From an uncultured bacterium (GTDB lineage: Bacteria > Patescibacteriota > Minisyncoccia > Phycocordibacterales > CAIZLB01), in the NCBI GenBank assembly GCA_903936565.1, contig CAIZVZ010000009.1:1-44839 (forward strand): a stretch of 44,839 bases of DNA, written 5' to 3'. The notes beneath the pieces are model-generated. The model made no database searches. It saw only the letters and a program-made list of their open reading frames with translations, and was not told the DNA's origin. The translations under genes were made by a program, and so were the position numbers. Below are positions 1 to 44,839 of the stretch, in pieces (position 1 is the stretch's first letter; each line of letters begins with the position of its first letter).

Positions 1-130
1 TGCCTGGGGTGAGCATGGCGGCGAAGGAGGTGATGGGTAAAAGGAAGGAGAAAGTTAGAGAGAAGAATAATATTCCGAGCAATAAAATATCTCTTTTTTT
101 GTATATTTTATTGATTAATATTTTTCTCAT
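1..130 (-). CDS. N-terminal part of a secreted/membrane protein, truncated by window start
   Basis: Minus-strand ATG at 130-128; translation MRKILINKIYKKRDILLLGILFFSLTFSFLLPITSFAAMLTPG has a signal-peptide-like hydrophobic core and AxA-like site; runs open off the window edge. Not in ORF track (too short). Confidence 0.6.
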   Translation of the reverse strand, partial: MRKILINKIYKKRDILLLGILFFSLTFSFLLPITSFAAMLTPG

Positions 131-244
131 ATACTAGTACAGAAATCGCTCGTGTGAATAGAGGATTTATGTATATATAATACTATTTTTGGGGTTGATT
201 TGTAAGGGAAAGGTGGATGTAATCTGGGGATAACTTTTACTTTT

Positions 245-1321
245 TTATTGTGTTATTTTCTTCTTAACTTGCTCCCTACTTGTGGTTGCTTTTTTACCTG
301 TAGTCGTCTTACTTTTTGAGACCAAATTTGCATTTAAAGTTTTTGGGGCAGAAGTTACTGAGGAGGTAGAATTTTTTTCAGGTAAGACTTTTTTCGATGA
401 TGAAGCAGATGAATTGTCACGCGATGAAGTGCCAGATGAAGAGCTTGAGGATGTACCAATACTTAGACTTAACTCTCCTGACTTACTTGAACCATCATGC
501 AATTTGAAGAAAACCTTATTACCAAAGCGTGCGTCAACATAATCAAATAAAACCCCATTTGCCAATGCCTTGGTATTCAATGCAGTATTCAAGATACTAA
601 CAAAGTCATCCCCAACAGGTAGTGAAATTATTATTTTTCCATTATTTAATATTTGAAATTCAGCAGTTCTGACATCTACAATTTTAACGAAACCTGCAAT
701 CAAGTTTCTCTCCGCTAAATTTACTTTGACCTTCTGAATCTCTTCCATCACCTCTCCTGAGAGAGTACTTGATCCAGTATTTACATTAGCATCAACATAC
801 CTATTCAAACTTTGATCTGGCTCTCCAGTAACAGGTTGAAAAGCGCGGGCAATTGCATCAATGAAGTAACAGTTGGAAAATGAACCAGAAATAATCGATT
901 CTTCATTCTGACAAGAAACGGCTACAGCATTTTTCTCAATGATACTAAGCTCCAACTTATTAGTATCAACTGTTTTTATTTGCACATCAGCAAATGTGTG
1001 AAATTTATTCAACAAATTTTGCTTAATTTTTTCCTTTGGATAAAAGAAAATATTCTTTCGAGGCAAGACCAGTGCGTAACTTCCACCGACATCAGATTCC
1101 ACTTGGTCGATTACCTCCTGAGTATTTGCCGATTGCAAACCTTTAATTTGAATTTCTGAAATTGAAAAAACCGATAGTCGAACTATAAAAACCAATCCAA
1201 TTAGAATACACAAAAACAATATCGCTATAATAATTAATTTAACGATTTTTGCTTTCTTCCGCTTCTTGTAAACAGCGGAATGTTTTAAAACATCCTTTGT
1301 ATGTCTATAATTCCTTTGCAT
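245..1321 (-). CDS. FtsQ/DivIB-like POTRA-domain cell division protein
   Basis: Single N-terminal TM followed by POTRA-like segment (SVFSISEIQIKGLQSANTQEVIDQV); Ser/Thr/Lys-rich tail; overlaps serS end. Confidence 0.65.
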   Translation of the reverse strand: MQRNYRHTKDVLKHSAVYKKRKKAKIVKLIIIAILFLCILIGLVFIVRLSVFSISEIQIKGLQSANTQEVIDQVESDVGGSYALVLPRKNIFFYPKEKIKQNLLNKFHTFADVQIKTVDTNKLELSIIEKNAVAVSCQNEESIISGSFSNCYFIDAIARAFQPVTGEPDQSLNRYVDANVNTGSSTLSGEVMEEIQKVKVNLAERNLIAGFVKIVDVRTAEFQILNNGKIIISLPVGDDFVSILNTALNTKALANGVLFDYVDARFGNKVFFKLHDGSSKSGELSLSIGTSSSSSSGTSSRDNSSASSSKKVLPEKNSTSSVTSAPKTLNANLVSKSKTTTGKKATTSREQVKKKITQ

Positions 1322-2681
1322 CTTCGTTTAGAACGGAGGTGTCGGTGGAATCGGCGGAATGTTCGACGTTAGTAAGTGGTGCGGTAGTCGCGTGGGTAAC
1401 AACAGCTTCGGGCGCATTTATAACAGAAACGCCGCTCATGTATGGTCTTAGAATCTCTGGTACAACGATTGATCCGTCTGCCTGTTGATTATTTTCAACA
1501 ATTGATATGAGAACTCGCGGAGTTGCAATGGCAGTATTGTTCAATGAGTGGGCGAAACGCAACTTTCCTTCTGTATCACGATATCTAATATTCAATCTTC
1601 TTGTTTGGAAATCATGGAAATATGATGATGAGTGAGTTTCTCCATATCTATTTTCTGACGGTATCCAAGCTTCAATGTCATATTTCTTAACTTGTCCAAG
1701 TCCAATATCACCTCCACAGTTAATAACAACGTGATGTGGTAGACCAAGCGCTTGCAAAAATTCTTCCGCGTTTTTTGTTAGCTCCTCATGGAATTTTACC
1801 GACATCTCATGTGATGCTTCACACAAAATAACTTGCTCTAGTTTAAAAAATTCATGAACTCTATAGACTCCCTTTGTTTGCTTACCATGACTTCCCGCTT
1901 CTCGTCTAAAACATGGGGAAAATGCCAACATCTTCTTTGGTAAATCTTTCAGATCAATTATTTCATCAGAATAGTATGACATTGTCGCAACTTCTCCAGT
2001 TCCTGCTAGATAATCTGTATCTTGTGTTTTATATAGATCGTCTTCTCCTTGAGGAATATATCCAGTACCAAGCAGAGTTTCTCTTCTAACAAGTGATGGG
2101 ACAATCATTGGATCAAATCCACGCTTTGTAAAGAAATCCATCGCTGCTTGCCAAACAGCAAACTCAAGTCGCGCTCCAGCATTTTTCAAAAAATATCCTC
2201 TGAATCCCGCAACCTTTGTTCCTCTTTCGAAATCTGCCATGTCATTTTGAAGCATCAAGTCAATGTGACCCTTTGGTGTAAAATCAAATTTAGGAATTTC
2301 TCCCCATGTTCTAACCTCCACGTTATCTGCATCATCAAGCCCGTCTGGCACTGACATATCAGGGATATTAGGAACAGCAACCATAAGTTGTTGCCATTCT
2401 TTCATTATTTCACCAAATCTCTCCTCTTCAACCTTAATCAAATCCTTCAAATCACGCATCTCGGCGATTAGTCGATCCCTGTCGGCTTGATCGGCAGTTG
2501 GACGAGTAATATTTTCTCCAACTTTATTTTGCTCAGCCTTTTTGTTCTCAATAGATGTTAGCAAGGACCTTCTAGCGTCGTCTACTTCAATTAATTTATT
2601 AACGTCGAAGTTAATATGCTTTTTCTTAGCACCAGCGTCGATAAGATCCTTATTTTCGCGTATAAATTTAATATCTAACAT
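1305..2681 (-). CDS. serS: Seryl-tRNA synthetase
   Basis: N-terminal MLDIKFIRENKDLI coiled-coil arm and class II motifs (SPCFRREAGSHGKQTKGVYRVHEFFKLEQV; SLNNTAIATPRVLISIVENNQQADGSIVVPEILRPYM). Confidence 0.97.
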   Translation of the reverse strand: MLDIKFIRENKDLIDAGAKKKHINFDVNKLIEVDDARRSLLTSIENKKAEQNKVGENITRPTADQADRDRLIAEMRDLKDLIKVEEERFGEIMKEWQQLMVAVPNIPDMSVPDGLDDADNVEVRTWGEIPKFDFTPKGHIDLMLQNDMADFERGTKVAGFRGYFLKNAGARLEFAVWQAAMDFFTKRGFDPMIVPSLVRRETLLGTGYIPQGEDDLYKTQDTDYLAGTGEVATMSYYSDEIIDLKDLPKKMLAFSPCFRREAGSHGKQTKGVYRVHEFFKLEQVILCEASHEMSVKFHEELTKNAEEFLQALGLPHHVVINCGGDIGLGQVKKYDIEAWIPSENRYGETHSSSYFHDFQTRRLNIRYRDTEGKLRFAHSLNNTAIATPRVLISIVENNQQADGSIVVPEILRPYMSGVSVINAPEAVVTHATTAPLTNVEHSADSTDTSVLNEDAKEL

Positions 2682-2750
2682 CTTTTTTTCTTTTGTTTTT
2701 CTTTATGAATAATTTATAGAAATATCATATCATATTGTTATGATTTAGCC

Positions 2751-3728
2751 ATGCAAATTAAACAAATTAAGGCAATGGACTATCCAAGATTATTAATACA
2801 AATTAGTGACCCACCAAGGACACTCTATTATATTAGCAAGGAAAATGATGGGGATTTGGTAGAAAAACCTCAAGAGACGGGGGTCGCGCCAGGCTCGACG
2901 AAAGAAAGTTCAGCCAAGACCGGCGGGCTAATTTGGCGTATAGCCAATGATAAAGCCCTCAAAATCATCTGCATAGTTGGCTCACGTTCATACACAGAAT
3001 ACGGACAGATGGTGTGCGAGAAATTAATCGAGGGGCTCTCTATATATAGAGATAAAATTGCCATAGTTTCAGGGCTTGCAATTGGCATAGACAGTATTGT
3101 TCACAGATTATGTTTACGTCACAAAATACCATGTATTGCAATTCCTGGGTCAGGGCTCAGTAGCGATGTCTTGTATCCAAGAAGTAATGTCCGATTGGCA
3201 GAGCAAATTTATGAAAGTGGTGGAATCTTAGTTTCCGAATTTGAGCCGGATATGCGTGCAAATGTCTGGACATTTCCTTTGCGGAATAGAATCATGGCGG
3301 GCGTCTCAGATTTAACAGTCGTCATAGAAGGAAAAAGAGATTCAGGAACGATGATCACCGCACGTTTAGCAGTTGAATACAATCGTGATGTTCTGGCAGT
3401 ACCAGGTTCTATATTTAGCATTCATTCAGAAGGTCCGAGAGAATTAATCAAACAAGGTGCCATTCCAATTTCTTCCGCAGTTGATATAACAGACGCGCTT
3501 GGCATTACGGAATATACAGTCAAAGAGGTTTCGCAAACACTTTTTGATTCTTGCGGAGAAGATGAAAAGAAAATTCTAGATTATTTAGACTCACCCAAAA
3601 CGACAGATGAATTATGTCAGAGAACTGGATTTAATATTTCTAAAACTTTGGTTACCGTATCCATGCTTCAAATGCGCGGGTTAGTCGAGGACAGATGTGG
3701 AAAGGTTTATTCGAAGCTTGTTCTATAA
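2751..3728 (+). CDS. dprA: DNA processing protein DprA/Smf
   Basis: Rossmann-like core: IVGSRSYTEYG, IVSGLAIGIDSIVHR, AIPGSGL, SEFEPDMRANVWTFPLRNRIMAGVSDLTVVIEGKRDSGTMITARLAVEYNRDVLAVPGS; C-terminal wHTH. Confidence 0.93.
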   Translation: MQIKQIKAMDYPRLLIQISDPPRTLYYISKENDGDLVEKPQETGVAPGSTKESSAKTGGLIWRIANDKALKIICIVGSRSYTEYGQMVCEKLIEGLSIYRDKIAIVSGLAIGIDSIVHRLCLRHKIPCIAIPGSGLSSDVLYPRSNVRLAEQIYESGGILVSEFEPDMRANVWTFPLRNRIMAGVSDLTVVIEGKRDSGTMITARLAVEYNRDVLAVPGSIFSIHSEGPRELIKQGAIPISSAVDITDALGITEYTVKEVSQTLFDSCGEDEKKILDYLDSPKTTDELCQRTGFNISKTLVTVSMLQMRGLVEDRCGKVYSKLVL

Positions 3729-3743
3729 ATTAACATGGGCATT

Positions 3744-4295
3744 TTATTCGGATTGAATATTACCTTTTCTACTAGCACACTCCTGTATCAGCCTTGATAA
3801 ATTATCTTTACTAAATCTTTTAGACAAAGATCTATAATACGCAGGGTGTTGTTGCCAGTCCGACTCACTTGAGTTGAGGACTGCAGTACAAAGCTCTCCA
3901 AGCGACATCTTTGCTGTAAGGTCATCGCGAAGTAACTCTGTTTCATTAATAGTTATAATATTAAGACTCTCAAGAAACATTCTCATTAGCCTCAGCTTCT
4001 CTGTGGAGGCAATATACATGTTTGTGTTTTCAAAAAAACTTCCGAAACCCAAGGAGCCAATCATCTCAGCAAATAGCTGATCATGAGCCTTTTTCTCCTG
4101 CGCCTTAAGCTCGCTGGCACGATTTAACCTTTCAATAGTCTGATCATCTAAGCCTAGTGTAACGATATTATCGGGTGTTTCTTCATTTGCCAATTCATTC
4201 ACCACTTCTTGTTTAACCTCTAGTGCATCACCAACCTCACCCTTCCTTTTGGAAGCGAAGTTATGATGAAATATACTATCGGGTGATTCTGTCAT
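3744..4295 (-). CDS. Hypothetical protein
   Basis: 183-aa ORF filling the dprA-topA gap; no family recognised. Confidence 0.55.
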   Translation of the reverse strand: MTESPDSIFHHNFASKRKGEVGDALEVKQEVVNELANEETPDNIVTLGLDDQTIERLNRASELKAQEKKAHDQLFAEMIGSLGFGSFFENTNMYIASTEKLRLMRMFLESLNIITINETELLRDDLTAKMSLGELCTAVLNSSESDWQQHPAYYRSLSKRFSKDNLSRLIQECASRKGNIQSE

Positions 4296-4420
4296 GAATT
4301 ATATATTAGCAAATAACATATAAAATGACACGTATTCATAATACCTAGCCCGATAATTAGCGGCGGTAATTTTTACTTAAATTTGCGCAATCTCGATATA
4401 TGTAGTATTAATTATAACTA

Positions 4421-6628
4421 ATGGCAAAAAACCTACTGATCGTTGAGTCCCCCGCTAAAGCAAAAATCATCTCCAAATATTTGGAGGGTGAATATGATGT
4501 TGTGGCTTCAGTTGGCCACATTAGAGACCTACCAAAGAGCAACAGAACTGCAATTGATATCCCTGCAGGATTCGTCCCCCACTATGAAGTTTCCCCTGGA
4601 AAGGAGAAAGTGATAAGTGACATCAAAGCACGGGCTAAAAAAGCTGGAACTGTTCTTCTAGCGACTGACCCCGACCGTGAAGGAGAAGCAATTGCGTGGC
4701 ACCTAAAAGAAGTGCTTGGATTAAAAAATCCAAAGCGTGTTGTTTATCAAGAAATTACCAAGGAAGCAATACGAGATGCGATTGCACACCCTCGAGAGAT
4801 TGATGACAATATGAGAAAGGCTCAGGAAGCTAGAAGAGTATTGGACAGACTTGTTGGATATGACCTATCTGGTGTTATTTGGAAAAAAGTTAGATACGGT
4901 CTTTCTGCAGGTAGAGTTCAGTCCCCTGCGCTACGTATTCTTGTAGAACGTGAAAGAGAAATCAAAGCCTTCATACCTGAAGCCTATTATCCAGTTTCCG
5001 CTGAATTTACAAACAAAGACGGTGCTGTTTTGCAGATGGCATGTACAGAAGAGATAAAAGAAAAAGCGCGAGCCGAGGAAGTTACAGCACTTGGGGAGAA
5101 AACCACTTGGAAAGTTAAAGATATTGAAGAGACAGAATTAAAGAGAACCTCTCGCCCACCATTCACAACTTCAACTCTGCAACAAGCAGCATCATCGAGA
5201 CTTGGTTTTACCCCATCAAGGACAATGGGCATAGCACAAAAGCTATATGAAGGTGGACACATCACATACATGCGTACTGACAGTACAAACCTAAGCGCCC
5301 TTGCAATACAAGAAGCAAGTGTAGTTATTAAAAAAGAATTTGGTGACAAATACGCAGAAACTAAAGCCTTCAAATCAACAAGTAAAAACGCTCAGGAAGC
5401 CCATGAGGCAATCAGACCGACTCACCTATCTCTTGCAAAGGCAGGTGGAAATGATGATGAAAAGAAATTGTATGCATTAATCAGAGCTAGAACCCTGGCT
5501 TCTCAAATGTCGGACGCAAGAATTGCAAGAACAAAAATAATTGCATGCGCTGATGGTGATGCAGACACTAACAAAAAACTCCCAAACTTTGCTGTGACTG
5601 GATCTCGCGTAATTTTTGATGGATGGCTAAAGGCAGATCCAGATGCTGTTGGTGAAGATGTTATTTTGCCAAAAACAGAGAAGGATGAGAAATTAAAACT
5701 TGAAAAATTGGTATGGGTTGAAAAATTCACAGAACCACCAAGTCGATATTCTGAAGCTGGTCTTGTTAAAGAATTGGACAAAAAAGGTATTGGCCGTCCT
5801 TCAACTTATGCAAGCATTATTAAGACTTTGGAGACAAGACAATATGTGGAGAAAGTTGGAAAATCACTGAAGCCAACTGACACTGGAGAAGTTGTCATCA
5901 CATTCCTCGAAGAACACTTCCTTAAATATGTAGACTACGATTTTACGGCTGAAATGGAAAATGAGCTGGACGATATTGCAGGCGGAAAAGCGGAATATGT
6001 TCCCACAATAAAAAAGTTCTACTCCCCTCTTACAAAAATTATTGAAGAGAAACTTGATATTGAAAAAATTACAAACCTTGGTGTTGCAGATGCATCGCAC
6101 GTCTGTCCAAAATGTGGGGCAAGCATGATAATCAAACTCGCAAGAACTGGAAAGTTTTTGAGTTGTTCAAAATATCCCGATTGCGACGGCGCACTTACAA
6201 ATGAAGGTGTTTTAATTAAGACAGATGAACCAATAGGTACCGATCCTGAAACTGGTCTTCCAATTTTCACAAAGATTGGCAGATTTGGACCATATGTTCA
6301 ACTGGGACTAAAGACTCCAGAAAACAAGAAACCAAGAATGGCATCTATTCCAAAGGAGGTTGACCCAAGTAATGTTTCTATTGAGCAAGCCTTGGTTTAT
6401 CTTTCACTTCCAAGGGTTTTGGGAAAGCACCCTGAGAGCGGAAAAAATATTACAGCAAGCATCGGAAGATTTGGACCATACATTGTTCACGATGCTGATT
6501 TTAGATCTCTAAAGACTGACGATGTTTATACAATTACATTAGAGCGTGCACTTGAAATACTGGCTCTACCAAAGGTTGTTGGAAAACGTGGTGGGTTTAA
6601 GAAAAAGACAGATACTATTGACAAATAG
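4421..6628 (+). CDS. topA: DNA topoisomerase I (type IA)
   Basis: TOPRIM start KNLLIVESPAKAKIISKYLEGEYDVVASVGHIRDLPK, DPDREGEAIAWHL, active-site region ITYMRTDSTNLS, C-terminal Zn finger CPKCGASMIIKLARTGKFLSCSKYPDC. Confidence 0.98.
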   Translation: MAKNLLIVESPAKAKIISKYLEGEYDVVASVGHIRDLPKSNRTAIDIPAGFVPHYEVSPGKEKVISDIKARAKKAGTVLLATDPDREGEAIAWHLKEVLGLKNPKRVVYQEITKEAIRDAIAHPREIDDNMRKAQEARRVLDRLVGYDLSGVIWKKVRYGLSAGRVQSPALRILVEREREIKAFIPEAYYPVSAEFTNKDGAVLQMACTEEIKEKARAEEVTALGEKTTWKVKDIEETELKRTSRPPFTTSTLQQAASSRLGFTPSRTMGIAQKLYEGGHITYMRTDSTNLSALAIQEASVVIKKEFGDKYAETKAFKSTSKNAQEAHEAIRPTHLSLAKAGGNDDEKKLYALIRARTLASQMSDARIARTKIIACADGDADTNKKLPNFAVTGSRVIFDGWLKADPDAVGEDVILPKTEKDEKLKLEKLVWVEKFTEPPSRYSEAGLVKELDKKGIGRPSTYASIIKTLETRQYVEKVGKSLKPTDTGEVVITFLEEHFLKYVDYDFTAEMENELDDIAGGKAEYVPTIKKFYSPLTKIIEEKLDIEKITNLGVADASHVCPKCGASMIIKLARTGKFLSCSKYPDCDGALTNEGVLIKTDEPIGTDPETGLPIFTKIGRFGPYVQLGLKTPENKKPRMASIPKEVDPSNVSIEQALVYLSLPRVLGKHPESGKNITASIGRFGPYIVHDADFRSLKTDDVYTITLERALEILALPKVVGKRGGFKKKTDTIDK

Positions 6629-6777
6629 AGATATCGTTATATACTATTGTCAGGTTTCAATGAATGGATTGGGTTAGTTTTAGACTACTTGAATTTGGAA
6701 TGGCGTACACCAGTTAAAGCTCTGTTGTATGGCTTACAAATTCAAGCAACTCCAACCGAAACACACCAACTCCACAG

Positions 6778-6981
6778 ATGAACAAGATCATGATTAATTT
6801 ATTCGCCGGACTGGCCGGAGTCCTCGCCGCTCAATTGGTAAGGAACCTGCTCGGCCCTGAAGAGGAGCAGACCCCACTCATTGAGACCGGAGAAGCCTTC
6901 GTTAAGGACGTCGCTGCTGGAATCACCAGAGCGACAACCGAAGCAATCACCAGTGCCGCGAGAAAGGGAATAATTGGCTAA
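6778..6981 (+). CDS. Small putative membrane-associated protein
   Basis: 67 aa MNKIMINLFAGLAGVLAAQLVRNLLG..., more GC-rich than flanks, followed by hairpin terminator at 7013-7054. Confidence 0.5.
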   Translation: MNKIMINLFAGLAGVLAAQLVRNLLGPEEEQTPLIETGEAFVKDVAAGITRATTEAITSAARKGIIG

Positions 6982-7012
6982 GGTAACTACATTATCTCCC
7001 AATCCTCAAACC

Positions 7013-7054
7013 AACGCCTAGTACCATCCACGTGGACTCGGCGTTGTTTTCTTT
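7013..7054 (+). terminator. Rho-independent terminator
   Basis: AACGCC (7013-7018) pairs with GGCGTT (7040-7045), inner TCCACGTGGA, then GTTTTCTTTT. Confidence 0.6.
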
Positions 7055-7076
7055 TAAATATACAAATCGCACCATT

Positions 7077-7229
7077 AACTTTGAGGTCACAAATTGTAAC
7101 TTCAAAGAAAGTATTATTTATAGACAATTGTTGGAAGTCATAAACTGTGACCTAAGACAGACCTCTATAGTTAGCCCTCTGTTTGAAGTCGCAATTTGCG
7201 ACTTCAAACAGACCCTTATAATTAGCCGT
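7077..7229. repeat. Three tandem 51-bp units, each centred on a palindrome
   Basis: Units 7077-7127, 7128-7178, 7179-7229. Plus-strand translation shows 17-aa periodicity NFEVTNCNFKESIIYRQ / LLEVINCDLRQTSIVSP / LFEVAICDFKQTLIISR. Palindrome centres 7093, 7144, 7195. Unit 3 palindrome 7178-7212 is perfect over 35 nt. Confidence 0.85.
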
Positions 7230-7240
7230 TCAAACCCTAT

Positions 7241-7843
7241 TCATTTATCAACCACAAAACCAAACTTACCCTTCGGTTTTTCCTTTTCATAAGTTAATGC
7301 TCTGATTGATTTAAATATTTCATTAAATAAAATTTCGTTATTTAATTCCATTTCTTCAACTTTTTCTTTCAAATCCTTATAAGCATCTATCATTTCTCGC
7401 ATTTTCGTAAATACTCTGATAATTTGAATGTTCACCTGAATTGCCCTGTCGCTATTTAACACACTTGAGAGCATGGCAATTCCCTGCTCTGTAAAAGTCA
7501 TCGGCATCTTTCTATCTCCACCTCTGCCTACCTTATTTTTAGGTCTCGAACTTGATATCGCAATTTTCGATATCAAGTTTTCACTATTACTCTCCCCATC
7601 GTTCAAGGTCACAAATTGTGACCTTGAACATATTTCAGATTCTTCCTTTGTTAATTGAAACATAAAGTCCTCTGGAAACCTGTCTGAATTTCTTTTAACA
7701 GATTCATTTAATCTCTTTGTTTCGACTCCATACAACATCGCCAAATCTCTGTCCAACATCACCTTTTGGCCTCTTATAATATAAATATTCTCTCTTACAG
7801 TCTCAATGGTTAACGAGACATCCCTTATTTCTTTTTCTTGCAT
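7241..7843 (-). CDS. ORF6N domain-containing DNA-binding protein with internal 17-aa repeat
   Basis: IETVRENIYIIRGQKVMLDRDLAMLYGVETKRLNESVKRNSDRFPEDFMFQLTKEE plus MTFTEQGIAMLSSVLNSDRAIQVNIQIIRVFTKMRE are typical ORF6N; RSQFVTL...ISKIAIS repeated at 17-aa spacing. Confidence 0.9.
   Translation of the reverse strand: MQEKEIRDVSLTIETVRENIYIIRGQKVMLDRDLAMLYGVETKRLNESVKRNSDRFPEDFMFQLTKEESEICSRSQFVTLNDGESNSENLISKIAISSSRPKNKVGRGGDRKMPMTFTEQGIAMLSSVLNSDRAIQVNIQIIRVFTKMREMIDAYKDLKEKVEEMELNNEILFNEIFKSIRALTYEKEKPKGKFGFVVDK
7549..7579. repeat. Palindrome inside ORF6N CDS (encodes LISKIAIS)
   Basis: AACTTGATATCG CAATTTT CGATATCAAGTT; centre 7564, exactly 51 bp from the next palindrome centre at 7615. 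Confidence 0.85.
7601..7629. repeat. Perfect 29-nt palindrome inside ORF6N CDS (encodes RSQFVTL)
   Basis: GTTCAAGGTCACAA A TTGTGACCTTGAAC. Confidence 0.9.
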
Positions 7844-7906
7844 GGATACAATCCTACCTGATGGACATAATGCTTCTATAAATATTTCTTAAAGAATTTA
7901 TAAAGA

Positions 7907-7941
7907 AAATCTTGATATCACAAACTGTGATATCAAGATTT
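7907..7941. repeat. Perfect 35-nt palindrome upstream of ORF6N gene
   Basis: AAATCTTGATATCACA AAC TGTGATATCAAGATTT; between parB stop (7978) and ORF6N start (7843). Confidence 0.9.
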
Positions 7942-7977
7942 CTGCCGTCCATTTTTATCACGCTCGACGTCGACTGT

Positions 7978-9183
7978 CTAAAGTGAAAAATTCTTAATCG
8001 AATACAAATCCTCATCATCCTCATTCCTATCGGCTGGTGAAGAATCATCTATTGGTGCACCACTCTCGCTTACACCAAGATCGTCATCACTCTTAATTAG
8101 GTCTTCAATCATTTGCTCTTTTTGTTCTACTTGATTAGCAACATCACTATTCTCCGCAACCTCCTTAGCTATTTGATTTTGCGCAAACTCAGAATTTGGT
8201 GCAGTTACTAAGTTCTCAACCGTCCAAACTTTTTTAATCGCAGCCTCATCTCCGCCATGCCCTACATTATCACCACCAGCAGCACTAACGCTCTCTGCCT
8301 TTGCTAATTCACTTTTAATTTTTTCCGAAAATCCCTTCATCTTTTCTTGACCTTCCAAGATTTGCAATAAGTGATGCAAGTCATCGTTATTGAAGAAGTC
8401 GATTACAATTTTTCCTCCAACCTCCCTTCTCTCAATCATAACCCTTGTTCCAAGTGCTTCATTTAATTTACCTTCAATTTCTGTCATTTCAGAATCCTTC
8501 TCAAGTGTTTCTTTCTTTCTCGCACGCTCGACAGCAACATTTCTTGCAATTCTCTCCGCTTCTCTAACTGTAATTTTTTTAATTAGAATTTCTTTAAACA
8601 AAACCTCTTGCTCCTCCGGCTTATCTGCCAACATCAGAAGTGGACGAGTATGTCCTTCACTGATTCTCTTTTCTGAAAGCGCTTTCAACATATGCTCAGG
8701 CAATGCCAAAAGTCTAATAGTGTTTGTAACATACTCACGACTCTTTCCCATTTTCTCCGCAATTTGCACGTGTTTCAAACCAAACTCATCTGCAAGCTGT
8801 TGAAATGCCCGAGCTCTGTCCACCGCATTCAAATCCTCTCTTTGCAAGTTCTCAATAATAGCAAGCTCAAGTTTAACTCGACTGTCATCATCGCCAGATC
8901 TGATAATTACAGGAAGCTGTGTCAATCCAGCAAGCTTTGAAGCTCGAAGACGTCTCTCTCCTGAAATAAGCTCATATTGCACGGCAAGTCCCCCATCCTC
9001 TTTAATGATTTCGTTACGAGTCACCACAATTGGCTGTAATAGCCCATACATTCTGATAGACTCAGCAAGGTCCTTTAGTGCCACAGGATCAAAATCCCTA
9101 CGGGGCTGATATGGGTTTGGGACGATTTTTTCTATCTCTATCCAAAAAATAGAGTTGTTAAAATATTGTGATTGTGGTTGCAT
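7978..9183 (-). CDS. parB: ParB/Spo0J-family partitioning protein
   Basis: IEKIVPNPYQPRRDFDPVALKDLAESIRMYGLLQPIVV, YELISGERRLRASKLAGLTQLPVIIR, IIENLQREDLNAVDRARAFQQLADEFGLKHVQIAEKMGKSREYVTNTIRLLALP. Confidence 0.96.
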   Translation of the reverse strand: MQPQSQYFNNSIFWIEIEKIVPNPYQPRRDFDPVALKDLAESIRMYGLLQPIVVTRNEIIKEDGGLAVQYELISGERRLRASKLAGLTQLPVIIRSGDDDSRVKLELAIIENLQREDLNAVDRARAFQQLADEFGLKHVQIAEKMGKSREYVTNTIRLLALPEHMLKALSEKRISEGHTRPLLMLADKPEEQEVLFKEILIKKITVREAERIARNVAVERARKKETLEKDSEMTEIEGKLNEALGTRVMIERREVGGKIVIDFFNNDDLHHLLQILEGQEKMKGFSEKIKSELAKAESVSAAGGDNVGHGGDEAAIKKVWTVENLVTAPNSEFAQNQIAKEVAENSDVANQVEQKEQMIEDLIKSDDDLGVSESGAPIDDSSPADRNEDDEDLYSIKNFSL

Positions 9184-9276
9184 ATATCAAGATTGTATCA
9201 CACTTATTTTCCAAATAACCCTTGAATTTCTGTAAAACTGTTGACATCGTGTTGATATTGAATACAATGTAAGAAT

Positions 9277-9360
9277 GCCGGAGTGGTGGAATGGTAGACA
9301 CGCACGACTCAAAATCGTGTCTCGCAAGGGGTGAGGGTTCAAGTCCCTCCTCCGGCACCA
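9277..9360 (+). tRNA. tRNA-Leu(CAA), CCA encoded
   Basis: Acceptor GCCGGAG/CTCCGGC, anticodon stem CACGA/TCGTG with loop CTCAAAA, variable arm, T-arm GAGGGTTCAAGTCCCTC, 3' ACCA. Confidence 0.95.
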
Positions 9361-9361
9361 A

Positions 9362-10390
9362 ATGGAAAAGGCTAATAAGAATGGATTAGGTGGAAGCATG
9401 GCTAGGTCAGCCTCGCCCACTTTGCCTCCTAAGGCGATAGTCGTTTGCGGACCTACCTCAACTGGAAAAAGCGATTTGGCTGTTTTGCTTGCCAAAAAAT
9501 TCAATGGTGAAATAGTATCCGCCGATTCTCGTCAAGTATATCGGGGCCTTAATCTTGGATCTGGAAAAATAACTAAAAAAGAGATGATGGGTGTTCCCCA
9601 TTACATGTTAGATATAGAGAATCCAAAGAAAATATATACTGTTGATAAATTTAGCAAATCAGCACTGAAGTCAGCTCAAGAAATTCTAAAGAAAAATAAA
9701 ATTCCAATAATCTGCGGAGGTACTGGAATGTATATTGACGCGTTGGTGGACGGCGTGATATATCCCCAAGTTTTACCTGATAAAAAATTAAGAAAAGAAT
9801 TATCAACATATACTACAGAGGATCTTTATAAAAAATTAATCGCACTCGACAATAATAGAGCGGAACAATTAAAAAATGATGGCGGAGGACAATTCAATCG
9901 AATGCGCTTGATTCGATCTATCGAAATTGCTGAAAAATTAGGAGCCGTTCCCCCACTAGTCAAAAATCCAAATTTTGAGGCGATTTTTATTGGTCTCGAT
10001 TTTGACGACAAGACAATGAAGGATCGCATCCTTCTGCGTATTAGAGCTAGAATGAAAAAGGGAATGCTAAAAGAAGCGGAGCGACTTCACTCTGAAGGCG
10101 TCAGCTTCAAAAGGATGCATGAATTTGGATTGGAGTATGGTCACATGGCAAGCGTTCTTGAGGGAAAGATAACAAAAACAGAATTTGAAGAATTACTCGC
10201 AAAAGATATTTGGCAATTTGTTAAAAGGCAAAGGACTTGGTTTAAAAAAAGACAAGAAATTGCATGGTTTAAACCGCTCCCCGCAAATTTCAAGAAAATT
10301 GAAAGCTTGGTAAAGCGCTTTCTAAATGTTAAAGTTCATAGTACTGAGGCGAAGATAAAAAATGGAAAAAACAGATCTACAATTAATTGA
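9362..10390 (+). CDS. miaA: tRNA dimethylallyltransferase MiaA (start may be the internal ATG at 9398)
   Basis: AIVVCGPTSTGKSDLAVLLAKKFNGEIVSADSRQVYRGLNLGSGK, IPIICGGTGMYIDALVDG, W(F)KKRQEIAWF. Confidence 0.96.
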   Translation: MEKANKNGLGGSMARSASPTLPPKAIVVCGPTSTGKSDLAVLLAKKFNGEIVSADSRQVYRGLNLGSGKITKKEMMGVPHYMLDIENPKKIYTVDKFSKSALKSAQEILKKNKIPIICGGTGMYIDALVDGVIYPQVLPDKKLRKELSTYTTEDLYKKLIALDNNRAEQLKNDGGGQFNRMRLIRSIEIAEKLGAVPPLVKNPNFEAIFIGLDFDDKTMKDRILLRIRARMKKGMLKEAERLHSEGVSFKRMHEFGLEYGHMASVLEGKITKTEFEELLAKDIWQFVKRQRTWFKKRQEIAWFKPLPANFKKIESLVKRFLNVKVHSTEAKIKNGKNRSTIN

Positions 10391-10931
10391 AGAATGCACC
10401 TACTCCACAAGCTTCCATACACAAGGCAGAGATTCATTTAATATACTAGTAAAGCGTCACGTCAATTCTGTCTATCTTTTTATATATAAATTAGTTGGGA
10501 ACAAAGAGGACGCGGAAGATATAACTCAAGAAACTTTTATAAAGGTTTGGCAAAAATTATCAAAATTTGATACAGACAAAAATTTCAAAACTTGGCTGTT
10601 TAGTATCGCCAAAAATACAGCGGTAGATAAGTTGAGGAAGAAAAAGTCTATAAATTTCTCAAGCTTAGACACGGAAGACAATTCGGATTTTGAATCTAAC
10701 TTGGTGGACACAGAGTTATTGCCAGATGAGATATTTACAAAGCAGGAATCAACGGAGGCACTCACAAAAGCTCTCGCTCAATTATCTGATAATCAAAAAC
10801 TTATAATTCACCTGCATATTACTGAGGAACTAACTTATGAGGAAATATCGGAGATTATAGGTAAACCGATGAATACAGTTAAAAGTCAACATGGAAGGGC
10901 GATCAATAAATTGCGAGGATTGTTACAATAG
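10362..10931 (+). CDS. ECF-like RNA polymerase sigma-70 family factor
   Basis: Region 2 KLVGNKEDAEDITQETFIKVWQKLSKFDTDKNFKTWLFSIAKNTAVDKLRKKK and region 4 LIIHLHITEELTYEEISEIIGKPMNTVKSQHGRAINKLRGLL. Confidence 0.92.
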   Translation: MEKTDLQLIEECTYSTSFHTQGRDSFNILVKRHVNSVYLFIYKLVGNKEDAEDITQETFIKVWQKLSKFDTDKNFKTWLFSIAKNTAVDKLRKKKSINFSSLDTEDNSDFESNLVDTELLPDEIFTKQESTEALTKALAQLSDNQKLIIHLHITEELTYEEISEIIGKPMNTVKSQHGRAINKLRGLLQ

Positions 10932-11040
10932 CAATCAATAAACTGCCTTAAAAATTACCTGACAAACACATAACACCTATGTCGTGTCGTCAACCCCACG
11001 CTCTGCACCAAACCCTCGCCTCGCCTCGTATAGTACTAGT

Positions 11041-11448
11041 ATGAATGAGGAATTCAAAAAAATATTAAATAAGGTAGATACTTGTGAGGTCTCCGTTCCC
11101 GCAGGACTTGCAGACAGCATAATTTTAAAAATCGACAACAATGCCAAGCAGCAAGCCAAGCTTAAAACCCTAGGCCTTGGCTTTGTCTCTGTCCTGTCGA
11201 TCATAACTTCTGTTCCAATAATTTCACAAATTATCACATCGTTTACACAATCTGGATTTTATAATTATCTTTCAATAATTTTCTCAGATGGAGATGTTGC
11301 AATTGTGTATTGGAAAGAAATACTATTGACACTCGCTGAGTCACTACCTGTAATTGCAATAATCAGCCTTCTGATTGTACTAGCAATTTTTACATGGTCA
11401 GTTCTAAAGACTGCATCAATCGTAAGAAACGGATTAGCAACAGCATAG
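11041..11448 (+). CDS. Small membrane protein, possible anti-sigma partner
   Basis: ORF track start 10984; ATGAATGAGG at 11041 is a better start. Cytosolic N-terminus plus two TM segments, directly after the sigma factor gene. Confidence 0.55.
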   Translation: MNEEFKKILNKVDTCEVSVPAGLADSIILKIDNNAKQQAKLKTLGLGFVSVLSIITSVPIISQIITSFTQSGFYNYLSIIFSDGDVAIVYWKEILLTLAESLPVIAIISLLIVLAIFTWSVLKTASIVRNGLATA

Positions 11449-11518
11449 AAACTATATAACGACTGACCTGCGTCAGTCTGGCATCGTCACAACTTAACAA
11501 ACACCTAAATAATAAAAC

Positions 11519-12079
11519 ATGAAAGCACACATTAAACACATAAAAGAAAAAATAGACAGATTTGGAATATTAAAAATATTAATAATTCTTATCGTCGCCT
11601 CAGTAATTTTCCAAGCTGGAATTTTTGTTGGATATCACAAGGCAGGGTTCTATCGATCAATGGGTAATAATTACTACAGACCATTTGATGACAAAGGTAG
11701 AGGTTTTGGTAATAAAGGTGGTATGATGAGAGATGCAAACATCCCCGGTGGACATGGTGCAGTTGGTAAAATCGTATCAATCAATCTACCCACAATTGTC
11801 ATTGCCTCACCAGACAACGTTGAAAAAACAGTAAGCATTTCAGACGAAACCCTAATCAGACAATTTAGAGAAACTATTGGTGCAAAGGATTTAAAGGTTG
11901 GTGAATACGTCGTGGTGATTGGTGATAACAATAAAGACGGCGATGCAGATAAACAAAACGCAGAGAATGGCGTAGTAAAAGCAAAACTAATCAGACTGCT
12001 TCCCCCACCACCAAGTGAGCAAAATACACAATATCAATCGACATTCTCATCCACTCCAGCTGGAACTTCAACAAAATAA
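11519..12079 (+). CDS. Membrane-anchored Gly/Met-rich protein with DUF5666-like domain
   Basis: N-terminal TM, GRGFGNKGGMMRD stretch, then GAVGKIVSINLPTIVIASPDNVEKTVSISDETLI..KDLKVGEYVVVIGDNNKDGD. Confidence 0.6.
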   Translation: MKAHIKHIKEKIDRFGILKILIILIVASVIFQAGIFVGYHKAGFYRSMGNNYYRPFDDKGRGFGNKGGMMRDANIPGGHGAVGKIVSINLPTIVIASPDNVEKTVSISDETLIRQFRETIGAKDLKVGEYVVVIGDNNKDGDADKQNAENGVVKAKLIRLLPPPPSEQNTQYQSTFSSTPAGTSTK

Positions 12080-12103
12080 TTTTCTCATTAAATAATAATC
12101 TAA

Positions 12104-13888
12104 ATGAATACTTCAAATCTAAACAAAGCATCCAATAAAGAATCTTTCAAAGCACCACTTTGGTCTCGCACCAAAAGCAAGTCTTTGAAATTCAAACAGT
12201 ACGCATTCTCTCATAAGAAAACCAGTATAGTGGGAGCGATTATATTGCTACTTGTAATCTATTGGCTTATTAAAATAATCTTCCCTGCAACAACGGTTAC
12301 CACTTACGCTATAGCTGAAGTTCAAAATGGATCCATAACCACAAATGTTACAGGAAGTGGACAGGTTTCTGCATCTAATCAAATTGATTTGAAAGCCAAG
12401 GCATCGGGCGACATTCTTAAGGTTAATGTTGTTACAGGACAAGAGGTTAAGGCTGGTGACAGGATTGCGCAAATCGATAATCCAAGTGCATATCTAGATT
12501 ATAGAAGTGCTCAAATTGCATATGAAAAATTTGTTCAACCTGCAGATGACTCTACAAGAATTCAAGCGGAGAATGATTTGAATAACGCAAAGCAAAACGT
12601 AGGAAAAGCATCAGATAATCTCAATAGCGCCTACGATACTGGATACAATTCAATCGCTTCAACCTATATTGATCTTACCGATACAATGAATGGTGCGAAT
12701 GACATGCTATATTCTGGAAATGGTTTTTTGTCGGATCAAAACATGATTGCACTTCCATCTGAGGCAAAAAATACAAAGAATAGCCTTAGTATCAGCTTTG
12801 ATAGAGCAAAGAATAAATATTTGGCAGCACTTACCGTATACAGAAGTTCTGCAAGATCCGATTCTACTGATTCGATAGACCAACTTCTAAAGACAACATA
12901 TGAGGCAACAAAGGAGTTTTCAACTGTTCTGAAGGATATGAAAAACCTAGCTGATCACATTAAAACTCTTGAATCAAATCCATTGTCGAATACTTCAAGT
13001 GCGGCATCCACTAATGCATCAAATAATTTGACAAACTGGATTGGAAAAATTAATTCAGATTTATCGAGTCTTTCAAACTCCATGAATAACATTGAGGACA
13101 TGAAAAACACTGTTAAAAATGGTCCTCAAACCTTGGCGCAAAAGCAAGCAACATACGACAAGGTAATTCAAGGAGCTGATAATCTTGATGTTGAAGCACA
13201 AAGAATTAATCTTCAACAAAAACTATTAACTTATCAAAATCTTTTTATCACTGCCCCATTCGATGGAGTGATTGCAAAAATAAGTGTTAAGCCATCTGAC
13301 ACCGTCTCATCTGGCGCTTCAATTGGAACAATTATCACAAAAAACAAAGTTGCAGATATTACAGTGAATGAAGTTGATGCTGCCAAGATTGTTGCAGGTC
13401 AAAAGGCAACCCTAACCTTCGACGCGGTGGATGGACTTGAAATTACTGGTGTTGTTCAATCAATTGATTTGGTTGGAACAGTCTCACAAGGTGTTGTGAA
13501 TTATAATGTCAAAATTACTTTTGATGTTCAGGATGAAAGAGTTAAATCAGGTATGAGTGTTAGCGCCTCAATCATCACCAGCAACAAACAAGATATCATT
13601 GTCGTACCAAACAGTGCAATCAAAACTAGTGGTGGAGTTAAATACGTTGAGTTGTTTAGTAGTAGTGTAGCAACATCGTCTATCGCCGTTGCAATAGACG
13701 AAACTCCAATTCAACAACAAGTTGAAACAGGATTAACAAATGATACACAAACAGAAATTACAAGCGGCCTGCTTGTTGGAGACAGAATCGCAACAAAGAC
13801 ATCTAAATCAAATGCAACAGCGGCCGCTCCCAAGACTTCCTCCCCTAGCCTATTTGGCGGAGGTGGAACAAGAAGTATGGGAAGATAA
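12104..13888 (+). CDS. MacA/HlyD-like periplasmic adaptor (membrane fusion) protein
   Basis: TM, GSGQVSASNQIDLKAKASGDILKVNVVTGQEVKAGDRIAQID lipoyl-like half, long coiled coil, ITAPFDGVIAKISVKPSDTVSSGASIGTII second half. Confidence 0.92.
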   Translation: MNTSNLNKASNKESFKAPLWSRTKSKSLKFKQYAFSHKKTSIVGAIILLLVIYWLIKIIFPATTVTTYAIAEVQNGSITTNVTGSGQVSASNQIDLKAKASGDILKVNVVTGQEVKAGDRIAQIDNPSAYLDYRSAQIAYEKFVQPADDSTRIQAENDLNNAKQNVGKASDNLNSAYDTGYNSIASTYIDLTDTMNGANDMLYSGNGFLSDQNMIALPSEAKNTKNSLSISFDRAKNKYLAALTVYRSSARSDSTDSIDQLLKTTYEATKEFSTVLKDMKNLADHIKTLESNPLSNTSSAASTNASNNLTNWIGKINSDLSSLSNSMNNIEDMKNTVKNGPQTLAQKQATYDKVIQGADNLDVEAQRINLQQKLLTYQNLFITAPFDGVIAKISVKPSDTVSSGASIGTIITKNKVADITVNEVDAAKIVAGQKATLTFDAVDGLEITGVVQSIDLVGTVSQGVVNYNVKITFDVQDERVKSGMSVSASIITSNKQDIIVVPNSAIKTSGGVKYVELFSSSVATSSIAVAIDETPIQQQVETGLTNDTQTEITSGLLVGDRIATKTSKSNATAAAPKTSSPSLFGGGGTRSMGR

Positions 13889-13917
13889 TCGGCGCGTACT
13901 CGTAAATTAATACCAAA

Positions 13918-14652
13918 ATGATTGAAGTAAAAAATATTACAAAAACATACGACCCTGAAGGCAACGCCTTTCTTGCTCTTGATGGTGTCAGCTTCACCAT
14001 CAAGGATGGAGAGTTCGTGGCGATTATGGGGCCATCAGGATCTGGAAAATCAACTCTGATGCACATACTTGGTGCGCTTGATACACCAACATCGGGAACA
14101 TATTTTCTAGATGGAAAAGATGTATCATCACTGACCGATGATGAGCTTGCTGATATCAGAAGAGACAAGATCGGCTTCGTTTTCCAATCATTCAACCTTC
14201 TTCCAAGAAGCACTGTACTTCGCAATGTCATGCTTCCCCTCATATATTCAGGTGTTGGCGAAGAAGAGCGCGATAGACGTGCCAGAGAGGCTCTACACGC
14301 CTCAGGATTAGACGAAACGCACTTCACTCACCTATCCAATCAACTCTCAGGTGGACAAATTCAGCGTGTGGCAATTTCTCGTGCCCTTGTTAATAATCCA
14401 AGTCTAATTTTGGCCGATGAGCCAACGGGAAACTTGGACAGCAAGACTGGCGAAATTGTTTTGGGGACATTTCAAAAGTTAAATGAAGAATTGGGTAGAA
14501 CGATTATTCTAATCACCCACGAGCCCGATGTCGCCGAACATGCGGACAGAATAATTGTCATTAGAGATGGAAAAATTACTGAGGATAGCAAGAATCATAA
14601 AAAGAAAGATGCTGTGCACGAATTAGCAAAAATTAATTCGTTAAAAAAATAA
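13918..14652 (+). CDS. MacB/LolD-type ABC transporter ATPase
   Basis: Walker A GPSGSGKST, LSGGQIQRVAISRALVNNPSLILADEPTGNLDSKTGE, H-loop ITHEPDVAEHADRII. Confidence 0.97.
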   Translation: MIEVKNITKTYDPEGNAFLALDGVSFTIKDGEFVAIMGPSGSGKSTLMHILGALDTPTSGTYFLDGKDVSSLTDDELADIRRDKIGFVFQSFNLLPRSTVLRNVMLPLIYSGVGEEERDRRAREALHASGLDETHFTHLSNQLSGGQIQRVAISRALVNNPSLILADEPTGNLDSKTGEIVLGTFQKLNEELGRTIILITHEPDVAEHADRIIVIRDGKITEDSKNHKKKDAVHELAKINSLKK

Positions 14653-14658
14653 ATACTC

Positions 14659-15879
14659 ATGACAATATTTGATATATTACACGAAACATATTCTGCAATC
14701 TTCGCAAACAAAGTTCGCTCTGGGCTTACGATGCTTGGAATTGTGATTGGAATCAGCTCCGTCATTGCCATGCTCTCAATTGGACAAGGAGCGCAGAATT
14801 CCATTCAATCTAGCATTCAATCAATTGGTTCCAACCTGGTTCTCATCATGCCAGGTGCACAACGTGGCCCTGGAATGCAAGTGAGCGCAGGACGTGGAAG
14901 TGCAAAGACTTTGACTATGGATGATGTAGATGCAATCAAAGCAGAAGTTACAAACATGAAAGCTATCGCTCCAGAGGTTTCCGGAAGATATCAAGTCACT
15001 GCTTCTGGACAAAATACCAATACATCTGTCACAGGAACTGTTCCTGATTATCAAACCGTTAGAAATGTCTCTATCGCTGAAGGAACTTTTATAACTGAGC
15101 AGAACTTGCAGGCAGGGAGCAAGGTGGCGGTAATTGGACCAAATGTTCGAGATGACTTATATGGAGAAGGCGCGGATGTGATTGGCAAGAAGATTAGAAT
15201 TAACAAAGTTGATTTTACAATCATTGGAATCACCGTTCCGAAAGGTGGAAGTGGATTTGGATCTCAAGATGATTTGATTTGGGTGCCAATTACTACTGCA
15301 CAAAGAATGCTTTCAGGTGATGAATACGTAACGACAATTAGTGTTCAAGCACCTGACTCGGATTCTACAAAAGATATTCAAATACAAATCACCGATCTTT
15401 TGACAATTAAGCATAATATCAAAAACGGCGTTCTCGATTTTAGCGTTCTTAATCAAGCAGATATTGCCGCAACAGCATCAAGTATTACACAAATTTTTAC
15501 AATTCTACTTGGCTCGGTTGCTGGAATTTCGCTTGTGGTTGGAGGTATCGGAATTATGAATATGATGCTTACAACCGTAACAGAGAGAACAAGAGAGATT
15601 GGACTTAGAAAAGCAATCGGTGCCAAAAAGAGAGATATTAGTTTGCAATTTTTGATTGAAGCGATGATGCTTACTTTTATTGGTGGAGCGATAGGAATAA
15701 TTTTGGGGTGGCTCATATCCTTTGGAATAAATTATTCAGGGCTCATCGCCACCCAAGTGTCGTGGTTCTCTATCATTCTCTCTTTCACCGTCTCAGCTGT
15801 AATCGGAATCGTCTTTGGATATTACCCCGCAAGGCGGGCCGCGGGGTTAAATCCAATAGACGCTCTGAAATATGAGTGA
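14659..15879 (+). CDS. MacB/FtsX-family ABC permease
   Basis: NKVRSGLTMLGIVIGISSVIAMLSIGQGAQNSIQSSIQSIGSNL; C-terminal GGIGIMNMMLTTVTERTREIGLRKAIGAKKRDI...YYPARRAAGLNPIDALKYE. Confidence 0.96.
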   Translation: MTIFDILHETYSAIFANKVRSGLTMLGIVIGISSVIAMLSIGQGAQNSIQSSIQSIGSNLVLIMPGAQRGPGMQVSAGRGSAKTLTMDDVDAIKAEVTNMKAIAPEVSGRYQVTASGQNTNTSVTGTVPDYQTVRNVSIAEGTFITEQNLQAGSKVAVIGPNVRDDLYGEGADVIGKKIRINKVDFTIIGITVPKGGSGFGSQDDLIWVPITTAQRMLSGDEYVTTISVQAPDSDSTKDIQIQITDLLTIKHNIKNGVLDFSVLNQADIAATASSITQIFTILLGSVAGISLVVGGIGIMNMMLTTVTERTREIGLRKAIGAKKRDISLQFLIEAMMLTFIGGAIGIILGWLISFGINYSGLIATQVSWFSIILSFTVSAVIGIVFGYYPARRAAGLNPIDALKYE

Positions 15880-15951
15880 TTACGGCGGACGATTTTTATG
15901 CGTAAAAATTGCGTCGACGAATTGAAAAAGATTTAATATAACAAAAACAAT

Positions 15952-16458
15952 ATGAAGAAAAAACAAATAATAATAGCAATAATAGTTTTGGTAATAGTCG
16001 CAGGAATTTCATTTTATTCAGGGTACAAAGTTGGACAAAATAGTACAAGTGCAAGAGGCACAAGAAGCGGACAAGCCCTCGGTCCAAATGGCGCGGGAGG
16101 TATGATGGGCGGAGCAAATGGTATTAGAAACGGAAGACCGGGACAAGGTGGCGCAATGACGCTTGTGAGCGGTGAGGTACTAAGTAAAGACGCAACAAGT
16201 GTTACTCTTAAGTTGCGTGATGGAGGATCTAAGATAATTTTTGTAGCAACAAGTACAGCGGTACAAAAGACAGTTAGTGGAACAGTTGCAGATCTTGTAA
16301 TTGGAAATCAAATTACAGCGAGCGGTCCAGCAAATGCGGATGGAAGTATTAATGCAGTAACAATTAATCAGAGACCTGCAATGCCGGTGTTGCAAGGTGC
16401 GGGGGCTGGAGCGCCAGCAGGAATGGGTGCAGGGGTGCCACAAGGGGCAAGGAAATAA
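15952..16458 (+). CDS. Secreted/anchored Gly-rich DUF5666-like protein
   Basis: N-terminal TM, Gly/Met-rich linker, GEVLSKDATSVTLKLRDGGSKIIFVATSTAVQKTVSGTVADLVIGNQITASGPANADGSINAVTINQRP. Confidence 0.65.
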   Translation: MKKKQIIIAIIVLVIVAGISFYSGYKVGQNSTSARGTRSGQALGPNGAGGMMGGANGIRNGRPGQGGAMTLVSGEVLSKDATSVTLKLRDGGSKIIFVATSTAVQKTVSGTVADLVIGNQITASGPANADGSINAVTINQRPAMPVLQGAGAGAPAGMGAGVPQGARK

Positions 16459-16491
16459 TTAGAAATCTTTGGTAAAATAATTAATCAAAAT

Positions 16492-16527
16492 TAAACCACC
16501 GGGCGGGGTACGCGGTGGTTTTTTTAA
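16492..16527 (+). terminator. Rho-independent terminator of the export cluster
   Basis: AAACCACCG...CGCGGTGGTT followed by a T-run. Confidence 0.8.
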
Positions 16528-16796
16528 TTTTTTATCACCCACTAGTTAATTATTGAATGTTAAGTGCATGGAACTTTTAGGGATACAGAACGAGGTCAAG
16601 ACTTAGCAGGTTACAACTTAGTTATCTCCTAATGGTCAATACTGATGTAAACACAGAAGAAGTAGCCATCTTCATAATTTCGAAATCATCCACCTAAGCG
16701 TTCACAATCTTTCTGCATTGACACGGTCACAGATTCTGAAAGTATCTTAGTGATGAGCACAACCGGTCGATGTAGAATGTTTCTAGACATAAGTTT

Positions 16797-17159
16797 CTAG
16801 CACCATTTAATCTTCACATAACTCAAACATAGGGCTACTAATTCTAGAAAAGCCACCCACATACGAACATGTGACAACTGAAAGAGCGGCCTAGCAACTG
16901 GAATTTCTATAACAGACCCTGTAACATTAACATTCTTTTGTATTGGAATTACTGTTATCTGTGGCGGTCTACATACAGGGTCAATAGTCAGAGAAATATT
17001 TCTTGAATCTCTAATTACTTCAAATACGCGCCTCACTACAGGTAAGACATCCTTACTACCTCCATCCATGAAAAAAGAAGGATTTAGCGTAAATCCCAGA
17101 TTTAATGCAACAACCATAATAGCAATACCTATTAAGATTAAAATTGATCTTCTTTTCAT
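16797..17159 (-). CDS. Hypothetical membrane protein
   Basis: 120-aa ORF with N- and C-terminal hydrophobic segments. Confidence 0.5.
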   Translation of the reverse strand: MKRRSILILIGIAIMVVALNLGFTLNPSFFMDGGSKDVLPVVRRVFEVIRDSRNISLTIDPVCRPPQITVIPIQKNVNVTGSVIEIPVARPLFQLSHVRMWVAFLELVALCLSYVKIKWC

Positions 17160-17298
17160 AATTAAAGTATCCCACGAAAAATATTTTAGTTACAACCTAA
17201 ATTTTATCTTCTAAGCAATATGGCTTGAAACAATATTTTTGTCAGTTTTAAAATAACTTAATTTGGTTATTTTTACATTTTACTGATATAATTAACAA

Positions 17299-18054
17299 AT
17301 GATTAATGAACTAGAATTATCTTCTAACGAAAGGAAATTATTAGCCTCCCTCACCCTCCCCGGAACTCTCGCTACCCTAACCCGCCGTCTATCTACACCT
17401 AGAAGCACCGTTGAATACAACATCAGCAAATTACTCACAAAAAAAATAATAGGTTTCTCCCTCCGCAAGAAAAGAAAAATATACAATATAGTCGACCAAA
17501 AAAACATCCAAAAGACCCTCCCCCCATCCCACATCACTAAACTCGGCCCCATCACCATATACTCTGGCCACAAGGCAATCGAAACCCTCTGGCAGGAAGT
17601 CGCAAGGCAATCCAAAGGAAGCAGACTCACTGGCATTCAACCCAGCAAGTCATTCAAAGAAGCGATTAAGAAGTCATCAAAAGAAGTCGTTCAAAGCGTC
17701 AGCCAAACCATAACTGACAAAAAATTTATCGTAGATAGCATTGTTCATGGAGATCATCTTCGAAGTGTATTTAATCAATACTCTGGAAACGATACCAAAT
17801 CCGTCGCCAAGGCATTCACAGGCAGACTAGAAGACATTGTCAAAGTTGACCCAAGTTTTCTTGATGAGAAGTCTGAGATGTTTATGATTGGTAATTTTTC
17901 ATTTTTTATCGACTGGTTCAAGGAAGTTGCAATAAAGATTGAAAATCAAAATATTAATCACCTGTTATTGTCACTCTACCAAGCCACCAAGGCTTATGGT
18001 AAAAGGTATGAGCAAAGCAGGGATATTGAGAGGATTATCGAAGGGATAAAATAA
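17299..18054 (+). CDS. TrmB-like winged-helix transcriptional regulator
   Basis: N-terminal wHTH (ERKLLASLTLPGTLATLTRRLSTPRSTVEYNISKLLTKKIIGFSLRKKRKIYNI) with C-terminal sensor-like region. Confidence 0.7.
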   Translation: MINELELSSNERKLLASLTLPGTLATLTRRLSTPRSTVEYNISKLLTKKIIGFSLRKKRKIYNIVDQKNIQKTLPPSHITKLGPITIYSGHKAIETLWQEVARQSKGSRLTGIQPSKSFKEAIKKSSKEVVQSVSQTITDKKFIVDSIVHGDHLRSVFNQYSGNDTKSVAKAFTGRLEDIVKVDPSFLDEKSEMFMIGNFSFFIDWFKEVAIKIENQNINHLLLSLYQATKAYGKRYEQSRDIERIIEGIK

Positions 18055-18074
18055 GTTCTAAAACGGAGAGCTGC

Positions 18075-19304
18075 CTACCTCCCACGATCCCCCTTCACCC
18101 TCACCAGCGCCACTAGCCCAATCACAATGAATACTGTGACTGCCAGCGTCGCATACCTATACCTGTCGCTACCAATAGACACAAGGCTTGTTGCAACCAA
18201 TCCCCAAACAACTGGACCCACAAAAGAAGAAGCTCTTTCTACCAAACCAAAATATGCAAATGCAAGATTATGACCTTGAGCTGGAGCTAGATACGACATT
18301 ACAGATCTAGAAACTGCCCAATTTGAACCAAACCAAAATCCCATGATGGTGGTCACGATTACAAACAAAGTAAAATTAGTTATGAATCCAACAAGCGGTA
18401 GAATTAAAATCCAGCCCGATATTATAAAAACCAACGTCCTCTTGTGTCCAAATTTATCTGCAATCATTCCAGACACCAGGCCGCCAATACCAGATGTCAC
18501 CAAGATTCCCAAAAGAATACATGTCTTTATCGTATCGGGCAATCCCCAAACTTGCTGCATGAAGATGGGAAAGTTATTTGATGCAGTTAGTATTGCATCA
18601 TTGAATAAAAAGTATGCGAGCATAAATAATGCTACCCCAGGAAACAAAAATAGTTTTTTTGTTTCCGAGATCATATTTTTAAATTCAGGTTTAAACTTAA
18701 ATATTGTCTTTTCTTTTTTAGGTTCTCTAAACCAAATAAGCATAGGCATCGCGAATATTGTAAAAGCAATAACAGCGGGTAGCAGTGCTTCCGCTCGAGC
18801 ATCTCCGCCAAATATACTTAGAGATCCATTTGAAAAAGGTAAAGCCAAAACCAAACCTATAAATTGACCGAGGTAGTTCGCTCCAATTCCTAAACCAGAT
18901 ATTTTGCCAACCTTCTCTGGTGTAGAGACATCATTCATGAGCGGCGTGTAAAATGTGAAAGTCAGAAGATATACATATAACCCGAGAGTAAATAAAATTA
19001 AAGCGGAAATTTCATTATTATATACGGCAGACAAAGCACAGGCTCCATATAGAATTGAAGTTCCCAGTGTTGTATATCTAAGTCCCGTAATACGTCTAAA
19101 ATGCTTATCAAGTAGAAATCCCGTTACTGGGACGGTTGCGAGAAGTAGAAGGGTTGCAATCGTAAATGTTAAGTTGAAATAAATATCTGGTATTCCCCTA
19201 TTCACAATAATCCACTGAGCGAAGTACAAGAAAAATACTATTGAGACAATTGAATTCGCAAAATCATAAAGTATCCATAGGATTATGTTTTTCTTAGTGT
19301 TCAT
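18075..19304 (-). CDS. MFS transporter, UMF1-like
   Basis: MNTKKNIILWILYDFANSIVSIVFFLYFAQWIV..., about 12 TM segments, GMIADKFGHKRTL. Confidence 0.9.
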   Translation of the reverse strand: MNTKKNIILWILYDFANSIVSIVFFLYFAQWIIVNRGIPDIYFNLTFTIATLLLLATVPVTGFLLDKHFRRITGLRYTTLGTSILYGACALSAVYNNEISALILFTLGLYVYLLTFTFYTPLMNDVSTPEKVGKISGLGIGANYLGQFIGLVLALPFSNGSLSIFGGDARAEALLPAVIAFTIFAMPMLIWFREPKKEKTIFKFKPEFKNMISETKKLFLFPGVALFMLAYFLFNDAILTASNNFPIFMQQVWGLPDTIKTCILLGILVTSGIGGLVSGMIADKFGHKRTLVFIISGWILILPLVGFITNFTLFVIVTTIMGFWFGSNWAVSRSVMSYLAPAQGHNLAFAYFGLVERASSFVGPVVWGLVATSLVSIGSDRYRYATLAVTVFIVIGLVALVRVKGDRGR

Positions 19305-19385
19305 TGGGTTTTGACGATATTCAAGCAGTTATTTTTTCATGCTTCTGAAGTCTATATTATAGCAATAATATATAAATCACCCAAA

Positions 19386-19925
19386 CTAGACCCGCTCTGG
19401 TTTCAGTGACCTTAAATCTTCTTCACTAGCAATACCTATGCCATACAAAACCCTGTCTTCCCTACTACTATTTGTAAAAAGTGTTATATGCGGAAAGGGC
19501 AAGACAAAATTAGTATCAAGTAGCTCGTTCAACCTTACATAAAATTTATTAGCATCATCCAGCTCTATTAATTCAATGATTGATTCCCTTTTTTCTTCTT
19601 CAAAATCAGCGGTTTTTGGATATGTTTTTGATACATAATAATATTCGTCTTTCAGCATAAAGTTCCAGGAAAATTCATTTACCAAGTTTTCTATTTTTAA
19701 AAGTATCTTCGTTTGATCACCCATACTTAATTGCGAGATATTTTCTTTAATTATTTCTCCCATTGAATTTCCAATCAACGTGATATGAAATTCATCTTTC
19801 GGTAAAAGTTTTCTACTCAAAGCTTCTCCACTCACTTTGTCTATGGCTGATCTTTCTACTTCGATATTTAGAAGTAGCGTTATCTTTTCTTTGTTAAATG
19901 TAACTGAAATCATTTTTTTATTCAA
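19386..19925 (-). CDS. 2H phosphoesterase-like protein
   Basis: Two HxTx motifs: DEFHITLIG and LPFPHITLFT about 100 aa apart. Confidence 0.6.
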   Translation of the reverse strand: MNKKMISVTFNKEKITLLLNIEVERSAIDKVSGEALSRKLLPKDEFHITLIGNSMGEIIKENISQLSMGDQTKILLKIENLVNEFSWNFMLKDEYYYVSKTYPKTADFEEEKRESIIELIELDDANKFYVRLNELLDTNFVLPFPHITLFTNSSREDRVLYGIGIASEEDLRSLKPERV

Positions 19926-20322
19926 AATACTTCTCTAACGCGTTGAAGTGTCCAATTGAACTCTTCAACTCCTTATAACTTTCTTTATCAACCCATCTGT
20001 AATCGCCATGTTCATCACTCATTTTCAATTCTCCACTTACGTATTCACACTTATATCCGACAAGAAATATCGTCTGACCTGCATATTTATACCCCTCTCC
20101 TATGGTAAATGTCCAAGTACAGAATGGATCATTTATTTTTATTTGCAAACCAGTTTCTTCCAAAACCTCTCGAGCAAGTGCTGATTTTAAGTCGGTTTCA
20201 TTGGTTTGAATTCTTCCCCCTGGGATATCTAATCTTCCAGTGTCAGGCTTGAACAAGACAAGAACCTTGCCGTCCTTTTCAATGAAAGCCTTTTGTCCAA
20301 CAGTAAATTGCATGTTGTTCAT
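19918..20322 (-). CDS. NUDIX hydrolase
   Basis: Nudix box GGRIQTNETDLKSALAREVLEETGLQI. Confidence 0.93.
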   Translation of the reverse strand: MNNMQFTVGQKAFIEKDGKVLVLFKPDTGRLDIPGGRIQTNETDLKSALAREVLEETGLQIKINDPFCTWTFTIGEGYKYAGQTIFLVGYKCEYVSGELKMSDEHGDYRWVDKESYKELKSSIGHFNALEKYFE

Positions 20323-20330
20323 AATAATGT

Positions 20331-20504
20331 TTATTTTTTAATAATTTTCTTTACTATTTTCTTAACCGGAACCTCAGTCGTCACCCAAACATCGCAATTT
20401 TTGCAGGTATATATTGCTCTATCATAAACAAGTCCATTCTTTGAATTATGACTTTTATCCTTCTTTGTAGCCTTAAGTGTTTTATCACATTTTAAGCATT
20501 TCAT
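20331..20504 (-). CDS. Small zinc-ribbon protein (57 aa)
   Basis: Translation by eye: MKCLKCDKTLKATKKDKSHNSKNGLVYDRAIYTCKNCDVWVTTEVPVKKIVKKIIKK; two CxxC pairs. Below the ORF-track length cut-off. Confidence 0.6.
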   Translation of the reverse strand: MKCLKCDKTLKATKKDKSHNSKNGLVYDRAIYTCKNCDVWVTTEVPVKKIVKKIIKK

Positions 20505-20564
20505 AAGGAGAATATTAGCATAAAACCATAATATTTATAACAGCGCCAAAAATAGCCTAACACC

Positions 20565-21731
20565 TTACTTACCACCCAACCTACCCTTATCATTCTTAAA
20601 ATGCTTGAGGTACGCAACCACGATAAAACAGATAATAACCAGAAGGAACCATGATGTTATCTTGTGAAAACTTACCATATTCCATTCGTGAATTTGTCCA
20701 GGATACTTCCACGCCCCATAAAATGTCGCCATGTTTTCTGCTATCCAAACAAAGAATCCAATTAGCACAAAACTAATTATAATTGGCATTTTATACTCCT
20801 TTGTAGTTATCGTGTAAAAAACATTGGTCTTATAATAATAAATTATGAATATAGCTAAAAATAAAAATATTCGGAAATCATAGATAAAGTGATTTGTGAA
20901 GAAATTTAAATATATTGCCACGCAAAGCATCACACTCGCTTTATATGATGGATGATTAACAAGCCTTAGCTTCATTATTTTCCAAGCATGCGCAACATAA
21001 CTTCCCACAGCCGCATACATAAATCCACTATATAATGGCACTCCCATTATTTTCAAATACCCAGCTTCTGGATATGACCAGGATCCTACTGCGGGATTTG
21101 TTTTGAATATTTCCAGGCAAAGGCCGATGATATGAAATAAGAATATCGTCTTAGCCTCATCTTTGGTTTCAAGTTTAAAAGCAACTAATCCGACCTGAAC
21201 TAAGACTGCGGCAATGAATAATAAATCATATCTTGGTAGCCCCCAAATTGAGACATAATTTGAAGCAAATAATATCAAGATAAAGAGAATTGGGAAAAGT
21301 ATTGCTCTTAATTCTTTTAGGGTGAAAATGAATAACTCTCTAATTAAAAATTTAAAATCAAAAACTTTTATATTTCTAATAAACCAGGCAGCTGTGATAA
21401 ACATGAGTATTCCAAAGATTCCGAAAAATAAATCCGCCAAGTCAAATGCCCTGTTACTTGAAAGAACCTGTAGTGACTCATCGATAAACGCATAGGCAAT
21501 GGCTATAGTTGGACCAATGGGAGCCATTCTACCAAAGACTGGTACCCTTTTCCGATTGAATGCATAATGAGCGATAAGACCCAATAATCCAAATAATACA
21601 AAGTGCCCTATCGAGTCATAGAATGGTATGGACTTTATTTCTGTTGGAATTAAATGATTATATGCGAGAAAACTCACAGTAATAAGAAATAGGACGAAGA
21701 TAGTGAGCAGGTATTTGGTTTTTTTGTGCAT
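20565..21731 (-). CDS. VanZ-like plus DUF817-like membrane protein fusion
   Basis: N-terminal VanZ-like SIPFYDSIGHFVLFGLLGLIAHYAFNRKR..AFIDESLQVLSSNRAFDLADLFFGIFGIL; C-terminal DUF817-like AVGSWSYPEAGYLKIMGVPLYSGFMYAAVGSYVAHAWK. Confidence 0.8.
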   Translation of the reverse strand: MHKKTKYLLTIFVLFLITVSFLAYNHLIPTEIKSIPFYDSIGHFVLFGLLGLIAHYAFNRKRVPVFGRMAPIGPTIAIAYAFIDESLQVLSSNRAFDLADLFFGIFGILMFITAAWFIRNIKVFDFKFLIRELFIFTLKELRAILFPILFILILFASNYVSIWGLPRYDLLFIAAVLVQVGLVAFKLETKDEAKTIFLFHIIGLCLEIFKTNPAVGSWSYPEAGYLKIMGVPLYSGFMYAAVGSYVAHAWKIMKLRLVNHPSYKASVMLCVAIYLNFFTNHFIYDFRIFLFLAIFIIYYYKTNVFYTITTKEYKMPIIISFVLIGFFVWIAENMATFYGAWKYPGQIHEWNMVSFHKITSWFLLVIICFIVVAYLKHFKNDKGRLGGK

Positions 21732-21849
21732 ATGATTTATTGCCTTACAAAGCCTTGCTGTAGCTGGTTTAAATTAGAACCACTATCTACAAGCTACTTG
21801 AGGATATCAGCACTCAACCTATTTATCAACTCAAAATCATCACAAAAGA

Positions 21850-21875
21850 AAAACCCGCCTGTCACACGGGTTAAT
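21850..21875 (-). terminator. Rho-independent terminator
   Basis: Minus strand AACCCG TGTGACAGG CGGGTT TTTCTTTT downstream of the response-regulator gene. Confidence 0.7.
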
Positions 21876-21913
21876 CGGTGTTGGCGGGGTTAGGTGTTGA
21901 GTTAGATGTTAGC

Positions 21914-22429
21914 TTAGCAAGCACCATGCAGGCCCGCAGCAATGACTTGAGCTAACGTAACAGCAAAGCCATAGTCAGGTTTGGCCTTTTTACCCAAGTG
22001 TAACGCCGTGAATAAGGCGTTGTTAATGCGGTCCCCAGAAAAAACATTCGCAAGAATCAGCTTCCAGACCTCTGGATCCTTCTTATCTCCCGGAAAGTTT
22101 TCAGTTGGGTAACTGAGCCGAACATATTCCTTACCGTGACCCTTGTGCCCACCTGATATAATGGTGGCAGGAATATTCCAAGCCCACGCTTCGTGCGCCA
22201 CACGATAACCAGCTTGGTCATCCTCCATCTCCATGTCCGTAAGAACAAGATCAATGAGAGATGCGTGGGATCTCAACGCCGCAATCGCTTCCTCGGCTGA
22301 TTCAAAACGCAACACTGACACGTTAAGCAAGGTTTCAAAGACGGCAATTGTTGCCGCGTTGCGATTTTCTACATGGTCATCAACAATGGCGATAACCCTA
22401 ACTTTACTCATCAATTCTGTATTATCCAT
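21914..22429 (-). CDS. Response-regulator receiver-like protein
   Basis: VRVIAIVDDHVENR..., LIDLVLTDMEMEDDQAGY, ATIISGGHK. ORF track start is 22474; MDNTELMSK at 22429 is more likely. Confidence 0.7.
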   Translation of the reverse strand: MDNTELMSKVRVIAIVDDHVENRNAATIAVFETLLNVSVLRFESAEEAIAALRSHASLIDLVLTDMEMEDDQAGYRVAHEAWAWNIPATIISGGHKGHGKEYVRLSYPTENFPGDKKDPEVWKLILANVFSGDRINNALFTALHLGKKAKPDYGFAVTLAQVIAAGLHGAC

Positions 22430-22559
22430 GGTTCTGTTTGGTTTGGTTTGGTTTAATTTAACTACATCTTTCAAAGCACAAATATGCCCTCAAAGATGCA
22501 GTTAAATTTACAAAGAACTAGGCAGACACTATAACACAATTATGGGTAATGTAAAGAAG

Positions 22560-23498
22560 TTAAAACAGAAACTCTCCCTTAACATACCCATCCAACACCC
22601 CTAGATGTTGCTCACTCAACCACCTCAAATCATCTCTTGCCCATGTTGACCTCATAACAGCGGTCAGGAACAGCAAGGAGTGGAGATATATAAATTCTCT
22701 ATCAACCTGCGACACTTCTCCATAGCCATTTAATAAATGTTCAAACGTTTCACTATTTGAAATGTTTTGCTTCATTATGAGCCAATACATAATTTGTCCC
22801 AGATCTGCCATATCATGTCCCTTCATAGCATTGTCAAAATCAAACACCCCACTCACTTCCCCACTATCGTCTACATTAATATTTGAAAGATGATAATCCC
22901 AGTGTAGTGGAACAAAACGAAAATCAGGGTAAGTATTGTAAAGCTCTTGTAATCTTTGAAACTTTTTTGTAAGAAAATCGAATGCCTCTTCGTTAACGAT
23001 TTCTTTGATTGCTATTAGATATTTATTAATTCGTATGCCTGTCCATTCAATCCACTCCTTTTCTGAAGTTATTTCATGTTTTTCATGAGTCCAGAATTTA
23101 GGAATTTCCAAATCATGTATTCGCTTTAGTACCACCCCTATGCTGTTTAGAATCGTTAAATGCTTTTCCTTGGATACTGTCTCCCAGACCTCTGTGGCAG
23201 TGTAGCCGGGTAAGCAATCCATTATTGTATAACCACCCTCTGTTTCATTTTCTAATATATAAGTATGTGGAGATGGGATATTGTGGTCACTTACGTAATT
23301 TGATATTTTTGCACTTTTTTCAACTTTTAGTTTAACCTTTTCGGGAAAGAATTTTACAGCCAGGATTTTATCAGGGTTATTTATCTCAACTTTATAGACG
23401 TGACTTTGCAAGCCAGTTGAGAACTTTGTCGCTGATTTAATTATAGCTGTGGGGAAACACTGCTGAATTACGGTGGTGATTTTTTCTTGATGGGGCAT
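22560..23498 (-). CDS. APH/choline-kinase-family phosphotransferase
   Basis: FVPLHWDYHLSNINVDDSGEVSGVFDFDNAMKGHDMADLGQIMYWL matches kinase catalytic loop HxDxxxxN and DFD. Confidence 0.88.
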   Translation of the reverse strand: MPHQEKITTVIQQCFPTAIIKSATKFSTGLQSHVYKVEINNPDKILAVKFFPEKVKLKVEKSAKISNYVSDHNIPSPHTYILENETEGGYTIMDCLPGYTATEVWETVSKEKHLTILNSIGVVLKRIHDLEIPKFWTHEKHEITSEKEWIEWTGIRINKYLIAIKEIVNEEAFDFLTKKFQRLQELYNTYPDFRFVPLHWDYHLSNINVDDSGEVSGVFDFDNAMKGHDMADLGQIMYWLIMKQNISNSETFEHLLNGYGEVSQVDREFIYLHSLLFLTAVMRSTWARDDLRWLSEQHLGVLDGYVKGEFLF

Positions 23499-23616
23499 GA
23501 GTTAAATATAGCACATTTGACGTAAGTCGACTCGCGCCACGGTAATTCCTGATTAAGTAAACGGAAAGACCCCTTCAAAAACATTTAACTAGGAAATTAG
23601 GGAGCGATACATAAAA

Positions 23617-24795
23617 TTAGTGCCCATGACTATGCCCAGCATGCTCCAAAGCATGTCTTTCTTTCTCAATCAAAGTCGCGTCAACTTTTCTTTTGTTTTT
23701 TCTCGTCAACATCCACATGGAAACCATTGTAGTAATCGGAACCGCCAGCACAAGTCCGATACTTCCTATCATTGTACGGACAATCTCTGTTGAAAATATC
23801 TCTCTATTCATTGTAACCCACACACTATCAGTTCCACCCTGAGTAAACAGCAACAGTAGCGGTAGAGATACACCGACGTATGCAATTGCAAGCGTATTAA
23901 CGAGTGCACCAATATGTTCACGTCCAATTCTGATAGCTCTTTGATATATAGTTTTTTTCTCCACGTTAGGCGCAATACGAAGTAACTCTTCAACAGAAAT
24001 CGCTTGCCCAATTGCAATATCGTACAGAACACCAAGAAGACCAATCATTATTCCCCCAAGCAAGAGCCCAATAACATCGATACCTCCTCTGGAATTAAAA
24101 TTAACATAGATAACTTCTTCAGTATTGAAACCTGTCAGCTTGGTAAATGACACCGCCCAATAAGCCAAAAGGCCCGTTACAGAAACTGTAAGAATCATTC
24201 CGAGTACGGCAGAAGATGTTGTTTTATTAAAACCGTGCGTAATGTATGATCCGACAATTATTATTAGAGATGACACTCCAATTGTAACCAACAGTGGTGA
24301 AAATCCATGCAATATTCCCGGCAGAAGAACGTAAACAATTAACAATAAACTACCAACCAAACTTATAATACCTCTAATACCTTGTATTCCTCCAAAGATC
24401 AGTACAGCAAGCAAAAACATACCAATAAGAATCATTAACTGAGGAATTCTATATGGCTCTTCTACGGAATAATAATTTGTTCCATCGAATGAACCTGTTG
24501 TGTGTTTTAAATAAAAAACTTCATTCTTTTTTAAATCTATATAATCATTCTCTAGAGTTATCTCTTTACCCCTTTCGTCACCCTCAAGAATCCTTACCTT
24601 TATTGTCTGATTATTATGCTCTGTGTCCGTACCAGGAATATTCTTGATTTCTGACTTCACAACCTCTAACACTTTGGCTTTGCTGATGGTCTGCACATCG
24701 ACAACAGCCTCAATATCTTGCTGTGCATAAACAGAACTAAAGAGAGAGAAAAATACAATAAGGAACAATAGACTTGCAAGAAGATTTTTTTTCAT
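23617..24795 (-). CDS. YibE/F-family membrane protein
   Basis: Signal peptide from MKKNLLASLL (ORF track start 24837); KVRILEGDERGKEITLEN, GLLGVLYDIAIGQAISVEEL, RIGREHIGALVNTLAIAYVGVSLPLLLLF. Confidence 0.9.
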   Translation of the reverse strand: MKKNLLASLLFLIVFFSLFSSVYAQQDIEAVVDVQTISKAKVLEVVKSEIKNIPGTDTEHNNQTIKVRILEGDERGKEITLENDYIDLKKNEVFYLKHTTGSFDGTNYYSVEEPYRIPQLMILIGMFLLAVLIFGGIQGIRGIISLVGSLLLIVYVLLPGILHGFSPLLVTIGVSSLIIIVGSYITHGFNKTTSSAVLGMILTVSVTGLLAYWAVSFTKLTGFNTEEVIYVNFNSRGGIDVIGLLLGGIMIGLLGVLYDIAIGQAISVEELLRIAPNVEKKTIYQRAIRIGREHIGALVNTLAIAYVGVSLPLLLLFTQGGTDSVWVTMNREIFSTEIVRTMIGSIGLVLAVPITTMVSMWMLTRKNKRKVDATLIEKERHALEHAGHSHGH

Positions 24796-24923
24796 TTTCA
24801 ATATTTTAACTTTTATTACATGTTTTGCACACTCCAAAAAAATCCAGTGAATGTTCTAATGTCTCCTTAAATTTAGGGTATTGGAGTTTATTATAATAAT
24901 GAATTAATTTTTAAATAGGTGTA

Positions 24924-25490
24924 TCACCTACCTTTTACCTGATCCAAATCAATTAAGGCTTGCTTGATCAGCTCAGGACTTAGACTATTTATGAGAACTT
25001 CCTTCAATTCATTGAATCCTGACATGTGCTTGTGTATTGGTATTCTCTGTCTTTTGGTTTCAATATAAAACTGTAGAGCTGCCTTTGAGAATGTGACCTT
25101 GATTACATCTTTCCACAGCACCGACTTTGGCTTACCTAATGCGCCTTGATATATAATTTTCGAGCTATCAAAAATAGCTCGGGCATTTCTCTCATAAAGG
25201 ATGAGCCAAATTGATACGCTATAAAAAAACAAAGAAGCAATTATAGCAACGACAATATCGTACAATTCAGGGTTCTGTATACCTGGAATACCGTAAATAG
25301 AAGAGAAAGTTAACAGAAGAACAATAGCTGTGGTGAACCAAAAAAACAACCACGCAATAAACTTGTAACCTTTTGCAGGTCTCATAACCTTCATGCCTTG
25401 AGAATTAATTTTTGCAGATGTCGGCTTACTTAACCAGCGCATTGCAAAAGCAACCGCAAGCGTAATTAGAATATTTGATCCTATTAACAT
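24924..25490 (-). CDS. Membrane protein with PH-like C-terminal region
   Basis: Three hydrophobic segments then ARAIFDSSKIIYQGALGKPKSVLWKDVIKVTFSKAALQFYIETKRQRIPIHKHMSGF. Confidence 0.6.
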   Translation of the reverse strand: MLIGSNILITLAVAFAMRWLSKPTSAKINSQGMKVMRPAKGYKFIAWLFFWFTTAIVLLLTFSSIYGIPGIQNPELYDIVVAIIASLFFYSVSIWLILYERNARAIFDSSKIIYQGALGKPKSVLWKDVIKVTFSKAALQFYIETKRQRIPIHKHMSGFNELKEVLINSLSPELIKQALIDLDQVKGR

Positions 25491-25552
25491 AGAGGATATT
25501 ATACATTATTGAAAATAAGTAATAAAGTACGTTTCTAACTCTATTATGAATT

Positions 25553-25660
25553 TGCGGGGTAGCTCATTCTAGAATCTTTTGGTTCATCGCCCTGTAAATA
25601 TCTGTTTAATAATTAAATTATCTCGATGCAACAAGAGTCATTATTAGACAGGGCGTACAT
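25553..25660. repeat. Dispersed structured intergenic repeat, copy A
   Basis: GCGGGG..CTAGAATCTTTTGGTTCATCGCCCTGTAA; also CGCCCTGT (from 25589) with ACAGGGCG about 50 nt downstream. Similar to copy B at 26588. Confidence 0.65.
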
Positions 25661-25678
25661 CATATAAAACAACAAAAA

Positions 25679-26455
25679 CTATCCTTCCCTACAATATTCA
25701 ATTAATTCCGCGTGATTTATTCCATTTGAAATAATACATCCCTTAATAGGTTTAAGGTAAGTGATTTCTCCTCCATTCATAGAAGTTATTTTTCCACCAG
25801 CACCTTCAACTATCGTATGGATAGCTGCGATGTCATGAAGATTTACGCCAGGCTCAATAAAACCAGAAAACTTTCCCCTTGCCAACAAACAGGCTTTTAT
25901 GACTGCCCCACTAAAACATGCAAGTTTGATTTTATCATCAACAAGCTTTTTACAATAAGAACTTCTTAATAAATTTCGAACACCCCCCGTAACAGCAACC
26001 ACTCCTTCAAATATAGTTAATGATGACACAAAAATTATTTTCCCGTTACACTCACTTGGCTGCCCTTCTTGACCGATGTACATTTTATCCAAGAAAGCAT
26101 CGTATACCACTCCTAGTACAGGGTGTCCATCAACAACAAGAGCGAGGGAAAAGAATGCAGTTGGAGTTCCCCATATGTATCCAGCCGTTCCATCTATTGG
26201 GTCACAAATCCATTTTCTTCCCATGCCATATTCCGAGGTACTTTCTTCTTCGCCAACAATTCCATCATCAGGAAAAGCTTCGGACAGTCTCTCAATTACA
26301 AGCGAATTTACTTTCTTATCCGCAATAGTAACGGGTGATTTATCTTCCTTAATTTCAACTTGCTGGTCAATGTCAAAATATTCAACTATTATTTTACCAG
26401 CTTCTCGAGCTATCGATACAGCAATTTCCTTTTCTTTATTGTAGTTTGTAGGCAT
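25679..26455 (-). CDS. Inositol monophosphatase-family protein
   Basis: VGEEESTSEYGMGRKWICDPIDGTAGYIWGTPTAFFSLALVVDG and GVNLHDIAAIHTIVEGAGGKITSMNGG. Start MPTNYNKEKE at 26455; the ORF-track start at 26506 lies in a hairpin repeat. Confidence 0.9.
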   Translation of the reverse strand: MPTNYNKEKEIAVSIAREAGKIIVEYFDIDQQVEIKEDKSPVTIADKKVNSLVIERLSEAFPDDGIVGEEESTSEYGMGRKWICDPIDGTAGYIWGTPTAFFSLALVVDGHPVLGVVYDAFLDKMYIGQEGQPSECNGKIIFVSSLTIFEGVVAVTGGVRNLLRSSYCKKLVDDKIKLACFSGAVIKACLLARGKFSGFIEPGVNLHDIAAIHTIVEGAGGKITSMNGGEITYLKPIKGCIISNGINHAELIEYCREG

Positions 26456-26462
26456 ATATATT

Positions 26463-26591
26463 GTTGGCGGGGCCGCAGCCAAGCTGTCGGCACCATATTG
26501 AAACATAAGTGATTATTTCTGCTCGGCCGCAACTACGTTGCGGCACCCTGCCAAAATATAATCGCTCACTTTGTTCGCTCGTTATTTTGGC
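26463..26591. repeat. Cluster of three intergenic hairpins
   Basis: GCCGCAGC-CAA-GCTGTCGGC (about 26470-26488), GCCGCAAC-TAC-GTTGCGGC (about 26526-26544), GCCAAAATA/TATTTTGGC (26550-26591). Confidence 0.65.
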
Positions 26592-26690
26592 GGGGCGACC
26601 AGAGCTAGAACCTTTTGGTTCATTGCCCTGTAACGTCCGTTTTGATAACTAGATTGTATCATATTGACGGGACAAGAGCACCTCAAAAAG
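26588..26690. repeat. Dispersed structured intergenic repeat, copy B
   Basis: TTGGCGGGGCGACCAGAGCTAGAACCTTTTGGTTCATTGCCCTGTAA; hairpin GAACC-TTTT-GGTTC. Confidence 0.65.
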
Positions 26691-26740
26691 TGACAAAAGT
26701 GACATATATTACAACCTTACAAGATATATGATGTTTAAAC

Positions 26741-27076
26741 TTAATTTAGACAGATTTGTTTTTTATTAAATTCTGACTTAAGGAATTCAAGCCCATTATT
26801 TTTACCCTCCTGAGTCCTAGCATACACATCATAGTGAACCTTATCACTGAAGACACAATCTTCTGACAGCTTCCATTTTTCTATAACAGAATTAATCCAG
26901 TCTTGAGGTTTTATTTCATGACTGTTTTTATCACTAAAGGTGTCTGATAGATATTCATATGATGCACAGGTGAGTATTAATGTTTTCTTTTTATCATCAC
27001 TCGAGGTAATACATATCTTAGTCCAATATGTATCTCTATGGAATTCTTGTTTAAGATTTTCTAATAATATTTTCAT
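26741..27076 (-). CDS. Hypothetical protein
   Basis: 111-aa ORF 7 nt from DUF3800-like gene, same strand. Confidence 0.6.
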   Translation of the reverse strand: MKILLENLKQEFHRDTYWTKICITSSDDKKKTLILTCASYEYLSDTFSDKNSHEIKPQDWINSVIEKWKLSEDCVFSDKVHYDVYARTQEGKNNGLEFLKSEFNKKQICLN

Positions 27077-27083
27077 TGCTTTA

Positions 27084-27890
27084 TTATACTATTAATCTAC
27101 TAAACTTTTCTTTGAGTTTTTGAACTTTTTCTTCCATCTGCGGTGTTGCAATCTTCTTTGGGTATATACTAATACCTTTACCTTCAATAGTCAAAAAACC
27201 GTCATCTGATGATCCCCAGAAATTATTTTTAATGATTGGTAAAAAATTCTCTGCCATTTCTCTCATGCTGTAGGTAATAGCACCAAGTACTACATCATTA
27301 ATTTGATGTATGTGGCTGTGTTCATTATTTACTTGGATAATTGGATAGACGATATTTTTTAATTCCCTTTCACCTCCACTTGGGTAAAGAGAAAGGCTGT
27401 GTTTTGTTAATTCTGTTCTGTGTTGCTCATTAAATGAGTCCGCTAAAATCATGCCAAAATCATTTGTATCTAATAGTAATTTATCAAACTTACCCAAACA
27501 TGCATTAAGTGCATACTTCTGAGTTCTTAAATGTTTTTCAGGGTCAATTTTGGATTTAATTTTTAATCTCTCAATTATAGTATTGTTATGATAAAAATCC
27601 TGTGGCGATAAACATATTATTATTTTACATTTGGATCTACCGACCATCTCTAAAATAAGACTTTTAATTCTAGAATGGATATCCAGATCTAAAACCCCCT
27701 CACCATTCCATTTGACATTGGGCCACTTTATCGGCCTATCCTCTTTTATATTAAAGCCTTTTTTGAGAGATATAATCTTTTTAGACAGAGATTTAAGTTC
27801 CAATTCGTCCACGACCATACCTCCATATACAAAAAAGTCAAACTTATCATTCCTGGTGATATTCGTCTCATCCGTAATAAAAAACTTCAT
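27084..27890 (-). CDS. DUF3800-like protein
   Basis: MKFFITDETNITRNDKFDFFVYGGMVVDELELKSLSKKI...KWPNVKW...LADSF...IHQINDVVLGAITYSM architecture. Confidence 0.75.
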   Translation of the reverse strand: MKFFITDETNITRNDKFDFFVYGGMVVDELELKSLSKKIISLKKGFNIKEDRPIKWPNVKWNGEGVLDLDIHSRIKSLILEMVGRSKCKIIICLSPQDFYHNNTIIERLKIKSKIDPEKHLRTQKYALNACLGKFDKLLLDTNDFGMILADSFNEQHRTELTKHSLSLYPSGGERELKNIVYPIIQVNNEHSHIHQINDVVLGAITYSMREMAENFLPIIKNNFWGSSDDGFLTIEGKGISIYPKKIATPQMEEKVQKLKEKFSRLIV

Positions 27891-27905
27891 TTTGAATTAT
27901 TTATT

Positions 27906-28256
27906 TTAGAGAGAGTAATTAAAATAGGAACTTGTTCCATAATCATAAAATGAAATGGAACCACCATTTACAGTCCCACTAAAATTTTTACCTTCGTCAT
28001 AATCATATCCACTAAATGTATCCCCACTTACTTTTAAAGATACGTGTTTACTGTTACCATAATGATAAACAGAACTAATACTCCCCGACACAAAACATTT
28101 TTGAGTGTAATCATAGATTGAAACAGAATGATTGTCGACAGAACCACTGAATGGATAATATTTAGAAGTTGAGTAGTCATACAACGATGAGCTTGTTTTG
28201 CCAGAAATTGCCCTTCCTACAATATATGCAACTGACCTTCGGGTGTGGTGTTTCAT
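27906..28256 (-). CDS. Tyr/Ser/Gly-rich beta-repeat protein (possible beta-flower-like fold)
   Basis: Repeats of about 23 aa: SSLYDYSTSKYYPFSGSVDN / HSVSIYDYTQKCFVSGSISS / VYHYGNSKHVSLKVSGDT / FSGYDYDEGKNFSGTVNG / GSISFYDYGTSSYFNYSL. Confidence 0.65.
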   Translation of the reverse strand: MKHHTRRSVAYIVGRAISGKTSSSLYDYSTSKYYPFSGSVDNHSVSIYDYTQKCFVSGSISSVYHYGNSKHVSLKVSGDTFSGYDYDEGKNFSGTVNGGSISFYDYGTSSYFNYSL

Positions 28257-28262
28257 TTAATA

Positions 28263-28463
28263 TTATTTAATTTTGCTCACAATTTTGATAACCTTAGACA
28301 GAGAATCAACCTTTAATGATTTCTCCGCTCCACCCAGCGACTTTATATTCCCATGCAATTTATTCAATATAGGATATTCCTTCTTTAAATTTTCCATTAA
28401 TGAATCACTCCTCTCCTTTCTAAATCTCCCTTCCTTTGTCCTTTTGTGTTGTTCTAATGACAT
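28263..28463 (-). CDS. Small basic hypothetical protein
   Basis: 66-aa ORF 7 nt upstream of the beta-repeat gene. Confidence 0.4.
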   Translation of the reverse strand: MSLEQHKRTKEGRFRKERSDSLMENLKKEYPILNKLHGNIKSLGGAEKSLKVDSLSKVIKIVSKIK

Positions 28464-28973
28464 ATTATTATTAATTTATTCTACTAATGCTGGTTTAAGC
28501 GTCACCCAGCTCCATAAGGGGGTCAGACCAATCAGTATGGCTCTCTTATATACTACTAGTATAGCACGAAATCAAGTATTTTTCCATCGTGTCAAACCGC
28601 TATAAACAAGGGTGCTTCCTCGTATATCTATTGACATTATAACAATTGACCTTTATTACACAAATCGTTAATAAAATAAATACAAAAATCTTCTTCCACT
28701 ACAACATCTACATAAATCCTCCCTCAAATCGCCAAATTCGACCCATTGATTTCCCCACTAATATGTATTCCAGTATATTTTAATATTTAACTAAAATTTC
28801 GATAATAATGTAATCGCATAATTATTCTATTTATTTTTTATGTCTTTAAAAAAGTCTTTTCAAATTTATCCACTTTTTATGATTTTTCTTTTTAAAAGTA
28901 ATAAAATTATGTGTATAAATCAATGAATGTGTGGAACTTGGTTTAAGAAATTATAAATTAATAAAAATAACAT

Positions 28974-30269
28974 ATGGAAAAACTTACATGGTACACAGAA
29001 AAAAGAATAGTTAATAGCTTACTCCCCTATTCATCGAATCCTCGCAGAATGAGTGCGTCGCAAACAAACAGCCTTAAGAAAAGCCTTGAGAGGTTTAATC
29101 TAGTGGAAATTCCTGCGATAGACAAAGATAATAAGATCGTTTCCGGTCATCAGCGCGTTCGGGTTTTACAGTTACTAGGTAGAGGTGATGAAGAAATAGA
29201 TGTTAGAGTTCCAAATCGAAAATTGACTGAGGATGAGTATAATCGCTACTTAATTTCTGCCAATGCAATAAGCGGAGATTGGGATTACGAACTTCTGAGA
29301 GATTTTGAAATAGACATGTTAAATGACATTGGTTTTAACTCTAATGATTTAGCAAACATTTGGGATGACATTGTTAAAGTAAACAAGGACGATGATTTTG
29401 ACGAAGAGGCGGAGTTAGCTAAAATTAAGATTCCTGTAACAAAAAATGGGGACATCGTTTTACTTGGCAATAATCGTCTAATCTGTGGAGACTCAACGGA
29501 TCAAAATGTTGTAAATAAATTATGCGGAGAAGCCAGAGTGGATATGATTCTTTCGGATCCAATTTACAATCTAAACATCGATTATAACAAAGGATTAGGC
29601 GGTCACCAGAACTTTGGTGGTGATGTGGAAGACAACAGATCAGAACAAGAGTACATAGATTTCCTAAGAAAAAGTATGATGTGTGCACTAAGTGTCGCCA
29701 AGAAGGACTGTCACGTTTTCTATTGGAATACAGAGCAACAGATTTGGATTATTCAAACTCTTTATCGAGAATTAGGTATTAGCAATAAGCGCGTGTGTAT
29801 TTGGATTAAGAATGGACACAATTTGACACCTCATGTCAGCTTTAATAAGTGTTACGAGCCGTGCATTTATGGATCCGTAGGACAACCTTATCTATCCAAG
29901 AAGGAACAAGGTCTCAATGAAATAATGAATAGAAATATGACCTCAGGTAACAATTTACTGGAGGAGATTGATAGAGAAATGAATATTTGGCCAATCAAAC
30001 GCCTTCCTGCTAAAGATTACGAGCATGCAACATCAAAGCCACCTGAGCTAAGTGAAAAAGCCATAAGGCGCTGCACAAAACCTGGGGATATAATTTTGGA
30101 CTCATTCGGTGGTTCAGGTAGTACCCTGATTGCAGGAGAGCAGTTAAAGCGACGAGTCTACATGGTCGAAAAGGAGCCGGTGTTTTGTGATCTAATCATA
30201 AGAAGATTTGAGAAATTAACAGGTATTAAAGCAAAAGTTATTAGAAACAATGAAAAAGCACAGGTGTGA
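28974..30269 (+). CDS. ParB-like nuclease domain + DNA N4/N6 adenine/cytosine methyltransferase
   Basis: N-terminal LPYSSNPRRMSASQTNSLKKSLERFNLVEIPAIDKDNKIVSGHQRVRVL; motif IV-like MILSDPIYNLNID; motif I DSFGGSGSTLIAGEQLKRRVYMVEKEP. Confidence 0.92.
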   Translation: MEKLTWYTEKRIVNSLLPYSSNPRRMSASQTNSLKKSLERFNLVEIPAIDKDNKIVSGHQRVRVLQLLGRGDEEIDVRVPNRKLTEDEYNRYLISANAISGDWDYELLRDFEIDMLNDIGFNSNDLANIWDDIVKVNKDDDFDEEAELAKIKIPVTKNGDIVLLGNNRLICGDSTDQNVVNKLCGEARVDMILSDPIYNLNIDYNKGLGGHQNFGGDVEDNRSEQEYIDFLRKSMMCALSVAKKDCHVFYWNTEQQIWIIQTLYRELGISNKRVCIWIKNGHNLTPHVSFNKCYEPCIYGSVGQPYLSKKEQGLNEIMNRNMTSGNNLLEEIDREMNIWPIKRLPAKDYEHATSKPPELSEKAIRRCTKPGDIILDSFGGSGSTLIAGEQLKRRVYMVEKEPVFCDLIIRRFEKLTGIKAKVIRNNEKAQV

Positions 30270-30597
30270 AAATAAATTCATCCGAGAGCTTGAAAAGTTT
30301 CCTAATATTTCTGTCGCCTGTGAAAAGACAGGTCTCGCAAGACAGACTGTTTACCGGTGGATGAGAGATGATATAAATTTTAAGAGAAGAGTTGAGGAAG
30401 CGAGTGATGTTGGGATTGATTCTGTAAATGATTTAGCAGAAAGTAAATTAATATCCAACATAAATCAAGGCAATCAAAGATCCATTGAGTATTGGTTAAC
30501 TAATCACAAAAGAAATTACAGACCGCAGAAGCCTACTCAGGCAAAAGAAGAACGATTTGTACCAGTTGAAAAGATCGTTTATGTTATACAAAAATAA
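30250..30597 (+). CDS. Phage terminase small-subunit-like HTH protein
   Basis: FIRELEKFPNISVACEKTGLARQTVYRWMRDDINFKRRVEEASDVGIDSVNDLAESKLISNINQGNQRSIEYWLTNHKRNYRP. Confidence 0.75.
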   Translation: MKKHRCENKFIRELEKFPNISVACEKTGLARQTVYRWMRDDINFKRRVEEASDVGIDSVNDLAESKLISNINQGNQRSIEYWLTNHKRNYRPQKPTQAKEERFVPVEKIVYVIQK

Positions 30598-30631
30598 AGA
30601 ATTGAGCCGTTTATTTTATTGATTCAATAGT

Positions 30632-31525
30632 TTACTCACACTGAGGACTCATTACCCTAGTTGGGTATGCAACAAGTAATTTGTCTAGTGAATCAAATGA
30701 TTTCAAATAATTTACATTCAGACTTTTCCATCCATCACATTTTTCTGGATAATAATATTTTGAGGATCCATATGATGAGGTGTAAAACTTTGAAACTTCA
30801 GATTGAATAGCAGGGCTATTAGTCTTTGTTTCGGTCTTCACAATAGGAGCAACAACATTTGATTTTGATGTTGTTGTTTTCTTTGCTGATGTGGTTATTC
30901 CATTGCAAGTATCGGGAGACCATAGTCCAAGTTTTGAATCTTGAGCTTTCTTAACAGCTTCTTTAAATTCAGACTGATACTTATAAGGAATATTGTAGGT
31001 GTACTCATGAGCGTATCCCTGTTCAATCATGTACTTATTATAAAATAGACCATTCTCAAGATATATGTAAGCAAGCATACGATTATACTTGTCCTTACTT
31101 CCCTGACTCGGATCTGTTTCGATTCTTACCTTTTTACCAACCAACAGCTCCTTTGCTTTATTTGAAGCTTCCTTACCAAAACATTGAACCACCTTTCTAG
31201 GATCAACCGTCTCTGGTGTATCCAATCCAATTAAACGCAAAGTTTCAATCTTCCCATCCATATTGATTTTAACAGTGTCCCCGTCTACTACACTTGAGAC
31301 CGTATAGTATGTGTAGTCAGTAGATACGGTATTGGTTGCTACAGCATCAGATTTGGTTGTGGTTGTACTAATTACACTTGTGGTTGCAACTTGCTGAACC
31401 GGTATTTGATTTACTTCCTTAGGTGATTCTTGAGGTGCATTTCCAAATACACTTGCGATCATCATCATTACGAATCCTCCAAAACTATATAGATTTTGTT
31501 TTTTCATATTATTTATAGACTTCAA
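30632..31525 (-). CDS. Secreted thermonuclease (SNase) family protein
   Basis: VVDGDTVKINMDGKIETLRLIGLDTPETVDPRKVVQCFGKEASNKAKELLVGKKVRIETDPSQGSKDKYNRMLAYIYLENGLFYNKYMIEQGYAHEYTY. Confidence 0.93.
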   Translation of the reverse strand: MKSINNMKKQNLYSFGGFVMMMIASVFGNAPQESPKEVNQIPVQQVATTSVISTTTTKSDAVATNTVSTDYTYYTVSSVVDGDTVKINMDGKIETLRLIGLDTPETVDPRKVVQCFGKEASNKAKELLVGKKVRIETDPSQGSKDKYNRMLAYIYLENGLFYNKYMIEQGYAHEYTYNIPYKYQSEFKEAVKKAQDSKLGLWSPDTCNGITTSAKKTTTSKSNVVAPIVKTETKTNSPAIQSEVSKFYTSSYGSSKYYYPEKCDGWKSLNVNYLKSFDSLDKLLVAYPTRVMSPQCE

Positions 31526-32132
31526 ATGCTCCAGTAAAGGCTGTCACCTCTGCAACTTTCTCATTTGAATATGCGTCGATTACTTTAAAGTGACGATACC
31601 CCGTCATCTTTTCTTTTAGATAAGAAACTTTAGCTAGAAAATCTTTTTTAAATACCACTGTTTGTGTGTACCAGTATTTACTTACATAAACAACGGTTGC
31701 GGTATCTGAGAATTCATAAGATGTAACTAGTCCAGATTTTTTACCTAATGCCATTAAATCATCAAGTTCCTTTTTAGCCTTATCTTTATCCTCTTGAGAA
31801 ACTACTTGATTCTGATTATGTGATGGATTATTTACTATTTCAGACGGTGGAGTGCTTATATTTGAAGACACAACAGCGTAAAGAAATAAAGCGACCACTA
31901 AAGTTATTCTAATATTTCTCGAAAGATTAGTTTTAATTTTCTTTTGAATACCGGCACTTAACGGTGGTATGGTCATACATGTAATTACAAAGTACGATAT
32001 TCCAGCTAATGGTTTAGAAGTTAGTACTGTGATTCCAAGTGTGAAAGTAATAATACCGACAATCCAACCAATTGTTGAAATTGAAGTTGAGTTCTTAGTC
32101 TTAACACTTGAAGACTGATTTATATTATTCAT
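31509..32132 (-). CDS. Hypothetical membrane protein
   Basis: 207 aa, three TM segments then a soluble domain; overlaps the thermonuclease start. Confidence 0.6.
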   Translation of the reverse strand: MNNINQSSSVKTKNSTSISTIGWIVGIITFTLGITVLTSKPLAGISYFVITCMTIPPLSAGIQKKIKTNLSRNIRITLVVALFLYAVVSSNISTPPSEIVNNPSHNQNQVVSQEDKDKAKKELDDLMALGKKSGLVTSYEFSDTATVVYVSKYWYTQTVVFKKDFLAKVSYLKEKMTGYRHFKVIDAYSNEKVAEVTAFTGAFEVYK

Positions 32133-32135
32133 TTT

Positions 32136-32267
32136 TGTAGCGAGTTTTTAATAGGCAGATAGACAAAAAGCCCTCCGCCAAGTGGGTTCCGAAGAACACC
32201 TATACCAGTTTCCCAGTATAACTCGCTACAAGCACCCTGACGAAGGGTTCTTTATCTTTGTAGCGAG
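32136..32267 (-). promoter_or_regulatory. Structured leader with mutually exclusive hairpins
   Basis: TGTAGCGAGTT (32136-32146), AACTCGCTACA (32220-32230), TGTAGCGAG (32259-32267): the middle segment can pair with either outer segment; segment 1 lies 4-14 nt upstream of the ATG at 32132. Confidence 0.6.
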
Positions 32268-32457
32268 GTTTTTTAAAACCATACCTTAGAATTTTTCCTA
32301 AGGGTTAGGTTATACCTGTTATTAAGTTGTCACTGTATATAATACAAAACTTCTTTGTATTAGTCTATATTGTATCGCAGATATAAGTGTTTGCTAAGGC
32401 TAAGCAATAGTCTAGACGACCATACAACACTTCCCCTACTCTGCATAGTTTTAGACA

Positions 32458-32516
32458 AAACCAAAGACAGGCACCCTCCGAAGAGAATGCCTGTACCAGT
32501 AAACTGGATTTGGTTT
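32458..32516. ncRNA. Candidate three-way-junction RNA element
   Basis: AAACCAAA / TTTGGTTT outer stem enclosing CAGGCA...TGCCTG and CCAG-TAAA-CTGG hairpins; part (TCCGAAGA..CCTRTACCAGT) recurs near 32188-32210. Confidence 0.5.
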
Positions 32517-32519
32517 GAG

Positions 32520-33449
32520 TTAAAGGACTCGGCCGTTCTGGAGAAGGCGCGTGCCTTTGAGCCAGATATTGCCATGTCCATGTGTTGATCCGCTAGAACG
32601 GTGGAATTCCTGTTTGAGATATTTCTCCAGATGAGGAGCTTCGCCCAAGACAGTAACCCCACCTTCATACAGACCGGGGCAAATCGATGTCTCAGTCCAC
32701 AGGTTGCCGTGGATCAACATGGATTTGAATACACACGAGCGGTAGAGGAATGCACCTTCGGCAGTGACATCACCAAGGATTTCGATTTCCAAGTCCGGAT
32801 TAGCGATCGAAGTCTTGTACCCCACAAGGGATCCGTTGACCACGATCTTACCAGAAACTCCAGAAGCCGGATTTACGTTCCAGAACGGACCGCATCCTAA
32901 ATGTTTGACATCGCCGTTGATAACAAGTAGCTGGCCAGTACCCCCCTCAATGGTATCAACATTACCATTGATAACTAGATTCCCGTGAGGGAGTCTACCA
33001 ATGAGTTTGAAGTTACCGTTGAGGTGGAGTTCGGCTGACGGGTCGCGTTGCATGACAGATCCCAGTGCGAATGAGACTGCAACCTGAATGATACAAGCGT
33101 GAATCGGCAGTTCTTCTTTACCACCACGGTTACGAACATGGTCTTCGATGAAGTTTACAACCCCACCGTCGGCCAAGGACGCAAGTATGGTTTCGATGAC
33201 CTGCTTGGCTTCGTTATACACGCCAGATTCATTGTCTTGAGATAGAGTAATCAGGGTCTCGTCCCTGGAGCGCTCCGTCCAGTGAGTGCTTCCTCCCCCA
33301 GTTTTGTGTTGCCTACAGAGACTGAATTCGTAATCTCCGTCATCGGGAGAGTACACACCTCCAGTAATCTGTTTGGCAAAACCCTGGGAGACCAGCGCTT
33401 TGATGATTTGCTGCATTGTGGACGAGCTGTAGTAGTAGCTTTGTTTCAT
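32520..33449 (-). CDS. Bactofilin/polymer-forming-like beta-helix protein with N-terminal helical domain
   Basis: Repeated ELHLNGNFKLIGRLPHGNLVINGNVDTIEGGTGQLLVINGDVKHLG..GKIVVNGSLVG..LEIEILGDVTAEG..SMLIHGNLW. Start MKQSYYYSSS at 33449 preferred over 33512. Confidence 0.65.
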   Translation of the reverse strand: MKQSYYYSSSTMQQIIKALVSQGFAKQITGGVYSPDDGDYEFSLCRQHKTGGGSTHWTERSRDETLITLSQDNESGVYNEAKQVIETILASLADGGVVNFIEDHVRNRGGKEELPIHACIIQVAVSFALGSVMQRDPSAELHLNGNFKLIGRLPHGNLVINGNVDTIEGGTGQLLVINGDVKHLGCGPFWNVNPASGVSGKIVVNGSLVGYKTSIANPDLEIEILGDVTAEGAFLYRSCVFKSMLIHGNLWTETSICPGLYEGGVTVLGEAPHLEKYLKQEFHRSSGSTHGHGNIWLKGTRLLQNGRVL

Positions 33450-33502
33450 TTTTCGTTGTTGTATGTCATTTCGACGTCTGCACACCTCTACACGTATATG
33501 TT

Positions 33503-33554
33503 TCGGTTGCATTTTTAAACCAAATCACAGATGTTGGCTTAAAAATGCAACCGA
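33503..33554. repeat. Long inverted repeat
   Basis: TCGGTTGCATTTTTAAACC ... GGCTTAAAAATGCAACCGA, about 18 paired bases, short loop. Confidence 0.85.
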
Positions 33555-33718
33555 GGATTTAAAGGAACTTTACGAGAATAATTGTATCATAGATATTGAT
33601 TTTGTCAATTATTTGTAAAATCAAGCCTTATATATAGCCACACACTAGCATGACCACACAATAAACCCCCTACCTTGCATAGCTATGCACCACCCACCAG
33701 TCTGTCATTAATATATAC

Positions 33719-35044
33719 ATGGAAGTAGAGACGAATATAGGTCTAATTGGCAGTATGACGGTCATACCAGAGACTAAAATTAAGTATGTACTGTATGCTA
33801 GAAAATCGACAGAATCTGAAGAAAGGCAAATTCTATCTATTGAATCACAGGTTAAGGAAATGCTTCAACTTGCAGAACGAGACGGTTTGGAAATCGTAGA
33901 CATAAGACGAGAATCTCATTCTGCAAAAGACTCAGGACAACGCCCTGTATTTAAGGAAATATTGGAAGACATCAGAAGAGAAAGATTTAATGGAATACTT
34001 ACATGGGCACCCGATAGACTAAGTAGAAATGCAGGTGACCTTGGAAGTTTGGTGGACTTAATGGATCAGAAACTACTACTTGGAATCAAGACCTTCGGAC
34101 AATCCTTCGCGAACTCCCCTAACGAAAAGTTTCTATTGATGATTTTGTGTTCTCAAGCAAAACTTGAGAATGATAATAAAAGTATAAATGTTAAACGAGG
34201 ACTTAGAACAAGATGTGAAATGGGACTAAGGCCTGGGCAACCTCCTGTTGGATATCTAAATGAAAGACACATGGACAGAAAGTGCCAAGCAATAATAGAT
34301 CCTGAACGTGGACCGATTATCAAGAAAATGTTTGAGAAAGTTGCTTATGAGAAATGGAGCGGCAGGAAGCTATATCACTGGTTAAAATTTGATATAAATT
34401 TTAAAAGTATTAACGGTAAAAAAGGTTTATCTCTTGGGAACATCTTTTCACTATTACAAAACCCCTTCTATTATGGAGTCTTTGAATATCCATTGAAAAG
34501 TGGAAATTTCTATAATGGTAAGCACACCCCGCTTATTACAAAAGAGCTTTTTGATCAAGTTCAATCACAAGTTAAAAGTAATATTATACAAATTGAAAGC
34601 AAGGAATTTGCATTCACAAAACTAATGACCTGTGGATTGTGTGGATCTGGAATTACAGCAGATGAAAAGTTCAAGAAACAACAGAACGGCAACATCCATA
34701 GATATGTTTATTATGGATGTACAAAGGTTAGAGACCGAAAGTGCAAATGTGGATATATTGAGGAAAAAGAGCTAATTAGGCAGTTTATTGATTTGATGGA
34801 TAAAGTTAATTTTAATAATGATTCAATAAAACAGAAAATTAAATCTGAAGTCGAAAGGATAAAGAAGTTCAATAATGCAATGTTGGGCATCAAAGAAAGA
34901 ATAGAAGTTAAGGAAATGGATATAAAGAACTATGCAAAATATATCCTTAAAGAATGTACGGACATTGAAAAGCGGGACTTACTTGGCTGCTTAATTAGTA
35001 AGATTGAACTCAAAAATAAACAGATTTCCATTATTCTGCCTTAG
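33719..35044 (+). CDS. Large serine recombinase
   Basis: KYVLYARKSTESEERQILSIESQVKEMLQLAERDGLEIV resolvase domain, ITWAPDRLSRNAGDLGSLVDLMD, recombinase domain, zinc ribbon LMTCGLCGSGITADEK...YYGCTKVRDRKCKC. Confidence 0.96.
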   Translation: MEVETNIGLIGSMTVIPETKIKYVLYARKSTESEERQILSIESQVKEMLQLAERDGLEIVDIRRESHSAKDSGQRPVFKEILEDIRRERFNGILTWAPDRLSRNAGDLGSLVDLMDQKLLLGIKTFGQSFANSPNEKFLLMILCSQAKLENDNKSINVKRGLRTRCEMGLRPGQPPVGYLNERHMDRKCQAIIDPERGPIIKKMFEKVAYEKWSGRKLYHWLKFDINFKSINGKKGLSLGNIFSLLQNPFYYGVFEYPLKSGNFYNGKHTPLITKELFDQVQSQVKSNIIQIESKEFAFTKLMTCGLCGSGITADEKFKKQQNGNIHRYVYYGCTKVRDRKCKCGYIEEKELIRQFIDLMDKVNFNNDSIKQKIKSEVERIKKFNNAMLGIKERIEVKEMDIKNYAKYILKECTDIEKRDLLGCLISKIELKNKQISIILP

Positions 35045-35789
35045 TATTATTAAACTCATCTAGTTGACTAGGGTGTTCCTTTTTAAGATATCGGCGAATA
35101 ACCTTATTCATATAAGAGTTTTTGAGTCTAAAGGCTCTGACTTCTGCCATAATCTCACTAAAAGGTTGTGGTGTTTTAGATTTAGTGCAATCTGGGTCAT
35201 CAAAGTCGCCATTATGTTTTGGACATAGAGTTAAACTGTCATGCTGATGTTGGTGCATCTCATGAGCTTGACCAAGTTTAATGGAAACCAAAATCTTTTG
35301 GTAATCATCTTTTAGTTCTTCTAATACGCCCCTGTCCATTTCCCATAAAAATACATACTTAACTAAATATTCAGAACGTGGAATATTATTATCATGAATA
35401 TACCAAACAAAAAGTATCTTTTTGTTTTTCTTGTACAGAGAAGACTCCTTTATATCTTCAATTTCAGATGTCTCTTTATAGTTAATTATATTTAGGGAAA
35501 GCGGTTCTTTGACCGTAAGCTTTCCATTTTTTAAAAATTTTAAAGGACTAGTTTTAACTTCGACGTCTAAATGTTCAATGTCTGGACCGGCTATGCTGTT
35601 CTTGCCGATTCCAAAATACCCCTCTTCGATAACATAACCAACTCCCGCTTTTGTTAAAACTCGAGATTTGTCGTCCAAGTCTGTAATTGACCCCATTATC
35701 TGACGCATAGTCTTACCCTCCAAATCCTTCTTTGCTATTTTTTCCAATTCCTCAGCGGTCTTTATCTTCTTTAAATCAAGTATTGCCAT
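35031..35789 (-). CDS. MutH/Sau3AI-like type II restriction endonuclease
   Basis: LEGKTMRQIMGSI...GVGYVIEEGYFGIGKNSIAGPDIEHLDVEVKTSPLK: GxxYFGI.NS..PD and D-x(n)-ExK nuclease signature; convergent with the recombinase and divergent from the C5 methyltransferase. Confidence 0.8.
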   Translation of the reverse strand: MAILDLKKIKTAEELEKIAKKDLEGKTMRQIMGSITDLDDKSRVLTKAGVGYVIEEGYFGIGKNSIAGPDIEHLDVEVKTSPLKFLKNGKLTVKEPLSLNIINYKETSEIEDIKESSLYKKNKKILFVWYIHDNNIPRSEYLVKYVFLWEMDRGVLEELKDDYQKILVSIKLGQAHEMHQHQHDSLTLCPKHNGDFDDPDCTKSKTPQPFSEIMAEVRAFRLKNSYMNKVIRRYLKKEHPSQLDEFNNTKAE

Positions 35790-35887
35790 ATATGCGTATT
35801 ATAGGGTATAACTTGATCTTGTACAATTTTTGTGGCACAGTCTAAAAAATACTTGATCAAAATTACAGTAGGTGTTAGAATGACCCT

Positions 35888-37156
35888 ATGAAAAAAGATG
35901 ATTCTAAAAAGCTGAAGGTGGTTGAACTGTTTGCTGGTGTAGGCGGTTTTAGAGTTGGGCTTGAAGGACACAAGGGGGTTAAAAGAGCACATCATAAATA
36001 CTTTGATACTATCTGGTTTAATCAATGGGAACCCTCAACTGTAAGACAACACGCCCACGAAACGTATGTAAAAAACTTTGGAGACGTCGATGAGTACACA
36101 AACGTCGATGTGGCAAAAGTTACAGATAAAGTCCCTGACCATGATTTGTTAGTCGGAGGCTTCCCTTGCCAAGATTATTCTGTTGCAAGAAATCTTTCAT
36201 CATCGGCTGGTCTTGAGGGTAAAAAAGGTGTTCTTTGGTGGTCAATCTATAATATTTTACAAAATAAAGGCAAAAAGTCTCCTAACTATTTAATGCTGGA
36301 AAACGTGGACAGACTTCTTGCTTCTCCAGCAAAAAGAAGAGGACGTGATTTTGCTATTATTCTTTCCTCTCTTAATCAGCTGGGGTATGTAGTAGAATGG
36401 AGAATTGTGAATGCTGCAGAATACGGATTCCCTCAAAGAAGAAAGAGAATCTTTATACTTGGTTTTAAAAAAGGATCACCTATTGAAAAGAAATTTAGAA
36501 AAGTAAAAAATCCAGAAAATTGGATTACAAAAGAAGGTCTTACTCAAAATGCCTTTCCTGCAAAAGTAGTTGAAAATTTTAATTATTTTGAAATTGATTC
36601 AGATCCAGTAGTTGTTTCAAATGACTTTAACAAGGATAAACCTAAGCAATCACCTTTTTCAAATAGTGGAGTTATGTTTGATGGTAAGGTATGTACAGTT
36701 AAGGTTAACCAAAATTATGAAGGTATTTTTGTAACACTTGGTGATATTCTAATACCTGAAAAGGATGTACCAAATGAATATCATATTAAAAAGGAAGATG
36801 TTGAACGTTGGAAGTACCTTAAGGGTGCAAAAAGCGAGCCACGAAAGACAGCATCAGGTTTTGAATTCTTATACAAAGAAGGTTCTATGGCGTTCCCAGA
36901 TTCTTTGTCTAAGGCATCTAGAACTATCATTACCGGCGAAGGAGGTGCTAGCCCATCAAGATTCAAACATATAATAAAAACTCCTAAAGGATACAGAAGA
37001 CTGACGCCGCTTGAATTAGAGAGGTTGTGCATGTTTCCAGATAATCATACAGAAGGACACCCCGATATAAGAAGAGCTTTTTTTATGGGAAACGCTCTTG
37101 TGGTTGGAGTTATAGATAAACTAGGCGAATCCCTTATCAAATTGCACAGGTCTTAA
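35888..37156 (+). CDS. DNA (cytosine-5) methyltransferase
   Basis: VVELFAGVGGFRVGLEG, GGFPCQDYSVA, LENVDRLL, AAEYGFPQRRKRIFILGF, RRLTPLELERLCMFPDNHTEG. Confidence 0.97.
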   Translation: MKKDDSKKLKVVELFAGVGGFRVGLEGHKGVKRAHHKYFDTIWFNQWEPSTVRQHAHETYVKNFGDVDEYTNVDVAKVTDKVPDHDLLVGGFPCQDYSVARNLSSSAGLEGKKGVLWWSIYNILQNKGKKSPNYLMLENVDRLLASPAKRRGRDFAIILSSLNQLGYVVEWRIVNAAEYGFPQRRKRIFILGFKKGSPIEKKFRKVKNPENWITKEGLTQNAFPAKVVENFNYFEIDSDPVVVSNDFNKDKPKQSPFSNSGVMFDGKVCTVKVNQNYEGIFVTLGDILIPEKDVPNEYHIKKEDVERWKYLKGAKSEPRKTASGFEFLYKEGSMAFPDSLSKASRTIITGEGGASPSRFKHIIKTPKGYRRLTPLELERLCMFPDNHTEGHPDIRRAFFMGNALVVGVIDKLGESLIKLHRS

Positions 37157-37349
37157 TCATTTCAAATTCACAAAGACTTGACATTTGTTAATGGTACTTA
37201 TATTATTAATACATTATAAATTTTAATTATGGTTTTGGTGGCATTTTAGAATGTTATCGAGGCTTTCAAAATTATGTATACTTAAAACTTTTTTATATTT
37301 TATGTGCTGAAATATTTATTTCAGTTTTTTTCGTTTATTATTTAACTTC

Positions 37350-38930
37350 TTGGTGGTAAAAACTATCGAGATAAAAACAACAGTCATGGATACAATTAAA
37401 CAATACAACAAGGAGAACACACCGAATGCTTCAAAATTAATGGAATCGCTTAGATACAGTGGCTATGACAATAATATTGCCATATGCGACCTGATTGACA
37501 ACTCTCTGGATGCGAATGCTACAAACATCAGCATAGAAATTAACTTAGACTCTAAAAAGGATGCTTATATTGCAGTGTGTGACGACGGAAGTGGCATGGA
37601 TGAGGAAATATTAGAACAAGCCCTACGCCTAGGTTCAATTACTCGTAGAAACATAGAGTCAGATTTAGGTCGGTTTGGAATGGGTATGGTTACAGCTTCA
37701 ATATCTATAGCAAAGAGAATTGAAGTGTTCACAAAACGCAAGGACCAGGACATGCTAACAAGTGTAATGGACTTGGATGAAATGAGTACAAACAATAATT
37801 TCAACGTATACAGAGAAAAATCTACACAGGAAGAAATTTCATTCGCCCAATATCATGGTCTAAAGGAATCGGGTACAATCTTAATTCTTAGAAAGTGCGA
37901 TAAATTAACAAAACCTGGGCTCATGGAATTTGTTGATTCTTTGAAAAAAGATATCGGGGAAACTTATAGGTATTTTTTAAGGTCTGGTAAAAAGATAACG
38001 ATAAATAACAGAGACGTCGAAATCATAGACCCTATGTGGACCGATGGATTATTAACAGAAGATTACAAGCAAACATCTGAGGTCTACAGTGACGAAACAT
38101 ATGACATAAAGGTTGAAGGTTCTGATACTAAAGAATCATTTCGTGTAAAAATTTATATTTTACCTAAATTTGATCAAAGTATAATGAAAAAACTCAAGAT
38201 TGGTATAAGAAATCAAGGATTCTATGTTCTTAGAAACTACAGACAAATATCAAAAGCAGATAGTTTGGGCGGACTGTGGGAAGGACACAACTCACTCAAC
38301 AGAGTAAGAGCTGAGATTATTTTTTCTGGTAATCTAGATTCAGCTATGGGTGTTAATTATACAAAACATAATATTAAACCAATCCAGTCTGTTGTTGATA
38401 AGATACAAAATGACATAATGTCTCAAATTACTACTTTAAAGAAAAGATTTGAGAAGGCAACAAAAGTTGAGGAATCTAAAGATTTAAGTTTCAACGAAGC
38501 CGAAAGAATTATATCTCAAAAAAATAAACTACTGGACAAGGCTGACCCTGAAAAATCAGGAAAGCCAATGCCTTTGAATCCCGTAGTCAAGAAAAGAAAT
38601 ACTCATATTCAAGAAGAACCAAATAAACCTGGTAGACCAAGCTTATCTCATCTTGCGAGATTTGAGACTCACAGTTTTGGCTTAACTGGTCCGATTTTCG
38701 AAGTAGAAAAACAAGGTAAAATAACAATTATTCAATGGAATATAGATCATCCGTTTTACGAAAGATTCTTAATTCAATACAAAGATAATTCCGACTTAAT
38801 TAATGCTGTTTCATTTCTTGTATACTCCCTAGGTGAATCAAAATTAAAATATAGTAACGAGGATTCTTATGAAATGTTGGAAAATATAATGAGTACCATA
38901 TCTACAAACCTCCGAGTATTGTTAAGTTAA
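37350..38930 (+). CDS. GHKL (HSP90/MORC-like) ATPase
   Basis: AICDLIDNSLDANATNISIEI, VCDDGSGMDEEILEQALRLGS, SDLGRFGMGMVTASISIAKRIEV. Start may be MDTIKQYNKEN at 37386. Confidence 0.88.
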   Translation: MVVKTIEIKTTVMDTIKQYNKENTPNASKLMESLRYSGYDNNIAICDLIDNSLDANATNISIEINLDSKKDAYIAVCDDGSGMDEEILEQALRLGSITRRNIESDLGRFGMGMVTASISIAKRIEVFTKRKDQDMLTSVMDLDEMSTNNNFNVYREKSTQEEISFAQYHGLKESGTILILRKCDKLTKPGLMEFVDSLKKDIGETYRYFLRSGKKITINNRDVEIIDPMWTDGLLTEDYKQTSEVYSDETYDIKVEGSDTKESFRVKIYILPKFDQSIMKKLKIGIRNQGFYVLRNYRQISKADSLGGLWEGHNSLNRVRAEIIFSGNLDSAMGVNYTKHNIKPIQSVVDKIQNDIMSQITTLKKRFEKATKVEESKDLSFNEAERIISQKNKLLDKADPEKSGKPMPLNPVVKKRNTHIQEEPNKPGRPSLSHLARFETHSFGLTGPIFEVEKQGKITIIQWNIDHPFYERFLIQYKDNSDLINAVSFLVYSLGESKLKYSNEDSYEMLENIMSTISTNLRVLLS

Positions 38931-38940
38931 CAATTCTCAA

Positions 38941-38976
38941 AAACAAAACCCCTGAATTAAAGGGGTTTTGTTTTTG
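38941..38976. terminator. Bidirectional-looking terminator
   Basis: AAACAAAACCCCTGAATTAAAGGGGTTTTGTTTTT. Confidence 0.85.
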
Positions 38977-39027
38977 TATTATTAAAATCTGACATAACTA
39001 ATTTGAGTATCCAGATACACATCTTAG

Positions 39028-39126
39028 CTGTGGAAGCGGGAGTCGAACCCACATCACCTCCTCTCAAAACATCTTGATAACACGGTGCTTTGAGAGGGAG
39101 TTGTTCTACCATTAAACTATTCCACA
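39028..39126 (-). tRNA. tRNA-Gln-like gene with enlarged anticodon arm (intron-like or disrupted)
   Basis: Perfect acceptor TGTGGAA/TTCCACA with U1:A72 and G73, D-arm GTTTAATGGTAGAAC, T-arm GTGGGTTCGACTCCCGC; about 26-28 extra nt in the anticodon arm including CTCTCAAA/TTTTGAGAG. CCA not encoded. Confidence 0.6.
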
Positions 39127-39138
39127 TTACACAAGAGT

Positions 39139-39200
39139 ACGCGACTCGAGCTATGCTCTTGTTGGCGGGATCATTAAGACTCGAACTTAACGGTGATTTG
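39139..39200 (-). pseudogene. tRNA 3'-end remnant (T-arm + acceptor 3' strand + CCA)
   Basis: Minus strand TTAAG TTCGAGT CTTAA TGATCCC G CCA; no 5' half found; followed by the same 3' flank as tRNA-Trp. Confidence 0.6.
39148..39169. repeat. 22-bp exact direct repeat, left copy
   Basis: GAGCTATGCTCTTGTTGGCGGG, identical to 42624-42645. Confidence 0.9.
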
Positions 39201-39268
39201 CTTAGATATACGGCTTAGAATATAGGGTTTTTGGAAATACTCTGTTTAAGCTAGAAACAAGCTTGATT

Positions 39269-39315
39269 AATCTTATATAATCTTATATAATCTTATATAT
39301 CTAATACATAAGATT
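39269..39315 (+). promoter_or_regulatory. Iteron-type operator upstream of Fic gene
   Basis: Three tandem AATCTTATAT (39269-39298) and an inverted copy ATAAGATT (39308-39315) abutting the ATG at 39316. Confidence 0.7.
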
Positions 39316-40386
39316 ATGAAAAATAATATTTACCAAAAATTTAACAAAAGGATAGCCGCTCTCCCTGAGGAGATACATACCATTATAACTAATATTGATT
39401 TATTTAAAAGTAAATGGATTTCTGGTGCAAATTTAGGAACACAGACATTAAACAAACTTAAAAAGTCTGTGCTAATAACTTCAACAGGTGCATCTACTCG
39501 TATCGAAGGTTCTGAATTGACCGATGAAGATGTTGAAAAACTAATGAGGGGTCTTTCAATGCAAAAGATGAAAGATAGAGACAAACAAGAAGTACAAGGA
39601 TATTATGAAATACTTACAAATGTTTTTGAGTCATATCGAACTATTCCATTTTCAGAAAGCACTATTAAATTTTTTCATCGTGAGCTTTTAAAATATACAG
39701 AGAAAGATGAACTCCATAGAGGAAATTACAAGAGTGCAGAAAACAAAGTTGCTATGGTTAATTCTACCGGCGAGATAACTCAAATACTTTTTGACACTAC
39801 CGCTGCATGGCTAACACCCAAAGAAATGCAGGAATTGGTGGAGTGGACACAAGAGGCTTTTCTTGAAAAGAAATACCACCCACTATTGATCATTGGTAAC
39901 TTTATCGTTGAGTTTTTACTCATACACCCATTCACTGATGGAAACGGTAGATTGTCACGTATTATCTCAAATCTTCTACTTCTACAGCACGGATACGAAT
40001 ATATGCCATACATATCACAGGAAAAATTAATTGAAGATAATAAACCAGAATATTATGTTGCGTTAAGGCAAAGCCAAAAAACTTTCAGGACAGAGAAAGA
40101 AAATATTGTTCCGTGGCTTTCATTCTTTTTCAAAATAATTCTTGAACAATCAAGACAGGCAATTTCATTAATTTCAAAAGAAGAAGTCAATAAACTGCTT
40201 TCATCACAACAAGAAATTCTGTGGAATTTTATCTCAAACGCAAAGGGTGAAACTACTCCACTTGAGATTTTTACAGCAACAAATATTCCTCGCCCAACAA
40301 TAAATCAAGCTCTTATCAAGCTACTTAAACTTAAATGGATTGAAAAGATTGGGCTTGGACGAGCAACAAGATATAAAGTTAAATAA
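39316..40386 (+). CDS. Fic-family protein with C-terminal winged helix
   Basis: Fic motif HPFTDGNGRLSRIISNLLL; upstream inhibitory-like TSTGASTRIEGSELT; C-terminal wHTH IFTATNIPRPTINQALIKLLKLKWIEKIG. Confidence 0.96.
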   Translation: MKNNIYQKFNKRIAALPEEIHTIITNIDLFKSKWISGANLGTQTLNKLKKSVLITSTGASTRIEGSELTDEDVEKLMRGLSMQKMKDRDKQEVQGYYEILTNVFESYRTIPFSESTIKFFHRELLKYTEKDELHRGNYKSAENKVAMVNSTGEITQILFDTTAAWLTPKEMQELVEWTQEAFLEKKYHPLLIIGNFIVEFLLIHPFTDGNGRLSRIISNLLLLQHGYEYMPYISQEKLIEDNKPEYYVALRQSQKTFRTEKENIVPWLSFFFKIILEQSRQAISLISKEEVNKLLSSQQEILWNFISNAKGETTPLEIFTATNIPRPTINQALIKLLKLKWIEKIGLGRATRYKVK

Positions 40387-40392
40387 CCCCCT

Positions 40393-42516
40393 ATGTTTGA
40401 TAAAGGTAAATTAGAACAGTATAAATCTATCTTCCGAGGTCATGCTGATATATATCCAAGAAGATGGGAAAAGGGTGAAAAAAGTGGCTGGAGCCCAGCG
40501 TACTCTTTTGATTGGAACGAATTCAATGCCCATAGAGCTGCTGGTGGAACTATCAAGAATTTTGAAAATAAGACACTACTACCACTCACCGATCTTGCTT
40601 TAAGTAATCATCTGAGTGGTAAAGAAACGGTCGGTATCTATCCTATACTACCCGATAACACTTCGTATTTTATTGCAGCAGATTTTGATGAAGATGACTG
40701 GAAAGCAGATAGTCAAAAATTCGTTGCAGAATGCTCAAAAGTTAACCTGAAAGCTTATACTGAAATATCTAGATCTGGAAACGGAGCACATGTGTGGATA
40801 TTTTTTGCTGGTGCATACCCGTGTTGGAAATCGCGAGCGATAGCCCTTGAAATTATTCGTAAAACTTTCAGCTATTCAGAATTTAGTAAAGAAATAAGTT
40901 TTGATAGACTATTTCCAAACCAAGACGCAATTACTGATGGTGGATTTGGAAACTTAATAGCTCTACCATTACAGGGTGAGCGAGTTACTCATGGAACATC
41001 TGTTTTCTGTGATAATGCTAACTTTATTCCACACCAAGATCAGTGGGAATTTTTAGGGTCTATACATAAACATAGTTTAGTGGAACTAGATTCTACGTAC
41101 TGTGTGGTTATAGGGGAAGATTCGTTTATAGAAGAAATTGATACGAGTAATTCTATAGTACACATTGTCTTAGACAGCTCTATTCATATTAAAAAGAATG
41201 AACTTAATTCTAAGGTAACTGCATTTATAAAAGAAGGATTAAATATATACAATAAGGAATATATTGTTAAGAAACAACTTGGTAAGTCTATCTTTGGTAC
41301 GGAAAAGTATTTTAATTTGATACAAGATCTAGGCGACATAATTACACTTCCTAGAGGTTTTTTAGAAAGGCTAATTGAATATTTAAGTAATGAAAAAATA
41401 GGATATAAAGTCAAAGAAAATTATACAGAACATGAAAAAAATAAATTCAGTAGTTCTATTACTCTTCGTTCAGAGCAAGAAAAGGTGCTAGTCGAAATTA
41501 AAGACAAGACAAATGGCATAATTATTGCTCCACCAGGAAGTGGAAAAACAATCATGGCATTACAACTTATTTCTGAACTTTGTCTCCCAGCACTGATATT
41601 AGTAAATCGTAATCAATTACTTTCACAGTGGATAGATCGGACAGAGCAATTTCTCGGAATTCCAAAAGTTCAGATTGGCGTCATTTCTGGAGTAAAGAAA
41701 AAAGTCGGTAAACAAATAACTATTGCCACACTGCAAACACTGGCGAGGTATAAAGGTATTAAAGAAATTACAGATTCATTTGGTATTATAATAATTGATG
41801 AATGCCATCATATTCCAGCAAAAACATATCGTGAGGTTATTAATTCATTTAAGAGTAAATATTGTTATGGACTAACAGCGACACATGAACGAAAATTTGG
41901 ACAAGAAGCAGTTACTGAATTATGCATTGGACAAGTAATAGCTGAAATAGAAAATGATTCAGTGGCTCAAGACAGATCATTTAATGTTCAAATTATTAAC
42001 TCAAGTATTGAGCTACCTTTTCGATATAAAAATGATCATTATGAAATACTTGCGAAGACAATCTCATATGACACTTCACGAAACAAACTTATCCTTGATG
42101 CACTATTACCACATTTAAATCAAAACCATAAAATACTCATCCTTACGGAGCGTAAAGAGCATATTGAGGTTTTATCACTAAATCTCCGAAGCCAAACAGA
42201 AATACTGACCATTTCAGGCGATGACTCACCCAGACAAAGAAAGCTAAAACATGCACAGATAAAATCTGGTAATTTCAAAGTACTCATTGCCACAGGGCAA
42301 CTTCTTGGTGAGGGTTTTGATATGGAAGGATTCGATGCACTTGTCCTATCCTTCCCAATTGCATTTGAGGGCAAACTCAAGCAGTATATTGGCAGACTTC
42401 GCGGTACAGGCACAAAATACGTTATTGATATTAGAGACCCTCTTGTAGATTTTCTTGAAAGACAGTTTAAGAAGAGAAAGAAACTTTACGATATGTTAGA
42501 AAATAGGACAGTGTAA
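40393..42516 (+). CDS. TOTE-type archaeo-eukaryotic primase (AEP) + SF2 helicase fusion
   Basis: AEP-like YFIAADFDEDDW, EISRSGNGAHVWIFF, DRLFPNQD; helicase APPGSGKT, IIDECHH, TATHERKFG, QYIGRLRGTGTK. Confidence 0.88.
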   Translation: MFDKGKLEQYKSIFRGHADIYPRRWEKGEKSGWSPAYSFDWNEFNAHRAAGGTIKNFENKTLLPLTDLALSNHLSGKETVGIYPILPDNTSYFIAADFDEDDWKADSQKFVAECSKVNLKAYTEISRSGNGAHVWIFFAGAYPCWKSRAIALEIIRKTFSYSEFSKEISFDRLFPNQDAITDGGFGNLIALPLQGERVTHGTSVFCDNANFIPHQDQWEFLGSIHKHSLVELDSTYCVVIGEDSFIEEIDTSNSIVHIVLDSSIHIKKNELNSKVTAFIKEGLNIYNKEYIVKKQLGKSIFGTEKYFNLIQDLGDIITLPRGFLERLIEYLSNEKIGYKVKENYTEHEKNKFSSSITLRSEQEKVLVEIKDKTNGIIIAPPGSGKTIMALQLISELCLPALILVNRNQLLSQWIDRTEQFLGIPKVQIGVISGVKKKVGKQITIATLQTLARYKGIKEITDSFGIIIIDECHHIPAKTYREVINSFKSKYCYGLTATHERKFGQEAVTELCIGQVIAEIENDSVAQDRSFNVQIINSSIELPFRYKNDHYEILAKTISYDTSRNKLILDALLPHLNQNHKILILTERKEHIEVLSLNLRSQTEILTISGDDSPRQRKLKHAQIKSGNFKVLIATGQLLGEGFDMEGFDALVLSFPIAFEGKLKQYIGRLRGTGTKYVIDIRDPLVDFLERQFKKRKKLYDMLENRTV

Positions 42517-42623
42517 CCACCGAAGATTAATGCCTGTTTAAAAGACTTGAAATATTAATAGGTTCGAGTCTCTGTCCCATCCGCTCTATACAGAGCTAAA
42601 AAAATGTTATTTTAACGCGACCA

Positions 42624-42645
42624 GAGCTATGCTCTTGTTGGCGGG
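42624..42645. repeat. 22-bp exact direct repeat, right copy (spans tRNA-Trp 3' end)
   Basis: GAGCTATGCTCTTGTTGGCGGG. Confidence 0.9.
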
Positions 42646-42713
42646 CCCACGAGGACTCGAACCTCGAACTGCGGTTTTGGAGACCGTCGTTTTACCATTG
42701 AAACTATAGGCCC
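42639..42713 (-). tRNA. tRNA-Trp(CCA), CCA encoded
   Basis: GGGCCTA/TGGGCCC acceptor, anticodon arm CGGT CTCCAAA ACCG, T-arm CGAGGTTCGAGTCCTCG, G73 and CCA. Confidence 0.93.
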
Positions 42714-42876
42714 GTAATGTTCTTCTTATCAAAACCCAAGTTAAATAAGGACTCTTTGGTTTTGTTCCTCTATCTTAATCTATTTTAGGCAAAAAGCCAA
42801 TTTTTTGGCATTTTTTAATTGGGCTTTATTTATATAGACAAAGCCATTAGGACTTCACCTTATTCCCCACCTTCCC

Positions 42877-43752
42877 TTACTCGCTCTTCAATACTTTAGC
42901 GGTCTTGCTACTTAGATCATACTCCACAGTCTTAAGATGTTCATTGTCCGGATTATTCCAAGCGGTCTGATATGTTATTTTATTATTACCATCAAACTTT
43001 GCTCCGCCTGCAATTGTATAGCCTTCCTTCTCCCAGTTTGGTAAGTCAAATGTCTTGTTTTCTTTGATATAATAAACAGCGACGACCACTCTGTCTGAAT
43101 CACCCTTTGATACGGTAGTCTTTTCTCTTGTGAATGCGACAATATTTCCATCATCTGAAATATCCTCGATTTGTTGCATATTTAATTTTGTAGAATTTTT
43201 GACAATGATTTGATTCACCTTATTAGTCTTGAAATTATAAACAAAAAACTTTCTTGCAAATATTTGATTTAATACATAGTATCCTCCTAATCCATCTGGT
43301 CTAGCATAAAAATACAATCTGTTTTTATCTGAACTTAATTTGTGAATCACAAGATACGATCCCAAATCTCTGTATTTATAAATCTCTTTTGCAACCCCTT
43401 TTGAATCAACTATTGATAACCTTGAGGTAAACATGAGAGGGTTTGTATCTTCTGTTGTAGTTGCCGTGTCCAGCTTGGCAACCGCACTCCTACCATCTCC
43501 TAAACTTATGGAACTGTTCGTATAATCGACAGGACTTGGATGTGTTGATACATCTGGAGGCGCAGGAAGTTTTGGAAGATTCTGGGCATTGTCGCCACTA
43601 AAGGCAATTGAATTCCCATCAACGGAGAATCCACTAAATTCATTTTGTTCCTCTTCCCTTGCAATCAAAAATCTATCAAGTGCGAACGTAAATGCACTCA
43701 ATGAAAGTATAGCGAATAGAATTGCCAATATTATTTGTTTATCGTTTTTCAC
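42877..43752 (-). CDS. Secreted/anchored beta-propeller-like hypothetical protein
   Basis: N-terminal TM and repeated SSDKNRLYFYARPDG / ISDDGNIVAFTREK / GGAKFDGNNKITYQT blades. Confidence 0.6.
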   Translation of the reverse strand: MKNDKQIILAILFAILSLSAFTFALDRFLIAREEEQNEFSGFSVDGNSIAFSGDNAQNLPKLPAPPDVSTHPSPVDYTNSSISLGDGRSAVAKLDTATTTEDTNPLMFTSRLSIVDSKGVAKEIYKYRDLGSYLVIHKLSSDKNRLYFYARPDGLGGYYVLNQIFARKFFVYNFKTNKVNQIIVKNSTKLNMQQIEDISDDGNIVAFTREKTTVSKGDSDRVVVAVYYIKENKTFDLPNWEKEGYTIAGGAKFDGNNKITYQTAWNNPDNEHLKTVEYDLSSKTAKVLKSE

Positions 43753-43922
43753 AAAGACAATAATACCCTAGACAAAGCAATTTATCAATTTTATATATCA
43801 ATTACAGCGCAGTTTACCCCTTTATTACCCCACATTTGCGAAACGAAAAGCCAATAAGTCATAGATTGTTAATAAAAGGGCATCTGCTATAATTAAGAGA
43901 TTATAAGTTAATCACAAAACAA

Positions 43923-44210
43923 ATGGCCGAAAAACAAACAAAACCCGAAACATTTGATGTGAGTGAGTTGTATGGAAGACTGGATCAGGCTCTATACGAC
44001 CACAGAGAGGAGGAGGCAAAGTATGAGCGAGTCATAACGGAGGAAATGGCAAAACGCTACGAATCCGCAATTAACACCGCAATAGAGATTGGAAGAATGC
44101 ACCCCCACCCTATTCCAAAAGAGGAACTCCACAAAGTTTTGGACAAAATGAAAAAGGATGGCGAAATAGACGAATCCGTTCATCGGATAATAATGGAACA
44201 CGTTTACTAA
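43923..44210 (+). CDS. Hypothetical protein (tandem paralogue 1)
   Basis: 95 aa; ITEEMAKRYESAINTAIEIG...IPKEELHKVLDKMKKDGEI resembles the next ORF. Confidence 0.65.
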   Translation: MAEKQTKPETFDVSELYGRLDQALYDHREEEAKYERVITEEMAKRYESAINTAIEIGRMHPHPIPKEELHKVLDKMKKDGEIDESVHRIIMEHVY

Positions 44211-44221
44211 CACAATAATTT

Positions 44222-44575
44222 ATGCACGAAGGAGCACCACGACCACACATGCCTTATGATGAAGAGCCATATGATGTCTCTCCTCATAAGGAAAAGTCAC
44301 CGATGAATCAAGAATTCAGCTTTAGTGTTGATGTTGTTTCTGATGACTTAGACATGATAATTCCCGAATTTAATAAATATCTCGAATCATTAGGTGATGA
44401 AATCACAGAAGAGATGATTGCCTGGCAGGGACAGGCTGTTAACGTTATGCATGGCATAAGAAATAGTGACCCAAGACCAACTTCAATATCAGAGCTCATT
44501 GCTGAATTAAAAAGAAGAGAGGCGCTTGGCGAATTAACATCTCAAGCAAGAGAATTGATTGTCGGGATATTATAA
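44222..44575 (+). CDS. Hypothetical protein (tandem paralogue 2)
   Basis: 117 aa; EITEEMIAWQGQAVNVMHGI...ISELIAELKRREALGEL. Confidence 0.65.
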   Translation: MHEGAPRPHMPYDEEPYDVSPHKEKSPMNQEFSFSVDVVSDDLDMIIPEFNKYLESLGDEITEEMIAWQGQAVNVMHGIRNSDPRPTSISELIAELKRREALGELTSQARELIVGIL

Positions 44576-44599
44576 AATTCAAAATTAGGTAAAAGAATT

Positions 44600-44635
44600 G
44601 CGCCGCGGCCCCCTTTTGGGGTCCGCGGCGCTTTT
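44600..44635 (+). terminator. Strong GC-rich terminator hairpin
   Basis: GCGCCGCGG c CCCC TTTT GGGG t CCGCGGCGC TTTT. Confidence 0.9.
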
Positions 44636-44656
44636 CACAATTCCCCATCGTCCTCC

Positions 44657-44839
44657 TTAATATGGAGGATAGGAGTAACTGCGCAACTTCCAATTGACGC
44701 AAAAGTGTGCGATGTAGCGTGCGGTTAGCAAAGCAACAACAGGCATAATGACCAGTGGGTACGACCACCAGCCCCATGGCACATTTTTCACCAACAGTGC
44801 AATGATGCCGAACTGAAGCGGTGTGGACACACAGAAAGT
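44657..44839 (-). CDS. C-terminal part of a membrane protein, truncated by window end
   Basis: Minus-strand open frame TFCVSTPLQFGIIALLVKNVPWGWWSYPLVIMPVVALLTARYIAHFCVNWKLRSYSYPPY* ; not in ORF track because no ATG within the window. Confidence 0.6.
   Translation of the reverse strand, partial: TFCVSTPLQFGIIALLVKNVPWGWWSYPLVIMPVVALLTARYIAHFCVNWKLRSYSYPPY

What the first reader, a model, noticed from the sequence alone, without database searches (positions are those of the whole stretch)
39130..42645. Fic + TOTE-type primase/helicase island between tRNA genes with 22-bp direct repeats
A two-gene unit (6-nt gap) of Fic and AEP-SF2 helicase is bounded by GAGCTATGCTCTTGTTGGCGGG at both ends; the right copy is the 3' end of tRNA-Trp including CCA, the left copy is attached to a tRNA 3' remnant. 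This is the layout expected of an element integrated at a tRNA 3' end. AEP-TOTE primases are linked to biological conflict systems; here the pairing is with a Fic enzyme and no separate nuclease domain is obvious. Inference: a compact defence or addiction module.
Basis: partly seen in the sequence, partly recalled or inferred. Interest (0 to 1): 0.7.

Follow-up and report, generated by a model that had tools for sequence, protein, structure and literature searches.

The report
Fic–primase-helicase cassette at tRNA-Trp hotspot
In a tiny-genome Patescibacterium, a mobile stretch of DNA next to a tRNA gene carries a two-gene unit, a protein-modifying Fic enzyme plus a primase-helicase, and the same pairing recurs across this bacterial phylum, so the two probably work together as a defence or addiction unit; no function has been tested.

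Summary
The 22-bp repeat is exact at 39148-39169 and 42624-42645, occurs only twice in the genome, and brackets Fic (39316-40386) and an AEP-SF2 helicase (40393-42516). The right copy is the tRNA-Trp 3' end; the left follows a tRNA T-arm-like remnant. The original tRNA-Trp 3' flank lies at ~26461-26613, so a ~16-kb composite island sits between it and tRNA-Trp. Besides the Fic pair it holds a serine recombinase, a Sau3AI-like restriction-modification set and a MORC-like ATPase. Two congeners carry only 1.5-1.8 kb at this hotspot. The Fic-helicase pair is co-mobile: in two congeners it lies on other contigs, beside a third gene, RecQ. In an unbiased Patescibacteria sample a Fic gene lies directly upstream of this helicase in 6 of 14 loci, from several Fic subfamilies; none was found in Bacteroidota or Bacillota samples. 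Catalytic motifs are intact in both proteins, and no nuclease domain is seen. It is not a TOTE system sensu stricto (no TPR, OB or TBP genes adjacent); only the AEP domain is shared. Best reading: a defence/addiction cassette with an autoinhibited AMPylating toxin and a DNA-engaging primase-helicase. Function is inferred.

The parts
39316..40386 (+). Fic/AMPylase, 356 aa, SoFic-like with C-terminal winged-helix-like tail; HPFTDGNGR catalytic motif and STRIEG inhibitory motif
   Evidence: PF02661 4.6e-13; PADLOC SoFic 3.5e-40; motifs in alignment
40393..42516 (+). AEP (PrimPol) domain (~1-240) + XPB-like SF2 helicase (~350-690), 707 aa; no nuclease domain
   Evidence: PF22548 1.4e-76, ResIII 1.2e-30; AlphaFold pLDDT 83.7; Foldseek XPB and CAPP Prim-Pol
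39262..39315 (+). conserved operator-like leader of Fic: three AATCTTATAT direct repeats plus inverted AAGATT
   Evidence: near-identical in G004, where homology of the two cassettes starts abruptly at 39262
39148..39169 (+). left copy of 22-bp att-like repeat (reads CCCGC|CAACAAGAGCATAGCTC on - strand)
42624..42645 (+). right copy of 22-bp att-like repeat = 3' end of tRNA-Trp plus element end
42639..42713 (-). tRNA-Trp (CCA anticodon), integration target; encodes 3' CCA only in this genome of the six compared
39170..39192 (-). tRNA T-arm-like remnant adjoining the left repeat (no 5' half)
39028..39126 (-). tRNA-like gene with ~30-nt insert in the anticodon loop
   Evidence: Rfam RF00005 51.5 bits; fold z -3.15
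26461..26613 (-). displaced original 3' flank of tRNA-Trp (terminator hairpin and GGGTGCC..GGCCCCGC hairpins)
   Evidence: matches sequence directly after tRNA-Trp in G003, G004, G005
33719..35044 (+). serine recombinase/integrase, 441 aa, candidate mobiliser of the island
   Evidence: PF00239+PF07508+PF13408; PHROG integrase 6.9e-58; 72% nt homologue beside the G003 Fic cassette
35031..35789 (-). Sau3AI/MutH-like restriction endonuclease
35888..37156 (+). C5-cytosine methyltransferase
   Evidence: PADLOC MTase_II 8.1e-157
37350..38930 (+). MORC/MzaB-like GHKL ATPase

Best explanation
A mobile defence/addiction cassette. Shown by comparison: Fic and the AEP-SF2 helicase form an operon-like pair with a shared leader, move together between genomic sites in the genus, and here sit as the tRNA-proximal compartment of a ~16-kb composite island at the 3' end of tRNA-Trp, next to a serine recombinase and a restriction-modification set. 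Inferred mechanism: the Fic protein is a class-II (STRIEG-autoinhibited) AMPylator whose C-terminal winged helix represses its own operator. The XPB-like helicase with a CAPP-like PrimPol domain engages invading or abnormally replicating DNA, by unwinding and priming it. That engagement, directly or through loss of repression, releases Fic, which AMPylates a host target (topoisomerase is the precedent) and stops growth and phage replication.
For: Exact repeats at a regenerated tRNA end and a displaced original flank. Short or alternative content at the same hotspot in G005, G002, G001, G003, G004. Same pair on other contigs in G003 and G004, 77-78% (helicase) and 87-90% (Fic) identical. Homology between the G000 and G004 cassettes ends abruptly at 39262 and 42505. 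Fic directly upstream on the same strand in 6 of 14 unbiased Patescibacteria loci, against ~2.6 Fic per ~900 genes (gene number assumed): P~1.6e-12, and 6.5e-4 even with 30-fold local enrichment of Fic. No Fic domain upstream in Bacteroidota or Bacillota loci. Other toxin-type genes sit at the same position elsewhere: PIN (G278, L146), AbiEii (L112, L131), HigBA, NYN. Catalytic and inhibitory motifs intact. SoFic is an abortive-infection AMPylase (PMC12249575).
Against: No experiment. Fic occurs without the helicase (G057, where it is 68% identical to the window Fic; G005), so the helicase is not an obligatory antitoxin. About 8 of 14 helicase loci lack an immediate upstream Fic. No integrase lies within the 3.5-kb unit. 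The RecQ third gene of G003/G004 is missing here, so the unit could be a degraded remnant. The link between helicase activity and Fic activation is entirely inferred.
Confidence: 0.48

Rival explanations
1. Two independent accessory genes: a stand-alone SoFic-type toxin/defence gene and a stand-alone mobile primase-helicase that lie together only because both are frequent island cargo.
For: Fic alone next to restriction-modification genes in G057 and next to hisS in G005; helicase without Fic in G177, G355 and others, and in Bacteroidota/Bacillota. SoFic can act as a single-protein defence.
Against: Repeated adjacency with different Fic subfamilies, same strand, gaps 0-79 nt, statistically far above background unless Fic is enriched well over 30-fold at such loci.
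Confidence: 0.27
2. Replication/maintenance module of a mobile element: PrimPol-helicase replicates the element and Fic is its addiction toxin or a modulator of host gyrase/topoisomerase IV.
For: AEP-helicases are common on plasmids (91 plasmids with at least 80% coverage) and sit by integrases there; serine recombinase in the same island.
Against: No origin, partition or relaxase gene next to the pair; the pair occurs in chromosomal contigs at varied sites without other replication genes.
Confidence: 0.17
3. The helicase is a DNA-repair or recombination factor (XPB/RecQ-like processing) and Fic tunes it or topoisomerases by AMPylation.
For: XPB-like fold; RecQ as third gene in G004, overlapping by 4 nt.
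Against: Patchy (14 of 381 genomes), mobile, in island context.
Confidence: 0.08

Closest known systems
SoFic (single-gene Fic defence; Fic-HTH AMPylase)
   Same: Fic domain with HPFx[D/E]GNGR, N-terminal STRIEG inhibitory motif, PADLOC SoFic hit 3.5e-40 over residues 51-350
   Different: Far below the NCBIfam equivalog cut-off (48.6 vs 550 bits); paired with a primase-helicase; no room for a 47-aa AS1-type antitoxin gene directly downstream, where the helicase starts after 6 nt (no systematic search for one elsewhere)
AEP-TOTE domain / TOTE conflict systems (TPR-OB-TBP-Effector)
   Same: AEP domain PF22548, 257 bits
   Different: No TPR, OB or TBP gene beside it; AEP fused to an XPB-like SF2 helicase and paired with Fic
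CAPP, CRISPR-associated primase-polymerase
   Same: Prim-Pol fold, TM 0.79 to the CAPP domain; E 3e-14 by sequence; catalytic Asp/His residues kept
   Different: No TPR or PriCT; no CRISPR at the locus; helicase fused instead
XPB/Rad25 and T4 UvsW SF2 helicases
   Same: SF2 core and order of domains
   Different: N-terminal AEP replaces the XPB N-terminal parts; no Bax1 nuclease partner
PsyrTA (RqlHI)
   Same: RecQ-like third gene of G004 matches PsyrT 7e-112
   Different: The gene is absent from the window; no PsyrA-type antitoxin hit beside it

Membership tests
TOTE conflict system | AEP domain of the TOTE family | tested here: met
   PF22548 1.4e-76
TOTE conflict system | TPR, OB-fold and TBP components with the effector (definition from PMC12458937) | tested here: not met
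   Neighbours are Fic, GHKL ATPase, tRNA-Trp and a PD40 protein; no TPR/OB/TBP hits
SoFic | Fic catalytic motif HPFx[D/E]GN[G/K]R | tested here: met
   HPFTDGNGR
SoFic | [S/T]xxxE[G/N] inhibitory motif N-terminal to the Fic core | tested here: met
   STRIEG at residues ~60-65
SoFic | NCBIfam SoFic equivalog score | tested here: not met
   48.6 bits against a cut-off of 550
SoFic | Toxicity / abortive infection by AMPylation | not testable with these tools
   needs experiment
Genomic island at a tRNA 3' end | regenerated tRNA end plus displaced original flank | tested here: met
   tRNA-Trp gains CCA from the repeat; original flank at 26461-26613
Genomic island at a tRNA 3' end | empty or different site in relatives | tested here: met
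   G005, G002, G003, G001, G004
Genomic island at a tRNA 3' end | integrase within the element | tested here: inconclusive
   serine recombinase in the 16-kb island, none in the 3.5-kb unit; not shown to act on this site
Type II toxin-antitoxin pair | second gene neutralises the toxin and is always present | tested here: not met
   Fic homologues occur without the helicase; neutralisation itself untested

The most novel reading that the evidence does not exclude
A general two-gene immune design in which an XPB-like primase-helicase is the DNA sensor or processor and the gene directly upstream is an exchangeable toxin: Fic in Patescibacteria, PIN, AbiEii, HigB or NYN elsewhere.
Probability: 0.27. 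Interest if true: 0.75.

Novelty: new variant of a known kind. Interest (0 to 1): 0.52.

Why it matters
AEP-SF2 helicases are widespread on plasmids and in chromosomes, usually annotated only as DEAD/DEAH helicases, and I found no described role for them in the papers held here. A recurrent, lineage-wide pairing with AMPylating Fic toxins gives a concrete, testable role. It would also show how very small episymbiont genomes carry compact defence units on tRNA-targeted islands.

Tried and rejected
Common tRNA terminator as the source of the repeat: rejected, only two copies in the genome. Integron attC sites: considered because CCYGC|YAACAAGAG recurs at cassette borders in G000 and G004, but GTTRRRY/RYYYAAC is not met and cargo orientation relative to the site differs, so dropped. 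Helicase as a simple antitoxin: disfavoured, Fic occurs without it. Extra nuclease domain in the 707-aa protein: not found by Pfam or by fold. PsyrA partner for the RecQ gene: no hit. Literature search for Fic with primase/helicase defence loci: no paper holding the terms. The phage collection has only helicase-domain partial matches. The weak Fic-like hit in Bacteroidota L128 is a gene on the opposite strand without an HPF motif, not counted.

Full report
Observation. The repeat GAGCTATGCTCTTGTTGGCGGG is exact at 39148-39169 and 42624-42645. The two copies extend to a 48-nt, 85% match that includes the tRNA T-loop sequence. The right copy is the 3' end of tRNA-Trp. The left copy follows a T-arm and acceptor-like 3' remnant with no 5' half, and about 20 bp further left lies a complete tRNA-like gene with a ~30-nt insert in its anticodon loop. 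Between the repeats lie only Fic and the AEP-SF2 gene, six nucleotides apart.

Integration. In five congeners tRNA-Trp ends GGGCCCGC with no encoded CCA, followed in most by an A/T-rich terminator hairpin. Only this genome reads GGGCCCGCCAACAAGAGC, so the CCA and the following bases come from the inserted DNA. The original flank, a terminator hairpin plus GGGTGCC..GGCCCCGC hairpins, is found in the window at 26461-26613 on the same strand. The whole stretch from ~26.6 to 42.638 kb is therefore inserted. A further junction of the same form, GGCCCCGC|CAACAA, lies at 26470. The conserved backbone runs to ~16.4-18.0 kb. From there to tRNA-Trp the distance is 24.6 kb here, 1.5 kb in G005, 1.8 kb in G002, ~3.9 kb in G003 and ~5 kb in G001 (distances read from the match coordinates). 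In G004 the same repeat brackets a different, 158-aa gene at the same tRNA. This is a tRNA-Trp 3' hotspot with successive insertions. The Fic pair is the tRNA-proximal compartment, with its own bordering repeats. A serine recombinase at 33719-35044 is the only integrase-type gene found in the island. Whether it acts on the 22-bp repeat is unknown.

Co-mobility. G003 and G004 carry the same pair on other contigs. In G004 it stands ~0.75 kb from tRNA-Ser(GCT) with no detectable direct repeats. Nucleotide homology with G004 starts at 39262 and ends at 42505, 11 bases before the end of the helicase gene, so the mobile unit is leader-Fic-helicase. In G004 a RecQ-family helicase follows, overlapping by 4 nt. 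In G003 it is truncated at its N terminus, and in the window it is absent. The leader holds three AATCTTATAT repeats and an inverted AAGATT directly before the Fic start and is nearly identical in G004. An autoregulatory operator for the Fic winged helix is an inference.

Proteins. Fic keeps HPFTDGNGR and the STRIEG inhibitory motif, the class-II autoinhibited arrangement (classification from general knowledge of Fic proteins). The 707-aa protein keeps the AEP residues D97/D99, H133 and D178, and helicase motifs GSGKT, DECHH and QYIGR. Its AlphaFold model (pLDDT 83.7, pTM 0.60) matches the CAPP Prim-Pol domain (TM 0.79 by target) and XPB helicases. CAPPs prime and extend DNA (PMC8211822). No nuclease domain is present.

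Survey. In 381 Patescibacteria genomes drawn evenly, 14 have PF22548 over the cut-off. Fic is directly upstream on the same strand in six: G000, G164, G223, G079, G369, G325. In G423 it is tail-to-tail, and in G199 one gene away. With G003, G004, G018 and G440 (locus L067) there are ten immediate cases; the Fic proteins outside the SoFic-like group are only 18-24% identical to the window Fic. TOTE-positive genomes carry 2.6 Fic domains on average, giving P~1.6e-12 for six of 14 if ~900 genes per genome are assumed; with a 30-fold local enrichment it is still 6.5e-4. In Bacteroidota and Bacillota samples no Fic domain was found upstream within the 1.5 kb fetched. Elsewhere the position is sometimes held by PIN, AbiEii, HigBA or NYN genes, though many loci have none of these. 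These counts come from small samples and the non-Fic cases were not tested statistically.

Mechanism. Shown: the gene pair, its mobility, intact motifs and recurrent linkage. From the literature: SoFic acts by AMPylation in abortive infection (PMC12249575), and Fic toxins AMPylate gyrase or topoisomerase IV (PMC13327609, PMC7479194, abstracts only). Inferred: that the primase-helicase engages foreign or stalled DNA and that this releases Fic. The order of events is unknown. The main alternative is that two independently useful genes travel together.

Known versus new. The domains are known and the setting is a known kind (tRNA-targeted island with defence cargo). The name TOTE should not be used for the system: TOTE means TPR-OB-TBP-Effector (PMC12458937) and those parts are absent. 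I found no paper in the held library that pairs Fic with this helicase, but most subscription papers are not held.

Noticed in passing
window 39028-39126 (-): tRNA-like gene with a ~30-nt insert at the anticodon loop; removing an insert at 37/38 would give a Glu(CUC) loop. The genome has normal tRNA-Glu(CUC) and (UUC) genes elsewhere, so this one is extra: an unusually short tRNA insert for a bacterium, or a relic.
   Followed up: partly
L198:9675-9749 (own genome, C5:20074-20148): tRNA with a predicted 8-nt anticodon loop and 4-base anticodon cttt (ARAGORN).
   Followed up: no
window 35031-38930: Sau3AI/MutH-like restriction endonuclease, C5 methyltransferase and MzaB/MORC-like GHKL ATPase in a row, next to a serine recombinase.
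   Followed up: partly
L040:3217-5733 (G003): Reverse transcriptase gene with nearby genes resembling a diversity-generating retroelement (read from sequence only), close to the G003 Fic-helicase-RecQ locus.
   Followed up: no
L043:6531-8268 (G058): Fic and AEP-SF2 genes both truncated and facing away from each other with overlapping starts: rearranged remnant or assembly artefact.
   Followed up: no
L041:3497-5083 (G004): RecQ-like third gene, overlapping the helicase gene by 4 nt, matches PADLOC PsyrT and DpdF; a SocA/Panacea antitoxin-like gene lies beside it.
   Followed up: partly
L045:182-2661 (G005): SoFic-like Fic gene (49% to the window Fic) directly upstream of a gene that reads as histidyl-tRNA synthetase.
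   Followed up: no
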